64,000 bases of DNA, from the NCBI GenBank assembly GCA_011364925.1, contig RDOA01000002.1, forward strand, positions 1-64,000, in the 5' to 3' direction. Within the stretch, counting starts at the first letter, position 1. Every line of letters starts with the position of its first letter. This stretch comes from Promethearchaeota archaeon (GTDB lineage Archaea; Asgardarchaeota; Lokiarchaeia; Sigyniarchaeales; SOKP01). The notes under the pieces were generated by a model. That model ran no database searches. It was not told the DNA's origin and worked only from the letters and a program-made list of their open reading frames with translations. The position numbers were made by a program, and so were the translations under genes. Shown here one piece after another: positions 1-64,000 of the stretch.

Positions 1-263
1 AAGCCAAACTCTTTCTTTATTATCATTTCTGCTTTTCTTAAGCTTTTTAGTTCTAATACATTTGCTTCAATTCCAATTGCTATGCCCCCTTCTTTTTTGA
101 TTTCAATTGCTAACTCTTCAGCCGCTTTTTTTCGCAGATCAAGTATTGCAACTTTAGCGTCACAACTTGCGAGAGCTTTAGCAAAATTTCCACATAATTC
201 TCCAGCGCCACCGGTTATTACGACCGTTTTTTCTTTTAATTCAATTCTAAATGGGACTTTCAT
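1..263 (-). CDS. SDR-family oxidoreductase, N-terminal part (D-mannonate oxidoreductase-like), cut by window edge
   Basis: Only the first 87 residues lie in the window; the gene runs off the left edge. The start is ATG at 263, with a strong GGAGAT ribosome site five bases upstream. The protein opens with a Rossmann fold: TGGAGEL near residues 18-24 matches the SDR nucleotide-binding TGGxGxL pattern, followed by the usual acidic residue after the second strand (AILDL). The N-terminal layout resembles the SDR-type mannonate/fructuronate oxidoreductases (UxuB/YjmF group). It starts 45 bases after the IolM-like dehydrogenase on the same strand, so the two are probably one operon for polyol or hexuronate breakdown. 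SDR membership is firm; the substrate is inference. Confidence 0.7.
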   Translation of the reverse strand, partial: MKVPFRIELKEKTVVITGGAGELCGNFAKALASCDAKVAILDLRKKAAEELAIEIKKEGGIAIGIEANVLELKSLRKAEMIIKKEFG

Positions 264-308
264 ATGGATCTCCTAGATTGTTTTACTTTTATACTATTAC
301 AATTGACT

Positions 309-1517
309 TTACTTAATAACAGTCGAGATTTTGCAATTTACTTTGTCCGTCTGTAATAACTTTATATTCTCTGGAACCTCGTTAAGAGTTATCTCTTTCG
401 TAATCATGGGAGTAACATCCATACCCGCTGCCATACAACTGATTACGTTAGGAAATGTGCCATGTCCTGAATGTCCTTGAGCGCCAACGATTCTTGCTCT
501 TCTAACTTGGAAATATTCTCCACACACTGGCATTCTCTGTTCCGCTCTGGCAACAACCACTACAGTACTATTAATTGCTTTGCATTCCCATATAGCATTT
601 TGTATATCTTCAGTACATATTTCAGGTAAACCTGCCGATTCAAGATAAAGAGCTGCTCCTTCATTGTCTGTAAATTCCTTAACCTTTTCTACAAAACTCT
701 CTTTTAGAGGATTTATGACGAAATCAGCACCCATTTTCTTAGCCAATAAAGCTCGAGGTTCTGATGGTTCTGAAATAACACATATTGCAGCTCCTGCCAT
801 TTTCAAAATCTTTATTGCCGCTAATCCAATTGGTCCCCCACCAAGAATTACTACATTTTCTCCCGGGCGAATTCCACCACCTCTCTCTATAACTGCATTA
901 TAGGCTACTGATGTTGGCTCAACTAAACTACCTATTTTGTAAATGTCTTTATATTTATCTTCTAATTTTTTTAAACTCCAACATAGTTTTGCCGGAACCG
1001 CAATATATTCTGCGAATGCTCCATCTATTGAGAAGCCAATCTCTTGTAGTCGTTCGCAGTGATTTGGATATCCATCACAACACGGTTTACATTCACCGCA
1101 CCATACCATTTCTTCAACTGTTACCGGTTCTCCTGTTTCGAAAGGTTTACCTGTTCTTTTACTTAATGCACGATTTCCTACTTCTACAATCTCTCCAGAA
1201 AATTCGTGACCAATCGTAACAGGAAAAGCAGTCAATCCTGGGTAATAGATATATCCATCTTCGTAGGCTTGGTTCATATGGACATCTGAACCACAGATTT
1301 TGTTCATTAAAAGATTTTTTTAATGAATTCCACAACGCTTAACTTTAATGAGTACTTCATTATCTTTAATTTTCGGTTTATCCTTATCAGTTAAACGAAC
1401 TTGTGGGTCTTTCCATACCTGTGAACCAAGATAAGTAAGTTTTCCCTTAATATCCTTAGACCCGATCTTAAAACTTGGCTTTGGATCCCATTTTGCACTT
1501 AATTCTACTGCTTTCAT
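309..1517 (-). CDS. iolM: Zinc-dependent dehydrogenase, scyllo-inosose 3-dehydrogenase (IolM)-like, interrupted by an in-frame stop
   Basis: Medium-chain zinc alcohol dehydrogenase oxidising a cyclic polyol ketone with NAD. The reading frame is read as 1517-1320, then TAA at 1322-1320, then open again in the same frame to 309. Joining without the 30-nt segment 1325-1296 gives 392 residues and restores the catalytic motif CGICGSDVH around residue 65. Other family marks are intact: GHE at 93-95, structural-zinc cysteines 130, 133, 136 and 144, and a GGGPIG dinucleotide loop near 185. The length and the whole sequence strongly recall Thermotoga TM0412 (about 395 residues). No lesion other than the 30-nt segment is visible, which argues against simple decay. 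The second half alone would start at ATG 1307 without a ribosome site and lack the first 64 residues. Confidence 0.8.
1296..1325 (-). other. 30-nt in-frame hairpin interrupter (element 1) in the iolM-like gene
   Basis: On the coding strand this segment sits between codon ATT (Ile, 1328-1326) and codon TGT (catalytic Cys, 1295-1293). Its second codon is TAA. It begins with the arm CATTAAAA, a five-base loop AAATC, and the arm TTTTAATG; with two flanking bases on each side the stem is a perfect 10 bp (1327-1303). A nine-base unpaired tail AACAAAATC follows. Removing exactly 30 nt restores CGI+CGSD. The last codon of the segment is ATC, also Ile, so takeoff at ATT and landing at ATC would suit a bypass. 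I see no bulge-helix-bulge pairing between segment and flanks. Confidence 0.75.
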
Positions 1518-1551
1518 TTAATTCACTTTACTAAGATTTTGATAGCTTAAT

Positions 1552-1565
1552 ACTTATAAAAATTT
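1552..1565 (-). promoter_or_regulatory. Candidate TATA box of the iolM-like operon
   Basis: On the minus strand an AT-rich TATA-like motif (TTTTTATAAG) lies about 40 bases upstream of the ATG at 1517. This spacing would put transcription start some 10-15 bases before the start codon, which suits archaeal promoters. Judged by eye only. Confidence 0.4.
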
Positions 1566-1695
1566 AAATTAGTAGGAAAAATTTGTTAAGTTGAATTCTC
1601 CATTTCATTAAGATAATCAAATAAAAAATTAAGTAAAAATCATCTTAATAAACTCATTCTAGAAAAGCGAGAGTATTAAAAAAAAAAAAATTTAT

Positions 1696-3102
1696 TTACA
1701 GAATACTTGCTTTCTTTTTTTCATGCATTTCTGTAAGCTTTGCTCTATTTTTTTTAAGGCGTTCTCCTTTTATCGGAAATAGGAACATCCCAATTAAAGA
1801 CAGTGCAAGAACTATACCTGGATAAATTCCCATTAAAAATCTAAGACCCGCAATAACATCGACTCCCGGATTAGGGGTATAATCCATCCAATTTGTTGAA
1901 GTAAAAACTAGATTGATCATAACGAAATTAAAAATCATCGATAGTCTTATTAGAAAGTTGAGAACAGCATAGTATATACCAGAACGTCTTACTCCGGATG
2001 TAATTTCGTCTTCGTCAATGATCTCCGCGATGCACTGATCGTAGAAGTAAAGTCCACCACCTAAACCAAAACCAAAGAACATCATGAATATTAAAGCCAT
2101 CCAAAAATCAACCGAGTATGCGAAAAGCACAACTGATACTAACCATACAGAAATTCCTATTAATCCACAAAATCGAGCACCCTTTCTGACTCTTATTTGT
2201 TCCCATAATGGGGTTGAAACAGCAGCTACAAGAAAAGTAACTAAAAGGAGTATCCCAATCAATTCAGTGTCAGTAATACCAACAGCATATACAAAAAAAA
2301 GAGGAGCTAAGGTTGGCAAAATGTTAATCACTAACCAAGTACCGAGAGCTGGAAATAAGAACCATAAAAACGATTTGTGTTTGAAGGTAAATTTAATCGT
2401 TTTTATAAATGGCATCGCATTTTCTGCATCTTTAGAAAGATGTTTGGGATCTTTCACTCCCCATTTTAAAATTAGGAAGTAAAAAACAAATATGATGATC
2501 CCTGCTGCAATTCCGGTAATAAGATATTGAGACATAGTTATATCGACGTTAGCAGGATTGCTGTTTGTTATATCATCAATTATAAACGTAGGGAATGTTA
2601 ATGCAAACATAGTCGCTAGCAGAGTAAATATTATACGAAATCTTCCTGTTGAACTACGGGTCCTCATGTCAACAAACATTTCAGAGAATAGCGCATTATA
2701 ATTTAAGTTAAAAGCGGTATAGGCAAAATCAAATAATATCAGAATGATAAGGAAGTAGACGAAAACCAATTGATTTGTATCATAAGTTCCCGGAGGAGTA
2801 AACAAGAGAATCATTAAAATGCCGAGTGGTATGGTAGCACCAATCATCCATGGGATCCTTCTCCCCCATCTGCTTTTAGTTTTGTCAGAGAGGTATCCAA
2901 TTAATGGATCATTAACTGCATTCCACAAAGCCCAGAGTATAAAACCGATAGTCATTATAGGACTAGGAATGTCAATAACAGCGAAATAAAAAGTAAAAAC
3001 TAAAAATGAAAAAGTGTTAAGCGCCACATTATCTCCGACTTCTCCACAAGCAAAAGCTAATCTCGTGCCTAAAGACATTTTTTGAGGTCTTTCTTCATTC
3101 AT
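1696..3102 (-). CDS. GPH-family sugar:cation symporter
   Basis: Membrane transporter of the glycoside-pentoside-hexuronide:cation symporter family (MFS fold), 468 residues with about 12 hydrophobic segments. The diagnostic stretch after the second membrane span is present: WNAVNDPLIG then SDKTKSRWGRR near residues 60-85. I chose ATG at 3102 because AAGAAGTGAT lies just upstream; a TTG six codons earlier (3120) is possible but has no clear ribosome site. It lies between the inositol-type dehydrogenase and the divergently read epimerase, so it probably imports their sugar, polyol or uronate substrate. A second GPH transporter sits at 58353-59804. The substrate is inferred from neighbours only. 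Confidence 0.85.
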   Translation of the reverse strand: MNEERPQKMSLGTRLAFACGEVGDNVALNTFSFLVFTFYFAVIDIPSPIMTIGFILWALWNAVNDPLIGYLSDKTKSRWGRRIPWMIGATIPLGILMILLFTPPGTYDTNQLVFVYFLIILILFDFAYTAFNLNYNALFSEMFVDMRTRSSTGRFRIIFTLLATMFALTFPTFIIDDITNSNPANVDITMSQYLITGIAAGIIIFVFYFLILKWGVKDPKHLSKDAENAMPFIKTIKFTFKHKSFLWFLFPALGTWLVINILPTLAPLFFVYAVGITDTELIGILLLVTFLVAAVSTPLWEQIRVRKGARFCGLIGISVWLVSVVLFAYSVDFWMALIFMMFFGFGLGGGLYFYDQCIAEIIDEDEITSGVRRSGIYYAVLNFLIRLSMIFNFVMINLVFTSTNWMDYTPNPGVDVIAGLRFLMGIYPGIVLALSLIGMFLFPIKGERLKKNRAKLTEMHEKKKASIL

Positions 3103-3227
3103 ATAATCACTTCTTTTCAAAATATTTATAAATAAAAATAAATGGCTTTTTGATCTTTAAAAAGCTTTCTACTATTAACAAAACTTTGAGATTTAATTAG
3201 CTATCATTCTTATATTAAGTTAATATT

Positions 3228-4040
3228 ATGTTACTCAGCATAGTTTCAGGGCTCGAGGAATCTAAAAGTAGTCCAAATGATGTGAACAAGAAATTTACTT
3301 ATTTATGTCGATATCTTAAATCCTTGAGTTATGATGGGATTGAGTTAAGTCTTTTAGAACCTGAAAAAATAGATGTTAAGGGGATTATAGAGCTACAAAA
3401 CTCGTACGATATGAGAATTTCTGCTTTAGGAACTGGAAGTACTTTTATTCGTTTTGGATACTCTCTAGGCGATCACAGAGAACCAATTCGCAAAAAAGCG
3501 ATCGAAAGAGTCGAGAAATATATTGAATTCGCTCGAGAGACTCAATCTAAAGTCATTATAGGATTAATACGGGGACGTTATAAACACGAAAGTAATCCTC
3601 AGAAAGAACGCTTAAATATTATCTCTTCTCTTAAAGAATGTTGTTCGATAGCAGAAAACAGCGATGTTCAACTATTATTTGAACCAATTAATCGTTTCGA
3701 AATTGATTCTTATCACACAATTTCAGAATCTTTAAAATTGATTAAGGAAATAGGCTCAAGTAACTTGAAATTACTAATAGATTCTTATCACACCCACTTG
3801 GAAGAAGATCCCGTTTATATTTGGGAATACCTTAAAGAAGTCGTACATTACGTAGGTCACATTCATCTTGCTGATACAACACGTAGAGCACCTGGTTCAG
3901 GACATTTTGATTTTAAAACATTTCTAAATATTTTAAAAACTCATGGGTACTCTGAATTCGTTTCGATTGAAACTATAATGAAACCCTCTTTTGAATTAGT
4001 TGCTAAAAATTCAAGTGAATATTTAAGACAAATTTTATAA
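3228..4040 (+). CDS. iolO: Sugar isomerase/epimerase, 5-keto-L-gluconate epimerase (IolO)-like
   Basis: TIM-barrel enzyme of the xylose-isomerase-like/AP-endonuclease-2 superfamily, 270 residues. Metal and substrate residues are visible in order: EPINR (Glu about 150), DSYHTH (Asp about 183, His about 186), HIHLADTTRRAPGSGHFD (His about 210, Arg about 216) and the closing Glu in SIETI near 247. The sequence closely recalls Thermotoga TM0416, which epimerises 5-keto-L-gluconate to D-tagaturonate in inositol breakdown; even IGLIRGR and APGSGHFDF agree with what I remember of it. It is divergent from the GPH transporter and follows the IolM-like gene nearby. The superfamily is certain, the exact reaction probable. 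It ends one base before the convergent hydrolase. Confidence 0.75.
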   Translation: MLLSIVSGLEESKSSPNDVNKKFTYLCRYLKSLSYDGIELSLLEPEKIDVKGIIELQNSYDMRISALGTGSTFIRFGYSLGDHREPIRKKAIERVEKYIEFARETQSKVIIGLIRGRYKHESNPQKERLNIISSLKECCSIAENSDVQLLFEPINRFEIDSYHTISESLKLIKEIGSSNLKLLIDSYHTHLEEDPVYIWEYLKEVVHYVGHIHLADTTRRAPGSGHFDFKTFLNILKTHGYSEFVSIETIMKPSFELVAKNSSEYLRQIL

Positions 4041-4877
4041 TTAGAGATGATTATCTAACCAACTACTAAGATCGTTAAGAACTTTCTTTCGTTCTTCTTT
4101 AGATTCGTTGTATACTTCATGGTACAATCCATCGTAAATCAATATTGATTTATCTTTCATTTTGAAAGCGTTTTTTAGTGCTTCTTCAGATCCCTTAATA
4201 AGAGAATCCTCGGCACCACATTGAACTAATAAAGGTAATTTCAGGTTCTGGGTGATTGGATCAAATTTTGAAAAACAATTCATTAGTTCCCATCCTAATC
4301 GAAGTGCTATTTTATCAGCATTAACCAGCGGATCATTTTCATATGCTTGGACGACTTCTGGGTCGTGGCTTAACTTTTCAGCTTTAAGTCCAGGATTTAT
4401 GTATTTCTTTGGAATAATTTTTGCTAAGAGCTTTACTACTACTTTTGTAGCTTTACTTGTACTTTCTCCCGCTCCTGTACCCGTACCTGATAATATCAAG
4501 CCTTTTAATAGAGATTCATATTTATTTGCAAAGAACAATGCTATCATTGATCCCATCGAGTGTCCTAACATAAAAATTGGCAAATTTTGATATTTATCCT
4601 TTATTAAATCATAGAATAATTTTTCGTCCTCAATAAACTGATTAAAAGAATCAACATAATTTCTTCTTCCTTCGGATTTTCCGTGTCCACGGTGATCGTT
4701 AGCATATACCGCATAATCTAAAGGTAATAATTGATTCACTATATTAAGATATCTTCCTGAATGCTCAGCAAATCCATGAACCACTTGAACTATTGCCTTA
4801 GGATTGTCTGGTATCCATGCTTGATAATAAATTGTTAAACTCTCTATTCCTTCAAACTCTCCTTCGATGTGCTTCAT
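4041..4877 (-). CDS. Alpha/beta hydrolase, monoacylglycerol lipase-like
   Basis: Soluble serine hydrolase of the Hydrolase_4 (monoglyceride lipase/lysophospholipase) group, 278 residues. The oxyanion-region motif HGFAEHSGRY is at 34-43, the nucleophile elbow GHSMGS puts Ser at 108, Asp is in GAEDSL near 218, and His is in LYHEVYNE near 250. The triad is complete. It has no signal peptide, so it probably acts in the cytosol on acylglycerol-like or other ester substrates. It is transcribed alone, converging on the iolO-like gene with no gap. In an organism presumed to make ether lipids, the true ester substrate is open. Confidence 0.85.
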   Translation of the reverse strand: MKHIEGEFEGIESLTIYYQAWIPDNPKAIVQVVHGFAEHSGRYLNIVNQLLPLDYAVYANDHRGHGKSEGRRNYVDSFNQFIEDEKLFYDLIKDKYQNLPIFMLGHSMGSMIALFFANKYESLLKGLILSGTGTGAGESTSKATKVVVKLLAKIIPKKYINPGLKAEKLSHDPEVVQAYENDPLVNADKIALRLGWELMNCFSKFDPITQNLKLPLLVQCGAEDSLIKGSEEALKNAFKMKDKSILIYDGLYHEVYNESKEERKKVLNDLSSWLDNHL

Positions 4878-4930
4878 ATAAATCTCACAATTTAATTAAG
4901 ATTATACATAGAACAAAAATAAATTTATTT

Positions 4931-6058
4931 TCATTTACTATGCAATTTTGCACATTGCAATCCTGGAGTGACGACAGTGGATAAGCAACTACTACAGAAT
5001 ATACAATCCACTTCATCGTTTCCAATCCCATTCATCCATCGATTAGGAAGATTTGGCTCTCTGATTAAGGGTCTAGCAAAAGACACGAAATCAGCACTTT
5101 CGTTATTTAATATATTTTTTACAAGACTAAGTGAGTTAATACCACCAACCAAAATAACGGGTATATCCAAAACTTTCTTGAATTCTTTGGCATATGGTAA
5201 ATTATAAGCAGGTTCATTCACAGTTCCTATAAGTATTCGACTTTCTGGTAAAAAAGTTGGCTTCCAACCAAGATCTTTCTTTTTAAGCGTAGCTACTTCC
5301 CAAATTCCTCCACTTACTTCGATAGCAGAATATCCTATTTTTTCTAATCTTTTAGCAACTTTAGTAGATTCCTCTATGCTCGTTCCACCTTCTACAAAAT
5401 CAACCGCGTTTAATTTTATAAAGATCGGAAATTCCTTTTCAACTAAATCCACGCTTGTATTATAAATTTCTTCAAGAATTCTAATTCTATTATCAATACT
5501 TCCCCCATAATCGTCCGTTCTTTTGTTAATATAAGGAGAGAGAAATTCGGAAATGAGATATCCGTGAGCACCATGTATCTGAACAGCATCAAAACCCGCT
5601 TCTTTTGCTCTTCTAATTGCTTGCGAGAAAGCATCAATAATATCTATTATTTCTTTTTTAGTCATTTCGCGTGGAATTTTTCTAGTTAATTTTTCCTCCA
5701 GGGCCGACGGAGCTATCGTATTCTCGAGGCATCTAGATTGACGACCACTATGAGAGATTTGTAAAGCAACCTTACAATTTTTGCTATTTTTGTGCACCAC
5801 ATCAGCGATTTTTCTCAATCCATTGATATATTTATCATCGCTAACCCCTGTTTGTTTATCAAACGCTTTACCATTCTCATGAACGTACGCATGACCTGTG
5901 TTTATTAACCCAACTCCTCCTTCAGCTAATTCTTTGTAGAGTGTTATGTGTTTATCGGTTATATAGCCGTCCTCAGTTGCCATCCCCTCGAATGTTGCGG
6001 ATCGTACAAAACGATTTTTTATTTCCATTGAACCTATTTTCTTAGGTGACGAATACAT
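4931..6058 (-). CDS. NADH:flavin oxidoreductase, old-yellow-enzyme family, with C-terminal Cys cluster
   Basis: FMN-binding TIM barrel, 375 residues from ATG at 6058, which has AAGGTAG six bases upstream; an ATG nine codons earlier (6085) lacks a ribosome site. Family marks: NRFVRSATFEG at the start, QISHSGRQ, the catalytic pair in QIHGAHGYLISEFLSP, the NKRTDDYGGS loop and the phosphate-binding GGI/FARP segments. The C-terminus carries CIFCSSC and a further Cys ten residues later, as in the 4Fe-4S-bearing 2,4-dienoyl-CoA reductase/TMADH branch, but the protein ends there, without the FAD/NAD domains of that branch. It probably reduces an activated C=C bond. The substrate is unknown. Confidence 0.88.
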   Translation of the reverse strand: MYSSPKKIGSMEIKNRFVRSATFEGMATEDGYITDKHITLYKELAEGGVGLINTGHAYVHENGKAFDKQTGVSDDKYINGLRKIADVVHKNSKNCKVALQISHSGRQSRCLENTIAPSALEEKLTRKIPREMTKKEIIDIIDAFSQAIRRAKEAGFDAVQIHGAHGYLISEFLSPYINKRTDDYGGSIDNRIRILEEIYNTSVDLVEKEFPIFIKLNAVDFVEGGTSIEESTKVAKRLEKIGYSAIEVSGGIWEVATLKKKDLGWKPTFLPESRILIGTVNEPAYNLPYAKEFKKVLDIPVILVGGINSLSLVKNILNNESADFVSFARPLIREPNLPNRWMNGIGNDEVDCIFCSSCLSTVVTPGLQCAKLHSK

Positions 6059-6204
6059 ATTTCTACCTTTTTGTATATATTGCATTTTTTGATAATAATT
6101 GATTTTGGCTTCTTATAAATCTTTTTTATGAGGGGTATTATTATTATGGTTTTTAATTAGCCAAATATTACATCTAATTATATTAAGCTTAGAGGTAATG
6201 TATC

Positions 6205-6768
6205 ATTAGAAAAAGATTAGAACAAGGACTTGTTCAAGTTTATTTTGGTCGGGGCAAAAATACTATATAGATAATAGTATTGTCTACAGGCAAGACCACT
6301 GCGGCAATAGGACAAGGCTTGAGAGCGACGGGGCATGGATTTAAGGTGTATATGATTCAGTTTATGAAGGGATACCCTCAATACGGTGAGGTTAAAGCGA
6401 TAGAAAATATCGCAAACTTCGAATTGAAACAATTCGGCACTCCAGACTTAATCGCAACTCCTGGAGAGATTGACTATGAAGAGGGAAGGAAAGGTATGGA
6501 ATTTGCAGAGCAAATTATTATGAGTGACGAATACGATATAGTTATTCTAGACGAGATTGGCGTAGCAGTCGAGTATGGGATTGTAGATATAAACGATTTT
6601 TTAAAATTAATTGACAACAAACCCGAAAAGGTCGAACTAATTATCACTGGAGGCCCTAAGATGCATCCTAAAATCAAGGAACGAGCAGATTTACTCACGG
6701 AAATGAGAATGATTAAACACTACTATTCCTCAAAAGGTATTAAGGCTCGTTTTGGTATAGAATATTAA
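6205..6768 (+). CDS. cobO: Cob(I)yrinic acid a,c-diamide adenosyltransferase (CobO/CobA/BtuR type), interrupted by an in-frame stop
   Basis: ATP:corrinoid adenosyltransferase that makes adenosylcobalamin. The P-loop of this family reads GxGKGKTTAA. Here GRGK (6247-6258) and GKTTAA (from 6289) are in the same frame but separated by 30 nt containing TAG at 6268. Without it the protein is about 177 residues, the usual length. Downstream marks are intact: MIQFMKG, the Walker-B-like DIVILDEIG and a final TGG region. Upstream the frame reads RKRLEQGLVQVYFG, as expected for the family, but has no ATG, GTG or TTG. The best-placed start is ATT at 6205 (or ATC at 6202), eight (or five) bases after GAGGT at 6192-6196. 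Read conventionally from TTG 6280, the protein would lack half its P-loop. Confidence 0.8.
6259..6288 (+). other. 30-nt in-frame hairpin interrupter (element 2) in the cobO-like gene
   Basis: This segment sits between AAA (last Lys of GRGK) and GGC (Gly of GKTT). It starts with arm AATACTAT (6259-6266), loop ATAGATA (6267-6273) and arm ATAGTATT (6274-6281), a perfect 8-bp stem, and ends with the tail GTCTACA. Its fourth codon is TAG, at the stem-loop junction. Deleting exactly 30 nt restores the family P-loop; because the flanking base is A on both sides, the boundary is ambiguous by one base. Length and architecture match element 1 at 1296-1325, while the sequence does not. Confidence 0.75.
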
Positions 6769-6789
6769 TGAAGTAAGGGGAATTTAAGC

Positions 6790-7923
6790 GTGGGAACTAA
6801 AAACATTATTATTAAAAATGTATTCTTTGATCATGATAAATTTCTTGGAAGACGGGAAAATTCACTTAAGATATATAATTCACCGCCCGGAAAAATGGTT
6901 CTCTCACCATTTAATTTAACATTCGATTCTATCCTTAAATTATTTGTCCTTAATTTTGATAATGATCCAATTTATTTCCGTATAGAGTTACAAATTACAC
7001 GCTTAAGAGATAAAGATTGCCCACTTGTAATCTTATATCGAAAAGATAATATGGTGGATATTTACTACACCAACGAAGATGTTATAAATACCCGAATGAA
7101 TTTGCTCAGAGCCCTATTTGAAAAGGTTTCTTTCAACCAGCTGGAAACTATCGAATATTATTTCCAATTCGATGATAGGGGTTTAGATGCGTATCTTTTT
7201 CTAGAAGATAAGTTAGAAAAGGAAATTGAAATTAAAGTTAATGAGAATTACCCTAATAGAGAATTATATACAATTTTGGCTCCGATGGGCGTTATAAGTA
7301 AGAAACCAAAATATTTCCCTATCGTATTCCTTAACAAATTTGGAATGGTCTTGGAAAAAAATACAGAAATCTTTGTTAGAATTCATGGGGAATATAGAAA
7401 CCTTATAGAAATGCCTTTTCAAATCAATGGGATGCAGGTTTATCCAGGACATTTCTCTTTAAATCCAATTGTCTGCAATTGGAATAAAAATGCTAGCAAC
7501 GACATTAGTCCAATAGTTCTAAATCCACCTTCACTTACCATCTCGGAGAACAATATTAACCTCGCCCTCAAAAATAACTCTAATTATTACGAGATAAAAG
7601 AAATCTCTTGGAAAGATCAAAATAATCAGATTGTTTCTTTTGAATTTTCCCCCGCAATTCCAAATTTAATATCTTTAAAGAACAATTCGAAAGTAAAAGG
7701 CAGGTTTTCTTGTGAAATAAATGAAATGAAAGGAGTGTTTGGAGGAGCCTATAATATTAGTCGTTCTGGGAATTCCATCGAGATTAGAATTGCACCCACC
7801 AAAGGATGGCAACTTTCATCAGGAAAGTTATGGTTGGAATCTTATACTTGGAAGGCAATAATACAAATCGAAGATGATGGTAATTTTAAAATTAATTCTT
7901 ATTGGCGTAGAGTCCCAGGTTGA
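6790..7923 (+). CDS. Hypothetical protein, mostly beta-strand, soluble
   Basis: I do not recognise this 377-residue protein. It begins with GTG at 6790, nine bases after GGGG, and follows the adenosyltransferase by 21 bases on the same strand, so it may be co-transcribed. There is no signal peptide or membrane segment. The sequence alternates short hydrophobic and polar stretches typical of beta sandwiches, and its second half has several predicted strands ending in GNSIEIRIAPTKGW and a Trp-rich tail. No cysteine cluster or nucleotide motif is visible. A function linked to cobamides is only a guess from position. Confidence 0.6.
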   Translation: MGTKNIIIKNVFFDHDKFLGRRENSLKIYNSPPGKMVLSPFNLTFDSILKLFVLNFDNDPIYFRIELQITRLRDKDCPLVILYRKDNMVDIYYTNEDVINTRMNLLRALFEKVSFNQLETIEYYFQFDDRGLDAYLFLEDKLEKEIEIKVNENYPNRELYTILAPMGVISKKPKYFPIVFLNKFGMVLEKNTEIFVRIHGEYRNLIEMPFQINGMQVYPGHFSLNPIVCNWNKNASNDISPIVLNPPSLTISENNINLALKNNSNYYEIKEISWKDQNNQIVSFEFSPAIPNLISLKNNSKVKGRFSCEINEMKGVFGGAYNISRSGNSIEIRIAPTKGWQLSSGKLWLESYTWKAIIQIEDDGNFKINSYWRRVPG

Positions 7924-7935
7924 TGCGATATTTAG

Positions 7936-9105
7936 TTAGTAAAACTTTCTTTCAGGAAAAGGATCCATAATATCTCGAATTTTATTTTTCACATTGTTAT
8001 AGTCTTTTAACGAACCAGTAAACTTAGTAGAAACTACATCTTTTAGATACAAATAAAGAAATGATTCCAGAGATTCCAAAATTTCAAGATTTCCTTCAGT
8101 AATGCAATATAAAAAGAATTTATTTTCGAGTTTTTTAAACGATAAATAACGATATTTCTGGAAACCTAATTTTATTGAAATCCACCTCGGATAACCCCTC
8201 ATGTTAGCAAGAATAGTTGCTAAAATCACTTCTATTTTTGCAGTTGCGACTGATTCGCTAAAATCAATAACTTGCTTAACGACTTCAGATATATTTTCTT
8301 CAGAATCAGGTTTAAAGAATTTTTGTTCCCCAAATTTTAGGATGTTCTCTCGATCTAAAAGAAGTGAAATAACACCTACAAATTCAGATGATAATCCAAT
8401 ATAATGTAATCTAAGCCAATTATCGATATAATCGAAATTAGGCTTTTCAAATTTAACTTTTAATTCAACTTCTTCTTTTATATTATTTAAAAATAGATTC
8501 ATTTTGAAAGAAATCTCTCGTTTGTCAATATCGTCTAACTTCCTAATGTCAATTTTATTTTTCTGCAACATATCATTGAAAAACATTGATACTTGATTGA
8601 ATATCCAATTACTATCTTTGTCTGAAAAATTACCTATGAGAATGTGTATGATCTTCTTTTTCTCATAAAATCGCGCAAGCAAATTTTCCTCTTCATCCTC
8701 AGTGACGTCCCCAAGTATTATAAGCATTTTATCAAGCGTTCCAGACAAGGTGCTAGTAGAGATAATGTCTAAATCGTTAGTTAACTCTAAAAAATACTTC
8801 CATTTTTTGTCACTATAATATAACGGAATTCTGTCTTTCGAAACAATTCCGTAAAAATATAATGCTTTTTTGCCTTTTTCCTTATTTTTTTTCTCCGTTC
8901 CTTTTGCTTTTTTACTCGGAATTGGTTGTAATTCCGTGGACTTCACACTATTATTAACATTCTCATTCCCATATCTAAAACGGAAAAGTTCCAGCGAAAA
9001 AAGTTTGCAATTACTACATGTACAATCCTCATTATAAGGCAGAACATGTAACTTTCCACAGTGTTCACACTTTACGCGATTAGAACTTCTCTCTTTGTTT
9101 TCCAT
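7936..9105 (-). CDS. Zinc-ribbon protein with possible longin/roadblock-like region
   Basis: About 389 residues. The N-terminus has CEHC and, after 14 residues, CTCSNC, a likely zinc ribbon. A lysine/glutamate-rich linker follows, then a domain starting ALYFYGIVSKDRIPLYY, which recalls the first two strands of longin-like domains common in Asgard archaea (a strand ending in a small loop, then IPL and aromatics). The rest is unassigned and helix-rich. I prefer ATG at 9105 because a TATA-like TTTAAATA on the minus strand (about 9152-9165) would place transcription start after the upstream TTG (9153) and ATG (9144). The longin reading is tentative. It converges on the orphan gene at 6790-7923. 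Confidence 0.55.
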   Translation of the reverse strand: MENKERSSNRVKCEHCGKLHVLPYNEDCTCSNCKLFSLELFRFRYGNENVNNSVKSTELQPIPSKKAKGTEKKNKEKGKKALYFYGIVSKDRIPLYYSDKKWKYFLELTNDLDIISTSTLSGTLDKMLIILGDVTEDEEENLLARFYEKKKIIHILIGNFSDKDSNWIFNQVSMFFNDMLQKNKIDIRKLDDIDKREISFKMNLFLNNIKEEVELKVKFEKPNFDYIDNWLRLHYIGLSSEFVGVISLLLDRENILKFGEQKFFKPDSEENISEVVKQVIDFSESVATAKIEVILATILANMRGYPRWISIKLGFQKYRYLSFKKLENKFFLYCITEGNLEILESLESFLYLYLKDVVSTKFTGSLKDYNNVKNKIRDIMDPFPERKFY

Positions 9106-9258
9106 TTCTTTATAACTTACTACATTCGATATTAATAAAGTCATATTCTTCAAGTATTTAAACTTGATTTGTTCAAATACCTATTAATCCTCAAATGATA
9201 AATGTATAAAAAGAAATTGATTTTATCGCGCTAAATTGATAAAAAATAAAAAAAAGTG

Positions 9259-9693
9259 CTACATAAAAACTATTGTGCCTTCTCCTGAAGTTACAACTTC
9301 ATCATTTTGGTTTTTTACAATTGTTTCTGCTATGATAAATTTCAGTTTTCCATCTTTTTTTGTAAATTTCTCTTTTACCGTGGCAATAGCAGTTAGCGTA
9401 TCACCAAAAAACACGGGTTTTATGAATTTAACAGTTTGACCACCATATAATATACCCGGACCAAATAGTTTAGTACCTAATACTGCAGAAATTAATCCTG
9501 AGCTTAAAGCCCCGTGAGCAACTTGTCTTCCAAACATTTGGGTCTTTGCATACTCGGGATTTACATGAATTGGATTGTAATCTCCAGTAACTTCAGCGAA
9601 CTTCATTACATCTTCTTCGGTTATTGTTTTAGTGAATTCAGCAGAATCACCAACCTTATAATCTTCATATTTAACTGGCTTTAATTCTGACAT
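9259..9693 (-). CDS. MaoC-like (R)-specific enoyl-CoA hydratase
   Basis: Hot-dog fold hydratase, 144 residues, a full-length single domain. The hydratase signature is present: GDYNPIHVNPEYA near residues 35-47 supplies the catalytic Asp and His, followed by GRQVAHGALSSGL. It would add water to trans-2-enoyl-CoA to give an (R)-3-hydroxyacyl-CoA. It is divergent from the thiolase/DUF35 pair at 9857-11548, with 163 bases of AT-rich promoter region between them, so acyl-CoA chain metabolism is a reasonable shared role. Chain length and direction (synthesis or breakdown) cannot be read from the sequence. Confidence 0.88.
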   Translation of the reverse strand: MSELKPVKYEDYKVGDSAEFTKTITEEDVMKFAEVTGDYNPIHVNPEYAKTQMFGRQVAHGALSSGLISAVLGTKLFGPGILYGGQTVKFIKPVFFGDTLTAIATVKEKFTKKDGKLKFIIAETIVKNQNDEVVTSGEGTIVFM

Positions 9694-9856
9694 AAGTAAT
9701 TATATGATGATATGGATAAAAATTTTCACCACGAAAAATCAAGAATCTCTCGAATAAAAAGAAAAAATAAGAAATAAAACAATTCAAAAATTTATTAAAT
9801 TAATTTTAGAATTTATAAAAATTTAAAGTTAAAATTAAAAGAAGGTTGTAAAGAGA

Positions 9857-11116
9857 ATGGGAAAGTTATCGAAACGAGTTGCTATCGTAGGGGCTGGAAT
9901 GTCACAATTTGGTCAATTGTTTCCATTAAAGCGAAATCCTGACCTCTGGGTAGATGCTTGGGTTAATGCTGTTAAATCGGTTGATAATGGGATTGCACCA
10001 AAAGATGTAGACGCTTGTTATGTTGGAAATTATTCCTCTGATTTATTCAATCATCAAGGACATTTAGGTCCACAAATGGCAAATTTAGTTGGATTAACTC
10101 CTAAACCCGCATCACGATTTGAAGGTGCTTGTGCAAGTTCTGGTATTGCTTTAAGACAAGCAATTATTGCAGTCGCTTCTGGTATTCACGATGTGATTGC
10201 TGTTGCAGGAGTCGAATGTATGAATCAGCTTCCGACAAGTCTGGTTACAGACGCACTAGCTACGGCAAGTGATGCTCTTTTTGAGTATCCTGCAGGTGCA
10301 ACATTCCCTGGATTATATGCAACAGTTGCATCAGCACATTTTCATAAATATGGAACCACCTCAGAAGATCTTATGAGAATTGGAATAAAAAATCATGAAA
10401 ATGGTGCTGAGAATCCATTTGCTCAAATGCAAAGGACTATAAAACAACTTATGCAAAGTAAACTGAAAAAATTAGAAGAACAAGGAAAAGATCTCCCAAA
10501 TTGGAATGATGAGTTTGATTATTTAAGAAGTTCATCAAATCCTATGATAGCATATCCTCTTAGACTTTTCGATTGTAGTCTTGTCACAGATGGAGCTGCA
10601 TGTGTATTCGTGGCCTCAGAAGAAACTGCACGCAATTTCACAGATACACCAATCTGGATTGCAGGAACAGGCCAAGGTAGTGCCGCATTATCGATTCATG
10701 ATAGAGATGATTTAACGGGTTTTATTGCTACAAGAGAAGCTGCTCGACAAGCATATGAAATGTCTGGCTATGGACCAAAAGATATGCAAATTGCTGAGCT
10801 TCACGACTGTTTTACCATCGCAGAGTTAGTAGCTTTAGAAGATTTAGATTTTTACGAAAAAGGAAAAGCTGCTCAAGCAATTAAAGAAGGAGAGACAAAG
10901 AGAGACGGTGTAAGGCCTATAAACACATCTGGTGGATTGAAATCGAAGGGACATCCTGTTGGTGCTACTGGTGCAGCTCAAGCTGTTGAAATATTCAAAC
11001 AAATGAGAGGTAGAGCCGAAAGAAATAGACAAGTTAAATTTGATGTTGAAAGAGCTTTAACACACAATTTAGGAGGTAGTGGTGCTACTTGTGTAGTTAC
11101 CATTTACGAGAAATAG
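9857..11116 (+). CDS. Thiolase-family protein (SCPx/acetyl-CoA acetyltransferase type)
   Basis: 419 residues with a complete thiolase active site: Cys92 in EGACASSG, His in ELHDCFTIAE, His in GHPVGATGAAQ, and the closing HNLGGSGATC loop. The first half opens with the VAIVGAGMSQFG pattern of archaeal SCPx-like thiolases. Between KNHENGAENPFAQMQ and the YPLRLFDCS strand lies a Lys/Glu-rich insertion of some 25 residues, longer than I expect, though the frame is open. It is followed at once by a DUF35 OB-fold protein, the usual archaeal partner that channels acetoacetyl-CoA. It probably condenses or cleaves short acyl-CoAs. Confidence 0.9.
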   Translation: MGKLSKRVAIVGAGMSQFGQLFPLKRNPDLWVDAWVNAVKSVDNGIAPKDVDACYVGNYSSDLFNHQGHLGPQMANLVGLTPKPASRFEGACASSGIALRQAIIAVASGIHDVIAVAGVECMNQLPTSLVTDALATASDALFEYPAGATFPGLYATVASAHFHKYGTTSEDLMRIGIKNHENGAENPFAQMQRTIKQLMQSKLKKLEEQGKDLPNWNDEFDYLRSSSNPMIAYPLRLFDCSLVTDGAACVFVASEETARNFTDTPIWIAGTGQGSAALSIHDRDDLTGFIATREAARQAYEMSGYGPKDMQIAELHDCFTIAELVALEDLDFYEKGKAAQAIKEGETKRDGVRPINTSGGLKSKGHPVGATGAAQAVEIFKQMRGRAERNRQVKFDVERALTHNLGGSGATCVVTIYEK

Positions 11117-11128
11117 GTGATAAAAAAA

Positions 11129-11548
11129 ATGGCAGAAGAAAAAGATTTTACGATCCAAAATTATCTTGAGTTTATTCAAAATAAAAAACTCATGGGTTCA
11201 AAATGCAAGGATTGTGGAAAATTATATGCTCCTGTTAGAAAGTTGTGCACTAAATGTAATTCTCTAAATATGGAATGGGTAGAATTATCAGGAAAAGGTG
11301 AACTTGCTGCTTTCACATCAATTACCGTTGGCACACCCTACTTTATTGATTTAGGTTATGATAGAAACAAACCATACTGTTTTTCGGTTATTAAACTAGA
11401 AGAAGGTCCAATGGTTTCAGCTCAATTAGTAGGTGTAGATGAGAGCAAACCTGATTTAATTAAAATTGGTACACCTGTTAAAGTTAAATTTTTAGAAAAT
11501 GAATTAAAAGGTGAAACCAATATAGATTTAGGTTTTGAACCTGCATAA
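11129..11548 (+). CDS. DUF35/OB-fold zinc-ribbon protein, thiolase partner
   Basis: About 139 residues. The rubredoxin-like zinc ribbon is CKDC then CTKC (about residues 29-48), followed by an OB fold starting ELSGKGELAAFTSITVG. DUF35 proteins bind CoA or scaffold thiolase/HMG-CoA synthase complexes in archaea. ATG at 11129 is chosen because GGTGA lies eight bases upstream; the GTG at 11117 is part of that ribosome site. The gene follows the thiolase with only 12 bases between stop and start. Its last bases and terminator are echoed by a relic at 14462-14526. Confidence 0.9.
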   Translation: MAEEKDFTIQNYLEFIQNKKLMGSKCKDCGKLYAPVRKLCTKCNSLNMEWVELSGKGELAAFTSITVGTPYFIDLGYDRNKPYCFSVIKLEEGPMVSAQLVGVDESKPDLIKIGTPVKVKFLENELKGETNIDLGFEPA

Positions 11549-11590
11549 ATAAATTTTTAATTTTTATTTTCTCTTTTATTATATAATTGG
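11549..11590 (+). terminator. T-rich transcription terminator after the thiolase-DUF35 operon
   Basis: Directly after the TAA stop come several T runs (TTTTTAATTTTTATTTTC), as at archaeal intrinsic terminators. The same tract recurs in the relic near 14490-14520. Confidence 0.45.
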
Positions 11591-11674
11591 GCATAATTTG
11601 AAATCTTTTTGATTCTCTGTTTACTTCAATTTATATTCAAAATAAAGAAAAAAAGGTAAGGCAATTTCAAGCCT

Positions 11675-14146
11675 TTAATTAAACCCGAGTTTATCAAGTA
11701 ACTTATATAATAGTACTTTTAAGAAATCGGTTAAGAAAAAGAACCCCAAAGCGTAAGCCCAGATAAACAAAGCTAATCCCCATCCCATTGCGGGTAGTAT
11801 GATTCCATATACGACCATCAATGTAGCGATTAATTGCGTAGTTACTATTGCAATAAAGAGTATTCTTTTTGGCTTGATCGACCAAAAGTGACCTTTTGTA
11901 CGGGCTACAAATATCGTTAAATGTCCTGCTACTGATAATTTTAAATAAATGAAAGATTGGAGCAAAATTGGACTTAAATGAAACACTTGTAAACCGATAT
12001 AAAGGATAAAGAAAGATGACCCTACTCCAATCACTCCTAGATATGTAGCCATGATTAATAAGCTCTTCATATTCCATGTTTGTGGTTTGTTCTGGAATCT
12101 TACATTATCATACGAGATAGTCATAATAGGAATATCGTTTAGAATTGCAAGCAACACAATCATGAGAGCAGTTACTGGATAAAATTTGAAAACGATAATT
12201 GAAAGAGCTATAAAAAATAGAATTCTAATGGTCTCAGCAATCCTATATATTGAATAATTAGTCATTCTCTGGAAAATTTTTCGGCTTTCTTTTACAGCAT
12301 CAATTGTTACTGAAATTCCTGGTTTTGTAAGCACAATATCTGCAGCAGATTTAGCAGCATCTGTAGCACCCGCTACTGCAATACCTGCGTCAGCCTTTTT
12401 CAAGGCTGGAGCGTCATTGACTCCATCACCTGTCATTCCGACAACATGACCATTTTTTTGAAGAAGTTCTACAAGATGGTATTTATGTTCTGGGAAAAAT
12501 TGTGCAAAACCATCTGCATCTTCTACGGTATGCTTTAAATCACTATTAACTTTTGACAAATATTCCTTTGCAGGAATTATATTTGTGCCCAAATTAACTT
12601 GTTTAGCCGTTTCTTTTGCAATAGCAATATGATCTCCCGTAATCATCTTAACTTTTATACCCATAGATTGAGCTGTCTTAATAGTTTCAGCAGAATCTTC
12701 TCGAGGTGGATCGAATAAAGCTATTAAACCTACAAAAATCCATTCGTCATGCCCATTAGTTTTTGCCACCCCAAGAGCTCGATAACCTTTTGACGCAAAA
12801 CCATCAACATAATGATTTACCATTTCCGTATCATTTGTATCAGGAAGTAAAGACAAAATGACCTGAGGAGCGCCTTTTGACACTTTATAACATTGACTGG
12901 TTGGATCTTCATTATTTTGGTTTGTATTACATATGTTTTTTATTTCAGCTTCTGTTCGCTTAATGATTGGATCGAATGGTTTAAATGTAAGAACATCACA
13001 CTTTTTGAGATCGTCTTCAGCTGAAGAAAAGGTTCTTAATTCGTCGATTATGGCACAATCAATCGGGTCTTGATTTTCCTCTTTGGATGCTAAAGTCGCA
13101 TATTGCAATACATCCTTTTCGCTAAAATCATGAAATGGAATGACCTTGCCAATCGTAAGCTCGTTCTTTGTGATAGTTCCAGTTTTATCAGAACAAAGGA
13201 TATCCATGCTTGCCATCTCCTCGATAGCCACTAATTTACTTACAATTGCTTCTTTTTTTGCTAAAGCCATAGCACCAATTGCCATTGTTACTGAAAGGAC
13301 AGCGGGTAACGCTGCAGGAATCCCAGATACAGTAAGAATAAGAGCAAATTGTAATGTTTGCAAAATGTTTTCTTGTCTAATGGTTGCTATAATGAAAATT
13401 ATTAACACGATTATGATAGCTAAAGCTATTAAATAATTCCCAATTTTCATGATTGCCTTCTGAAAGTGACTTTTGGTTTTTGAAGATTCCATTAACTTTG
13501 TTGTTTTACCAAAGAATGTGTTTAAACCCGTTCCACTAACTACTCCAACCATTTCCCCTTGCTTCACAATTGCTCCCGCGTATTCTTCGTCTAGCATATG
13601 TTTTTCAACTGGTAAAGATTCACCAGTCAACATAGATTCATCCACCAATACGTAATCTCCCTCAATGAGTTTAATGTCTGCAGGAACAATATCTCCAAGC
13701 CGTATTCTAATTATATCACCTGGAACTAATTCTCTTGCTGATATTAGTCCCCATTTACCATCTCTTAATACTCGAGCATTTACCGCTAATCTTTGCTTTA
13801 ATAATTCTATTGCGTTATCCGCTTTGTGTTCCTCCCAAAATCGGATCACAGCATTTAACATTAACAAGGAAAAAATGATCCAGAAATCGTCCCACTGTTG
13901 ATCAATAACAGACATAATAACTGCTGCTTCAATCATCCATGGGATAGGACCCCAAAAATTTTTTAAAAAAGCGATAAAGGGGTTTTTCTTTTTCTCAGGA
14001 ATTTCATTTGGGCCACAACTTTTAAGCCTTTCAGCAGCATCGGAAGTTGTAAGCCCTTGTTTGTTCGTTGATAAACTAATTAAAATCTTATATGCATCTT
14101 CATCAGATATTTCTGATGATACTGTTTCCAAGCACGTATGAATCAC
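11675..14146 (-). CDS. Plasma-membrane proton-pumping P-type ATPase (P3A)
   Basis: 823-residue integral membrane pump. The phosphorylation motif DKTGT is near residue 320, the actuator motif MLTGESLPVEKH near 160, the nucleotide-domain KGAPQVI near 410, and the hinge GDGVNDAPALKKADAGIAV near 560. The segment after it (IAETIRILFF, YPVTALMIVLLA, LNDIPIMTISYD) is the fifth/sixth-span signature of P3A proton ATPases rather than calcium or heavy-metal pumps. About ten membrane spans are visible. Start GTG at 14146. It lacks the long regulatory C-terminal tail of plant and fungal enzymes, as prokaryotic members do. It converges on the thiolase/DUF35 operon and probably builds or adjusts the proton gradient. 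Confidence 0.9.
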   Translation of the reverse strand: MIHTCLETVSSEISDEDAYKILISLSTNKQGLTTSDAAERLKSCGPNEIPEKKKNPFIAFLKNFWGPIPWMIEAAVIMSVIDQQWDDFWIIFSLLMLNAVIRFWEEHKADNAIELLKQRLAVNARVLRDGKWGLISARELVPGDIIRIRLGDIVPADIKLIEGDYVLVDESMLTGESLPVEKHMLDEEYAGAIVKQGEMVGVVSGTGLNTFFGKTTKLMESSKTKSHFQKAIMKIGNYLIALAIIIVLIIFIIATIRQENILQTLQFALILTVSGIPAALPAVLSVTMAIGAMALAKKEAIVSKLVAIEEMASMDILCSDKTGTITKNELTIGKVIPFHDFSEKDVLQYATLASKEENQDPIDCAIIDELRTFSSAEDDLKKCDVLTFKPFDPIIKRTEAEIKNICNTNQNNEDPTSQCYKVSKGAPQVILSLLPDTNDTEMVNHYVDGFASKGYRALGVAKTNGHDEWIFVGLIALFDPPREDSAETIKTAQSMGIKVKMITGDHIAIAKETAKQVNLGTNIIPAKEYLSKVNSDLKHTVEDADGFAQFFPEHKYHLVELLQKNGHVVGMTGDGVNDAPALKKADAGIAVAGATDAAKSAADIVLTKPGISVTIDAVKESRKIFQRMTNYSIYRIAETIRILFFIALSIIVFKFYPVTALMIVLLAILNDIPIMTISYDNVRFQNKPQTWNMKSLLIMATYLGVIGVGSSFFILYIGLQVFHLSPILLQSFIYLKLSVAGHLTIFVARTKGHFWSIKPKRILFIAIVTTQLIATLMVVYGIILPAMGWGLALFIWAYALGFFFLTDFLKVLLYKLLDKLGFN

Positions 14147-14461
14147 TATTCATAAATTATATTAATCTTTGTAATTCCAATTAAAAAAAAATTCTTTTGT
14201 AGGAGAATATTCCATTATATTTTAACTTTTTGATGTCGAATATATAATTCCGACATAAAACTTTGCATATTTAAATGTTTCGATGGGATACATTTCCTAT
14301 TTGAAAATTTCCTCAAAGTAATTTTAACTATTTCATTGTTAGTATTACAAAAATCAATTGAAATAGAGTTTAGATTTTAACTTTATTTAATTTTTACAAT
14401 TTCAACTCAATGATTTTAATTTCCCAAAATATCTTATCGTACATTCTTTAATAAAATTAAA
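14147..14461. other. Intergenic AT-rich stretch between P3A ATPase and M28 peptidase
   Basis: No gene is visible. It should hold the divergent promoters. One imperfect dyad, ATGTCG and CGACAT with a 12-base spacer, lies near 14232-14255. The part from 14462 is listed separately as a relic. Confidence 0.5.
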
Positions 14462-14526
14462 ATAGATTAAGGTTTTGAACCTAAAAAATAAATTTTTAAT
14501 TTTTTATTTCTATTTTATTAAAATAG
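14462..14526 (+). repeat. Relic of a DUF35 gene 3' end plus terminator
   Basis: This stretch matches 11520-11585, the last codons and terminator of the DUF35 gene, at most positions: TAGATT, GGTTTTGAACCT and AAATAAATTTTTAATTTT are shared. In the protein frame it reads I-D-stop-G-F-E-P where the intact gene reads I-D-L-G-F-E-P, so the copy is decayed. No further upstream similarity is evident by eye. At its end, 14510-14526 is a perfect palindrome (CTATTTTA-T-TAAAATAG). Confidence 0.6.
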
Positions 14527-14538
14527 ACTTTAGTCATT

Positions 14539-15717
14539 TTGCAAAGTATTCTGGTGATTTTAATAAAAAAATCATATAAAATAGTTATAATCACTTTTTT
14601 TGCTCTAATTTTTACAGTAGCTTTCACATTTCCAATTTTTTTCTTACCTAGAAACATTAAGTTTACTAATATTGATATTGAATTACGATTTAATAGTGAT
14701 GAGGCTTATACCTATGTGGCTGATCAAATAAACATTAATTTAACCAGTTATAGGATACCAGGGACTCAAGGGAGAGAAGAATGCGCCGAATATTTCATCT
14801 CTAAATTTCAGCAAATAGATTCAGGATTTAATTTTATGCTTCATAATTTTACCGTTTTATCTGTAGGATGTCAAAATGTTTTATTTAAAATGAACGAAAA
14901 TATTTCAAATATCCTGATCTTAGGGACACATTACGATTCAAGGGCTAAAGCAACAAAAGATTCCGCTAATCCTACACTACCAGTTCCTGGAGCAAATGAT
15001 GGAGCGAGTGGAAGTGCGGTCTTGATAGAACTTGCAAAAGCATTATATCAAAGGAAGCAGGACTTATCTGTTCAGATTTGGTTTTTGTTTTTTGATGCTG
15101 AAGACCAAGGAACTGACAATGCTCCCGGAATTTCAGGATGGGATTGGTGTGAAGGTTCCAATAAATTTGTTCAAGATATAGATCATTTCTATAATTCTTC
15201 TGAAGAAATTTTCGACGCTATGATTTTATTGGATATGGTGGGAGGAACTAATCTAAGATTTATAAGTGAGCAATACTCGACATCGTCTCTTTTAAACGAA
15301 TTATTTGAAACAGGACAACAGTTGGGTTTTACAAGTGCATTCCCTTCGAATCCAACAGTTGGTACAATTACCGACGACCATGTGCCTTTCATAAATTATG
15401 GAATTCCATCTGCTGATTTAATTATCAAATTTTGGAACGCTCCTAGTGAATGGCCTTATCATCATACGACTGAGGATGATTTAACACATATTTCAAACCA
15501 TAGTCTTGAGATAACAGGAAAAACTGTGGAACAATTCATCTATAATAACTATTACGATATTGATAACAACCCATTTCAGGGAAACTATCCTTGGAGCAAC
15601 GACCTTAATCTTCTTGACACTGATATACTCATAATTATCATACTATTAATTTCATCGGTAGGAATCATTGTTACTATATCTTACTTGTATTTACGACTAA
15701 AGAAAAAAAACTCTTAA
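14539..15717 (+). CDS. M28-family zinc metallopeptidase, membrane anchored
   Basis: About 392 residues. All M28 metal ligands are visible: His in GTHYDSR, the bridging Asp in GANDGASGS, catalytic Glu in FFDAEDQG, Asp in LLDMVG, and the final His in YHHTTEDDLTH. A hydrophobic segment near residues 15-35 acts as signal anchor and a second near 362-383 as a C-terminal anchor, so the catalytic domain probably lies outside the cell, trimming peptides for uptake. The enzyme resembles glutaminyl-cyclase-like aminopeptidases. Start is uncertain: TTG at 14539 and GTG at 14554 are both possible and neither has a good ribosome site. Confidence 0.85.
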   Translation: MQSILVILIKKSYKIVIITFFALIFTVAFTFPIFFLPRNIKFTNIDIELRFNSDEAYTYVADQININLTSYRIPGTQGREECAEYFISKFQQIDSGFNFMLHNFTVLSVGCQNVLFKMNENISNILILGTHYDSRAKATKDSANPTLPVPGANDGASGSAVLIELAKALYQRKQDLSVQIWFLFFDAEDQGTDNAPGISGWDWCEGSNKFVQDIDHFYNSSEEIFDAMILLDMVGGTNLRFISEQYSTSSLLNELFETGQQLGFTSAFPSNPTVGTITDDHVPFINYGIPSADLIIKFWNAPSEWPYHHTTEDDLTHISNHSLEITGKTVEQFIYNNYYDIDNNPFQGNYPWSNDLNLLDTDILIIIILLISSVGIIVTISYLYLRLKKKNS

Positions 15718-15727
15718 TATTAGAAAA

Positions 15728-16363
15728 TTAATTGCTAATTTTTTGACCTAGAATGGCACGATGGTTCGTTGTATCTATGTAAATTTCCGATAAGTCAAAA
15801 GCGTTAAAAACTTTTTTAATTTCAGCTACTGTAAAAAAATGATGAGGTAAACCTTTTTCTGGTCCTTTTAAGGGGATAAAAGTCCTTTTTTCAACTTCTT
15901 CCATATTTTGTCTTGCCAAATAAAATCCCTTAAAGATCGGGAATGTTATAAAAATAAACCCTTCTGGTTTTAAAGTTCTTTTTATCTCTCTAACTGTGAA
16001 TAGAATATCCTTCATTAAATTATGGTGTAATACTTGGATTGAGATCACAGCGTCAAAAAAAGAATCTTTATAGGGAAATTCATGCTCAATTTGTTGACAG
16101 ATTAATTCTGATGATAAGTTCTCTTCAATCAACCATTTTTTGGTGATTTCTAAACCATTTGGAGATCCATCTAAGCCATAAACTTCGAATCCTTTTTTTA
16201 ATAAAAAGATGAGATGCCGTCCTGTTCCACAGCCCAAGTCTAAAATTCGATGCACGTCCTTTTCAATAAACAAATCAGCCAACCTTTCCATATCTGGATG
16301 GGGTTTGGTGAAATATTTTCCTTTTTGAGCAAAAATGTCGTCCCAATCAGGCATTGTACTCAT
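15728..16363 (-). CDS. Class I SAM-dependent methyltransferase
   Basis: 211 residues, cytosolic. Motif I is ILDLGCGTGRHL near 40-51, followed by the acidic end of strand two (VYGLDGSP), motif II DAVISIQVLHH, and a post-motif GFIFITFPIF. The layout is that of the methyltransferase 11/25 group acting on small molecules. The adjacent lipid kinase gene lies 35 bases upstream on the same strand and may be co-transcribed. Substrate unknown. It ends 10 bases from the convergent M28 peptidase. Confidence 0.85.
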   Translation of the reverse strand: MSTMPDWDDIFAQKGKYFTKPHPDMERLADLFIEKDVHRILDLGCGTGRHLIFLLKKGFEVYGLDGSPNGLEITKKWLIEENLSSELICQQIEHEFPYKDSFFDAVISIQVLHHNLMKDILFTVREIKRTLKPEGFIFITFPIFKGFYLARQNMEEVEKRTFIPLKGPEKGLPHHFFTVAEIKKVFNAFDLSEIYIDTTNHRAILGQKISN

Positions 16364-16398
16364 TAAGAATAGTAATTAAGAAGTAAGAAATAACTTCC

Positions 16399-17358
16399 TT
16401 AATGTTCACATTCATAGAAATATCTTCCATATTTCTCTTTAAAGGCTTTTGCGACTTCGTTTGTTTTTGGACATATAAATTCATATCCGTCTTTGATCGT
16501 TTCATAAGTAACTGGTAACTTTCCTAATACCTCACCGTCAACTTGGCATAAATAAGGCTCATCTTCAGAATTGACCATTTCTATACGCACTTTTTTGCTC
16601 TGGTACTCATGAACATTGGGATGGGGTAATAAAGAAGCACTGTACATTCTTTTGAATTGAAGTAGGAGTTTAAATTTGCCAATATCAACAATACTAATAT
16701 CAAATAAACCGTCTTCTATACTAGCTTTCTGACAAATGTACATACCTCCTCCGTATGCACCTCCATTTCCTACTGCAGTCAAATTTGCGAATCCTTCAAA
16801 AGTTTCACTATCCATGATCACTTTAATTTCCCGACTCTTCCAACCAAACAATGCTTTAAGAACAAGAGCGTTGTAGTTTTTTTCTTGGTTCTCATTGGCT
16901 CTTCTGGCGACCTCTGCATCGAATCCCTGTGAACCTACACCTAAAAAATACCTTTCAATACCTTCATCAGTTTTGGCTAATCCTATATCCGATTTGCTAC
17001 TATAACCTTCAGCAATTATTTCACAAGCCCTCTTTATATCAGGAGTGATTCCAATTACTGCGGGAATATCATTTCCTGATCCCATAGGAATAAATCCACA
17101 CAAAGCGTTAGACTTTGAACTAATAACTCCGTGAAGAACTTCGTTGCAGGTTCCATCGCCCCCAGCTCCTATTACACGATAACCTTTCTTCGCTAAGTTT
17201 GAAGCGAGTTCTATTGCATGTCCTGCATACTGCGTCTCGAAAAATTTGTAAGAGAGTTTTAATTCATCTAAACACTTTTTAGCGAAAGCCATATCCTCTG
17301 TAGCTTTTTTTGAGCCTCCAGCAATGGGATTATGAATAATTGCATAATCTGCTTCCAT
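16399..17358 (-). CDS. Diacylglycerol/lipid kinase (DAGK catalytic, YegS-like)
   Basis: 319 residues. The DAGK signature is clear: IHNPIAGGS at the start, GAGGDGTCNEVLHG near 76-89 and PMGSGNDIPAVIG near 106-118, with GNGGAYGGGM and a C-terminal beta sandwich ending near VDGEVLG. It phosphorylates a lipid hydroxyl using ATP and lacks membrane spans. In archaea such kinases could act on archaeol or other lipid alcohols. It may be co-transcribed with the methyltransferase downstream. Confidence 0.88.
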   Translation of the reverse strand: MEADYAIIHNPIAGGSKKATEDMAFAKKCLDELKLSYKFFETQYAGHAIELASNLAKKGYRVIGAGGDGTCNEVLHGVISSKSNALCGFIPMGSGNDIPAVIGITPDIKRACEIIAEGYSSKSDIGLAKTDEGIERYFLGVGSQGFDAEVARRANENQEKNYNALVLKALFGWKSREIKVIMDSETFEGFANLTAVGNGGAYGGGMYICQKASIEDGLFDISIVDIGKFKLLLQFKRMYSASLLPHPNVHEYQSKKVRIEMVNSEDEPYLCQVDGEVLGKLPVTYETIKDGYEFICPKTNEVAKAFKEKYGRYFYECEH

Positions 17359-17499
17359 AATTTACGCACGCAATTCTTATTATTTAAAATTCTTAATTTT
17401 AGTATATTATAATTTTAAATCTGTGACTATATAAAAATTATAGTTGAAATTTAGACACTTAAAAAACAAGGATTAGAGAGTGAATTCATGGTATTAGAC

Positions 17500-18015
17500 T
17501 TACTTCTCTTTCCAAACGCATCCACAGCCACTACAAGTATAAATCTTGCCATACACTCGAGGAAAATGACTTATAATATCGTTTTTATCGATTGATTCGT
17601 GGATTTTATACCAATTATCATCTTCACAAATAGGACATAATCGACGCCCCTCACGTTTTGGAATTGTCAATATTTCTCCTGTGTGAGTGAAAAGCCCAAC
17701 AGTCTTTATAGATTTTATCAGGTTCTTTTTTTGAACGAAACTCTTGACAACGGGATCGATCAGATCAGAATTTGTTTTAAAAACTGTGGAATCGTGTTGA
17801 ATTTCTGTGACTGTAGCTTGTGTTTCAAGCATTTTTAAATAGCTTGAGACAATAGGTTTAATTTCGCTTTTTTTTGGCAAGCGTTCATACTCATTAATAA
17901 AATTTTCAATAAAATCTTCTACATAGACTTTTTCTATTATTAAACCTCTTTGTTCGACTTCCCTCACAATATCGTCGATAATATAGTCCTTTAAAACGGG
18001 ATCTTCCATAACCAT
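17500..18015 (-). CDS. Zinc-ribbon protein of unknown function (TFIIS-like C-terminal ribbon)
   Basis: 171 residues. The first 100 are helical and acidic, with no recognised domain. The C-terminus holds CPIC, then HESIDKNDIISHFPRVYGK, then CSGCGCVWKEK. Two Cys pairs about 29 residues apart ending in W-K-E resemble the TFIIS/RPB9 type of ribbon. The same module stands alone at 62883-63071. ATG at 18015 has GAGGTG eight bases upstream. It is divergent from the signal peptidase, with a 14-base palindrome between them. A role in transcription is only suggested by the ribbon type. Confidence 0.65.
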   Translation of the reverse strand: MVMEDPVLKDYIIDDIVREVEQRGLIIEKVYVEDFIENFINEYERLPKKSEIKPIVSSYLKMLETQATVTEIQHDSTVFKTNSDLIDPVVKSFVQKKNLIKSIKTVGLFTHTGEILTIPKREGRRLCPICEDDNWYKIHESIDKNDIISHFPRVYGKIYTCSGCGCVWKEK

Positions 18016-18117
18016 CTAAAAGCACCTCACCCAAAAAACAATCGTTCTGCGATGAATAAATTAATACTAGTAGATTAAGATGTTATTATATAAAATACTA
18101 TCTCATAAATAGCTAGA

Positions 18118-18131
18118 TGTTCATTTGAACA
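18118..18131. promoter_or_regulatory. Perfect palindrome TGTTCATTTGAACA, candidate operator
   Basis: Six-base arms TGTTCA/TGAACA flank TT in the 234-base gap between two divergent genes (zinc-ribbon protein and signal peptidase). A TATA-like tract for the minus gene lies near 18082-18095 and one for the plus gene near 18168-18182, so the site sits between the two promoters. Confidence 0.35.
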
Positions 18132-18249
18132 AAATGCAATTTTCTATTGTGAAATTTTCAGACAATAATTTATTATATAACTAAAACTTATATTCCTATT
18201 TTTATTTATTTAGACAAGAGAAACAGTATTATTTATTAGGACTATACCT

Positions 18250-18885
18250 ATGAAGGACACCTCTGAAAAAGTCAAAAAACCGATTCCTCATAAAAAAATA
18301 ATTATTGCAATCGCTCTAATAGCTGTTGCGTTTTTCGGATCTTTTTTTGTCTATTTCATACTACAAGTATCTCTTAATACAGAAACCCCTATTGTCGTGG
18401 TTATTAGCGGTTCGATGGAGCCTACCATCCACAAAGGTGATCTATTATTCGTTGCTGGAAAAGACGCGAAGGATATACGTAATGGAACCGCAGAAGATAA
18501 GAATGGAGATATTATTGTGTTTGATGCGCGTGGATTATGGGCTGGTGCACCTCAAGAACCAATTGTGCATCGCGTAATCGATAAATATAATATAAGCGAT
18601 GTATGGTTCTTTAGAACCAAAGGAGATGCAAATTATTACCCAGATGCAGCTCCTGTTCCAGAATCTAATGTTATAGGCGTAGTGGTAGGAGGTATTCCCT
18701 ATATTGGGTGGGTAAAAATCTTTTTGGAAGAATCAGGCATGTTAATTCCACTACTTGTTTTAGTTTCGGCATTGCTTGTTATCAGCATAATTATGGATAT
18801 TATTAAAAAAGAAGACAAGAAAGAAGATAAAAATACGACGAAAGCAAAGACTAAGAATAATAATCAACCTCTAAAAGAAGAGTAA
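18250..18885 (+). CDS. Signal peptidase I, archaeal S26B type
   Basis: 211 residues. A membrane span near 17-40 is followed by the catalytic SGSMEPTIHKGDLL with Ser55; the second catalytic residue is His in PIVHRVID near 107, as in archaeal and ER (SEC11) enzymes, in place of the bacterial Lys. TKGDAN supplies the conserved Asp. A second span lies near 158-180, and the Lys-rich tail is probably cytosolic. It removes signal peptides from Sec-exported proteins. Confidence 0.92.
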   Translation: MKDTSEKVKKPIPHKKIIIAIALIAVAFFGSFFVYFILQVSLNTETPIVVVISGSMEPTIHKGDLLFVAGKDAKDIRNGTAEDKNGDIIVFDARGLWAGAPQEPIVHRVIDKYNISDVWFFRTKGDANYYPDAAPVPESNVIGVVVGGIPYIGWVKIFLEESGMLIPLLVLVSALLVISIIMDIIKKEDKKEDKNTTKAKTKNNNQPLKEE

Positions 18886-19102
18886 TTTATAACTCTCCAT
18901 CATGATAATGGGAATCTGAAGTCTAGAATAACAAACCACATTATTAAGTAGACAATAATATTTTTATGAAACAAAATATTCTAAGAAAATGTTATAAAAA
19001 ATCGTAATCGTAAAATTACGAGAGAACACCAATACAGTATACAAAAAATACAAATTAAACCTATTTAAAAACAATACCAAATAAAACATAGAGGTAAATA
19101 AT

Positions 19103-19381
19103 ATGTCAAAAGAAGCAAATAGTGTTTTTGTCGGTCGACGGCCTACTATGAACTATGTAATGGCTACAATGATGATCCTTAATAAGGGAGAAGATTGTAC
19201 CGTTAAGGCCAGAGGTAGAGCTATTTCTCACGCAGTTGATGTGTGTGAAATTTTAAGAAATAGATTCTTAAAGGGAACTCAGTACAAAGAAATCAGGCTC
19301 TCTACAGAGCAGCTTGAAGGAGAAAACGGGCAAAACAACAACGTTTCAAGCATTGAAATAGTGCTTAGTCCTCCAAAATAA
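19103..19381 (+). CDS. albA: Alba DNA/RNA-binding chromatin protein
   Basis: 92 residues, the usual size. The start shows the Alba pattern: VFVGRRPTMNYVMA, then VKARGRAISHAVDVCEILRNRF for the central helix, and a last strand with SSIEIVLSP. It dimerises and coats DNA or RNA. GAGGT lies eight bases before the ATG at 19103, and TATTTAAAA near 19060 is a plausible TATA box. The upstream region also has a small dyad (TCGTAA...TTACGA, about 19000-19022). A histone gene follows 335 bases later, so both chromatin systems are present side by side. Confidence 0.92.
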   Translation: MSKEANSVFVGRRPTMNYVMATMMILNKGEDCTVKARGRAISHAVDVCEILRNRFLKGTQYKEIRLSTEQLEGENGQNNNVSSIEIVLSPPK

Positions 19382-19716
19382 ATAGAGAAACTAATTTTTA
19401 AATTCTCTTCGCTAAAACAAAAAATCTCTCTTTTTTTTCCTTATTAATCCTTATTTTTTTATCTGGATTACTCTATTTGGAAATAGGCTTCTCGTTTAAC
19501 ATTCTCCTGGGGGTAGTAGATATATAGAATAAGATTGAATTTCTGAGCTTTCAAATAGGTTCATGGAAGGAAATAATAGAAAAATAAATGAAAGTTTGTA
19601 AGAAGATTTAATAACTCAAATTGTATAAATTTATATTAATAAAAAATCAATTTATATACTGGTTTTTTACCATTTTAACATAACTTAATAAAAGTATAAG
19701 AAGAGGATGAAAAAGA
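19382..19716. other. Intergenic region between alba and histone
   Basis: T8 at 19431-19438 is a likely alba terminator. A TATA-like ATTTATATA near 19649-19658 fits the histone promoter. The middle 200 bases show no gene, tRNA or conserved RNA that I can recognise. Confidence 0.5.
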
Positions 19717-19914
19717 ATGGCAAAAAAAGGAAGGTCAGAACCCTTATTTGTGAAATCCAAAGTTAGAGAATATATTAAAAAGCATGATCTTAACACAGGT
19801 TCTGGTATTCTCGATGGAGAAGCGTTAAATGAATTAATTATTCAAATTCTTGACAAAGCTTGCGAACGTGCTCAAGCCAATGGGCGAAAGACCGTAAAGG
19901 CACGAGATTTATAA
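19717..19914 (+). CDS. Short archaeal histone
   Basis: 65 residues, one histone fold. VKSKVREYI is the first helix, the long middle helix runs through NELIIQILDKACERAQANGR, and KTVKARDL is the conserved loop that contacts DNA. The protein ends right after this motif, so the last helix is almost absent, shorter than the classical 67-69-residue histones. ATG follows GAGGATG by about eight bases. Together with Alba it probably packs the chromosome. T10 at 19941-19950 is the likely terminator. Confidence 0.85.
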   Translation: MAKKGRSEPLFVKSKVREYIKKHDLNTGSGILDGEALNELIIQILDKACERAQANGRKTVKARDL

Positions 19915-19940
19915 TCAAGCACAATAAATTTTAATCTTTA

Positions 19941-19950
19941 TTTTTTTTTT
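19941..19950 (+). terminator. T10 terminator after the histone gene
   Basis: An uninterrupted run of ten T lies 26 bases after the histone stop, ahead of the convergent rad50. Confidence 0.5.
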
Positions 19951-19969
19951 AATCGATTATAATCAAACT

Positions 19970-22075
19970 CTAGGGATTTAGAGTAGAACTAATCAATTTA
20001 GTTTCTCTCTTAAAGTTTGCTGTGCTGATCCCCGTTGAATGATCCTTAGTGACATATATTTTATGTGTGTTTATATCTGAGGGTATATCTGTGTGTGTAA
20101 TTAAAAATATCTGCGAAAATGTTTTGGATTTTATCAGATGTTTGAGAATTCTCTCTCTTCGAGTTGCATCAAGCGCAGCTAAAGGCTCGTCCAACAATAA
20201 TATATCAATTTTAGGATTTTTTTTTGGTGATTCTTTTATTGGGCGAATTGTACTCATCAATTCTGAGATAGCTAATCGAAGAGCTATTCCTAAAGCAGTC
20301 TTGTCGCCTCCTGATAGAACCTCTATAGATTCATGAACTCCGTTGAAATTGTCTTTTATTTTCAGTGATAAACCTGTTTTTCTTGTTCCTGATAAATCTA
20401 AGAGTAGATCGCTATATTGACCAGATGTAAAATCTTTAATGTATTTATTTGTCGTTAAAGCAATATTTTTTACCAATCGTTTTACCACCATATATTCGGT
20501 TACAAATCTTCTAACAAACTCTTTTGCTTTATTTATGTGGTCAATCTCAATTTCAAGTTCTCCGATAGATTTCTCTAGTTCCTTCATTTGTTTAATTTCA
20601 TCTGATAATTCAATCTTCCTGCTCTCATTTTTTTCAAATCTTTTTTGTTTTTCTTCCAACTCCTTCTCTATTGCTATTAACTCAGTACTAAGTTGTTTTT
20701 TTTCTAATGCAAGCTGTTTTATTTTTTCTGGGTTTGGATCTTTAAACTTCTCTTTATTTTTCGCAAGGAAAGTATTTAATCCATTTGTCGTTCTTTTAAG
20801 TTCAGATTCATATCTCTGATAATTTTCGTAATCATCTTTAAGCCCGTGTATTACTAATAGTTTATTTGCAAAGTTTTCTAGTTCTGTTTGATATGATTTA
20901 ATCTCTGAGTTGTATTTATCAAGATTATTGGTAATATCTCTTATTTTCTGTTGGTCTACGCTAATCTGTTTGTTGAACTTTGACACCATATCATCATAGT
21001 GGTCTTTGGTGAGCTCCTGGTGACAAGTGGGACAAATTAATTTATTCGTATCGTCTTTTTTCACCTCGAAATCTAAACTCTTTGTCATTTTTTGTATTTT
21101 AGATTTATTTTCGTCAATACGACCTTTAGTGATTCCTAATCCTCGTAATGTTGACGCTCGTTCTCGATCTGCATGTTCTTTCAGATCTACCACTTTAGAT
21201 TTTTCTTCTTCTAATGACTTTATTCTTTCATTAATGTTTTCTATTGGTTCAAAATCCTTGATACTCAAAGATGTGTTTTTTATTTTATTTTGGAAATCAC
21301 TCTTATAAGAACTGTGCTTTTCCATATTAATATTATTTTGATTATAAAGCGTCTCTAATTCTTTAATTAAATTATCTGTTGGAAACGATAAAATTTTACG
21401 TGCATATTCTTCTTTTTTTTTATATGCTTTAGATGTCTCTTCCTTGATAGTAGTATTTTCTTGAGAAATCTGATTTATATCTTCTTCAATTCGCTCGATA
21501 GGCACCCTTGTTTTTTCTAGCTTTTCCTTATTATACTTTTGATTTTTCAATTCTTGATCTAGGTGTGAAAGCGCGTCGTCAATAATGTTTAGTCTAAATA
21601 AATCGATTATCATTTCTCTTAAGTCAGCACCTTTTTTACTTGCTAACTCTTCTACTTCTCCTTGTCTGACAAAAACAGTATTTAACGCTTGTTCAGTAGA
21701 AATTTCAAAAAAGCTTTCAATATCAAAATTTTTTATTTCACGATAAGCATTTTTAACCCATTCGAATAATTTAGTAGAGGTCCCTCCTGTTCTTCCCCAT
21801 TTACGATAAATGTTATACTTCTTATTATCCATAGTAAAAAAGATTGTCACTTCAGCTTTAGATTCGCCATATGTAATAAACGAGGCCGCATTTCTTGCAC
21901 TGAAAATTTTTGATCCGAAAAAGGCAAACAGAACGCCCTCAAGAATTGTTGATTTGCCGTAAGAATTTTGACCATTTATTAGGATTAACCCTTCTGGTAA
22001 TTCTTCATTAGCTTTAGGTAATTCTAATTGCTTGTAACCCATGAAATTTTTAAAGATAAGTCTAGTAATTTGCAT
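19970..22075 (-). CDS. rad50: Rad50 DNA double-strand-break repair ATPase
   Basis: 701 residues, short for Rad50 because the coiled coils are reduced. The Walker A loop is GQNSYGKS at 35-42, with Tyr where most have Gly. Coiled coil surrounds the zinc-hook CPTC near 350. The ABC signature LSGGDKTALG is near 590 and Walker B ILLLDEPLAALD near 635, with a D-loop. The gene starts six bases after the mre11 stop, and its ribosome site GAGGT lies inside the end of mre11. It is the last gene of the herA-nurA-mre11-rad50 operon and tethers broken ends with Mre11. Confidence 0.95.
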   Translation of the reverse strand: MQITRLIFKNFMGYKQLELPKANEELPEGLILINGQNSYGKSTILEGVLFAFFGSKIFSARNAASFITYGESKAEVTIFFTMDNKKYNIYRKWGRTGGTSTKLFEWVKNAYREIKNFDIESFFEISTEQALNTVFVRQGEVEELASKKGADLREMIIDLFRLNIIDDALSHLDQELKNQKYNKEKLEKTRVPIERIEEDINQISQENTTIKEETSKAYKKKEEYARKILSFPTDNLIKELETLYNQNNINMEKHSSYKSDFQNKIKNTSLSIKDFEPIENINERIKSLEEEKSKVVDLKEHADRERASTLRGLGITKGRIDENKSKIQKMTKSLDFEVKKDDTNKLICPTCHQELTKDHYDDMVSKFNKQISVDQQKIRDITNNLDKYNSEIKSYQTELENFANKLLVIHGLKDDYENYQRYESELKRTTNGLNTFLAKNKEKFKDPNPEKIKQLALEKKQLSTELIAIEKELEEKQKRFEKNESRKIELSDEIKQMKELEKSIGELEIEIDHINKAKEFVRRFVTEYMVVKRLVKNIALTTNKYIKDFTSGQYSDLLLDLSGTRKTGLSLKIKDNFNGVHESIEVLSGGDKTALGIALRLAISELMSTIRPIKESPKKNPKIDILLLDEPLAALDATRRERILKHLIKSKTFSQIFLITHTDIPSDINTHKIYVTKDHSTGISTANFKRETKLISSTLNP

Positions 22076-22081
22076 CGAAAA

Positions 22082-23392
22082 TTAAACCTCTTTTTCTCTC
22101 TCCATCGCTCTTAATGCTTTCTTGAGCGCTTTCATTCCGATCTGCGTTAATTTATCAACATCGTAATTACTTTGTTCTTCGTTTAATTTTTCGCCAACAA
22201 ACGTTTTAAACTCGTCATCCGGCTTTTCTAGAATATAATCTTGGATTTTACCAGCGCTAATGTCGTCTTCGAGAATTTCAGAGATGTCGATAACTTTCCA
22301 AATTAACTGAAGGATGTTATATTTTTCGAGTTCAGAAAAGCAATCCCTCCTTATACTAGACATCAACTCGTTTATTTGCCAATTTTTTTCAAATGTTATT
22401 TCTCCAGTAAAATTTATTTTTAATCGAGCAGCTGTTTTTGGTTCAAAACCTTTGTCCGTCACATAAGGATCTAATTCTTCTTTTATTTTTTTTTGTAGAT
22501 CTATTGAAGTTTGTGTTGGATATACTTCTATTGTTATTATTTTAAAGTCTCTTTTTAACAAGGGATCGGTGAATACTTTTTCTACCTTCAAATATTTTGT
22601 TTTATCGTCAATATCTACGACTAAATAGCCTTGCTTCTCGAAAATTTCTTTAAAATTCATTGGTAATAAGCTTCCCGAATAATAATGATTCTTAGACAAT
22701 TGTTTTAAGCCATGCTCGTGTCCTAATGCCACATAATCATAGCCTAGATCATCACTATTTAATTTACTATGTAATGTGTCATCTCCAATAGAACCATGAG
22801 CGAGAGCAATATTAATGAATCCATCATTCTTCGGCGGTCTTTGATTTTCAATCCAATTATCATATTGCTGTTGATAGAATTCAAAACTTTTAAATTCAAA
22901 ATAGGGAAAAACATAAAAACGTATTTTCTTCGCAGGGAATTCTAATTTAAGTGTCTTCTTCTCTTTTATGGCATTAATCAAATCTCTTTCTTTAAAATAA
23001 TATATATTAAGGTTTTCTTCTTCTTTGATATGAGACTCAAATGGTGTAAATTCGTATCCTCTGAATATTCCATGATTTCCTTCAATATAGATGAAAGGGA
23101 CTTGATTGTTAGTATTTCTGAAAAAAATCTTCAACCCTTCTTCAAAAGTTCTTCTTGCGGGTTCGGGTGGTGGATATGAATTGTATAAAAAAGGATGATG
23201 AAACATGTCACCGCAGTGAATTAAAAAATCTAAGTTCTTTACTTTAGAGATTTCTTCCATAATCTTCAAAAAGGTGTCATAGATTTCTTGTTCGTACGGT
23301 CTCGAATAATTCTGAATTGCCCATTGATTTATAGTGCCTCTTCGTGCTCTATAACCTAAATGAGTATCAGCCATGTGTATTAATCTAACCAT
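22082..23392 (-). CDS. mre11: Mre11 double-strand-break repair nuclease
   Basis: About 436 residues. The phosphoesterase motifs are complete: HMADTHLGYR, HCGDMFHHP, YIEGNHG, LAHGS and ALGHEHG, which bind two Mn ions. ATG at 23392 is preferred over GTG 23401 because GAGTG lies upstream of it. The C-terminal part, rich in charged residues, should bind the Rad50 coils. The enzyme trims 5' ends with HerA-NurA to start recombination repair. Confidence 0.95.
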   Translation of the reverse strand: MVRLIHMADTHLGYRARRGTINQWAIQNYSRPYEQEIYDTFLKIMEEISKVKNLDFLIHCGDMFHHPFLYNSYPPPEPARRTFEEGLKIFFRNTNNQVPFIYIEGNHGIFRGYEFTPFESHIKEEENLNIYYFKERDLINAIKEKKTLKLEFPAKKIRFYVFPYFEFKSFEFYQQQYDNWIENQRPPKNDGFINIALAHGSIGDDTLHSKLNSDDLGYDYVALGHEHGLKQLSKNHYYSGSLLPMNFKEIFEKQGYLVVDIDDKTKYLKVEKVFTDPLLKRDFKIITIEVYPTQTSIDLQKKIKEELDPYVTDKGFEPKTAARLKINFTGEITFEKNWQINELMSSIRRDCFSELEKYNILQLIWKVIDISEILEDDISAGKIQDYILEKPDDEFKTFVGEKLNEEQSNYDVDKLTQIGMKALKKALRAMEREKEV

Positions 23393-23415
23393 ATTTTGCA
23401 CTCTTAACTATAATT

Positions 23416-24591
23416 TTATTTAGGGGGGATTACCTTATGTCTGCGCACTTGCATAAATCTTCTTGTTTCGGGATCGTGCTGGAGTGTTAAAAATTCAGCT
23501 TCAAATTTATGTTTTTCTATAGGAAGCATAGTACTTGCTTCGTGAGCACCCGATAAGCTTAAAGGGTAACCAAAAGGGGAAAATGGGATTAATCTTTTAA
23601 GGATCATTTTAGCATCAGTTGTATCATAGTAATCAGGGATATCAAAACGTAGTGAAGCACTGTCTTCAATTAACCTTACAACATAGGTCCAACTAACTGT
23701 ATATTCTGATAATTCAGGTAATTCCACTATAAAAGGCTCAGATTTTATTTTATCGTCCCAATATAATAAGATAAAATTACCTTGAATGTCTCTAAGGCGG
23801 CTTGTTTTTGAAAAACTAAAATACTTAATATCGTAGGTTTGAATGAAATTATAAAAGAATTTAGTAAAGCTTTTGGGTGGAAATATGTGTTGCCGAAACA
23901 TATGTATTCCATCGCCTAAAAAAACAACTTTTTTATTCTTTCCCCAATCGGATTCGTCCCTTATTCGGATTAATGTTTTTAATATTTCATCTGCTGTGCG
24001 AATTCTGTCTACTACATGACCAATTGATGGATAATAGTATTTATGTTCGTTAATATGTTTGTTAATTTTCTTTTTATACACGTTTTCAAACCAATCTTCA
24101 ACCTCATCTATGTTATATTTTAAGCTGCCGTGATAAAACTCTTTTTTCAACTTTTTTACGAAATTTTCGATGACATCTCTATAGATGATAAGCTTGTGCA
24201 CATTATCTTCAATATATGCAAAAACAGGTCTATACATAACCATATTCTTCTTGTATTTACCGTTATTATAGTTAATTTGACACTCTCCAAATTTAAAAGA
24301 AGCAATTTTTCCATAGGTTCCCGAGTTGGTATACGAGCTTTCATCAAAGCCGATAATTTTGAAATCTTTTTCAATATATTCGCTTGAATCGCCTTCGATA
24401 ATTTGGTGAGGCATGTCTATACAGAGTTTTGAAGAATTTTCTAAAGGATCATCAGTGTCAAATTTATCCGTTTCGAGCTCTACTTTTTCATCTTTGGTCC
24501 AATTGGTAATTTTGCCCTTCATACTTTCTTTAAATTTTTTTATAATCTGATCTGGAGAATCAACAGCCCTTTTTTTTAAAGACTCGTCCAA
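23416..24591 (-). CDS. nurA: NurA 5'-3' nuclease
   Basis: 391 residues. NurA's RNase-H-like core is visible: GFDESSYTNSG near 80 supplies the first metal-binding Asp, VFLGDGIHMFR near 225 another, and the C-terminal PLSLSGAHEAS region and a late acidic cluster complete it. The start is TTG at 24591; no ATG precedes the conserved core until residue 24. It forms a ring complex with HerA to resect DNA ends. It lies 52 bases after herA and 24 before mre11, all on one strand. Confidence 0.88.
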   Translation of the reverse strand: MDESLKKRAVDSPDQIIKKFKESMKGKITNWTKDEKVELETDKFDTDDPLENSSKLCIDMPHQIIEGDSSEYIEKDFKIIGFDESSYTNSGTYGKIASFKFGECQINYNNGKYKKNMVMYRPVFAYIEDNVHKLIIYRDVIENFVKKLKKEFYHGSLKYNIDEVEDWFENVYKKKINKHINEHKYYYPSIGHVVDRIRTADEILKTLIRIRDESDWGKNKKVVFLGDGIHMFRQHIFPPKSFTKFFYNFIQTYDIKYFSFSKTSRLRDIQGNFILLYWDDKIKSEPFIVELPELSEYTVSWTYVVRLIEDSASLRFDIPDYYDTTDAKMILKRLIPFSPFGYPLSLSGAHEASTMLPIEKHKFEAEFLTLQHDPETRRFMQVRRHKVIPPK

Positions 24592-24642
24592 TGAGATTAA
24601 TTCAAAATCGAAAGAAATTTGGGTACACCTCTGATTTAATCT

Positions 24643-26391
24643 TTAAGGTAAACTTGTTGGTGGAGGGCTCGGATTTTTTGTTTTCATAACTCCAACAAAA
24701 TTTTCATAAAATTTTTCTGATACCTCTTTAAAATAGTCATCATACAAGGGTATTCTTAACTTCTGGAAATTTGTTAACCAAATCGCCGAAATTAACCCTA
24801 TTCCTCTCGTTCCCGTTAATGATTCGAGATCTGACTGTTGAATGCCCCCACCAAGAGTTTTCGCAGCAATAGATTTTTCTTTCTCCGATCGAAGAGGTAG
24901 ATTTATGACCGTATTCATATTTGACAAAATAGTGTCATCTATTGGTGAATACTGTTGAGAAATGACTTCCAGAGCTAGGTTAAATTTCCTTCCTTGACGA
25001 GATATATCTTTAAATACGTTACTATATCGCATCATATCGGGCCTTAGCAAGCTTGGTGCCTCTTCAATCGTAAAAATCACGATGGGTAAATCTAAAGGAT
25101 CTTTTAGTTTGTTGCCTGCTTTAACATATAATTTTGGTAAATTTTGCTTAAAAACATCAAAGAAAGGTTTTGGTAATGTGCGCTCTAATTTTTTTTCAAA
25201 AGTGGTAAAGTCTGTTGAAGATTTTAAAGCTTTTCGAATATCGAATAAAGTTCTGGCTAAAACACTATTAAAAAGAAACTGTTCAAGATCAGATATCATT
25301 GAAACATTAAAAACAATTAATTGACCTTTCTCTAATTTCTTAATAATCTTGGGTAATTTGCTGCTAGCTTTCGATTGGAACATATTTGAATAAGTTAACC
25401 AATGCAATCTCCTTCGAACAGCTGCAATAGTACGTTCATTATGGTTTCCCGGAGGGGAATACAACTCATCTAGTAAGTTTTCGATAAAGTCTTCTTTTTT
25501 GTCTCTATAAGCTGAATGGACCGCCCCTACCTGTAAATCATTAAATGTGCCCGTAGCAAACAAATCTTCTGGTTTTATTTCTTGAAGGTTGATTATACAA
25601 GGTTCTGACATGCTCTTTAGTTCTGAAGGGGGTTCACCTTTGTTAGGGTATAAATAAAACCATTTCCCAAATAACTTTTTATCATTGTTGGATGCATTAT
25701 AAATATCGTAGATTCCATATTCTACACATCCTAAAGCGTATTCATCATGCACATCTATAGCTAACATCGAAGCTCTTTTACCTTTCCCGCTCATAATTAC
25801 ATTGGCGTTATGTTGAAGGAGACCATCAATAAAAACTTGATTTAGATTTGATTTTCCAGAGCCTGTTGCCCCCGCTATAAAAAAATGATAATTCAGAAAT
25901 TTGAATGGGAAGTAAACATTTACACTCATCTCAGAGGCTAATGTACCCATAAAGATGCCATCGGGAGAGAAGATGTTTTTTAAATAATTAGCTTTATCTT
26001 TCTGTATTGCCGATACTTCCATTGTATGGGGCTTTAATATACCTTTTTCCATTAAATCTTCAATTAAAAAGAAAACATTGACAGTATACGCTTTTTCTTT
26101 TTTAGTTTTCACATCTTTTTCGACGCAAACAATTGGACGCCCTTGGATAATGTATTGAAGTTCCGTTTCCAGTAAATCTCTAATATAATCACTTATTTCA
26201 ACATTTCTTAATTGTTGCCGGGTCATAATGTAGTCTGAAATTGTTTGTACGTTAAGAACCTGGACGATAATCGTGTATTCTATATTGTTCTCTTCATCTT
26301 TAGCGCTTAATTTAAGGAAACCGTGGAGGTGAAGATAATACTCGTAGAAGACTTCAATAGTGCTTTCTATAGAATTAATCCTTATAATCAT
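24643..26391 (-). CDS. herA: HerA DNA translocase/helicase
   Basis: 582 residues, hexameric FtsK/HerA-type ATPase. An N-terminal beta-barrel (HAS) domain occupies about residues 1-110. Walker A is GATGSGKS at 174-181, followed by LAIDVHDEYALG. Walker B is PIVIFTIEEAPSLL near 460, and the sensor/arginine region reads SRQGRKFNL, then ISQQYSPID. ATG at 26391 heads the resection operon. Confidence 0.93.
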   Translation of the reverse strand: MIIRINSIESTIEVFYEYYLHLHGFLKLSAKDEENNIEYTIIVQVLNVQTISDYIMTRQQLRNVEISDYIRDLLETELQYIIQGRPIVCVEKDVKTKKEKAYTVNVFFLIEDLMEKGILKPHTMEVSAIQKDKANYLKNIFSPDGIFMGTLASEMSVNVYFPFKFLNYHFFIAGATGSGKSNLNQVFIDGLLQHNANVIMSGKGKRASMLAIDVHDEYALGCVEYGIYDIYNASNNDKKLFGKWFYLYPNKGEPPSELKSMSEPCIINLQEIKPEDLFATGTFNDLQVGAVHSAYRDKKEDFIENLLDELYSPPGNHNERTIAAVRRRLHWLTYSNMFQSKASSKLPKIIKKLEKGQLIVFNVSMISDLEQFLFNSVLARTLFDIRKALKSSTDFTTFEKKLERTLPKPFFDVFKQNLPKLYVKAGNKLKDPLDLPIVIFTIEEAPSLLRPDMMRYSNVFKDISRQGRKFNLALEVISQQYSPIDDTILSNMNTVINLPLRSEKEKSIAAKTLGGGIQQSDLESLTGTRGIGLISAIWLTNFQKLRIPLYDDYFKEVSEKFYENFVGVMKTKNPSPPPTSLP

Positions 26392-26574
26392 GATGATCTA
26401 CTTTTGAGTTTTGTTTTTGATTATTATAATTACTATTTGATCTATATAAATAAAGAATGCTATTAATCCGTGGTTAGGAGATTATCTGAACTTTTACAGT
26501 AATTAGGATTTACCTCTTTTAAATTTGTAGGACTATAAAAATTTTATAGTTTTTAAAAATGATATAGAACAGTG
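26392..26574. other. Intergenic region with perfect palindrome upstream of herA
   Basis: It holds the herA promoter and the end of the aminotransferase transcript. ACTATAAAA-A-TTTTATAGT at 26532-26550 is a perfect 9-bp-arm palindrome 25 bases after the aminotransferase stop and may end its transcript. Confidence 0.4.
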
Positions 26575-27768
26575 TTATTTCAGAAAATCTTCGATTAAGT
26601 TATAAACGATTTCAAGCGTATCAATTTCTGGTAAGAATGTCAGTCTCATATGCCCATTTCCATAACTTCCAAAACCAGAGCCATAAACTGCACATACGCC
26701 AGTGGTTTTGAGTAAATCTACAACAAGATCCTTATCAGTTTTCCACTTTCTCAATCCTGCTAAATCTAATTTCGGAAAAAGATAAAACGCTCCATTGGGT
26801 TTAACGCAACTAAACCCCTCGATTTTTCTAAGCCTTTCATAAGAGTAATCTCTCCGATCTTTAAGTTTCCTTACCATATTTATTGTATGATCGCTTTCAG
26901 TTTTAAGTATCTCTACAGCAGCGTATTGAGCAACAGAACTAGAAGACAAACGAGCTCTAGCAAGTTTTGCAACTCCATTTTTTAGTTCTTCAAGTTTATT
27001 ATGAGGGTCATGATAATACAGATATCCAAGCCTCCACCCAGTTACTAAATGCGTTTTTGAGAAGCCGTTTAGTCCAATTACGGGAACATCTTTACTCAAA
27101 GAAGCTGGACATACATATGGTTTGTCGTAAGTGATCTGATCGTAGATTTCATCAGATAAAATAGGCAAATTGTATTCTCCTGCTAAATCGATGATTGCTT
27201 TAATTTTTTGTTCTCCATACAAGACACCCGTTGGATTGTTAGGTGAACAGATTAAAATCGCTTGTGTTTTATCAGTAATTTTTTTCCTTAGATCTTCAAT
27301 GTTGGGCTCCCAATCTTGGTTCTCATCAAGTTCATATTCTATAGGCTTTCCATCATAGAAATTGGTATAATTTATATATAGTGGATAAGAGGGACCAGGT
27401 ATAAGCAATTCTCTCCCATTTTCTATTAAACTTGATATAATAAAGTTAATTCCTTCAGTAACACCAGAAGTTACGAGAATATCGTCCACTTTAATATCGA
27501 GATTTTGTTTTTCCTTAAGGGTTTTGCTTAGTTCTTCTCTTAATTCAACAACTCCAAGGGAATTAACATAATAATTTTTACCGTTTCGACTCGCGTTGAA
27601 TAGAGCATCGGATATAAAGTCAGGGGTAGGAAAATCGTAAAAAACTGGATCTCCAATGTTTAAATGATACACCTGTTTACCACTTTTAGCTACTTCATGG
27701 GCAATAGCAGCTATTTCTCTTATCGCGTATTCAACGCCTTTCACTCTTTTAGTAAGCGTACTTATCAT
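26575..27768 (-). CDS. Class I aminotransferase, alanine aminotransferase-like
   Basis: 397 residues, PLP enzyme of fold type I. Visible marks: LNIGDPVFYDFPTP near the start, SGVTEGINF (cofactor phosphate loop), CSPNNPTGVLYG, SDEIYDQITYD, the Schiff-base Lys in NGFSKTHLVTGWRLGY near 237 and the substrate Arg in MRLTFLPE near 375. The N-terminal VKGVEYAIREIAAIAHEV is typical of archaeal AlaT/AspC-like enzymes. It probably moves amino groups between alanine (or a related amino acid) and 2-oxoglutarate. Confidence 0.9.
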   Translation of the reverse strand: MISTLTKRVKGVEYAIREIAAIAHEVAKSGKQVYHLNIGDPVFYDFPTPDFISDALFNASRNGKNYYVNSLGVVELREELSKTLKEKQNLDIKVDDILVTSGVTEGINFIISSLIENGRELLIPGPSYPLYINYTNFYDGKPIEYELDENQDWEPNIEDLRKKITDKTQAILICSPNNPTGVLYGEQKIKAIIDLAGEYNLPILSDEIYDQITYDKPYVCPASLSKDVPVIGLNGFSKTHLVTGWRLGYLYYHDPHNKLEELKNGVAKLARARLSSSSVAQYAAVEILKTESDHTINMVRKLKDRRDYSYERLRKIEGFSCVKPNGAFYLFPKLDLAGLRKWKTDKDLVVDLLKTTGVCAVYGSGFGSYGNGHMRLTFLPEIDTLEIVYNLIEDFLK

Positions 27769-27872
27769 CTTTAAACTTTAAGAAATTATCTAATATAATA
27801 CACTTAAGTATACAGAATGAGAGTTAAATAAATTTTCGTTCTTATAAAAATACGTTAAAGGATTAAGTGCTC

Positions 27873-28241
27873 TTAAAATTGAAATTCTCTATTTCTAAGT
27901 TTACTGACGAGGTGTCCTCTTGAGAGCAATTGAATTCCAAATTGAGAACTATAATCGCGAGAGAAATCCGTAGCGATATTGCATACCATAATTCCCCCTT
28001 CAATATCCGGGATATCAACGCAAGCTTTATGGAGTTGGCGCAGTTGGGTAATGGAGATTTCTCTTTTCCAATCTCGGACGAAAACTCCATATTTCCCATA
28101 CTTCTCATCACAAACAACTGCGCTAAATGTCCATGTTTTTCCCGATTTCCCTTTTAATTTATGAGGTCCATCAATAAACTCATACTTCTCAGAAAAAACT
28201 TTTTCAGTTAACTCCGATAAGGATTTCTCTCCTAATTCCAT
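27873..28241 (-). CDS. Small predicted restriction-endonuclease-like (Mrr-type) protein
   Basis: 122 residues. The pattern VVCDEKYGKYGVFVRDWKR, then ITQLRQLHKAC, then GGIMVCNIATDFS looks like the PD-(D/E)xK fold of Mrr-like nucleases: a strand with the first Asp, then D-x-K (RDWKR), a helix with Gln, and a final strand before a Ser-Arg-Gly. It has no partner methylase, DNA-binding domain or toxin/antitoxin neighbour, so it could be a housekeeping repair nuclease rather than a restriction enzyme. The assignment is moderate. Confidence 0.55.
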   Translation of the reverse strand: MELGEKSLSELTEKVFSEKYEFIDGPHKLKGKSGKTWTFSAVVCDEKYGKYGVFVRDWKREISITQLRQLHKACVDIPDIEGGIMVCNIATDFSRDYSSQFGIQLLSRGHLVSKLRNREFQF

Positions 28242-28410
28242 AAAATCACATTTAATTTTATATAAATATATCTTATAAGTAATATTTAAGTGTTATTTAG
28301 ATAGATATGCAAACTAATCATAAAAATAAGTAATACATAGATAATATCACTGTAATACTAGTATTGCATTTAAGGGAATGGTGATTTAGGTTACCGACAA
28401 AAATCGCTTT

Positions 28411-29274
28411 TTATCTTTCTCCTTTAAACGATGTTAATTTTTTGAATGCAAATAATTTATATAAAGGATATTCACCGTTGATATCTGCACCATTTTCTTT
28501 AACATAGGGCATTAAATTTAGCTTTAAGAATTCGATCAATTGGTATGCAATCGTTTCGCAGATATTGGGACAAGCTATAAAATTATCTTTGAGATATTCG
28601 CAATTCCTTCTATAGAGAAAACAGAATTTTTTCATTTGTAAAGTCAATCCTTCGGCTGGGAGCAATCCAATATGTTCCCAAAAATCTTTAAATCCCCCTA
28701 AACGACTTGGAGCTATTTTTTTCAGATCTTCTTTAAGTGAATGTAAGGAATTTAAGGATTTATCGTTGTCAGAATCATATAATCTTCTTTTAAGAAGATT
28801 TAATTCCTTTTTAGCTTCTAGTTTACTTAAGAAAACAAAGATTTGTAAGAGATTTTTAGCCTGTTCTACCTTTTGACAATCGATTATATTCCACCCATCG
28901 GCTTTCTTACACTTTACTTGCTTATTTTCTGGATTCGAAAAACCAGTTGGGTAAATCCAACATTGAGGTGGTTTTATTCCAGAATTATGGATTGCGCAGC
29001 CGTTAATCTCCTTATCAAATAAAAAACATTTTCCTGTTTTTTCATCAAATCGTAATTGAAAAGAAAATATATTACTTCTGATAAAGTCATTTATGGTAGC
29101 ATATCGTCTTTTAACATATTCTTCAGCAAGAACTTTTGGAACATCTATTTTAATGGAACAGCAATCTCCATGACAAATTTGAGGATCGATACAATTCGGA
29201 CCTTCAATCGCTGATTTCATTAACTTGTTAAACTGTGTAACGACTTGCCAGAAGTATTTGTTATTTTGATCCAT
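28411..29274 (-). CDS. YkgJ-type Cys-cluster (metal-binding) protein
   Basis: 287 residues. The N-terminus contains CIDPQICHGDCCSIKIDVP, a Cys-rich start as in the CxxCxxCC (YkgJ/UPF0153) family, followed by CFLFD, GCAIHNSGIKPPQCWIYP and further cysteines. A second Cys group (CFLYRRNC, CPNIC) lies in the C-terminal third. The family binds zinc or an Fe-S cluster, role unknown. It stands alone, divergent from the URO-D-like gene. Confidence 0.7.
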   Translation of the reverse strand: MDQNNKYFWQVVTQFNKLMKSAIEGPNCIDPQICHGDCCSIKIDVPKVLAEEYVKRRYATINDFIRSNIFSFQLRFDEKTGKCFLFDKEINGCAIHNSGIKPPQCWIYPTGFSNPENKQVKCKKADGWNIIDCQKVEQAKNLLQIFVFLSKLEAKKELNLLKRRLYDSDNDKSLNSLHSLKEDLKKIAPSRLGGFKDFWEHIGLLPAEGLTLQMKKFCFLYRRNCEYLKDNFIACPNICETIAYQLIEFLKLNLMPYVKENGADINGEYPLYKLFAFKKLTSFKGER

Positions 29275-29372
29275 AAAGATAGAATTATAATCCTAATATT
29301 TATTTAAAAATTCTCTACTTTAGATAATTAATAGTTTTATTCTTTTCTATAATTTTTTATTCTGAATTGAAT

Positions 29373-30452
29373 ATGAAGTGCGTAGAGCGTTATTTAGCGG
29401 TTTACGATGATGACGGGCGTAAAAAGCTCGATAGAGTTCCCACTCATGTTCAATACATTAAAGAAGGATTTATTGAAAAATATAAAAATGTAATTCTGAG
29501 CAACTATAATGGAGCTTTGTTCAAAGACCTCTATTTTGACATCCCAAGAATTTTAGGTTTTGATTCTATTTTTGCTCCTTTTCCTCTGAGTTTTAAATTT
29601 AAATCTATCAAAATTGTTAACGAGAAAGGAAAAAGTGTTAGGATTCGAGAAGACGGGCAAGCAATTAAAACCAAAACAACCTTTTATGAAGGAGGATATA
29701 TTAAAAATTTGGACATCCTAAACGAAATTAAAGCTAATGTGAAAATCATAGATAATAACGAGTTAATCAACAAAACGATATCTCGATGTGAGGATTTATC
29801 ATCCGAAATATTTCCTATTCTAACGGTAGATGGCATTTTCGATCGAGTCTGGAAGAGCATGGGAATGAATGATTTTAGTTACCACTTTAGAAAAAATACA
29901 AACCTCTACAAAGAATTGATTGAATATTTCGCTTCCTTGACGAAAATTAACATCCAAGGCTTGATAGATACAACGGGAGGTAGAGGAAAAGTCGTTACTT
30001 TATTAGATGATGTAGCGTATAAGGGACGACTTATGATTTCTCCCGAAAGATGGGAACAGGATTTTATGCCCTATTACAAAGAAATCAATGCTATCTTATC
30101 AGATGCTAATATAATTTCCCAAATACATACTGATGGAGACGCTACAGAATTAATTCCTTCCCTTATGAAAACAGGATTTCAAGGTTTACAAGGTTTCGAG
30201 GGAGGTTGCAATCCAAGTCAAATAAATGAAAAATTTCCTGAGTTCGTTGTTATTGGCTTTGGAGATGTGTCCTACACGTTACCGTATGGTACACCAGACG
30301 AAATCAAAAGTCATGTAAAAACTCTACTGGATATATTGAAAGATAATAGGCATTTCATTATCGGACCAAGTACAGTTGTTTTTAAAGAGATTCCATTGCA
30401 AAATATAATTAAGTTTATAGAGGTTGTAAAACAATTCGGAAAATACGATTAA
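29373..30452 (+). CDS. Uroporphyrinogen decarboxylase-like (URO-D) methyltransferase-type protein
   Basis: About 359 residues, TIM barrel of the URO-D/MtaA/CmuA superfamily. The RKKLDRVPTH start and the C-terminal QIHTDGDATELIP and GFGDVSYTLPYGTP segments fit this group, which uses zinc-bound His/Cys to move methyl groups between corrinoid proteins and thiols. HTDGD resembles their metal-binding H-x-D/C-G stretch. No corrinoid protein gene is adjacent. Start ATG 29373; a TTG two codons earlier is possible. True heme-pathway decarboxylase activity is unlikely because the N-terminal Arg motif of HemE is absent. Confidence 0.7.
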   Translation: MKCVERYLAVYDDDGRKKLDRVPTHVQYIKEGFIEKYKNVILSNYNGALFKDLYFDIPRILGFDSIFAPFPLSFKFKSIKIVNEKGKSVRIREDGQAIKTKTTFYEGGYIKNLDILNEIKANVKIIDNNELINKTISRCEDLSSEIFPILTVDGIFDRVWKSMGMNDFSYHFRKNTNLYKELIEYFASLTKINIQGLIDTTGGRGKVVTLLDDVAYKGRLMISPERWEQDFMPYYKEINAILSDANIISQIHTDGDATELIPSLMKTGFQGLQGFEGGCNPSQINEKFPEFVVIGFGDVSYTLPYGTPDEIKSHVKTLLDILKDNRHFIIGPSTVVFKEIPLQNIIKFIEVVKQFGKYD

Positions 30453-32026
30453 GACATCTCGATTTTAACATCGATTAGCTTCTCAAGTTTTTTTGAAGTT
30501 TCTGAAAATTTTAGATCCCAACTCTCTTTTTCTGGGTTATTATCCTGCAATTGGTTTACATTTTCGATACCATTCTCAATTATTTGTCCCCAAGTTTCAT
30601 ATTCAACTCTATCTTTTACAAACTGGAGAGGGGGTTTAGCTAGAATTCCAATTAATTTCATTAGTAAAAGTCTAATTCTTACGCGACCTCCGTTTTTAAA
30701 CCGTTGCAGCCGTGTGCTATTTTTTAACCGGTCATACACGTGTGCGAGAAGCATTCGCAACCCTATGGCTATACTTAATGGTATCGGATTATTCCAGAGT
30801 CGGAACTCGGCTAAGCGATATTCGGGGGTTAATGTTAATAAAATTTTAATTGTTAACAAGAAATTAAAAAACTGTTGAGGGAATCTTTCCCAAATAGTAG
30901 TAATATGTTCTAATAAAAGAGTTTGTTCGTCTTCTTTTAATTTATTATGGATGTTAGAAACTTCGGGTAGATATCTTTTAATTAAGTTATTTCTTTCCCT
31001 TAAATATCTGGGATCTTTAATGCCCTTTTGCTCCTTCATTTGATTAAAAAAATCCATGATCTTCTCTAAGGACATCATCACATTTCTTAAGAAATTAATT
31101 TTTCTTTTTCTATGTTCTTTGTCAATTGATTGGTTCATAAATTCGACGATAGCATTATGAATGCTCAAGTCATAAATTTCATACGAAATATCTTTTGAAT
31201 AAGGTTTCAATCTAACTTCATCTAACACATTAGAGTTATAATTAACAGTAATGTTTCCCTTTAGATTTGATATTTTTGGGTTTCTTTTGGTATGTATTTC
31301 AGTAATCGCTTCAAGCTCTATATCAGTAACAAGTTTCAACTCGTCAAGTTCAAGTTGAGTTATTAAGGGGGTAAATCGAACTTGTAAATACTTTCTCCCA
31401 AAAAATTCGTCTCCAAATCGTATGATCCGAGTATACGTTTGAAGATAGTTTTCTCCAATAGGAGCAAATAACACTCCTTCGGAATCTAATTGTTCTAACA
31501 AGGGATATATTCTTTCCTGCGTTATTGCACCAGTTACGAGGATCTTTTTCCAAGGGCATAACTCGGGAAATCCTTCAAGTGGATTTTTTACAATAACTTC
31601 AATATCTCCATCGATATTTTGATTGTTCAAGTTATTTGCTGTAATCTTAGCTATTTTTGAATTAGCTTCCAATATTACAATCTTACCATTTGGAGCTAAC
31701 TTATGTGCTAAGGTTGCAATGTATCCGCTTTTAGCTCCTAAAATAAGGAGATTGTCATTTTCGTTCAAAATTAAGTTTTGTAGCATGATTGAAATCATAT
31801 GAGGAGCTGAGATCGTCCTAATAGATGTTGGGTTCTCTCTTTCTAGGTAAAACAAAGCTGGGGCATCATCGTAAAGTCTTACTTGGTTTAGTACTTCATT
31901 AGGTATAAAGTCCTTTAAAGGAACATCTAAAAACGCTTTAAATAATCTTATATCTTTTAGATACCCATTGAAATGGAGCGAGAACAATAATTGTATCTTT
32001 AGCCTAATTAATCTCCGATCTTCCAT
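30449..32026 (-). CDS. Methyltransferase with protein-isoaspartate methyltransferase (PCMT)-like domain and long C-terminal extension
   Basis: 525 residues. The first 220 follow PCMT order: FIPNEVLNQVRLYDDAPALF, then TISAPHMISIML, then motif I as LLILGAKSGYIATL, where the usual GxGxGY is changed to GAKSGY, then VILEANSKIAKIT and ILVTGAI. Classical PCMT has 210-230 residues. The other 300 residues are helical, with Arg/Leu-rich stretches and no domain I know. It overlaps the convergent URO-D-like gene by four bases. It may repair isoaspartyl residues or modify another substrate. Confidence 0.65.
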   Translation of the reverse strand: MEDRRLIRLKIQLLFSLHFNGYLKDIRLFKAFLDVPLKDFIPNEVLNQVRLYDDAPALFYLERENPTSIRTISAPHMISIMLQNLILNENDNLLILGAKSGYIATLAHKLAPNGKIVILEANSKIAKITANNLNNQNIDGDIEVIVKNPLEGFPELCPWKKILVTGAITQERIYPLLEQLDSEGVLFAPIGENYLQTYTRIIRFGDEFFGRKYLQVRFTPLITQLELDELKLVTDIELEAITEIHTKRNPKISNLKGNITVNYNSNVLDEVRLKPYSKDISYEIYDLSIHNAIVEFMNQSIDKEHRKRKINFLRNVMMSLEKIMDFFNQMKEQKGIKDPRYLRERNNLIKRYLPEVSNIHNKLKEDEQTLLLEHITTIWERFPQQFFNFLLTIKILLTLTPEYRLAEFRLWNNPIPLSIAIGLRMLLAHVYDRLKNSTRLQRFKNGGRVRIRLLLMKLIGILAKPPLQFVKDRVEYETWGQIIENGIENVNQLQDNNPEKESWDLKFSETSKKLEKLIDVKIEMS

Positions 32027-32122
32027 ATTATCAACAAAATAATGATAAATTTTAGTACTTAAATACCTTTTTATATTAAATTATTATAAAGTACTAATTC
32101 TGTTACATTCGGTTCGTGAATT

Positions 32123-32701
32123 ATGTTTATTCTAGATGCATCTAATATTAAAGAGGCAAGGATAACAATATTTCTAATTTCTATCAATGTATTCTTATAT
32201 GTTTTTTTTTTATTTACATCTGAGGATGTGGTTTTCCTTTTTGTTCAAATTAACAGTAGAATAATATACGATTTAGAGATATGGCGCCTTTTTACGGCGA
32301 TGTTCTTACATGGAGACGCTCTCCACCTCTTTTCTAACATGATAGCGCTTTTAATTTTTGGGGCATATATTGAGTCAAATTATTCTAAATATCAATTTGT
32401 CACAATTTATTTCTTGTCTGGGTTGATGGGGAATATTTTCTCAGTGATATTATTACCTCCATATACAATAAGCCTTGGAGCATCGGGTGCGATATTTGGT
32501 TTAATTGGTGCGGCGTTTTTAATAATAATTCTTCGGCGAGATACTCCTCTAATCTTCATCGGATTACTCTACGTTTTCTATTTTATATTTTCATCCTTCT
32601 CTCCTCAAATTAACTATTTTGCTCACATTTTTGGTTTAATTGGAGGATTCATACTCGGATATCTTTTTAAGAGGAGTAAAAATTATTTTAAGAGATACTA
32701 A
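32123..32701 (+). CDS. Rhomboid-family intramembrane serine protease
   Basis: 192 residues with six hydrophobic segments, the minimal rhomboid core. Catalytic Ser is in GASGAIFG near 126, and catalytic His in FAHIFGLIGGF near 175. The L1-loop WRLFTAMFLHGDALHLFSNM carries the conserved WR and the HxxxN-type helix. It cleaves membrane-protein helices inside the bilayer. It is divergent from the PCMT-like gene and ends two bases before the convergent endonuclease III. Confidence 0.92.
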   Translation: MFILDASNIKEARITIFLISINVFLYVFFLFTSEDVVFLFVQINSRIIYDLEIWRLFTAMFLHGDALHLFSNMIALLIFGAYIESNYSKYQFVTIYFLSGLMGNIFSVILLPPYTISLGASGAIFGLIGAAFLIIILRRDTPLIFIGLLYVFYFIFSSFSPQINYFAHIFGLIGGFILGYLFKRSKNYFKRY

Positions 32702-32703
32702 GA

Positions 32704-33369
32704 TTATTTTTTATTCTTATTCTTTTTTCGAGCTAATTCCATAGAGAAGTCTTTCTTACATAATGTCTCGATCGGACACAGATCGCATTTGGGACGACTT
32801 GGAAGACAAACCTCTTGACCAAATCGGACAAATAACCTGTTTACACGAATCCATTGATTTTTGGGGATAAGTTCTTTCAGCGCTTTTTCCGTTTCTTCGG
32901 GTATTTTTGTTTTTACCCATCCTAATCTATTTGGAATTCTATGCACGTGAGTGTCTACAGGAATTGCTGGAATTTTGAAAGCATACACTAAAACACAATT
33001 TGCAGTTTTTGCTCCAACACCAGGTAGCGATAATAACTCTTCAAAATCGTCCGGAACGATACCATCATATTTATTATTGATTATTTGGGAAACTTCTTTA
33101 ATTCGAGCGGCTTTTACCTTGTAAAATCCTGCTTTAAAGATCAATTTTTCTAATTCTTCTACCTCAGCATTTGCTATAAGTTCTGGAGTATCATATTTTG
33201 CGAATAAGGTCCTTGTCGCTTCCTCTGTGTTTAAATCTCTCGTTCTAGCCGATAAAATCGTGGAAATTAGAATTTTAAATGGGTCTTGCTTTTTTCGTGC
33301 TAGTTGATCCAAATGAGCTTCGCCCGTTAATGACGAATTGATTATATCTAAGATCTCTTTATAACTCAT
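32704..33369 (-). CDS. nth: Endonuclease III, DNA glycosylase/AP lyase
   Basis: 221 residues. The helix-hairpin-helix LPGVGAKTANCVL holds the catalytic Lys near 120, and VDTHVHR holds the catalytic Asp near 139. The 4Fe-4S ligands C-x6-C-x2-C-x5-C are complete (CLPSRPKCDLCPIETLC). It removes oxidised pyrimidines and nicks the strand. It is followed upstream by the RNA-methylase-like gene with 12 bases between them, probably one transcript. Confidence 0.93.
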   Translation of the reverse strand: MSYKEILDIINSSLTGEAHLDQLARKKQDPFKILISTILSARTRDLNTEEATRTLFAKYDTPELIANAEVEELEKLIFKAGFYKVKAARIKEVSQIINNKYDGIVPDDFEELLSLPGVGAKTANCVLVYAFKIPAIPVDTHVHRIPNRLGWVKTKIPEETEKALKELIPKNQWIRVNRLFVRFGQEVCLPSRPKCDLCPIETLCKKDFSMELARKKNKNKK

Positions 33370-33381
33370 CAGTTTAACAAA

Positions 33382-34785
33382 TTAATTTTCTTTTTCAAAA
33401 ACATATATTTTTCTTTTAACAATCTGTCCTTTTTTGGCATCTATCATAGTATTTACATTTTTTCGCTGAAATTGAAGCTTTTGATTAGATTTATTTGCTA
33501 TTCGATTCAAATCCAGTAATAATATATGGTTGAAATTATATTTCTTTGCAAGTTCTTCGACGTTAAGCGTAAGATCACCACCATCAACAGTACTGATAAT
33601 TGGTGCAACAATACTGATTCTTGCTTTTGGTTTTAATACTTTATAAGCTTCTCGAAAAGTAGCTTCAAATATTGGTACTAGTTTTGAATCGATTAATTCT
33701 TTTGTTTCAGTATAATAAGGTTTTTGATTGTAAAATGGCCCCAATTCAGGCTCGCTTGCTATTCCATCGAATTTTTCCGAACCAAAAATAGAAGACAACT
33801 TGGTAATATCCGTTTGTCTAATTTGTTCATTTAACAAGAATGGGATTGGTTCGTCAAGTTCGTTTAATAACCAGTTAAGATTACGTATGGTGTTTTTTAC
33901 TTTAATATCGTCAATATCAGAACCATATATCTGAAATTCTTCAATTAATGCAAACAATAAAATGGTACCATTACCTACGAATGGATCTAAAATCTTTTTT
34001 TTCTCTCTTTCCTCGAATAAATTCAAGAAATTTAACATAATTAAAGCTAATTTTGGTGAAATGGCGCTTTTAAACTCCTTAAAAGGCCTTTCTTCATCGA
34101 TTTTCTTCTTAAAGTTTGGATCATCGCAAGTTAATGTTCTCGCAATATAAAAACCTTCTTCAGTGAGTCCAAAAATTATTTCTGCTCTATCTTTATTGAA
34201 TAATCCGTATTTAATGATATGGTGTGGGAAGATTGGATTAAGGTTACCCGATTTGATATTTTCCTCTGGATATTGATAATAGAGCGATTTTTTAGCCCCT
34301 AATTCAATTACTAATGCCATAATTTCCTTATTTAAAAAGGGAAGAAAATGTTTTACTAATACTTCCGAATAATACGCGTCATCGTATAGATTAGGATAAA
34401 TCGAAACCGCAAAGAAAATACTTTCATTTTTAATATTTGTAAAAATTTTTGGAAGAGAATCACGCATAACTCCGTTAATTTTATTTCTTTCAGTTTCTAT
34501 TAGTTTAAATTTCTCAACTTTAAGAGGGAATGCTTTAAACATCGTCTGAATGTCAACAAAATCGTAAATCTCTGCAATTTTTTGACATCCACCCAATAAG
34601 TATTGAACTTCCATTAAATCGTTTATGTAATACTTGTTTTTATGTAAAGTTTCAAACTCTACAATTGCAATGTTAGCAGAATAGTCTGTAATTCGTCCTT
34701 TTATTTGCGAGTTCTTCAAAAAATTATCGAGTTCAGCTAAAGACAATTGCCAATTTGATCCTAAAACAAATAAGAATCGATTCAT
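33382..34785 (-). CDS. RNA-methylase-like (Trm-G10/Trm11-related) SAM methyltransferase
   Basis: 467 residues. The N-terminal half begins with FLFVLGSNWQLSLAEL, as in Trm11/Trm-G10 homologues, with a degenerate THUMP-like region. The C-terminal half has FKSAISPKLALIMLNF, motif I ILDPFVGNGTILLFAL near 275, and IYGSDID. Where Trm-G10 proteins have the catalytic DPPYG, this one reads SEPELGP, so base specificity or catalysis may differ. It probably methylates tRNA or another RNA. The changed motif is a reason for caution. Confidence 0.7.
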   Translation of the reverse strand: MNRFLFVLGSNWQLSLAELDNFLKNSQIKGRITDYSANIAIVEFETLHKNKYYINDLMEVQYLLGGCQKIAEIYDFVDIQTMFKAFPLKVEKFKLIETERNKINGVMRDSLPKIFTNIKNESIFFAVSIYPNLYDDAYYSEVLVKHFLPFLNKEIMALVIELGAKKSLYYQYPEENIKSGNLNPIFPHHIIKYGLFNKDRAEIIFGLTEEGFYIARTLTCDDPNFKKKIDEERPFKEFKSAISPKLALIMLNFLNLFEEREKKKILDPFVGNGTILLFALIEEFQIYGSDIDDIKVKNTIRNLNWLLNELDEPIPFLLNEQIRQTDITKLSSIFGSEKFDGIASEPELGPFYNQKPYYTETKELIDSKLVPIFEATFREAYKVLKPKARISIVAPIISTVDGGDLTLNVEELAKKYNFNHILLLDLNRIANKSNQKLQFQRKNVNTMIDAKKGQIVKRKIYVFEKEN

Positions 34786-34860
34786 AATGCTTCAAAAATA
34801 GAGTTCTTGGTTTTGAAAAACGAAGCATTTTATTTTTAGTTTTAGATTACGATTAATAAG

Positions 34861-36117
34861 TTATTTAAGATCTAAAACATATCTTACTATTTTTATAATG
34901 TCTGCTTTATGAACATTATTAGGTAGATTTATTTCGTGCTTTTTACAAAAATCTTTTAGTTCTTTTACGGTTAAAGTATTCAGATCTTCAGGCAACTCCT
35001 CAACTAACTCAAGCAACTCTTCATCTTTCATTTCTTCCTCGGTAATATTACGTTCATATTTTTCTCCTGAGATATCCTCTATTGCACTTATGATATCCTC
35101 TAAGTCTTCTTTTGTCCTCTTAGGAATTAAAGTGATTACTTTTTCTTCTTCCACTACTTCAGGAATTTTTTTTGGTTGACTACTTATTTGGTATCTATCA
35201 AATCGTTTGTCCTTTAGTTCTTTCATAATGGTTTTATAATTATCTTTAAAATACTTCAAACTAACATTCAATACATCTGAGAAATTGTCCCATTTCTTTC
35301 TTTTAACAAGTGAATCTGCCCAGTGAAATAAATCTCTTTGAATATCGACTGTTATTACCTTTCCTTCTGCTGTAACATCTAAAGTGAGCCAACGTAATAT
35401 ATTGGCTATAATTAAATCGTTATCAAACGCAGAAAATCCGTATTCTCTTCCAAGTGACGAGAATATAGAAAGCGTTCCAAACGCAACTACTTGACCGTTA
35501 TAATACTCGGATGTTAACATTAATGGGATTTTAGGGCAATCCTCTTCGAGCCATTCATTACCATCGAAATATTTTCTCCAACAATTTAGACCTCCTCTTA
35601 CCAAGACTTCAATTTTTATATCTTTTTCTTTTTCTCCAAGCTTTAGTGTACCTAATGAACATGTGTTTGATAAAACGATTTTTTGAACATTTTCCGTGAT
35701 GTAATGAGGTTTAAAATCAGATAATAATGGTCTCTTCTGCAAATTAACGTAATTAACTGAATCGTTAATTTCATCTGCCATGAACTCAAATCCAAAATTT
35801 CGTGTTAACTCGTTGATATTTGTTCTATTGATGTATTCTCCTCCTCGAGAACCTACGATAAGTAAACTTCCCCCAGTTCTTACATATTCCTCTAATACTT
35901 CTATTTCTTTTGGAGTTAAGTTGATATTTTTAGGTATTGACATTACAATAGCACTATAATTTTTCACTTTTTCCAATGAATGGAATCCCGCTTCAATTTT
36001 CCCTAATTTATAAGCAGACGTAAATAGGAACTGTGTGAAATCCGCATAACTCGAAGCTTCAAGTGATAGCATGTTGTTATGGCTATAGTCTAAACCTACA
36101 AAAATATCGCTATTCAA
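34861..36117 (-). CDS. GldG/IFT52-like (ABC_transp_aux) domain protein with C-terminal SAP-like motif
   Basis: 418 residues, soluble. Residues 1-240 contain the flavodoxin-like pattern of GldG/IFT52 proteins: FVGLDYSHNNML, then YSAIVMSIPKNI, then LEEYVRTGGSLLIVGSRGGEY, the G-G-S-L turn being typical. A linker rich in Glu and Lys follows. The end, LTVKELKDFCKKHEINLP, looks like a SAP/LEM-type helix-extension-helix. In eukaryotes the fold occurs in the ciliary protein IFT52; in bacteria in gliding and ABC exporters. Role here unknown. No ABC transporter is adjacent. Confidence 0.6.
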   Translation of the reverse strand: MNSDIFVGLDYSHNNMLSLEASSYADFTQFLFTSAYKLGKIEAGFHSLEKVKNYSAIVMSIPKNINLTPKEIEVLEEYVRTGGSLLIVGSRGGEYINRTNINELTRNFGFEFMADEINDSVNYVNLQKRPLLSDFKPHYITENVQKIVLSNTCSLGTLKLGEKEKDIKIEVLVRGGLNCWRKYFDGNEWLEEDCPKIPLMLTSEYYNGQVVAFGTLSIFSSLGREYGFSAFDNDLIIANILRWLTLDVTAEGKVITVDIQRDLFHWADSLVKRKKWDNFSDVLNVSLKYFKDNYKTIMKELKDKRFDRYQISSQPKKIPEVVEEEKVITLIPKRTKEDLEDIISAIEDISGEKYERNITEEEMKDEELLELVEELPEDLNTLTVKELKDFCKKHEINLPNNVHKADIIKIVRYVLDLK

Positions 36118-36281
36118 AATAAATCATCCTAATTTTAAGTGCCTTCAAAAATATAATAATTTCTACTTTTATATATTTACAGTATGTTTCTCACTTTTCG
36201 ACTCAATTCGTATTCTATTTAAATATACATTAATGCAATTTTAGAGAAAAAACTAGTCATAATAAATAAAAAAAAAAGGAT

Positions 36282-37370
36282 TTAAATTTTAATCTTTATG
36301 TCCCATTTAGCTAAAAGCATAGCGATTCCTGCTTCAATTGCGATTGGTAGAACTCCCACAAGGATCATGACTATAAAGGGATTCGCAACACGTAGCTCTG
36401 CTCCAAAAAGACCTATCGCAAGATCGAACACGAATGTGAATATAAACAAGAGTAACATATTTCTACCCATTTCTGAAAGCACTGGTACTTTAAACTCCAA
36501 TTTTTCAAAACCGTAGAAAACTGCGATTAAGAAGCCAGACGTTGCAATTGCTAAACAAGCAAGGGAAGTTGTCGCGTCGTGATGTTCCGCTGGCTGGATC
36601 CAATCAAAACAATAGAAAATAATTATGAAAATTGTAGATACTGGTAATATTCTCTTTTTAAAACCAACTTTAGGGTCATTGGAGTCCATTTTATACCATT
36701 GAGAGAAACAAGTCGCCGCAATAGCAATAGCGGCATGGTTCAAAGAATTAAACGGAAAAGGAATAGTTCCGCCACCAAATCCCTTGTGTTCGAATACTGG
36801 AAGTGTATACAAAACTGCGTGAATAATCAAGATTCCAAGACTTACACATAATCTCTTGTCAGCACTCTTAGGCATCAAATAAGTGAGTAAATATGCAGCA
36901 AAACTCCCTATTGCTATATTTGCTAAAGTACCATACCATAATACTTCATCCCACGGAATTCCATCACCAGAAAGTAAACCTCCAAATAATCCATTAACTA
37001 AAAATGCTAGACAATATAATATTGCCACGCGTATAATTCCGTGTTTCCAAGCAGCTCTAACGCCCTTTTTTTCTCTTCTACTTGTAAAAGCTAAATAAGC
37101 AACAAAACCTAAAACAAACATAAAAATTTGCTGACCGATGTCAATAATAGTAATTAAAGCAGGATTTCCGTTGTAATATTTAAAACCATGGTTTAAAAGA
37201 GGAGGTCCTACTGGAGGAATGGAACCTGGAAAATTACCTGATAATGGCCAAGTAATCACCGATATAATGAGGAAAATTATAATCAATCCTCGAAATTGAT
37301 CTAACCACTCGTACCGCACATGCAATTTCTTCTTATTTAATTTTTCTTCTTTAGTTGCTTCTTCTGTCAT
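36282..37370 (-). CDS. Membrane acyltransferase-like protein (HGSNAT/YeiB-like)
   Basis: 362 residues with about ten hydrophobic segments. The opening RYEWLDQFRGLIIIFLIIS matches the R-x-x-x-LDxxRGxxI start of heparan-alpha-glucosaminide N-acetyltransferase (DUF1624/DUF5009)-like and acyltransferase-3-like membrane enzymes, which move acyl groups to sugars on the outer face. A conserved EHHDATTS stretch lies in a loop near 265. It stands alone between two 100-160-base gaps. Substrate unknown. Confidence 0.65.
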   Translation of the reverse strand: MTEEATKEEKLNKKKLHVRYEWLDQFRGLIIIFLIISVITWPLSGNFPGSIPPVGPPLLNHGFKYYNGNPALITIIDIGQQIFMFVLGFVAYLAFTSRREKKGVRAAWKHGIIRVAILYCLAFLVNGLFGGLLSGDGIPWDEVLWYGTLANIAIGSFAAYLLTYLMPKSADKRLCVSLGILIIHAVLYTLPVFEHKGFGGGTIPFPFNSLNHAAIAIAATCFSQWYKMDSNDPKVGFKKRILPVSTIFIIIFYCFDWIQPAEHHDATTSLACLAIATSGFLIAVFYGFEKLEFKVPVLSEMGRNMLLLFIFTFVFDLAIGLFGAELRVANPFIVMILVGVLPIAIEAGIAMLLAKWDIKIKI

Positions 37371-37536
37371 TTTATATCAAATTTCCATTTGATTTCAGTT
37401 TATAAAAGTAAATTTTGTATTTACTAGTTTCGATGCTTTTACATTTAAAAGTATCTCCTCAAAAAAGAGTAAACTTATTATAAGATTAGAACGAAATAAA
37501 ATTATTTTAATAGATTATTAAAAAAGCGTGGTAAAT

Positions 37537-38994
37537 ATGAAGAAAAGAGAGTTGGTTTCTATATTTTTCTTATTATCATTAATTCTTATCATTATAATGG
37601 ACAGTGCTCTATTTCTACCCAACGAAATATTAATTATTGCTGATTTGGGAATACAAATTAATGCCATTGGTATTATTATAAGCATTTATACAATTGTAAA
37701 CGGTATCTCTATTTTAGTGTTTGGTTATTTAACCGATACGATTGATAGAAGGAAAATTTTAATCTTAGCAGGAGCAATGTGGTCAATTACGGCAATATTG
37801 CACCTCTTTGTCGAACAATTTTGGCAGTTGCTCCTTGTCAGAATTGTAGCAGCTATCGCAGTAAGTGTAACTACTCCGCTTGTAGTTTCGTATTTATCTG
37901 ATATAATCTCGTCAGATTCTCGCTCAAAATCTTTCGCATTTTGGGGTTTGGTATCAAATATTGGGACATTAGCAGCAGCAGTATTAGCGTTAGCATTTAA
38001 TGTAATTAATTTCGAAGCTATACCTGAGATATATACGACGCTTCCCCAACAAGTCGGTTATATTGTACTTACATATCCAAATGAGCTTTATACTTGGCGT
38101 TTACCCTATTTTTATCTTGGGATTATTGCTCTTATCTTAACAGCTTTTAATTTCTTCGTTACCATAGAGCCTAAAAGGGGAGCAAAAGAAAAACAATTTA
38201 AAAAAGTTTTTTTAGATGATAGCTTCCGTTATTCCTACAAAATTAAATTTTCAGATTTAAAATTCATCTTCAAAAGGAAGTCAAACTTCTTCCTTATATT
38301 TAACTTCTTTGATGTGATTGCTTCAGGATTAATATTAGCTTATCTTTTCCCATATATTAATGTTGATCTTCGCGCTAATGTAAGTAATATCAAAATTATT
38401 ATTCTATTTCTTTTTATAATAATCATGGGGTTAATTGTTGGACAATTTTGGCTTGCTCATTGGGGAGATAAAAGGGTTAAGCGAGGAGATCTTTCCGGAA
38501 GGGTAAAAGTCGCAGTTATTTGTTCGATTTTGAATTTACCATTCTTTTTAATTGGATTTGCTATGACTCCCAACATTGCAAATTCAACTTTTTTCTTTGG
38601 AATTTTAGCGGTCAATGAAATTGAATTTTGGGTTTTATGGCTAGTCTATTGTACACTCCTTGGTTTAGGTCTTGCTTTTACTATGGGAATTGGTCCCAAT
38701 TGGTATAGTTCTCTTATCGATGTTAATTTTCCGGAGAACCGAGGTACTATGGTTGCCGTTGGATCTTTTGTTGATTCTATAGGGCGAGCTTTAGGGGCAG
38801 CAATAGGAGGTTTCATGTATACTTTCACAGGAAGTTTTTCTGCTACTATCTTTTGGTCGCTTCTAATATTTGGGATATTCTCAACTTGTCTTTGGATTCC
38901 GCTTTTCTTTACCGCTAAGAAAGATTATTTAGCAATTAACAAAGAAATGGAGTTAAGAGCGTTATCACTAAGCAAAAGACAAACTGAAGCCTAA
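37537..38994 (+). CDS. Major facilitator superfamily transporter
   Basis: 485 residues with 12 predicted spans. The loop after span two reads GYLTDTIDRRKILI, the MFS G-x-x-x-D-x-x-x-R-R/K signature. A long central loop near 210-240 is Lys-rich. ATG at 37537 is preferred over GTG 37528. The last four bases overlap the convergent membrane-protein gene. Substrate not assignable. Confidence 0.85.
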   Translation: MKKRELVSIFFLLSLILIIIMDSALFLPNEILIIADLGIQINAIGIIISIYTIVNGISILVFGYLTDTIDRRKILILAGAMWSITAILHLFVEQFWQLLLVRIVAAIAVSVTTPLVVSYLSDIISSDSRSKSFAFWGLVSNIGTLAAAVLALAFNVINFEAIPEIYTTLPQQVGYIVLTYPNELYTWRLPYFYLGIIALILTAFNFFVTIEPKRGAKEKQFKKVFLDDSFRYSYKIKFSDLKFIFKRKSNFFLIFNFFDVIASGLILAYLFPYINVDLRANVSNIKIIILFLFIIIMGLIVGQFWLAHWGDKRVKRGDLSGRVKVAVICSILNLPFFLIGFAMTPNIANSTFFFGILAVNEIEFWVLWLVYCTLLGLGLAFTMGIGPNWYSSLIDVNFPENRGTMVAVGSFVDSIGRALGAAIGGFMYTFTGSFSATIFWSLLIFGIFSTCLWIPLFFTAKKDYLAINKEMELRALSLSKRQTEA

Positions 38995-39773
38995 TGAGTC
39001 CTTAGTGCTTCTTCCTTAATTGAAAGCAATTTTTTGCTCCATTTTGGAAGGATGAATCCAATGTAAAAAAAGAAATTTGCTAAAACTAATAGTATTCTAA
39101 TTATTAGTAATAAAACAGGAGTCATCTCAATGATTGCATCGAAAATAGCAGAAATCCCAAAAAGTAAAAAACCTACGAAAAGAAACCTACCCTTCCATCT
39201 AATCTCGATATTTTCCTCCTTTTTCATAGAATTCAATGCAAAATGAACACCAGTTACACATGCGGTTAATATACTTACACCTAAAAATACCAATACAAAT
39301 CCCTTATAATCCATATCCATTAAATTTGTTGGATCGGGAAAAACACCTAGTAATGAGTTTATGGGTGCTCCTGGAGCGAAGATGAGAAAATAAAAGAGAT
39401 ACACTTCGAAAAAAATTGAAGCCACTCCATATATGAGTAGTAATAACTTCTTTTTATCTGGTTTTAAAGTAGTTGTGTAAACATTCAACCAAGCTAAAAT
39501 AGCAATAGGCACACCTACCATACCTACGAGAACATATACTGGGTAATTCAAGAATGCTCCTCGAGTGAGAACCCAATAAAGATATCCCACTCCACTAGAA
39601 TACCAAGGAGATGATGTAAAAACGATACATAAAAAGAAATTAAAGATTAAAAATTGTCTAGTTTTAATATATTTTATTAAAACGATTAAACTTAAAATAG
39701 TAGTTATTACGACTGAAATAAAGGCAGTTAAACCTGAAATTTGTGCTAATTCACTTAATACTTGAAAAATCAT
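38991..39773 (-). CDS. Hypothetical seven-span membrane protein
   Basis: 260 residues with about seven hydrophobic segments and short loops; no family recognised. The N-terminus is outside if the positive-inside rule (KYIKTRQF after span one) holds. It resembles in size and span pattern the protein at 61132-61857, and both may belong to an Asgard family of 7-TM proteins. It lacks the retinal-binding Lys context of rhodopsins. It overlaps the MFS gene end by four bases. Confidence 0.6.
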   Translation of the reverse strand: MIFQVLSELAQISGLTAFISVVITTILSLIVLIKYIKTRQFLIFNFFLCIVFTSSPWYSSGVGYLYWVLTRGAFLNYPVYVLVGMVGVPIAILAWLNVYTTTLKPDKKKLLLLIYGVASIFFEVYLFYFLIFAPGAPINSLLGVFPDPTNLMDMDYKGFVLVFLGVSILTACVTGVHFALNSMKKEENIEIRWKGRFLFVGFLLFGISAIFDAIIEMTPVLLLIIRILLVLANFFFYIGFILPKWSKKLLSIKEEALRTH

Positions 39774-39885
39774 TTTTTCTTCCTCGACTTTATTGATCCT
39801 CTAATCAAAAGTTAAAACTACCATAATAACAAAATTAAGTTAATTTAAATTTATTTTTCAGCAAAAAGAAATTAAATTAACAAAC

Positions 39886-40746
39886 TCAGTTTTTAAATAC
39901 ATTTATATCGAAAACTACATGGTATAAACCAGGACCATAACTTTTTACAAATCTTTTTGCTAATAAAACGCTTTCAAATCCGCTTGTTTTGGCAATATCT
40001 TTAAACTCATTAAATAAATCTAAATAACTCTCCTTATCAACGACTCCCTCATAATGATAAATTGTATCTTTCAACTTGGCTAGAGTTAATGCTTCGCTTA
40101 TAAAATCTTTTGGCGCTGGGAATATACCCATAATAACACGATCTGCTCTAACGCCTGCATTGCTTAACTTTATCGCTTCTTCCTTACTATCACCATTAAT
40201 TGCAGTTATAATCCCCTCGAAATGGTTAAGGCTAATATTTTTAACCAAAAATTTATAAGCTTCGGGATTCAACTCTATACTATAAATTTTTTTAGGTTTT
40301 GAGTGTTTAGCGATAGGTAAAGAAAAATAACCAATACCAGCAAACATATCAACGATTATTTCACCATCTTTTACTAAAGTTGCTAAATATTTGCGTTCAT
40401 TAATGTTTCCTTGACTGAACATTATTTTAGTGATATCAAATTGATATCTTATCCCATGTTCTTTATGCTCTACAATTGGATTTTCCTCTCCTAGTAGATA
40501 TTTTATATTTTCAGGTTCTCTAAATTGACCTTTAATCGCACCTAAATTTAGATATACTGATTTAACATAATTTGGCAATATTTCTAAGTATTTCTCAGCT
40601 ATTAGAGTCTTTTTTTCCATTAATTTAGGGTTAAGTTTTAAAATTACAATATGACCTATAGTCTGAAACCCTCTAGGTAATAGCGCTAGTTCTTCCTCTG
40701 TTAGTTCGTCTTTCAATTTTTCTTTTAAATTTGCCTTTGATCCCAT
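39886..40746 (-). CDS. taw2: tRNA wyosine-synthesis aminocarboxypropyltransferase (Taw2/TYW2-like; Trm5 relative)
   Basis: About 286 residues. An N-terminal LPRGFQTIGHIVIL segment and a SAM-binding VDMFAGIGYFSLPIAKH, then YSIELNPEA, place it in the Trm5/TYW2 family. Two marks favour TYW2 over Trm5: MFSQGNINER before the SAM domain, and DRVIMGIFPAP in place of the N-x-P catalytic motif of Trm5. TYW2/Taw2 transfers the aminocarboxypropyl group of SAM to the modified G37 of tRNA-Phe. ATG 40746 fits the family N-terminus; a TTG 17 codons upstream is also open. Confidence 0.78.
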   Translation of the reverse strand: MGSKANLKEKLKDELTEEELALLPRGFQTIGHIVILKLNPKLMEKKTLIAEKYLEILPNYVKSVYLNLGAIKGQFREPENIKYLLGEENPIVEHKEHGIRYQFDITKIMFSQGNINERKYLATLVKDGEIIVDMFAGIGYFSLPIAKHSKPKKIYSIELNPEAYKFLVKNISLNHFEGIITAINGDSKEEAIKLSNAGVRADRVIMGIFPAPKDFISEALTLAKLKDTIYHYEGVVDKESYLDLFNEFKDIAKTSGFESVLLAKRFVKSYGPGLYHVVFDINVFKN

Positions 40747-40873
40747 TTCCTTTCGTTCTACTGTAATGTCATTAGAATTAAATTTAATGTATATCAAACA
40801 TATTAAAATAAAGAAATATTTTACTTTTTAACTAAATTTACATCATGAATTTACTTAAAAATGATGAATAAAT

Positions 40874-42733
40874 ATGCCAAGTTTAGAAGATAAAGAATTT
40901 TTAGTAGATGAAAATAAAGTATGGTTTACTGAAGGATATTGGCCAGAGGGGGTTCCGCACCAGCTAAAGGATGTAGAAGAAGTCAAAATTCTACCATTGT
41001 GGGATTATTTCATAGATGCTGCTAATATGTATGAAACGTGGGATCAAGATTTATGTATTTTTGCCTATGGGCCATATATTGAACGCGTAAAACTTAAGAC
41101 TCTATTTGACTACGCGAAGAAATTTGGAACATTTCTCTATGATACCTTAGGAATTAGAAGGGGAGATGTGGTGGCAATTGATCTCCCAAACTCTATAAAT
41201 TTCGTTGTAGCCTATATGGGATGTCAATACATAGGTGCTGTAGCACAAGGGATAAATCCTACATATCGCCCTATGGAACTTTTACATTCTTTGACTATGA
41301 CAAAAGCGAAAGTATTAGTGCTAATGGATATGTTATACATAGCTGGCCCGAGTACAATTTTGCCGAAAACGAGTGTGAAATATTTAATTCCATCTAACTT
41401 TGTTGATTTTCTTACTGCTGATGAAGCGATTATTGAAAAATTAGGTATCCCGAATGCAAAAGATAAGATTCCCGATGAGACTGAGCACTACAAAATTTAC
41501 TGGATGGAAAAGATTATCAAAGAAACAGAACCAAAAGAAATAAAAGTTGAGATTGAACCTTGGACAGATCCTGCAGTCTATTTAATGACTGGGGGTACCA
41601 CGGGACTACCGAAAGTTGCGATGCTTTCACATGCTAATCTAAGTGCTAATCTAAATATGATTAAAGATTGGACAGGTATTGGAGCCGGTGTTGTGACCCT
41701 CGGTATTATCCCCTTCTTTCATAGTTTTGGTATGACATGTGTTATGAATGCTGCTCTTGGAATAGGAATGGTTATGCTACTCTTCCCAAAGCCACCCTCA
41801 GATGAAATTTTATGCGAAGCAGTAAATAGAATCGAAGCTCCAGAAGGAATGATATATACAGGTGTCGAAATGTGGTTTAAAAGGTTTACAGATTTTATAC
41901 AAGAGATGGGTGTCGATGAATTTAAGAAGAAGTATGATTTTTGGAAGAAACTAAAATACGCTACACAAGGTGCAGGTCCCTTACATTCTTATGTACAAGA
42001 GCCTTTTGAGTCAATATTTTGCCCTATTCGTGCTGGATATGGTTTAACGGAGAGTTCACCTGTTCACAGTGTTGCGCCTTTCTGGGGTCCAACTAAGGAT
42101 GGAAAACTAGGATTACCAGTACCAGGCGCAGATTGGGCAATATTTCCATCCGATAACTTTGAAGCAGGACCTATATGTGACGGAACTAAAGAACTTGGAG
42201 GTTTTGGAGTTGAAAATACAGGAGAAATATGTTTAGCAGGTCCACACATTATGTTAGGTTATTTAGGAGAACAAAAAGAACAAGAAGATAACTTAAAATA
42301 CTGGGGTGGAAAACGTTGGCTTCTTACCGGTGATATTGGCTTCATGGACGAAGATGGTTGGGTGGAAATCCGAGATCGTAAAAAATCTCTAATTAAAGTC
42401 TCTGGACATTCTGTATTTCCAAAGGAAGTTGAAGAACTTATGGGAAATCATCCTGCAATTGATGAGGTTGCAGTCGCTGGTTTACCAGATGATCAAACTG
42501 GAGAAAAAGTTAAAGCGTGGATAACTCTTAAGCAAGGTTATAAAGTAGGGAAAAATATTGAAGTTGAGGATATTAAAGCATGGTGTCTAGAAAACATGGC
42601 TAAATGGAAGACTCCTAGATTAATTGAAGTCGTTCGAAGCCTACCTGTTTCTCAGACTGGTAAAGTTCAGAGAAGAGAATTACAAGAAAAAGACTTAGAG
42701 AGATTAGAAAAAGGCAGAGATATCAAAGGTTAG
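40874..42733 (+). CDS. AMP-binding acyl-CoA ligase
   Basis: 619 residues, ANL superfamily. The P-loop MTGGTTGLPKVAMLSHANL is near 238-256, GYGLTESSP near 391, TGDIGFMDEDGW near 490, the hinge IRDRKKSLIKVSGHSVFP near 503 and the catalytic Lys in QTGKVQRRE near 600. It activates a carboxylic (probably medium or long fatty) acid with ATP and CoA. T12 at 42740-42751 is the terminator, and an M24 peptidase gene follows on the same strand. Together with the thiolase and MaoC genes it suggests fatty-acid use. Confidence 0.9.
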   Translation: MPSLEDKEFLVDENKVWFTEGYWPEGVPHQLKDVEEVKILPLWDYFIDAANMYETWDQDLCIFAYGPYIERVKLKTLFDYAKKFGTFLYDTLGIRRGDVVAIDLPNSINFVVAYMGCQYIGAVAQGINPTYRPMELLHSLTMTKAKVLVLMDMLYIAGPSTILPKTSVKYLIPSNFVDFLTADEAIIEKLGIPNAKDKIPDETEHYKIYWMEKIIKETEPKEIKVEIEPWTDPAVYLMTGGTTGLPKVAMLSHANLSANLNMIKDWTGIGAGVVTLGIIPFFHSFGMTCVMNAALGIGMVMLLFPKPPSDEILCEAVNRIEAPEGMIYTGVEMWFKRFTDFIQEMGVDEFKKKYDFWKKLKYATQGAGPLHSYVQEPFESIFCPIRAGYGLTESSPVHSVAPFWGPTKDGKLGLPVPGADWAIFPSDNFEAGPICDGTKELGGFGVENTGEICLAGPHIMLGYLGEQKEQEDNLKYWGGKRWLLTGDIGFMDEDGWVEIRDRKKSLIKVSGHSVFPKEVEELMGNHPAIDEVAVAGLPDDQTGEKVKAWITLKQGYKVGKNIEVEDIKAWCLENMAKWKTPRLIEVVRSLPVSQTGKVQRRELQEKDLERLEKGRDIKG

Positions 42734-42739
42734 TTAGTA

Positions 42740-42751
42740 TTTTTTTTTTTT
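42740..42751 (+). terminator. T12 terminator after the acyl-CoA ligase
   Basis: A run of twelve T seven bases after the stop codon, typical of archaeal intrinsic termination. Confidence 0.5.
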
Positions 42752-42816
42752 ATTTTTCATTATATTTTATTTTTAACTCATATTATACTTGAACTAATAC
42801 ATAAGAAGATGTAAGC

Positions 42817-44034
42817 ATGAGTTTATCAGAATTATCTGTCAGCGAGAAATTGAAAATTGTTGGGGAAAAACACTCTCAAATTTATGAAATTATGAGTTCA
42901 AATCAAATTGATTGTTGGATTATCTTCACTCGAGAAACCGAAACAACTCCAGATTCCATTATGGAATTTGTTGTAGGAAACGATATAGTTTTGCAATCAG
43001 CATTCATCTTTGCAATTTATCAGAATGAGTTAAAAAAATATGCCATAGTTGGCAGTTTCGACGCTAACACAGAAAAAGAGAAGGGTTTATGGGACGAAGT
43101 GATTGGATATGGGCACGGTATTAAAGAACACTTGCAAGACAAACTTAAGATGTTAAATCCAGAGAAAATCGCCTTGGATTATTCTTTAAATGATGTTTCC
43201 GCAGACGGGCTAACACATGGGATGTACTTAATCCTAGAAGATTTACTAAAAGAATATTCTGATAGGTTTTTTAGTGCTGAGCCAATAATCCGAGCAGTTA
43301 GAGGCAGAAAAACACAGACAGAACTAAAATTGATAACTGAGGCGTGTAGGATTACCGAGGAAATTAATAGTCAAATTACCGCATATTTAAGGGTTGGTAT
43401 GAGTGAATTAGAAATCCAAAGTAAGTTTTATGAACTCGTTGAAAAGTATAATGTAGGTTATGCTTGGAAAAAACACCAAAATCCTATGTGCGATGCAGGA
43501 CCCGATAAAGAATTTGGACATGTATCACCTCAGCCTAATTCCTATACTAAATCAGGTTATACACTTCATAATGATTTTGGTGTGAAATATAAAGGGTATT
43601 GCTCTGATCTTCAACGAATGTGGTTTTTTGGAAGTAAAGAAGAGGTTCCTCAAGAGCTACGAGATGGGATTGACACAATTGTTCAGGCTATACAACTTTC
43701 TGCTGAAAAGATTAAACCGGGTGTTGAAGGATGGGAGATTGACAAGATTGCTCGTGATTTTATCGTAAGTAAGGGATACAAAGAGTATATGCACGGTCTA
43801 GGTCACCCAGTGGGGATTAAAGCCCATGATGGGGGCGGATTAATGGGACCCCTCTGGGAGCGCTATGGTGAATTACCTAAGACTCAATTAGAAGAAGGGC
43901 AAGTATTTACATTAGAACCAAGCCTCTGGACTAAAAATTATGGAATGATTGCATTAGAAGAAATGGTAATGATAACAAAGACAGGATGCAAATTCATTGT
44001 TGAACCTGCTCATGATTTTTTATACATCGATTAA
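42817..44034 (+). CDS. M24-family metallopeptidase (Xaa-Pro aminopeptidase-like)
   Basis: 405 residues, pita-bread fold. An N-terminal creatinase-like domain covers about 1-170. The five metal ligands are visible: Asp in NDFGVKYKGYCSD (two), His in GLGHPVGIKAH, Glu in FTLEPS and Glu in ALEEMV. It removes N-terminal residues before proline or cleaves a related bond, probably in the cytosol. GAAGATG is the ribosome site. It converges on the FGGY kinase gene. Confidence 0.9.
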   Translation: MSLSELSVSEKLKIVGEKHSQIYEIMSSNQIDCWIIFTRETETTPDSIMEFVVGNDIVLQSAFIFAIYQNELKKYAIVGSFDANTEKEKGLWDEVIGYGHGIKEHLQDKLKMLNPEKIALDYSLNDVSADGLTHGMYLILEDLLKEYSDRFFSAEPIIRAVRGRKTQTELKLITEACRITEEINSQITAYLRVGMSELEIQSKFYELVEKYNVGYAWKKHQNPMCDAGPDKEFGHVSPQPNSYTKSGYTLHNDFGVKYKGYCSDLQRMWFFGSKEEVPQELRDGIDTIVQAIQLSAEKIKPGVEGWEIDKIARDFIVSKGYKEYMHGLGHPVGIKAHDGGGLMGPLWERYGELPKTQLEEGQVFTLEPSLWTKNYGMIALEEMVMITKTGCKFIVEPAHDFLYID

Positions 44035-44103
44035 GGAAAAGAATAAAGGTTCGTTGCTTTTTAACGCTTAAATTTGAATAAAAAGCTTAAATTTGTAATT
44101 GCC

Positions 44104-45729
44104 TCATTCGTTTAAGCGTTTATACGTTTTTTTCATAATTTTATAAATGTTTGTAAATTCATTAAAGAGTTTGTTGTATACCGCTCTGTTTTCTGGATTT
44201 GGTGTAAATATATTTGAATATTGAATTAAGTCAGGAATTTGATCCCAAGTTAGATATCCAAGCCCAACCGCTGCAATAAAAGCAGCTCCACGCGCATTTG
44301 CTTGTATCGGATCTTTTACTTGCTTTATTGTTCTATTGAGAACATCAGCAAAAATTTGACACCAGATGTTACTCGTAGCTCCACCACCGATCATACTTAC
44401 TTCTGGTATAACTATGTCATTTTTAGTCATTCCGGGATTTTCTTTAATTTTCTTCTTTTGGATAAATTTCTCAAGATAAATAAACAACCAATTAATATTA
44501 TACGCAACCCCTTCAAATATAGCTCTAATTAAATGTTCTCTTGACATTTCTAAAGAGAGGTTGTAAATACCCCCCCTTATTGTACTATCGTCCACTGGTG
44601 ATCGTTCTCCAATAAGCCAAGGAGTAAAAATTAGATTATTTGAACCAGCAGGTACATTCTCGACCATTCTATCAAAAATCTTATACACATCTGGTACTGC
44701 TTCTTCTCTTAGTAATTCATCTTTATGATATAAAATGTTGTCCCTTAGAAATGATAATGCTCCTCCAGCAATTTCCTGTTCATTAACAGCCATATATCTG
44801 CCGGGAATTCCTGAAGCAATCGCACCAATATCATGAAATATATCAGTATTTTTAAAAGGTATATGGCACACAACCCAATCACTCGTACCAATGTAAATAT
44901 GGGTATCATAGTTTCTCACAGCACCCGATCCTATCGCTGCGGATGGAACATCAGGAGCTCCTGCTATAACTTTTGTATTTTTATCCAATCCCAGTTCATT
45001 AGCAACTTCTGCTGTGATTGAACCCAGAACATCGGTGGAATTTATTAAATCGGAGGGTAATTTACTCTGATCTAATTTGCACATTTTAAGTAATTTTTTA
45101 GAATATTCTATCTTGTTAATATTTCTAATATCAGTTAACCAATGTACTCCTATAGTCGTATAAGAAGAAGCAAACTTTCCAGTTAATCTTAAATTAATAT
45201 AATCCTGTGGTTCCAAAAACATATATGTTTTATTATAAATGTCTGAATATTCATTTTTTATCAATAACATGTGTGCTATAGGATCCTTACCACTTAAACC
45301 CGGAGCACCGCCAGTTCTTTTTACCCATTTTAATGCTTTAATGATATTCATTCCAGAAAATTTTATTAAACCTTTATAAACCTCTTTTATGTAGGGAGCT
45401 CCTCTTGTATCCATCCATATTACCGCGTTCATTAAATGGTTCCCATTCTCATCTAATGGAACTGTACCAGACCATTGACTTGTATTGGAAATGCCTACGA
45501 TATCTTTGACTGAGACATGTCCATTCGCTATGACCTTTTTTGATGTATTAACAATTGCGTTCCACCAATCTTCAGGATCCTGTTCGACGCCCCCTCCTTT
45601 TTCTACATGTAATGGGACTTCTTGAAAAGCCCAATCGATAACATCACCATGAGTTGAGACTATAGCAGTCTTTGGTCCGCCTGTACCATGATCTATAGCA
45701 AGTATGTATTTCTTTTCTGAATCTGACAT
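44104..45729 (-). CDS. FGGY-family carbohydrate kinase (xylulokinase-like)
   Basis: 541 residues. The actin-fold phosphate loop AIDHGTGGPKTAI is at the start, Trp/Asp residues in EQDPEDWW follow, and VIWMDTRGAP is the substrate strand. GTSDWVVCH marks the second phosphate loop, and GGGATSNIWCQIFADVLN is the C-terminal FGGY signature. It phosphorylates a sugar or polyol with ATP. The subgroup (xylulose, glycerol or other) cannot be fixed. It does not sit beside the pathway genes at either end of the window. Confidence 0.88.
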   Translation of the reverse strand: MSDSEKKYILAIDHGTGGPKTAIVSTHGDVIDWAFQEVPLHVEKGGGVEQDPEDWWNAIVNTSKKVIANGHVSVKDIVGISNTSQWSGTVPLDENGNHLMNAVIWMDTRGAPYIKEVYKGLIKFSGMNIIKALKWVKRTGGAPGLSGKDPIAHMLLIKNEYSDIYNKTYMFLEPQDYINLRLTGKFASSYTTIGVHWLTDIRNINKIEYSKKLLKMCKLDQSKLPSDLINSTDVLGSITAEVANELGLDKNTKVIAGAPDVPSAAIGSGAVRNYDTHIYIGTSDWVVCHIPFKNTDIFHDIGAIASGIPGRYMAVNEQEIAGGALSFLRDNILYHKDELLREEAVPDVYKIFDRMVENVPAGSNNLIFTPWLIGERSPVDDSTIRGGIYNLSLEMSREHLIRAIFEGVAYNINWLFIYLEKFIQKKKIKENPGMTKNDIVIPEVSMIGGGATSNIWCQIFADVLNRTIKQVKDPIQANARGAAFIAAVGLGYLTWDQIPDLIQYSNIFTPNPENRAVYNKLFNEFTNIYKIMKKTYKRLNE

Positions 45730-45881
45730 AATTAATATTAATGTTGTTAAGGTAAATAAAGATTATTTGAACCTTAGATTTAGATTATTAATGGAACAGC
45801 AAAAAATACTTAAATATAAATAATTTTAGTTTTATCATTTTATTTGCTCAGATAAGGGTTAAGGTTTTACTTTTTCATATT

Positions 45882-48056
45882 TTGCTCAAAGGTGAATATT
45901 CAATCTCAAATTCAAAAGGAATCAAACAACTAGGAATAGTACTTATAGGCACAATTTTAATGAGCTTTATTTTAGCTATTACTTTACCAATTACTATAAC
46001 TCAAAAATCCCAAGAAAATAAGAATTTAGGGTTGCACACCCAAGCTGAAAGGCATATTTCAAGTCAATGGCTAAAGAATCCTACTTTTGATAATCCAAAT
46101 GATTCTTGGTTCTATAATATTGAAGGAGATAATTCGGATGTTAATGCTAGTTGTAAAGATGGTAAAGCAGATTTTAAAGTCTTAGGTAATCGACATTCTT
46201 ACTCCTTAATCGCAGATCCGCCCTTAGCTTCAAATTGGACAGTAAAAAACAATGCAAATTTTCCAAATCGTCCACAAGTATACGAAATCTCGAATGAAGG
46301 TTTTAGAGCATCTCACCTATACAATGATCAGACAGCTATATCAAATCCAAGCGTCCAATGGGAGAGAAATGTCAGCTTACCTGTCTATATGTCGGATTAC
46401 ACAATAGATATGGCATCTATTGATGTAAAAGTTTATGCAAATGCTTCTTTAAATATTGATCGAGAAGGTGATACTGAAGGAAGGGATGATCATGTAGCTT
46501 CTGTCGAAACATACGATGTAGGAGATTATGTTCGATTTTACGCGTTGATTTCTGATTTAGAAAAAAGAAAAGTCTATGAAATTGCATATTTTCAAACAGA
46601 AAGTTTAGGAGCAGGTAATCCTCCTGGAGAGGATATTTTAGAAGACACTATGATGGAGAGTGTTCCTGAGGATGATTTAACTTTTTATATTTCTTCAGTT
46701 TTAGAATCCGATCACAAGAATTTTACTTTATCAATAGGAATGATTCTTCATTTTGAAGATAATATTGTTTCAAATTGGGATTATGACAAATTTAATGAAG
46801 TAATTATAAAATCTGTTAACTTAACTTTTGGTTATTCAAAAAAAATAGATCAATCTACAGCAGTCTCTTGGAATCAAATAGGAAATTCTATTATGGGTGA
46901 GCGGATTGAAATTGAATCGGTCAGTCTTTCTTTCAAATATAAAATTGATAGTTTTTGGTCAAGTGATTTATCTCTTAATTCTAAAATGCAAATTTTGATT
47001 AATAATTATGACTGTGGCTATTTTATCAAATTGAGTTCATTTAATACTACTTATAAAGACTTCAGAATAGAAGGTACAGAAATTAACCCTTACATTTTAA
47101 AAAATATTAATATCTCATTATCAATTCAAGTTTTTATCGGTGATGAATTTCTATTAACTTACCCTTTTACAATCTCAATTGATGACATTTATTTTCAAAT
47201 ATCGTACACTTTATGGGTCGAAGATGAAATAGTTAATAATGATTTTATTTGGATAGTATTAATAATTTCATTTATAGTAATAGGATTACTTGCAGCTTTA
47301 AGTTTAAGATCGTATGTTTTATTACCCAGGCAGCAAAGAAAGAAATCTTATTTGATACTAAGAACTCAGAAATTTAAAGATGTAAGAAATTTACAAGCGA
47401 TTATAGCAATGCACAAACCAAGTGGACTTCCTATATACTCCCAAAGTTATTCTTCGATTATGAAGGGTAAGAAAACGCTTTTTTCGGGATTCATTCAGGC
47501 TGTATCGATTATTGGTGAAGAAATGACTAGATCTGATAAACAGGATGGAAAAAAAAAAAAATCCAAGGACAAAATTGATTTTCATAAAGTTATAGAACTC
47601 GATCTAAAACAATTTTATTGTCTTGTCTTGGATGTGGAAGAGTTAAGAACGGTCCTTATTTTAAAATCCAAATCTTCAAAACGCTTAAAGGAGATATTAG
47701 TGCATTTTAGTTTTGGTCTATATGTAAAAATATCAGATAGATTAAAGAACTGGGATAACGACCTTAATAATTTAGATGAGATCATTCGAACTTTGGTTTA
47801 CGAGTATTTTGATATTTACTACAAAGATCCGTTTAGTGTGAATATTGAAGAATCGGAGCTTATGAAGTATAAAAAGAAATTGAACCTATCTAAATTTGAG
47901 TTCCAAATTATGAATATAATATTCATGATCTTAAAGGAGAAGAGTCATTTTAAACTAATGGATATTCTTGAAAGAGAGACTGATAAAGACGAGGATCAAA
48001 TTATCAGCGCGTTAGAATCATTAATTGAATTCAAACTGATTAGACCTATTAAATAG
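45882..48056 (+). CDS. Membrane protein with large extracellular domain and cytosolic longin-like tail with winged helix
   Basis: 724 residues, TTG start at 45882. A membrane span (about 19-38) is followed by some 420 residues rich in Asn, Ser and aromatic residues with beta character, then a second span (about 459-480). The cytosolic part begins with RQQRKK and contains VRNLQAIIAMHKPSGLPIYS and LFSGFIQAVSIIGEE, the strand-turn-strand and helix pattern of the longin/roadblock-like domains of Asgard archaea. The last 70 residues (LSKFEFQIMNIIFMILKE onward) look like a winged helix. It could pass an outside signal to small GTPases. The domain order is visible; the role is inference. Confidence 0.65.
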   Translation: MLKGEYSISNSKGIKQLGIVLIGTILMSFILAITLPITITQKSQENKNLGLHTQAERHISSQWLKNPTFDNPNDSWFYNIEGDNSDVNASCKDGKADFKVLGNRHSYSLIADPPLASNWTVKNNANFPNRPQVYEISNEGFRASHLYNDQTAISNPSVQWERNVSLPVYMSDYTIDMASIDVKVYANASLNIDREGDTEGRDDHVASVETYDVGDYVRFYALISDLEKRKVYEIAYFQTESLGAGNPPGEDILEDTMMESVPEDDLTFYISSVLESDHKNFTLSIGMILHFEDNIVSNWDYDKFNEVIIKSVNLTFGYSKKIDQSTAVSWNQIGNSIMGERIEIESVSLSFKYKIDSFWSSDLSLNSKMQILINNYDCGYFIKLSSFNTTYKDFRIEGTEINPYILKNINISLSIQVFIGDEFLLTYPFTISIDDIYFQISYTLWVEDEIVNNDFIWIVLIISFIVIGLLAALSLRSYVLLPRQQRKKSYLILRTQKFKDVRNLQAIIAMHKPSGLPIYSQSYSSIMKGKKTLFSGFIQAVSIIGEEMTRSDKQDGKKKKSKDKIDFHKVIELDLKQFYCLVLDVEELRTVLILKSKSSKRLKEILVHFSFGLYVKISDRLKNWDNDLNNLDEIIRTLVYEYFDIYYKDPFSVNIEESELMKYKKKLNLSKFEFQIMNIIFMILKEKSHFKLMDILERETDKDEDQIISALESLIEFKLIRPIK

Positions 48057-48122
48057 GTTTCAACCTATATTTTAAAGCTGAAATCTCTAAAATGAAAAAT
48101 TCTTTTTCAACCGAAATGTTTT

Positions 48123-48139
48123 CTAATTAAATTAATTAG
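48123..48139 (+). terminator. Palindrome CTAATTAA-A-TTAATTAG, possible terminator hairpin
   Basis: Perfect 8-bp arms, 66 bases after the longin-tail gene and 55 before the next start. AT-only stem, so weak. Confidence 0.3.
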
Positions 48140-48193
48140 TTTTGCTACTTATACTTTAATAAAGGAAATTAAGGTCTTAGTTGATGATTTGTA

Positions 48194-49591
48194 ATGGAAT
48201 ACGAAGAAAAAGTTGAAAAAATTAAAAATATCGTTGATTCGCCTATAAGCAAGTTTAAACCCGAAGAATTAAAGGCGATTGTTGAACGATACGAGAAAAA
48301 CCATGTTAAATCTAAAAAAGCCTTTGAAAGGGCTAGGAAAATTATCCCTGGTGGAGTAGAACATAATCTTGCTTTTAATTTTCCTTTTCCTTTAGCTAGC
48401 AAGCGTGTTTTCGATTGCTATATGGAAACGGTTGACGACATTGTATTGACGGATTATTTAATGGACGGAGGACCTATAATTCTTGGACACAATCATCCGG
48501 TGTTAACAGAGAAAATAATAGAAGTTATTCGGGATATTGGACCGTGTCATGGAATAACTAACGAATATGAATATCTTGCAGCAGAAGAGCTTCAAAAGTA
48601 TTATCCTTCCTGTGAAATTATAAGATGGCTGCAAACCGGTACAGAAGCTGATATGCTTGCGATTAGAATCGCTAGAGTTGCAACTAATCGTAAATGGGTA
48701 ATTAAAATAGGAGGAAGTTACCATGGCTGGTCAGATCAGTTAGTTTACGATATGCACGTGCCTGGAACAAAACTATTGGAATCGCACGGTATTCCTAAAG
48801 ATGTGTTTAAATATACTGATTCTTGTCCTCCAAATGAAATCGAGACGCTACGAGAAATGTTTAAGGAAAAACGAAAAGTTGCCGCGGTCATAATTGAACC
48901 GATGGGAGGTGAGTCCGGAGCGATACCTGTTAGACCAGAATTTAATAAAGAAGTAGAAGAGCTCTGTCACGAAAACAAAACGCTCTTGATATCAGATGAA
49001 GTAGTGTGTGCTTTTAGATTACATATGGGTGGCGGTCAAGCGTATTATGGCTATGAACCTGATTTATCTGTGTTTGGGAAAATCGTTGGACACGGATACC
49101 CCTCAGCTGCAGCAATTGGGGGGAAAGAGGAGTACATGAACTATTGCGCGGCAGGTGTAAGTGGTGGAAAAAGAGCTTATAGCGGGGGAACTCTAGCAGC
49201 AAATCCTTTAACTTGTGCCGCTGCGTATCACGCAATTAAGTTAGTTGAGGAAACTGGTGCCACAGAAATAGCAGCAAGAGCTGGGGCTCGCCTGGCAAAT
49301 GGTTTGAATAATGTGTTCGAACAATACGATTTACCATGGTTTTCGTACAATTTGGGTGGAACAGTTCACTTTCATACTTCATGTTTATTTGGATTGAGTT
49401 TTGATAATCCTGATCAAGTTGGACAACTTCCATTAAGGAAAACATTTATGGAACACATGGGAGCAGCTTTAGTGGATCAGGAACTAATATCTGTTGCAGG
49501 AAGTAGGTTTTACACATGTATTCTTCATTCCGACAAGATAATTGATGAGACTGTCGAAAAAATTGAAGAAATATGTAAAAAAATCGAGTGA
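48194..49591 (+). CDS. Class III aminotransferase, glutamate-1-semialdehyde aminotransferase-like
   Basis: 465 residues. Family marks: ARKIIPGGVEHN, GPIILGHNHP, LQTGTEADMLAIRIAR, GSYHGWSDQ, IIEPMGGESGAIP, LLISDEVVCAFR, the PLP Lys in FGKIVGHGYPSAAAIGG near 302, and the SGGTLAANPL loop. In true HemL the Lys stretch reads GKIIGGG and the glycines match only partly, so an omega- or sugar-aminotransferase role is as likely. No other heme genes are adjacent. Confidence 0.82.
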   Translation: MEYEEKVEKIKNIVDSPISKFKPEELKAIVERYEKNHVKSKKAFERARKIIPGGVEHNLAFNFPFPLASKRVFDCYMETVDDIVLTDYLMDGGPIILGHNHPVLTEKIIEVIRDIGPCHGITNEYEYLAAEELQKYYPSCEIIRWLQTGTEADMLAIRIARVATNRKWVIKIGGSYHGWSDQLVYDMHVPGTKLLESHGIPKDVFKYTDSCPPNEIETLREMFKEKRKVAAVIIEPMGGESGAIPVRPEFNKEVEELCHENKTLLISDEVVCAFRLHMGGGQAYYGYEPDLSVFGKIVGHGYPSAAAIGGKEEYMNYCAAGVSGGKRAYSGGTLAANPLTCAAAYHAIKLVEETGATEIAARAGARLANGLNNVFEQYDLPWFSYNLGGTVHFHTSCLFGLSFDNPDQVGQLPLRKTFMEHMGAALVDQELISVAGSRFYTCILHSDKIIDETVEKIEEICKKIE

Positions 49592-49723
49592 AATTAATTC
49601 AAGTATATTATTTTCTTTTTACTCTTACATCTTTTTTGACCGTCTTGTAAAAATAATGTATAGTTTTTAATGGTTACATAAATTAAGTCTTATAATTTAC
49701 AAACTTTAGATTATCTGTAGTTT

Positions 49724-52700
49724 ATGAAATCTAACAAATTAAGCGCTTATTCAATAATCAAGTACATTTCATATGAAGCTTTATTAGAGGAACAGCTTCA
49801 ATCAACAACAGAAAACGAAAGGCTGTTTGAGCGGTTAGCTAAAAAGAGGAATGTATTAAAGATTAAATTTCTTTCCTATAAAATTATTAACAGCATTATC
49901 TTTGCAGTTCAGCCCATTTTTCTCTTAATGGCATATTCAACCCTAAATTCGAATCTATACGATTTTTTAGATTTCCATACCATGTTTTTTATCAAGGCGG
50001 TAAATTTCCATTTCTTTTTTATTGTTCAGCTTTTCAACTTCTTTTTATTAGGGCTTTTTAGCATGACAACAATCATGTCTGGTGATATGTATGAATGGAT
50101 CAAAACTTTTCCATTGTCACGGAGAGATTTGAAAAAATTGGCATTTTACAGCATATACCATAACTTAAATGTGCCAATCATAATAAACACATTAGCGTTT
50201 CCTGTAATAATGCTGATAGCAACACAAAATTTTATAGTTTTTCTAATTTCTTTAGGGATCTCGATATTAAATATGATATTTTCTCTTTCAGTACTGATTA
50301 TTTCGAGTGAGAGAATTGCTAAATTTATGAAACGGTTTAGTAAAAAATCAAGAAAGCCACTCATCGTTCAATTGCTTAACACTTTTAGTTATGTATTAGT
50401 CATTTTTGGGGGAATATTCGTCATCGAAATTGCTTTAAATCTCTTAATTCCATTTCTGTTGAATTTAACAGATATATATTTTGTTCGATTATACAATCTT
50501 ATTCTCTTCTTGATACCATTTCCATTTAACGCAAGTTATTTAGTTTTATTATTTACTAGTGCTCCTCAGATGCATATTATCTTTTGGCTTAATCTTCTAT
50601 ACGGTTTTGGTTTGTACTTAATTTCCATTTATTTTCTTCTGCGTAAATCGTTTAAATCGCTTAATTCGGTTATATTATTAAAGTATAAAGAAAAGAGCGG
50701 AGAAGGCGATCTTGTTGATAATAAATATCCATTGAAAATTCATGCTATATCGCATTTCAAAGCATTTATTCGAAAAGATTTATTAACTGCTTCAAGAGAT
50801 TTGCAAACTTCCATGTATTTCATAATGCCAATCGTTTACTCCTTTACGTCTATGTTCTTTTTTAATTTCAGTCTACTTAGTGGGATGGGACCACTGGATA
50901 TTAATTTATTTTTAACGAATTGGATAGTAATTTTAGGATTGAGCCCAGTGCTTTCAGCTGTTATAGTATATAGCGTATTAAATATCGATAAACAAGGAAT
51001 AATACTATTAAATACCCTCCCAATTATAAGACGCCATCAAGCAACATCAAAATTGGTTATTGTAATTATAATCCAACTCTTAGCTGTATTATCTCCATCT
51101 TTAATTTATATTCTTAATCCTAATTTTATGGATATATTTTTAGCTAGTGTATTAGCCTTGCCCTTAGTATTATCGTTTACTCTTACAACATTTATAATGA
51201 GAGTACGCTATTTTGGAAAGAAAAAATATTATTATACTCTAGACGAAGTATTGTCTAATAATAAGATTGGAAAATGGACTTTAATTCTTTTAAGTAATTA
51301 TTTAATCTATGTATTTGCTATCCTAATCTCTACTTATGTTTTTTATGTCTTTAATTTTCTAATATTCATTTTTAATGAAGTCTTCCTTTCACTGATATTT
51401 TTGACCATTGTCATGAGTAAATTCAAAAAGTATTTCCCGAAAGAAGGTAGGAGAAATAGGAGTTTGACTATAGCAATTTCATTAATATATTGCTATGTAA
51501 TTGCTCATTTATTACTCTTAAGCTCAGTTTTATCAATTTCACTGCAATACGCAATTGTAATAGCCTGTATATGTTTGACAGGAATTATCCTTACCTTTAA
51601 ATATACTAAATTTCCTTTACGGATTTTAAAAAGAATGTTTGAAAAGCTAAAACCAAATTCTGAAGTGAAAGACCCTAGACAAGAACGTAATTGGATGCGC
51701 GTCATCATTTTGATTTCAGGGTTGTTCTTTGCTTATTCTCTTATACCTATAATCGTACACTTTACAACGACAGAGTATCTTCTAATTGGTATATTCTTAG
51801 TTATATTTAGTATATCTTTAATTCTCCTGACATTCAAAAGTCATAACAAAGATTCCAAAAAAGAGTTAGTCGAATCTAAAGAATTCTTCCAAATTGATTT
51901 TTTAAAAGCATTTATGATCTTTATGGTAATTTTCGATCACACTATACCATGGACGATTAAAAATGGAATGGGAGTTGCGTTATGGGAGAGGATTGCTATT
52001 CCCGTGTTTTTAGTTATTATGGGCTTTAATTTTGGACATTCATATAAGACTCGTGGTAAAGATAATTTTGGGACTAATTATTTGTTTAGAAAATTATCTC
52101 GATATTTGCTTCCATTTGTGATCATTTATGTGATTTCAGTTGGTCTTGGTTTATATTTTTACCATACTACTGATGTTCGAGTCTGGTTATTACGACAGGA
52201 TTCACCATATTCTTTCATTCATCTTTTTATCGGAATTCTTCCTTTTTGGGGTCCTGGAAACTGGTTTATGCCATTGTTATTTGGTAGTATCATTATACTT
52301 CCCATAATATTTAAAGGGTTTTCCGGGAGAACCATCTGGGCAATTATTACTTTGGTGTTATGTTTTCTTATTGAAATTGGTATGCAGTATATAGTATATT
52401 CTCAATTTCGACCGTTTGATTATGGTAATATATCTATTGTTTACATGTTCCTCTTAAATATACTATACTACACTTCAGCACTAGGATTGGGCATGTGGAT
52501 TTCAAGAAAACATGAGCTCTACAGTTGGCATAATCTTATTATTTGGATACTCTTCTCCTTAAGTCTTATTTATATTATTTGGTACCAATTTTTTGGTTTT
52601 AGATTAAGGGACAGTTCTGGCGTACCACTTTTAACTGGCGATTATAATTTCTTAGTCACTCCTTATGCTGCGTTTTTAGTTTTGTTCGTGATAAAAATTC

Positions 52701-52984
52701 TACCTAAAACAAAGAAAGGTATCATTACCAGATCTATTTCGGTGATAGGAAAATCCACATACCATATTCTTTTGGTACAAATTATGTATTTTGCGATTTT
52801 GATAGCAATTTATGGTGATCACTATGGTACAAGTATTTTGGGTACTGCTACTACCGATCTAAATTATTTTTTTAATCTCTTTCTCAATTGGGCACTATGC
52901 GTGCCAATTGGAATAATTTGGTGGTCAATAGAAAATTCAATTCGGAATTCTTGGAGAAAGAAATATAAAAAACCAACAAATTGA
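49724..52984 (+). CDS. Giant membrane fusion: ABC-2-permease-like N-terminus plus acyltransferase-3 C-terminus
   Basis: 1086 residues with some 20 or more hydrophobic segments. Residues 1-690 show the architecture of large prokaryotic ABC-export permeases, with two similar six-span blocks and conserved FIRKDLLTASRDLQTSMYFI in the middle. From about 715 the acyltransferase-3 pattern begins: QIDFLKAFMIFMVIFDH, then WERIAIPVFLVIMGFNFG, then FRKLSRYLLPFVIIY and GNWFMPLLF; the His in VIFDH is the expected catalytic one. No ATP-binding partner gene is nearby. It may flip and acylate a glycolipid or glycan, but that is inference. Confidence 0.7.
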   Translation: MKSNKLSAYSIIKYISYEALLEEQLQSTTENERLFERLAKKRNVLKIKFLSYKIINSIIFAVQPIFLLMAYSTLNSNLYDFLDFHTMFFIKAVNFHFFFIVQLFNFFLLGLFSMTTIMSGDMYEWIKTFPLSRRDLKKLAFYSIYHNLNVPIIINTLAFPVIMLIATQNFIVFLISLGISILNMIFSLSVLIISSERIAKFMKRFSKKSRKPLIVQLLNTFSYVLVIFGGIFVIEIALNLLIPFLLNLTDIYFVRLYNLILFLIPFPFNASYLVLLFTSAPQMHIIFWLNLLYGFGLYLISIYFLLRKSFKSLNSVILLKYKEKSGEGDLVDNKYPLKIHAISHFKAFIRKDLLTASRDLQTSMYFIMPIVYSFTSMFFFNFSLLSGMGPLDINLFLTNWIVILGLSPVLSAVIVYSVLNIDKQGIILLNTLPIIRRHQATSKLVIVIIIQLLAVLSPSLIYILNPNFMDIFLASVLALPLVLSFTLTTFIMRVRYFGKKKYYYTLDEVLSNNKIGKWTLILLSNYLIYVFAILISTYVFYVFNFLIFIFNEVFLSLIFLTIVMSKFKKYFPKEGRRNRSLTIAISLIYCYVIAHLLLLSSVLSISLQYAIVIACICLTGIILTFKYTKFPLRILKRMFEKLKPNSEVKDPRQERNWMRVIILISGLFFAYSLIPIIVHFTTTEYLLIGIFLVIFSISLILLTFKSHNKDSKKELVESKEFFQIDFLKAFMIFMVIFDHTIPWTIKNGMGVALWERIAIPVFLVIMGFNFGHSYKTRGKDNFGTNYLFRKLSRYLLPFVIIYVISVGLGLYFYHTTDVRVWLLRQDSPYSFIHLFIGILPFWGPGNWFMPLLFGSIIILPIIFKGFSGRTIWAIITLVLCFLIEIGMQYIVYSQFRPFDYGNISIVYMFLLNILYYTSALGLGMWISRKHELYSWHNLIIWILFSLSLIYIIWYQFFGFRLRDSSGVPLLTGDYNFLVTPYAAFLVLFVIKILPKTKKGIITRSISVIGKSTYHILLVQIMYFAILIAIYGDHYGTSILGTATTDLNYFFNLFLNWALCVPIGIIWWSIENSIRNSWRKKYKKPTN

Positions 52985-53044
52985 AAGAATTTTAAAAGAA
53001 AATTTTAATATGATTTTTAATTTTTTTAAGAAAATGTGATTATT

Positions 53045-54070
53045 ATGGGAGATCAGAACGAGATTACTAATCCATCGAATTTGTTCAATAAAGATGGTTC
53101 TTTAGTTCAAAAAGGTTGGGCTCGGAAACCAATTTTAAAATATAATAAAGAATATATCGGGAAAGGTTGGACGCGAATTAAAGAATGGGATCATTTTTCT
53201 GTTCTAAATAAAAATTTTGGTTTCCAATTAACTATAGGGGATATTGGATATTTAACTCAAATGAGTTATGCTTGGCTAGATTTTAAAGAAAAAAAGAGAG
53301 ACGGTAAGGGCTTATTCAAATTCTTTACAAAATCAAAAACTCTTCCAATAAGTTCTTTAGAAGACAGTAAAATCGAATTTCCTACGAAAAAATTTAATGC
53401 TACAATATCAAAAGAAAAAAATAAGAGGATTCTGACGATTGACGATCCCTCTTTTCAAGATATTGGATTAAAAGGAAGTATTACTTTACACGATGATCCA
53501 AAGGCCGATAATACTGTTGTTGTTACTGGTTATAAAGAAAATCCAAGATTGTTTTATTATAACCATAAGATCAATTATATGCCCGCTGAAGGTTCTCTTA
53601 CGATTGGAGATAAATTGTATTCGTTTGAACCAGAAACTTCTTACGCACTTATGGACTGGGGTCGCGGAATTTGGCCTTATAAAACTCATTGGTTATGGGG
53701 TTCAGCTTGCGGACTTGATGACGGAGTTCCTGTTGCCTTTAATATTGGGTATGGTTTCGGAGATTTATCTACTCACACAGAAAATATCGTTTTTTACGAT
53801 GGTAAAGCACACAAAATAGATGAGGTCGAATTTCATCACGAAAATAGAGATCCAACAAAGCCTTGGAAGTTTACCAGTAATGACAACCGGTTTAATATGA
53901 CTCTAGATCCAATCATCCCTCACAAAGAAAAACTCAATTTCGGCTTGATTTATTTAAATTCGTCGCTACTCCATGGTTTGTATTCTGGAGAAGTTGTTCT
54001 TGACAATGGGGAAAAAATTAAGATCGAAAATATGCTAGGGCACGCCGAAGATATTTATTGGCGTTGGTAA
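53045..54070 (+). CDS. DUF2804 family protein
   Basis: About 341 residues, soluble and beta-rich. The order NLFNKDGSLVQKGWARKP, FGFQLTIGDIGYL, then MDWGRGIWPYKTHWLWGS and GYGFGDLSTHTENIVFYDG follows the DUF2804 family, whose structure is lipocalin-like or two-barrel by analogy with AttH/CrtC-type proteins. Function unknown. The WGRG and W-W-G-S residues are the most conserved. It lies between the giant fusion and the sugar-acid genes, on the opposite strand to the latter. ATG 53045 is preferred over GTG 53036. Confidence 0.7.
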   Translation: MGDQNEITNPSNLFNKDGSLVQKGWARKPILKYNKEYIGKGWTRIKEWDHFSVLNKNFGFQLTIGDIGYLTQMSYAWLDFKEKKRDGKGLFKFFTKSKTLPISSLEDSKIEFPTKKFNATISKEKNKRILTIDDPSFQDIGLKGSITLHDDPKADNTVVVTGYKENPRLFYYNHKINYMPAEGSLTIGDKLYSFEPETSYALMDWGRGIWPYKTHWLWGSACGLDDGVPVAFNIGYGFGDLSTHTENIVFYDGKAHKIDEVEFHHENRDPTKPWKFTSNDNRFNMTLDPIIPHKEKLNFGLIYLNSSLLHGLYSGEVVLDNGEKIKIENMLGHAEDIYWRW

Positions 54071-54173
54071 AACACTGTTTTTTACGATTTAAAATAACTT
54101 TGCAAGAAGATTCTTCGAACATTTAAGGTATATATTCCAAATTTTTATCAGTTAATACACCAATAACGCTATA

Positions 54174-54809
54174 CTATCCAAGCTCAGACTTTATTAGCGA
54201 AAGTGCTCTATTTGTTCTGATTTCAATCTCTTTAAAGTTTCCAGACGATATTAAGTCCTTCTTTACTATCCAACTTCCGCCACAAGCAATAACGTTATCC
54301 AATTTCAGGTATACAATCAAAGTGTCATCATTAACTCCACCAGTTGGCATGAAACGAGCATTAGGATACGGTCCAGATATTGCTTTGAGCATTTTTGGTC
54401 CTCCAGAAAGATCAGCGGGAAAAAATTTGAAAAAATTTAATCCTCTTTCTAATCCCCACTCAATGAAAGTAGGGCTATTAAGACCTGGAACGATGGGATA
54501 ATCATTTTTAACGCAATAATCGACTACAGTAGGATTAAAACCGGGCGTAACTATGAACTCTGCTCCAGCAAAAATGGCGGCATCAACTTGGTCAATTGTA
54601 AGCACCGTTCCTGCTCCTACTAGCATTTCCGGAAATTTATTTCTTATTAAAGAAATCGATTCTGCTGCTGCTTTAGTCCTAAAAGTAATCTCAATTACAG
54701 GTAAACCAGCATCCATGAGCGTTTTTGCTAAAGGAACAGCATTCTCAGAATCTTCAATTACAGCCACGGGAATCAATTTTAGTTCTTCTATCTTTTTAAT
54801 TACATCCAT
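54174..54809 (-). CDS. eda: 2-dehydro-3-deoxy-phosphogluconate (KDPG) aldolase
   Basis: 211 residues, class I aldolase TIM barrel. Glu in PVIEITFRTKAA near 39 and the Schiff-base Lys in NFFKFFPADLSGG near 131 are both present, along with GAGTVLTIDQVDAA and FMPTGGVN. It splits KDPG into pyruvate and glyceraldehyde 3-phosphate. It would complete hexuronate or inositol breakdown begun by the enzymes at 1-4040. It lies 95 bases after the 2-hydroxyacid dehydrogenase on the same strand. Confidence 0.9.
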   Translation of the reverse strand: MDVIKKIEELKLIPVAVIEDSENAVPLAKTLMDAGLPVIEITFRTKAAAESISLIRNKFPEMLVGAGTVLTIDQVDAAIFAGAEFIVTPGFNPTVVDYCVKNDYPIVPGLNSPTFIEWGLERGLNFFKFFPADLSGGPKMLKAISGPYPNARFMPTGGVNDDTLIVYLKLDNVIACGGSWIVKKDLISSGNFKEIEIRTNRALSLIKSELG

Positions 54810-54904
54810 AATTAGACTTCATGTATTATGCTTTTTTAATTTTATAAATTACATTAATTTCTGGGACGAAGATTTGGAGTATAATCTTTTAAGACTCTTC
54901 AATT

Positions 54905-55840
54905 TTAGCCATCTAATCCTAATACCAGTAAAATATTATCTATAGCCACTTCCACGGCTCGATCGATGCTTTCGTTCGTAAAAGCCCCTATATGTGGAGT
55001 GCAGATTGTCTGAGGATGACTTATGAGTTCATTAATTTCGGGAGGTTCATTTCTATAAACATCAGTGGCATAGACTTGAACTTTTCTTGTATTTAACGCT
55101 TTAACTAGTTCTAAATCGTCTACAACTTCTGCTCGAGCAGTATTTATAAGAAAGACTCCATCTTTCATCATAGATAAAGCTTTGTGGTCTATAATCGGAT
55201 TTTCTCCAGGAGGAACATGTAGACTAATAATATCCGACTTATTAAATAATTCGTATAAAGATACATATTGGAAATCTTCCGAAGGATTAAATGATTGGTC
55301 TGGATCAAAATCATAACCTAACACTTTCATTCCTAATCCTAATGCCATATTTATCACTCGTTTTCCAATATTGCCACAGCCTATGATCCCGATTATTTTC
55401 CCGTTTATCTCAATACCTTTAATCCGATTCCACTTTCCATTCTTCAACTCTTGATCATGAATAGGGATCGAACGAACGGCACTCAACATTAAGGATATAG
55501 CAAGTTCTGCCACTCCTTGGGCGTTAGAACCCGGTGTGATCTTAATTTCAATATTGAGCTCTCTTGCGGCCTCAAGATCGATATTGTCAGTCCCTACGCC
55601 ATTTCTACTTATTACCATTAAGTTTTTCGAAGACTTTAAAACTTTTTCTGAGATTTTCTCGGTTCCAGCTAAATATGCAACACATTCGGGTAAAAATTGA
55701 AGCTGTTCCTCCTCGGTAGGGCGTCTCCCTGGAGGACCAAATACGAGTTCCAATCCCGCGTTTTCCAGCCTTTTTAAAGCCGGATGCCCATAAAGCGTTA
55801 AAGTTCTTGAACCAATGTAAACCTTATTCACGATATTCAC
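54905..55840 (-). CDS. D-isomer-specific 2-hydroxyacid dehydrogenase
   Basis: 311 residues. The NAD loop GIIGCGNIGKR is near 150, the catalytic Arg is in VISRNGVGTDN and NTARAEVVDD, Glu in DVYRNEPPE near 262 and His in TPHIGAFTNES near 287. The GTG start at 55840 overlaps the pgi stop in a GTGA junction, so translation is probably coupled. The family includes phosphoglycerate dehydrogenase and hydroxypyruvate/glyoxylate reductase. Between pgi and eda, a sugar-acid substrate is likely. Confidence 0.85.
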   Translation of the reverse strand: MNIVNKVYIGSRTLTLYGHPALKRLENAGLELVFGPPGRRPTEEEQLQFLPECVAYLAGTEKISEKVLKSSKNLMVISRNGVGTDNIDLEAARELNIEIKITPGSNAQGVAELAISLMLSAVRSIPIHDQELKNGKWNRIKGIEINGKIIGIIGCGNIGKRVINMALGLGMKVLGYDFDPDQSFNPSEDFQYVSLYELFNKSDIISLHVPPGENPIIDHKALSMMKDGVFLINTARAEVVDDLELVKALNTRKVQVYATDVYRNEPPEINELISHPQTICTPHIGAFTNESIDRAVEVAIDNILLVLGLDG

Positions 55841-56412
55841 TCACCCCGTTTTGGATTGTTAATTATTTCGGGATTCCCGTTCTTTTCGACGATTATTTTT
55901 CTAAAGCCCTTTGTTTCTATGGTCTTGTAATCGTGTCCTGCGTCTGCCCTAAAGACAAAAAACATGATGAACGGTTCAGATTTAGATATATTTATACTTC
56001 TATGAGCAAACTTAGGAGGGACATACACAGAAATGCCCGGAGTCATCTCTTGTATTTCAGCTTTTCCCTTAAAATGTTCCATAAGTAAATACCCATGTCC
56101 TTTAATGCAATAATATACTTCAGCAGTTTCAAGCTTTTTATGGAAATGCCCTTTAGTCATGAAATACTCGTTACCAACTTTTCCAGGATTAATAATCGTG
56201 GTACCAAATGCTAAATCACTTGATTTTTCTGGAATACCCAATTCATAGAATTCATAAACACATGGGTCTTCTTTCTCAAGAATACTTTCGAAAGCTTTGG
56301 TATCTGCATACATCCCTTTCATGTCTGATAGCATTCTTCTCGTGGGAGTACGATCAGGGGAATACCCATCTTCCAAGCTAAATTTAATCGAAAACGACTT
56401 TTTTTCTTTCAT
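55837..56412 (-). CDS. pgiA: Cupin-type glucose-6-phosphate isomerase (archaeal cPGI)
   Basis: 191 residues, single cupin. TKGHFHKKLETAEVYYCIKG gives the metal-binding His, His and Glu, and PPKFAHRSIN the last His. LSDMKGMYAD and FGTTIINPGKVGNEY are typical of archaeal cPGI. It interconverts glucose 6-phosphate and fructose 6-phosphate. It is the first gene of a probable pgi-dehydrogenase-eda operon. Confidence 0.92.
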   Translation of the reverse strand: MKEKKSFSIKFSLEDGYSPDRTPTRRMLSDMKGMYADTKAFESILEKEDPCVYEFYELGIPEKSSDLAFGTTIINPGKVGNEYFMTKGHFHKKLETAEVYYCIKGHGYLLMEHFKGKAEIQEMTPGISVYVPPKFAHRSINISKSEPFIMFFVFRADAGHDYKTIETKGFRKIIVEKNGNPEIINNPKRGE

Positions 56413-56447
56413 ATTCGTACACTTAATATTTTATTTAACTTTTAAAG

Positions 56448-56714
56448 CTAATTTTGAAAGATCCTCAAACTGGGGTCCACTCGTGGGAAAATCCAAGTAA
56501 AAATTTCAAGAATTTTTCCTCTTGGTTTACCTATCCCTAAATCTGGAAATAGCATCTGACCCCAATCCAATTTTTATCCATCTCTTTCAATCGTCGCAGT
56601 AACTCCACCAATATTCTCATGCTGTTCATAAACGGTTACAGAGTAACCTTCTTTTATAAGAAGCGCTGCAGATGTTAAACCAGATACCCCCGATCCTATT
56701 ACGACTACTTTCAT
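56448..56714 (-). pseudogene. Decayed N-terminal copy of a phytoene-desaturase-like FAD oxidoreductase
   Basis: From ATG 56714 the frame reads MKVVVIGSGVSGLTSAALL and then EQHENIGGVTATIERDG, nearly the same as the start of the intact gene at 56783. TAA at 56576-56574 stands where an aromatic residue is expected, and the frame continues as KLDWGQMLFPDLGIG to GKILE, still homologous, before losing similarity; TAG at 56450 ends it. The remaining 430 residues are missing. It lies head to head with the intact gene, so an inverted duplication or loss of a former paralog is likely. Confidence 0.8.
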
Positions 56715-56782
56715 ATCGAATTTAAAAATATTTTAATTCCATTAAACTTTTTGAATCTTAGAAAATTGGAATGATAACAATT

Positions 56783-58306
56783 ATGAAAGTCATCGTTATT
56801 GGTTCCGGTTTAGCCGGACTCACCGCTGCTGCTTATATGTGTCGTGAAGGGCATGATGTATCAATTTACGAACAATTTTCTGAAATTGGAGGCGTTACTG
56901 CCACCATTCATAAAAATGGATATTCATGGGATATAGGCCCTCTCTTATTAGAAGGCTTAGCTCCTCACGAAAGACTCGGAAAGATTCTAACTGAATTAGG
57001 AATCTCTGAAAAAATTAACATAATCCACGAGGATCGCGGGCAGGTATTTCCCGATTTTGCAATATGGAGGCCAAAAGAATATGAAGGGAAGTACTGGCGT
57101 AGAGACTACTTTAAACAGTTATTTCCGTCCGAGAGCGAGGGATTGGATAGATATTACCGCTACTACGATCAAATAATGACTCTTATGGCTATTAACAACC
57201 AACTCGAGTGGGCAAAAGGACTAAACGCGATTTGGCTGAAGTTAAAAATTTTGCCAAAATTCATAAAAGCCAAGAAATACATGGATAAGAGCGCTGCAGA
57301 TATAATGGATTCTTTCTTTGACGAACCAAAATTGAAAGCAATTTTCATGGGTATTCTCGCTGATTTCGTTGTTAAACCAAGCGAGTTTCCAGGATTAGGA
57401 GTACCGGTCTCAAATATCGAGACCGCTTTTGATAAGCGTATTCCTATTAAAATTAAAGGTGGAAAGTTACCTGTATATCATTACGTACAGAACGGATGCG
57501 AACAACTAGTAAATGCGTTTGCCGGATATATTAGAGAACACGGAGGAGAAATTCATGTAAATAGCTTGATTGAAGAGATTTTAATAGAAAACTATAAAGC
57601 AATTGGTGTTAAGTTAAAAAATGAAAATGCGATACCAGCAGATATAGTAATTGCGAGTGGCGGTGCTCACAAAACATTCTTTAGTTTAATAGGAAAAGAA
57701 AAACTACCTTTAGATTTCGTAAGAAATGTAGAGAATTTAGTCCATATGGAGTCTGTGTTAATGGTACATATTGGTATCGATTTTGATCCTACTCCCTACC
57801 AACGCGCAGCTTTATGCTACTATTATGGGACTTATGGTATAGAAGAAGCAGTTGAACGGTGTAGGTCGGGCGATTATCACGAAGGAAAAGAGGGATTTTT
57901 GATATATATCCCATCATTTCACTCTCCTGAAATGGCTCCACCCGGACACCACGCCGTAACCGTGTATACAATTGCACCTTATAAACTGAGCAAGGGAGAC
58001 TGGAATTCGCGCAAGGAAGAACTCGCGGATAAACTACTAATTGAAGCAGAAAAAGTAATCCCTGGCCTTCGCGAAGGCGCTAAAACAGAAGTGATTATGA
58101 CTCCTCTAGATTTTAAATCTCGTATTTTTGTTGAAAAGCACAGTTTTGGAGGCTTAGCTCCGATAATGAATCAACAAAGCCCCCCTCATCAAACGCCCAT
58201 TGAAAATTTATGGTACATTGGAGCACAGAGTGAATCCGGTGGTGGCGTTGCAGGAGTAGTGGCAGGAACACGTAAAGGAGTTTTGAGATTATTAAAAGAA
58301 TATTGA
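56783..58306 (+). CDS. FAD-dependent NAD(P)/phytoene-desaturase-like oxidoreductase
   Basis: About 507 residues. The FAD loop VIGSGLAGLTAAAYM begins at residue 4, EQFSEIGGVTAT follows, and the C-terminal GGGVAGVVAGTRKG closes the FAD domain, as in phytoene desaturases and carotenoid isomerases. ATG at 56783 is chosen because GGAATGAT lies nine bases upstream and the decayed paralog starts at the same residue. It may act on isoprenoid chains (archaeal lipid saturation) or carotenoids. No phytoene synthase is seen here. Confidence 0.82.
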   Translation: MKVIVIGSGLAGLTAAAYMCREGHDVSIYEQFSEIGGVTATIHKNGYSWDIGPLLLEGLAPHERLGKILTELGISEKINIIHEDRGQVFPDFAIWRPKEYEGKYWRRDYFKQLFPSESEGLDRYYRYYDQIMTLMAINNQLEWAKGLNAIWLKLKILPKFIKAKKYMDKSAADIMDSFFDEPKLKAIFMGILADFVVKPSEFPGLGVPVSNIETAFDKRIPIKIKGGKLPVYHYVQNGCEQLVNAFAGYIREHGGEIHVNSLIEEILIENYKAIGVKLKNENAIPADIVIASGGAHKTFFSLIGKEKLPLDFVRNVENLVHMESVLMVHIGIDFDPTPYQRAALCYYYGTYGIEEAVERCRSGDYHEGKEGFLIYIPSFHSPEMAPPGHHAVTVYTIAPYKLSKGDWNSRKEELADKLLIEAEKVIPGLREGAKTEVIMTPLDFKSRIFVEKHSFGGLAPIMNQQSPPHQTPIENLWYIGAQSESGGGVAGVVAGTRKGVLRLLKEY

Positions 58307-58352
58307 ATTAAAAATTAAAAAAAGTATAAAAAAAAAAATAAATTAAATTTGA

Positions 58353-59804
58353 CTATAACCCAAGTTCTTTTAGCTTTTTTTTATTCTCTGCTACGACTTT
58401 AGGAGTAAGTGTATAATATTTTCTGAAGATAAGTATTGTAACGAGAACTAGCACTGCTGGTATAATTGCTGCGTGTATTATTATTCCAAAAACTGCTAAT
58501 TGCCATCCTGTTGGATTTGCAGTTATTAAATCTGCTAAAGTAGGAGCTCCTTCTTCAAACCCTGTTAGTGGATGTACAATGCCAAAGACCACTGCAGTAA
58601 AAACTCCACTTAACCGAATGATAAAGGCATTCCACCCATAGTATACTGAGTTCTCCCGTTTGTTATATCGAATCGTTAAATAATCTAATGTATCACCCAT
58701 AGTTGGAGGGTCCATAAACCATTGTCCACCTAACCCAACGCCCCATAAGATCATTGATATAATCCAACCAATAAATCCGAGAAATTGGCCAAAGATTAAT
58801 GGGATAAAGGTTAAAAACATCACCCAGCCAGCTATTAAACTCATCTTTTTATTATCATTAACCTTTTTGGCGAACCTTAACCAGAAATAAATTGAAATCA
58901 ATGCACCAAGTAGCATTCCACCCAAAATTATCGTAAGAACAAAAGGATCTGCATCTAGAACAAATGTTACTACGTAAGGAGCACTAGCTTGGATTAATGC
59001 AGCTGCTGCTTGATAACCGAAGAAAAAAATAACTTTGACTATATATATTCTATTGCTAAGAACCCTTTTCATTGTTTTAAAAAACGGTTCTTTTGAAACT
59101 CCAGTAGCAAGTTCTTTTTGTCTTGCGTAGTAATCCCTCAAAGATTTCTTTTCCCAAACACCTGGGAGCATTGTGAAGAATAATAATATTCCAATCCCAA
59201 CGCAAATCCATGCCATTGTTCTATATGTGTGTACATCACCTTTAGTTACGAGTAAAGGTGGTACGACCATTGCAAGTACTATTCCTATCATTCCTATTAT
59301 TGTTCCAATTCCAGTTGCAGTTCTTCTCTCATTCAGACCTCTAAACTTATCAGGATACAGCGCAGTTGAATTAATATTCCATAATGTAAATAAAGTATCA
59401 TACAGACATAATGAACCTAAATACCAACCAAAAATAGGCCATTGATTTGCCGCTACATCACTAAGCCAAGCAGAAGGAACTAAAAAGATCATAAGATAAG
59501 TAAACAACCACGGAACTGCGAGGAGTAAAATCCACGGTAAACGTTTATAGCCCCATTTTTTTTGCCATGGCATATTCAGCCTTTCTACTAAATAGCCCGA
59601 AAGTGGATCGTTAATAGCATTCCAAATAGAATAAAGAATAAAAGCAGTTGATACTAATAAAGTATCTAATCCGATCTCTACTTCATAAAAATAAAGAACA
59701 AAGATCCCAAAAGCTCCCGTAATCCACTGGCCATAGAGCTGAGAACAACCATAAGACACCATTATTCCCTTCGAATTTTCATACTCTTCTTTCGATTCTG
59801 CCAT
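58353..59804 (-). CDS. GPH-family sugar:cation symporter (second copy)
   Basis: 483 residues, 12 predicted spans. The family loop is present as WNAINDPLSGYLVERL then KKWGYKRLPW near 60-92, and the second-half ENSVYYGWNAFIIRLSG is also typical. ATG 59804 has GAGTGAT upstream. It lies beside the oxidoreductase and the PIG-L gene and near the KDPG aldolase operon, so a sugar or sugar-acid substrate fits. It is clearly divergent from the other GPH protein at 1696-3102, so not a recent copy. Confidence 0.85.
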   Translation of the reverse strand: MAESKEEYENSKGIMVSYGCSQLYGQWITGAFGIFVLYFYEVEIGLDTLLVSTAFILYSIWNAINDPLSGYLVERLNMPWQKKWGYKRLPWILLLAVPWLFTYLMIFLVPSAWLSDVAANQWPIFGWYLGSLCLYDTLFTLWNINSTALYPDKFRGLNERRTATGIGTIIGMIGIVLAMVVPPLLVTKGDVHTYRTMAWICVGIGILLFFTMLPGVWEKKSLRDYYARQKELATGVSKEPFFKTMKRVLSNRIYIVKVIFFFGYQAAAALIQASAPYVVTFVLDADPFVLTIILGGMLLGALISIYFWLRFAKKVNDNKKMSLIAGWVMFLTFIPLIFGQFLGFIGWIISMILWGVGLGGQWFMDPPTMGDTLDYLTIRYNKRENSVYYGWNAFIIRLSGVFTAVVFGIVHPLTGFEEGAPTLADLITANPTGWQLAVFGIIIHAAIIPAVLVLVTILIFRKYYTLTPKVVAENKKKLKELGL

Positions 59805-59891
59805 ATCAATCACTCAATTCAATAGAAAATTTTTTGTATAAATAATAATATCATTAGTCAACCTTCTATTTAATAATTAATAATTAAAGAT

Positions 59892-60575
59892 ATGAAGATA
59901 ATAATTTTTGAACCCCACCCTGATGATTTATTGTTTGGACCAGGACCTATTCTCCTACAATGGATAAAAGAGGGTGAACATAATATTCATGTTGTAACTG
60001 TTACAGATGGAAGGGCTTGTTATAGGGCTTCTAAAGACATGCTTTCAGAAGACGCTCTGAAAATGACTGAAGACGATGTTGCTGACATGAGGATTAACGA
60101 AGCAAAGCATTCAATAAAATTTTTGCGATTACCGCCAGAAAATCATCATTTATTCAAATTCCACGACGCTGATGGACAAAAATATGTAAAAGAAGGCATC
60201 ACGAAAGCTACACCTTTAATTAACGGATTTGATCGAATAGTGTTACCAAGCAGTCATAACCTTCATGTAGATCACCAAGCTACTCATGATATCGCAATAG
60301 GTGCTGCTAAAGAACTTAATTTAGTAAATGTTGAATATTTCGTTTACTTTATTGCTTCCTACGGAAAATTCAAAGAAGATTCGAAAGATAAGCAATTTAA
60401 CTACACTATCGATGAGGAAACTGCCGAAATTTTAAAAGAGTGGTTAGATATTTATAAATCCCAGGAAAAATTGAAATGGACATGGAAAATGTACTCGCGC
60501 TACCTACGAAAAATACGAACTTGGACTTATGCGAAGTATAACTTTGAAGACATAGGAAAATATTATAACTTCTAA
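59892..60575 (+). CDS. PIG-L/LmbE-family zinc N-deacetylase
   Basis: 227 residues. The metal site is complete: EPHPDDLLFGPG at the start (His, Asp, Asp) and HNLHVDHQATHD near 118 (H-x-D-H). The family removes acetyl groups from GlcNAc in GPI-like lipids, mycothiol or bacillithiol synthesis, or diacetylchitobiose. It is divergent from the GPH transporter. Substrate unknown, though an N-acetyl sugar is likely. Confidence 0.88.
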   Translation: MKIIIFEPHPDDLLFGPGPILLQWIKEGEHNIHVVTVTDGRACYRASKDMLSEDALKMTEDDVADMRINEAKHSIKFLRLPPENHHLFKFHDADGQKYVKEGITKATPLINGFDRIVLPSSHNLHVDHQATHDIAIGAAKELNLVNVEYFVYFIASYGKFKEDSKDKQFNYTIDEETAEILKEWLDIYKSQEKLKWTWKMYSRYLRKIRTWTYAKYNFEDIGKYYNF

Positions 60576-60610
60576 TGTTATTGCTAAAACCATAAATTTT
60601 GAGAAAAGGG

Positions 60611-60958
60611 CTATTCAGGAAGGTAAAACTTACACACTGTGCATTGCTTTGCTTTTAACCGTCTTTCAGGTCCAAGAATTATGTATTTGCTTTTCATAGG
60701 GCCTCCACATTTAGGACAGCTTTTAACAAAATTCTCTTTTATAGAATCTAAGACAATTTGAATATTTTTCTCGAGTTTTAATAAATCATTTGCATTTTCA
60801 ATAATCCTTTTCGCAGAAATTATGCCAATTCCTTTAATCCACGCTAGATCTTCTGGTTTAGCAATCGCGATTTCTTCAATTGTTTTGACTCCCGCTTTAT
60901 TCAGATTAGTGGCAGCTATAGGTCCAATTCCTCTAATGCGTTCGAGTTCGTTAGACAT
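60611..60958 (-). CDS. Helix-hairpin-helix protein with C-terminal zinc ribbon
   Basis: 115 residues. Two HhH motifs near the start (RGIGPIAATNLNKAG and KGIGIISAKRII) are followed by CPKCGGPMK and CTVC, a zinc ribbon. HhH pairs bind the DNA backbone without sequence preference, so a repair or chromatin role is plausible. It stands alone. Confidence 0.75.
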   Translation of the reverse strand: MSNELERIRGIGPIAATNLNKAGVKTIEEIAIAKPEDLAWIKGIGIISAKRIIENANDLLKLEKNIQIVLDSIKENFVKSCPKCGGPMKSKYIILGPERRLKAKQCTVCKFYLPE

Positions 60959-61131
60959 GAGAAAACCCTGAATCTATAAATCCTGCTTGGGACAAGCATC
61001 TATTATTTTAAGAATGGATTAAAATGAATTTTAACCTTCAATTAGTTGAAATTGTAATATTATAATAAATAATGGGAATTCTATAAGATAAAATTTTATA
61101 TCACATAAAAAAAGAAAAAATGATTTAGAAA

Positions 61132-61857
61132 TTATTTTTCTATTTGACGTCCAACTCCATAATACATCATGAACCCTCCAAGAATAGCTAAGATCAATGC
61201 TAATATCCCTGCGATTATCCTAAAGGTTGCATTATTTAAGAAGTTTGATATAAAAATGGCGTACATGAATGTCATTAGAGCTATATATCCAAATATGAAG
61301 AATCTCCATTTTTTCTTTAATTGTTTATCTTCAAACTTCTGATAGATTTTTATCGAGTAGTAAAACGCCGGAATTGCCGCGAAACAAGTTAAAACTAATA
61401 TAATATACAGAAAGAACGGAAAACTCCATACAGGAGTCCAATTAGTCGCAGGGCTGATAGTCAACCCATAACCTGGGAAAAATAGAAAAATCACCATGCA
61501 AAAAACAGCTATAGCGTAGCCAATAAGAATTACCAATTGTTTGCTCGTATTTATTATCTTCTCTGACTTCAGAAGAATTAGATCAAACACTACTATAAAT
61601 ATTGGAGCATAAGTTGACGTAAAATTAGTTATAAAATTGAGCGCTAGGACAACAGTTACATCACTTAACGGGGCGTATATGAAATTTGCTATTACCCCAA
61701 TAACAGGAGAGATATAGAGTGATGCGAAGAATACATTAAGTCGTTTTCTATCTCTTGATAGTATTCTTATTGCTAAATAAAGAAACACAACTGAAATGAC
61801 TCCTTGAGCTACATACACAGTTAGAATTCGAGTAGGCGTTAATTGAGCTAAAACCAT
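61132..61857 (-). CDS. Hypothetical seven-span membrane protein
   Basis: 241 residues, seven hydrophobic segments; first loop RILSRDRKR is basic, so probably inside. I do not recognise a family. Size and topology are like the protein at 38991-39773, with similar Y-rich spans. No retinal Lys motif. Flanked by gaps of about 170 bases with TATA-like tracts. Confidence 0.6.
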   Translation of the reverse strand: MVLAQLTPTRILTVYVAQGVISVVFLYLAIRILSRDRKRLNVFFASLYISPVIGVIANFIYAPLSDVTVVLALNFITNFTSTYAPIFIVVFDLILLKSEKIINTSKQLVILIGYAIAVFCMVIFLFFPGYGLTISPATNWTPVWSFPFFLYIILVLTCFAAIPAFYYSIKIYQKFEDKQLKKKWRFFIFGYIALMTFMYAIFISNFLNNATFRIIAGILALILAILGGFMMYYGVGRQIEK

Positions 61858-62025
61858 ACTATTTTCACGTTCGGTTTGTTTACTTTTGTAGTTCTATTAA
61901 ATAAATTAGTATTTATTGATTTTTTTATTGTTATTACTAATATTAATTGTAGTTCAATTATTTAATTGTAATTTAAACAAATGATGAAAGAAATAAAATT
62001 ACTTATTTCTTTTATTATAGCAGGA

Positions 62026-62808
62026 TTACAATCTCTCGTAAGAATAATGAGTGTTGCATATTGAAAAGCCTACTTTCTCATATGCATGAATCGCAGGAAT
62101 GTTGGCCACCCTCACCATTATAAAACATTGTTCTTTCTCTTGAAATACACCATCTAAGACCGAAGAGAGTAATGAACTAGCATATCCTTGCCTCCAATAA
62201 TCTGGATGTGTCCCAACAACCGTTACGTATCCTATGTTCTCATATCTCCATACACTAATTATACTTACTAACATGTTATTTTCTGATATTCCGTACCATA
62301 TATTGTTTTCATCAATCAAAATATCATCTGGTTGATTTAAACCCCAGAAAATAGGATCAGCGATTCTCATTAATGAGATTATCTCTATTCTATTAATCTC
62401 ATTCAGTTTTTGAAAATTATATTTCTCAAAATCCTTTTGTTCTCCATTTTTCATGCCCATACGATACAATGCAATTTCTTTTCTATAAGCTGGAAAGAAT
62501 TTTGAAATCAATTCTCGATGGTTATTAAATCCTGTAACAGACTTCGGATTATAACTCTTCCCTGTTAATAAAAATTCAAGCCCTCTAATAGACCCTCTCA
62601 ATTGAATTCTGCGATCTCTCCAAATTAGGATCATTGCTTGAACTTTTTCTTCACCATCTAATGCCATAACTATTTTAGTATTTTCTGGATATTGGGCATA
62701 ATCAACATGGAAAAAGAAATACTTAGCAAAGTTATTTCTAATATAATCATAAAAAATTTCTTCGTTATCCTTAGTTACTTTAACTGATTTCAATTTATAA
62801 TCATCCAT
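62026..62808 (-). CDS. GNAT-family N-acetyltransferase
   Basis: 260 residues. The acetyl-CoA loop is VVGTHPDYWRQGYASSLL near 202-219, the expected Q/R-x-x-G-x-A pattern. MVRVANIPAIHAYEKVGF gives the last strand and helix. The N-terminal half is a degenerate GNAT repeat, as in proteins with a FeeM/two-lobe arrangement. It acetylates an unknown amine. Confidence 0.8.
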   Translation of the reverse strand: MDDYKLKSVKVTKDNEEIFYDYIRNNFAKYFFFHVDYAQYPENTKIVMALDGEEKVQAMILIWRDRRIQLRGSIRGLEFLLTGKSYNPKSVTGFNNHRELISKFFPAYRKEIALYRMGMKNGEQKDFEKYNFQKLNEINRIEIISLMRIADPIFWGLNQPDDILIDENNIWYGISENNMLVSIISVWRYENIGYVTVVGTHPDYWRQGYASSLLSSVLDGVFQEKEQCFIMVRVANIPAIHAYEKVGFSICNTHYSYERL

Positions 62809-62882
62809 AAAATCTTAAAAGAAAATCAATTCGAGGAATTGGGATTATTTGACTAAAATATTAACTAAATTAAGTGATTCTA

Positions 62883-63071
62883 TTAGCGTTCTTTCCATTC
62901 CTGTCCACATCGCCCACAACGATACTTTTTTCCGTAAACGCGAGGGTAATCGCTGATAATCCGAGTTTTATCCGTAGATTCGTGAATCATATTTTTATTT
63001 TCCTCATCACAAGATGGACAACGGCGGCGACCTTCAGTTTTTTCTATAGTAAGAATCTTATCTTCATCCAT
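62883..63071 (-). CDS. Small stand-alone zinc-ribbon protein
   Basis: 62 residues: KILTIEKTEGRRRCPSC, then HESTDKTRIISDYPRVYGK, then CGRCGQEWKER. It is the same module as residues 113-171 of the protein at 17500-18015, with the same spacing and the HES, PRVYGK and W-K-E residues. It may be an Asgard version of TFIIS/RPB9-like ribbons. No ribosome site is clear before the ATG at 63071. Confidence 0.7.
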   Translation of the reverse strand: MDEDKILTIEKTEGRRRCPSCDEENKNMIHESTDKTRIISDYPRVYGKKYRCGRCGQEWKER

Positions 63072-63197
63072 TTATTTCAACTTTAAGTAGAATGAATTGT
63101 TAATATATAAATAATAAAGTCCTTGCTAATAAAATCTTCTTAGAATTGGATATTCTTTCGTATTGTTCTGAAGATTCGGTTTAACAATATAGATGCG

Positions 63198-63794
63198 TTA
63201 GAAAGAATTACGAGTAGTAGGTTCCTCTCCACTTGATTTTACCCGGTTAAACAAATCTGGATTTAGAAACTTTAATTTTAAATTGATGTAGCTTAACATT
63301 TTATTGAAGAGATCAGTGAGATCTCTCTTTCTATCCTGAATCTTAAAACAATAAAGAAATTCAAGCTCTTGAGTTTTTTGGATTAAGTTAAACTCTGTAA
63401 TATCTTTTTTCTTTGGAACCTTCTTATCTTGAATTAAAAATGTATCCACACCAACTAAAGCTGAGAAGCCATTGAAGATATAATAATTTTTAAAATATAC
63501 ATAATCCTTAAGATTGTAGTTAGAAATAGAATTTATATTATAGAGATTCACTGCTACCAAAATTACATCAAAATGACTAAACTGCTTATTCCTATGGATA
63601 AGATCGTCAAAATTATCGGCAATTGCAATCCGTAGTTTTATAGGGATATTTTCAAATTTAAGAAAGAATTCATAGACTAAACTTTCCGATTTATAATTTA
63701 TCGCCAATTCTTTCAAATAATCGGTAAAAACCTCTAGCCTAGAATCTTCAGTTCCAATTAGACCCAAGTTTATTGAAAATACGATATCCTTCAA
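63198..63794 (-). CDS. Degenerate Ras-like GTPase-fold protein
   Basis: 198 residues, TTG start. The order of strands suggests a small GTPase: INLGLIGTEDSRLEVF where the P-loop would be, IKLRIAIADNF where WDTAG would be, FDVILVAVNLY as the hydrophobic strand, and a final amphipathic helix before a polar tail. But GKS/T, DxxG and NKxD are all absent, so GTP binding is unlikely. Asgard archaea carry many small GTPases, and a pseudo-GTPase partner is a fair guess. Confidence 0.45.
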   Translation of the reverse strand: MKDIVFSINLGLIGTEDSRLEVFTDYLKELAINYKSESLVYEFFLKFENIPIKLRIAIADNFDDLIHRNKQFSHFDVILVAVNLYNINSISNYNLKDYVYFKNYYIFNGFSALVGVDTFLIQDKKVPKKKDITEFNLIQKTQELEFLYCFKIQDRKRDLTDLFNKMLSYINLKLKFLNPDLFNRVKSSGEEPTTRNSF

Positions 63795-63890
63795 ACGGTC
63801 TCAATTTCAAAAATAATTATTAAAGCCTTTAATTTAACAATATAATAATATAAAGCAAATATTAAATATTGATTTAACTATCTCACCACC

Positions 63891-64000
63891 ATGCTGATTA
63901 TTTATGCTTTATTAATCCTAATGGTACTTATCTGGAGCTTTTCGTTTGTTCTTGTGGACATTGCCGTGGAGTTTATATCGCCTATGTCTCTCGCGTTGAC
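63891..64000 (+). CDS. EamA/DMT-family transporter, N-terminal fragment, cut by window edge
   Basis: From ATG 63891 the frame reads a hydrophobic first span with LMVLIWSFSFVLVDIAVEFI, the W-x-x-x-F/x pattern and P-M-S-L of EamA transporters, and runs off the right edge after 36 residues. Confidence 0.65.
   Translation, partial: MLIIYALLILMVLIWSFSFVLVDIAVEFISPMSLAL

Follow-up and report, generated by a model that had tools for sequence, protein, structure and literature searches.

A probable miniature bulge-helix-bulge intron in a Lokiarchaeal dehydrogenase gene, and similar short inserts in protein genes of one Asgard family

The window considered here, a stretch of 64,000 nt from a 3.9-Mb Lokiarchaeal MAG (contig C38), carries on its minus strand, at 1517-309, a gene assigned by profile search to the scyllo-inosose 3-dehydrogenase family (iolM; NF041097). 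A GPH-type transporter and an IolO-type epimerase adjoin it at 1696-4040, and this gene content suggests that the Lokiarchaeon has a cluster for inositol catabolism like that of Thermotoga. The sole interruption of iolM lies between CGI and CGSDVH, the rest of the gene being intact; the minus strand reads ...KRCGI, then H-stop-KNLLMNKI, then CGSDVH..., and the additional segment is the 30-nt, hairpin-forming sequence CATTAAAAAAATCTTTTAATGAACAAAATC (1325-1296). The initial annotation had described this arrangement, with both halves in one frame and the motif CGICGSDVH rebuilt upon removal of the insert, and the sequence and frames confirm it: the N-terminal half matches the IolM profile up to position 65 and the C-terminal half from position 65, with nothing missing between them. 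Its account of the insert itself, an 8-bp perfect stem that reaches 10 bp when the flanking TT/AA are counted and an in-frame TAA as the second codon, was likewise accurate.

The ends of the insert are ambiguous by 1–3 nt because ATT, ATC and ATA all encode isoleucine, and the register that agrees with the other introns described below is 1327-1298. The earlier observation that the codons bordering the gap (ATT and ATC) specify the same residue was correct, but it reflects this boundary ambiguity rather than a signature of ribosomal bypassing. With all features on the minus strand, exon 1 (1328..1517) comprises codons 1-63 plus the first base of the Ile-64 codon, ends in ...TGTGGAA and corresponds to positions 1-65 of the NCBIfam IolM profile, as also seen in the orthologue alignment. 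The putative intron (1298..1327) consists of T, TCATTAAAA, AAATC, TTTTAATGA, ACAA and AA, with the in-frame TAA inside it; the arms of its 9-bp inner hairpin occupy 1318..1326 (5′) and 1304..1312 (3′), and the tail ACAA (1300..1303) is the central-helix partner of exon 1. Exon 2 (309..1297) starts with TCTGTGGTTCAGATG, ends with the stop codon TAA at 311-309 and corresponds to profile positions 65-386, and the joined exons read GGA ATC TGT, or G I C. In the window copy the 9-bp stem is complete and the insert is 30 nt long. Its central helix is weak in the canonical register, with two of four pairs (GUGG/ACAA), the fewest among 32 introns; by inspection, an alternative with four pairs (UUGU/ACAA) needs a 5-nt bulge 1. 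A finder based on bulge-helix-bulge (BHB) geometry and a joined open frame returned no other convincing intron inside the window, and a homology search of the window's genome found no second iolM copy, the next match having ~35% identity.

The initial annotation had also proposed that the gene be compared in close relatives, and this comparison, extended to some 30 Loki orthologues of iolM, found an uninterrupted CGICGSDVH in about 25 of them and homologous hairpin inserts at the window's codon (site A) in four other relatives, which is more than chance. The stems at site A differ among relatives yet stay complementary, as in CTTTAAAG/TTTTAAAG and CTTGAAAG/CTTTCAAG. One of these inserts, that of L043, is 29 nt long and hence out of frame, so that only its removal or skipping would yield the protein. 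The same stretch (L043:1557-1748) holds another copy of iolM, truncated to codons 1-64, ~4 kb from the full gene. It ends exactly at splice site A, and recombination there may have left it behind. Inserts were also found in two genomes at a second site, GAQ^GHSG (the caret marks the insertion point), and in one of the two at a third, GSD^VH. Site A requires ~3 changes on the iolM tree, so there has been more than one gain or loss of the intron, or else transfer from lineage to lineage.

The L052 insert at GSD^VH comprises an outer helix, a 3-nt bulge (AUU), a central helix (UCGG/CCGA), another 3-nt bulge (AUG) and an inner hairpin, and would thus be predicted to fold as a textbook BHB. Cuts predicted after the second base of each bulge would give GGG TCG GAT GTC CAC, or GSDVH. 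This intron scored highest in a strict BHB scan of 390 kb of Loki DNA, where it and one intergenic, terminator-like match were the only hits to rise above shuffled sequences.

Similar inserts were found in other protein genes. The finder, which required BHB geometry and a joined open frame, recovered a 30-nt insert from a gene for an FAD-linked oxidase in the genome to which the window belongs, at a position where 30 relatives have none. The FAD gene of G026 is broken by a pair of out-of-frame inserts, 34 and 32 nt long, and returns to frame when both are taken out, while that of G024 has two 30-nt inserts free of stops. The latter (L159; ASYLKMHLEM and IRKGKPLLRE) would be annotated as ten-residue insertions, and the first of them has a 4-bp BHB central helix. 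G026 is rich in these elements, with further examples in ArgG (YSGGL^DTS), a class I aldolase (GV^DMGRNIFQ), CdhA and RNAP A′; the ArgG and aldolase inserts came from the structure scan, and these two genes were named by motif recognition rather than by profile search.

RNAP A′, EF-2 and CdhA were searched with curated families, independently of BHB geometry. The single-copy RNAP A′ gene carries inserts in six of 60 family genomes, at DEDG^LPIP and around GHFGH^IELARP, and in G149 (L302) there are two tandem introns of 30 and 35 nt separated by a micro-exon of ~5-6 nt. Insertions of ~1.5 kb with open frames, an intein-like size, were also observed in RNAP A′ near codon 456, in the NADFDGDEM region, in L301 (G141) and L304 (G162). 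Fourteen genomes have 30-nt, stop-containing inserts in EF-2, at four sites, one of them within AHIDHG^KTT, and no such insert occurs among the ~100 genomes listed outside the family. CdhA is interrupted in G026, G147 and G158; in G147 (L328) and G158 (L327), pairs of out-of-frame introns (29+31 and 32+31 nt) surround a 20-nt micro-exon, and joint removal alone gives FYMPICDMCCLCT[FY]GKC. Removal of the element rebuilds a conserved motif of the host gene, and TAA, TAG and TGA all occur as stops within the inserts. In one Asgard family, introns of this kind interrupt genes for EF-2, RNA polymerase, CO dehydrogenase and metabolic enzymes in at least 23 genomes; the intron counts are minimum values, since introns free of stops escape the search. 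In IolM, EF-2, RNAP A′, CdhA, ArgG and the aldolase, the insertion points coincide with the catalytic or binding motifs of highest conservation, as those of inteins and homing introns do.

The elements share a common architecture. Exactly 30 nt in 28 of 32 introns, the insert is laid out as one base, a 9-bp stem, a 5-nt loop, four bases that pair with positions −6 to −3 of exon 1 and then mostly AA, while an A occupies exon position −2 in all 32. Across 12 sites, pairing between exon and tail averages 3.71 of 4 at the BHB register, a figure that is optimistic because the register was chosen within a 1–2 nt ambiguity at some sites, and 1.0–1.7 at shifted registers; swapping the tails gives a null of 1.95 (SD 0.30), and none of 20,000 swaps reached the observed value. 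The gap to the null is large even so. At the RNAP A′ site, the wobble base of the glycine codon co-varies with its intron partner (A-U, G-U, U-G). EndA is known to cut after the second base of the bulges (PMC2738675), and applying this rule to 3-nt bulges recovers the conserved peptide at those sites where it was tested. The outer helix of the canonical hBHBh′ motif is clear only at L052 and FAD1, most sites having 0-2 outer pairs. It is, however, dispensable for relaxed motifs cut by hetero-oligomeric EndA (PMC2738675; PMC12397907), and most of the introns resemble this relaxed form.

Unbiased scans by geometry, using neither frame nor homology, lacked specificity. Across 400 kb of G034, de novo scanning found nothing exceeding shifted-geometry controls, and a scan for the 13-pair architecture did not discriminate in AT-rich DNA. 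When the sampled stretches were compared with one another by homology, the overlap in orthologues was small, and for this reason iolM alone showed inserts with stops; other dehydrogenase matches with apparent internal stops proved to be upstream extensions rather than inserts.

The enzymes that such introns would require are encoded in these archaea. The window's genome (G000) has two PF01974 proteins, encoded on contigs C29 and C22, that would constitute the catalytic and partner subunits of a two-subunit splicing endonuclease. The first has the expected Tyr, His and Lys, assigned by eye, and is closest to an archaeal tRNA-splicing endonuclease chain (PDB 3p1z; E 3e-34), which we take to be the Aeropyrum pernix enzyme; the second appears, again by eye, to lack the His and is presumably structural. 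One RtcB is encoded in the same genome. The endonuclease family is present in nearly all sampled Asgards, mostly in two copies, and a two-subunit EndA therefore does not account for the restriction of EF-2 introns to one family. The EndA/RtcB machinery would be necessary, without explaining why this family is intron-rich.

Taken together, the iolM insert is very probably a miniature archaeal pre-mRNA BHB intron, one of a near-uniform-length (mostly 30 nt) population in protein genes of this Lokiarchaeal family, whose cutting and ligation in the cell we infer. In the proposed mechanism, the intron's 5′ hairpin of 9 bp would stack on a short helix in which the last bases of exon 1 pair with the intron's 3′ tail; this fold would present bulges for cutting by the two-subunit tRNA splicing endonuclease EndA, and RtcB would then join the exons, restoring CGICGSDVH. 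Splicing of the window's own copy, with its weak motif, is presumed as well, but that it is efficient is held less firmly than the claim for the population. The initial annotation had left skipping, removal and fresh inactivation side by side. Removal at the RNA level is now strongly favoured over the other two: essential single-copy genes show the same architecture, certain copies fall out of frame, and the exon-intron pairing follows the rule of the splicing endonuclease.

Programmed bypassing, in which the ribosome hops over a hairpin between matching codons and the RNA stays uncut, is known from gene 60 of phage T4 and from the byp elements of Magnusiomyces mitochondria, and the elements described here are like those in being short, stop-containing hairpin gaps within coding sequence. 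The early stops and, at site A only, the synonymous codons flanking the gap (ATT/ATC, ATT/ATA) would suit such a mechanism. The take-off and landing codons, however, mismatch at most sites, including EF-2 (GAT/AAA, CAT/TAA) and RNAP A′ (CAT/TAA), the pairing of the insert tail with the upstream exon obeys the EndA register, and CdhA would require two hops around its 20-nt exon, leaving bypassing with only a slight chance of being correct. Marginally less probable again is the idea that a hairpin insertion has just inactivated iolM, its pieces now being a pseudogene or a downstream fragment only. The in-frame TAA, the presence of a downstream ATG and a BHB motif that is the weakest of the set are what such decay would predict. 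Set against these are a reading frame that, as the initial annotation stated for the rest of the gene, has no further stop or frameshift in 392 codons, a dN of 0.095-0.098 (~0.10) against a dS of 0.93-2.04 relative to the relatives, with differences mainly at third codon positions, homologous inserts in four relatives and the same element in essential single-copy genes. With a dN/dS of ~0.05-0.10, iolM is under purifying selection.

An artefact of metagenome assembly deserves mention since every genome in the data set is a MAG, but it is very improbable given that diverged inserts of common architecture occupy the same sites in many separately assembled genomes and contigs. Stop-codon readthrough, which would lengthen the catalytic loop of the protein by ten residues, would suit the many inserts of 30 nt, a multiple of three, and is hardly credible in view of inserts of 29, 31, 32 and 34 nt, tandem out-of-frame pairs, the use of all three stops, and the breaks that the added residues would make in the P-loop of EF-2 and in the catalytic zinc motif.

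The closest precedent for a miniature pre-mRNA BHB intron is that of crenarchaeal cbf5 (Watanabe 2002; Yokobori 2009, PMC2738675), which is 16–44 bp long, often has a relaxed BHB, is cut by a hetero-oligomeric EndA and shows patchy gain and loss. The Asgard elements are like it in being short, patchily distributed, located in protein genes and often relaxed, with a hetero-oligomeric EndA and with cutting, here predicted, after the second bulge base. Unlike the cbf5 intron, confined to one gene of Crenarchaeota, they occur in many genes of an Asgard family, at a nearly uniform 30 nt, with tandem introns and micro-exons, and in the most conserved motifs. They share with archaeal tRNA and rRNA BHB introns the predicted motif and the enzymes (EndA, RtcB), and differ in that the host is an mRNA and the outer helix is mostly absent because no anticodon stem supplies it. 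Spliceosomal and group II introns similarly interrupt protein genes, but the elements here are 30-nt hairpins without a ribozyme core or spliceosome signals, and no relation is claimed. According to a 2020 paper, that of cbf5 was still the one additional BHB intron on record for an archaeal mRNA (PMC7714728), and our search of the literature other than preprints likewise found cbf5 as the only protein-coding case and nothing on such introns in Asgard archaea. Within this literature, miniature pre-mRNA BHB introns had been documented essentially only in crenarchaeal cbf5.

These findings imply that annotation is prone to treat genes of these genomes as broken or absent, and they suggest that a tRNA-type splicing enzyme may routinely work on mRNA. 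They also make intron gain tractable to study in the archaea most closely related to eukaryotes. It is conceivable, though we would put the chances at somewhat below even, that one Lokiarchaeal family harbours non-autonomous BHB introns, uniformly 30 nt long and unrelated to spliceosomal introns, which propagate as a population and have been gained repeatedly in recent time, inserting into core protein genes at their most conserved motifs (the EF-2 P-loop, the RNAP A′ zinc region, the CdhA cluster motif and the dehydrogenase catalytic motif). If true, this would amount to a pre-mRNA intron system in the nearest archaeal kin of eukaryotes.

Follow-up and report, generated by a model that had tools for sequence, protein, structure and literature searches.

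Candidate BHB-type mini-introns in protein-coding genes of Lokiarchaeota

The window examined here is a 64-kb stretch of a 3.92-Mb Lokiarchaeota genome. Lokiarchaea belong to the archaeal group closest to eukaryotes, and all sequences compared in this study are metagenome-assembled genomes. Two genes in the window, which lie on opposite strands with 5 kb between them, are each broken by 30 nt that include a stop codon. The minus-strand gene (309..1517; exon 1 at about 1329-1517 and exon 2 at about 309-1298) codes for a zinc ADH resembling scyllo-inosose 3-dehydrogenase, as judged from profile matches and from intronless orthologs. Its insert (1298..1327, minus strand) carries a TAA and interrupts the zinc motif CGI|CGSDVH. 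The plus-strand gene is cobA/btuR (6199..6768; exon 1 6199-6257, exon 2 6288-6768), which encodes ATP:corrinoid adenosyltransferase. Here the insert (6258..6287, plus strand) contains a TAG and divides the P-loop FGRGK|GKTT.

When the inserts are left out, both products are whole. The joined ADH protein of 392 aa matches NCBIfam NF041097 at 501.8 bits (cut-off 450), and its Pfam ADH_N match runs across the junction. The joined cobA product is an intact protein of ~177 aa that belongs to one family end to end, with positions 1-172 of PF02572 covered at 187.7 bits and the junction spanned. An earlier note on this DNA had raised the concern that these might be dead copies of genes kept intact elsewhere; no second cobA and no second intact ADH were found among the matches in the same genome.

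Each insert contains a perfect hairpin. That of ADH, TTCATTAAAA-AAATC-TTTTAATGAA (1303..1327, minus strand), has 10 bp and a 5-nt loop, and that of cobA, AATACTAT-ATAGATA-ATAGTATT (6259..6281, plus strand), has 8 bp and a 7-nt loop. The earlier description of two stop-bearing 30-nt elements with such hairpins inside active-site motifs is thus confirmed at 1298-1327 and 6258-6287. Perfect 8-bp hairpins have 18 starts in the 64 kb (9-17 in Markov controls). Because they are this rare (0.28/kb), the occurrence of two exactly at the two gene breaks is not due to chance.

Relatives that lack the inserts at the same sites prove that these are insertions. Within the genus, 13 of 21 members carry the cobA insert and 4 of 10 carry that of ADH. 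The cobA gene of the same genus can be uninterrupted (e.g., L003, L006, and L009), or can hold a stop-bearing insert of 30 nt (L011-L016) or an insert of 29 nt (L017, L019-L023, L025), and other genera have cobA inserts of 29, 30 or 31 nt (L101, L103, L104, L105). The ADH insert is present in four species and is missing from most orthologs, including eight among the matches listed (L032-L037, L041, L042). In genome G021, where cobA and ADH are syntenic, neither gene is interrupted, and in G009 the two genes lie on different contigs. A length of exactly 30 nt that preserves the frame, proposed earlier as a rule, does not survive this comparison. With inserts of 29 and 31 nt in cobA, and of 37 nt in an acyl-CoA synthetase gene described below, the reading frame is continuous only once the insert has been removed.

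The cobA gene tree requires eight changes of intron state, at least seven of which are forced by well-supported branches. The loop GATTTAG is similar in L012, L013, and L103, which suggests a single old cobA intron that has been lost many times. For the 174 Asgard genomes that have cobA, the interrupted copies among the matches listed all belong to one family.

Substitution patterns in the exons are those of functional proteins. Between intron-bearing cobA genes, the median dN/dS of exon 2 is 0.075, with many pairs at about 0.03-0.07. The window's ADH gives 0.08-0.12 for exon 1 and 0.04-0.05 for exon 2 when compared with other intron-bearing copies, and values of 0.41-0.88, which rest on few sites, are seen for exon 1 between very close copies. 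Judged by these ratios, the exons are under strong purifying selection and the genes are in use.

The structure of the cobA element becomes apparent when relatives are aligned. The four exon nucleotides GGGC (6252..6255), located directly 5' of a 3-nt bulge, pair with GTCT (6282..6285), the four nucleotides directly 3' of the hairpin, and thereby form a 4-bp central helix. Therefore, the 7-9-nt tail that had been taken as unpaired pairs instead with exon sequence immediately 5' of the hairpin. In all 16 distinct cobA sequences, GGGC, GGGT or AGGC pairs with GTCT, GCTT or GCCT, and all four pairs vary. Overall pairing in the BHB structure is 94.5%, and five of the eight inner-hairpin pairs are changed on both sides among relatives. 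The covariation score of these helices was reached by none of 500 shuffles of the 16 sequences, and pairing falls to 29-53% when the partners are displaced by 1 to 3 columns. The window's own central helix includes two G-U pairs, and its predicted pairing probability is low (0.15-0.21). The proposal that unrelated genes share one interrupter architecture, in which structure rather than sequence is kept, is correct.

The mature cobA protein also fixes where the RNA would have to be cut. The 5' bulge AAA (6256..6258) and the 3' bulge ACA (6286..6288) are divided as AA^A and AC^A, and the general pattern is GGY AA^N...NN^R GG, with a Lys codon always produced at the junction in the 16 distinct sequences. 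At the 5' bulge the third position is free to vary (L103 reads AA^T) and is therefore intronic; at the 3' bulge the third position is invariably A or G, as expected for the wobble position of a Lys codon, and is therefore exonic. Lys is restored in L103 and likewise in L101 and L105, which have ^G. Because mature cobA needs this codon, the cuts must fall 2 nt into both 3-nt bulges. The BHB motif has a 3-nt/4-bp/3-nt layout (PMC6379350), and introns of cbf5 are cut between the second and third bulge nucleotides (PMC2738675). The cobA cuts implied by the codons obey that same rule.

The ADH element fits this model less well and is treated only as a relaxed BHB. Its position follows a GGAA^ convention, since cuts after GG, GGA, GGAA or GGAAT all yield an identical product. 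The hairpin covaries in L038-L040, with one pair double-changed. Pairing in relatives identifies the probable central-helix partners (1299..1335, minus strand) as TTGTG in the exon (1331-1335) and ACAAA in the intron tail (1299-1303). Relatives pair TGTG with CACA, CATA or CAAA, and every sequence forms 4 bp in one of two registers. The MFE fold of L040 is a BHB in which CGC:GCG forms the outer helix and TGTG:CACA the central one, and in which the bulges measure 3 nt on the 5' side and 4 nt on the 3' side; in this register the frame is kept only by cuts displaced by one or two nucleotides from the canonical positions. The window's own ADH has a mismatch in the L040 register and pairs TTGT:ACAA instead. 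With four sequences, too small a set for this purpose, covariation is not significant, as 143 of 500 shuffles reach the score. Relaxed BHB motifs are cut by two-subunit EndA (PMC6379350).

A third gene emerged from an all-against-all search for split genes. In Lokiarchaeota BC3 (L091), an acyl/acetyl-CoA synthetase gene carries a 37-nt insert inside YWQTE|TGWP, and its removal according to ACCG AA^A ... CGGT AC^A restores Q-T-E-T-G-W. The central helix ACCG:CGGT is perfect and the cut rule is that of cobA. The cuts lie 2 nt beyond the helix on each side, the 5' bulge is longer than 3 nt, and the MFE fold lacks the ACCG:CGGT helix. One of the five closest orthologs has the insert, which is absent from G024, G077, G046, and G045.

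The genome that contains the window also encodes proteins suited to such processing. There are two EndA paralogs, one of which (C29) has the Tyr...His...Lys residues (VVYRKGPGLEHSPF...SVRKKF), while the other (C22) lacks the His. Apparently, the pair consists of one catalytic (alpha) and one structural (beta) subunit, which points to an enzyme of the (alpha-beta)2 type. A gene for the RtcB ligase is present. Furthermore, introns between 8 and 63 nt long are predicted in tRNA genes of this genome (L173, L249, L247, L196), and that of tRNA-Thr shows the CTTG...CAAG pairing typical of BHB.

We consider it very probable (roughly 86%) that these protein-coding genes contain very short introns of the BHB (tRNA) type, which EndA and RtcB remove from pre-mRNA. 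In the pre-mRNA, exon 1 and the 3' portion of the insert would form the 4-bp helix on which the inner hairpin stacks, with a short bulge remaining at either exon-intron border. The two-subunit EndA would cut in both bulges, and RtcB would join the exons to restore the catalytic motif and the reading frame. That cleavage and ligation occur in cells is something we infer from genomic sequence, as is the same processing for the ADH element, which departs from the canonical geometry by one or two nucleotides.

The earlier note left open whether such elements are bypassed by ribosomes or removed as mini-introns, and it is the latter option, RNA removal, that has gained. In programmed translational bypassing, known from T4 gene 60 and the byp elements of Magnusiomyces, the ribosome leaves a take-off codon and resumes at a matching landing codon beyond a hairpin. 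The elements described here share with those systems a stop codon and a hairpin within an ORF, the hairpin being at the 5' edge, and matching codons exist as ATT/ATC in ADH and as AAA...AAA or AAG in 5 of the 16 cobA elements. However, in the other 11 the landing codon (ACA, ATA, AGA) differs from the take-off codon, and the synthetase has no match at all, because GAA would have to land on TAC. L103 has AAT (Asn) before the gap, yet every mature cobA needs Lys. Moreover, covariation between exon 1 and the insert tail is not expected for bypassing, which we regard as very improbable. The idea that the genes are decaying, with products lost to disabling inserts or with the downstream part made from a restart codon, is similarly hard to maintain. 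An in-frame ATG (ADH) and TTG (cobA) do lie within the window's own inserts, and ADH exon 1 shows elevated dN/dS when very close copies are compared, but these restart codons are not kept in relatives. The exons are intact and conserved in 13 or more species for cobA and in four for ADH, dN/dS is otherwise far below 1, compensatory changes maintain the hairpins, and, as noted above, another intact copy was not found among the matches in the same genome.

Hairpins, a patchy distribution, and short flanking repeats (TGTGG and GGCAA) could also be the marks of small mobile DNA elements, such as IS200/IS605-like or PATE-like remnants, that insert beside short repeats and are removed at the DNA level. 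This option, which had been raised earlier, has lost ground: neither insert has a second copy in the 3.9-Mb genome with up to three mismatches allowed, the flanking repeats correspond to codons in the repeated motifs GK-GK and CG-I-CG, and across species it is structure rather than sequence that is kept. We regard it, too, as very improbable. Group I and group II introns have a catalytic RNA core of hundreds of nucleotides; inserts of 29-37 nt are too small for them, and positions 1-9000 of the window gave no Rfam match.

Protein-catalysed splicing of archaeal mRNA as such has a precedent. In 2002, Watanabe reportedly described BHB introns in crenarchaeal cbf5 pre-mRNA. The earlier note knew of no archaeal bypass system, but archaea do have a system that would account for the inserts, namely the BHB-type pre-mRNA introns of crenarchaeal cbf5 (Yokobori 2009, PMC2738675). 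The candidate introns resemble these in their BHB or relaxed BHB form, cuts between the second and third bulge nucleotides, insertion at catalytic codons, lineage-specific loss, association with a two-subunit EndA, and small size (36 bp in Staphylothermus). They differ in phylum (Lokiarchaeota, Asgard), in the genes affected (cobA, ADH, and acyl-CoA synthetase), in their length of 29-37 nt, and in that cbf5 splicing has cDNA proof whereas splicing here is predicted from genomic sequence. With the introns of archaeal tRNAs they share the motif and the presumed enzymes, but the host RNA is an mRNA. Inserts that are likewise tiny and located in archaeal protein genes are the putative introns of an archaeal virus, although these are given as only 12 bp (Peng et al., as cited in PMC2738675).

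The only gene for which splicing of mRNA by the tRNA endonuclease is so far established is cbf5 of Crenarchaeota, and searches of the open-licence literature, preprints excluded, turned up no description of mRNA introns from Asgard archaea. With BHB-type introns in Lokiarchaeota, the archaea nearest to eukaryotes would have a second type of mRNA splicing, one catalysed by proteins, in metabolic genes where it has been repeatedly gained or lost. It would also follow that genuine genes of these organisms are split or cut short by gene callers. A more doubtful extension is that Lokiarchaeota maintain a living population of mRNA mini-introns that are gained and lost at catalytic motifs, perhaps through RNA-level reverse splicing of EndA/RtcB products. 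If so, the synthetase intron would be a recent gain, and mRNA splicing without a spliceosome would have operated in the lineage that is closest to eukaryotes.

Two further features of cobA genes deserve mention. Upstream of the P-loop, the window's copy has no in-frame ATG, GTG or TTG (6199-6210 reads TGT ATC ATT AGA), and the same is true of L062 and L068, which suggests an AUU/AUC start or some other N-terminal peculiarity. In addition, two cobA copies have in-frame stops without the usual extra length, namely G063:C22:46683-47186 and G055:C317:9336-9869 (one TAG in one copy, a TAG plus a TAA in the other).

Such introns seem rare, perhaps a few per genome by our estimate. The scan for further cases covered 1.39 Mb of the host genome, about a third, and did not reveal the excess with a length peak at 30 nt that had been anticipated. 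The split-gene search compared several hundred gene places with a homolog over ~2.2 Mb (this 1.39 Mb together with ~0.8 Mb from two relatives plus flanks), and recovered introns only in cobA, ADH, and acyl-CoA synthetase. Among the matches listed, no more intron-like copies were seen in the AMP-binding family, nor any intron-like interruption in Lokiarchaeal TruB/cbf5. An ab initio scan for hairpins at ORF junctions had its signal drowned by operon gaps. A scan for canonical BHB motifs gave 69 real hits, with cobA at rank ~6, against 29 from a decoy that alters base composition, and further cases were not separable. The remaining split-gene matches were assembly gaps (N), low-similarity noise, or selenocysteine TGA codons. 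HdrA-like genes of the host genome, L192 (~874), L048 (~13081), and L054 (~1587), have a TGA in CWK*GY that probably encodes selenocysteine, and a Lokiarchaeal Sec system is known from work cited in PMC8211752.
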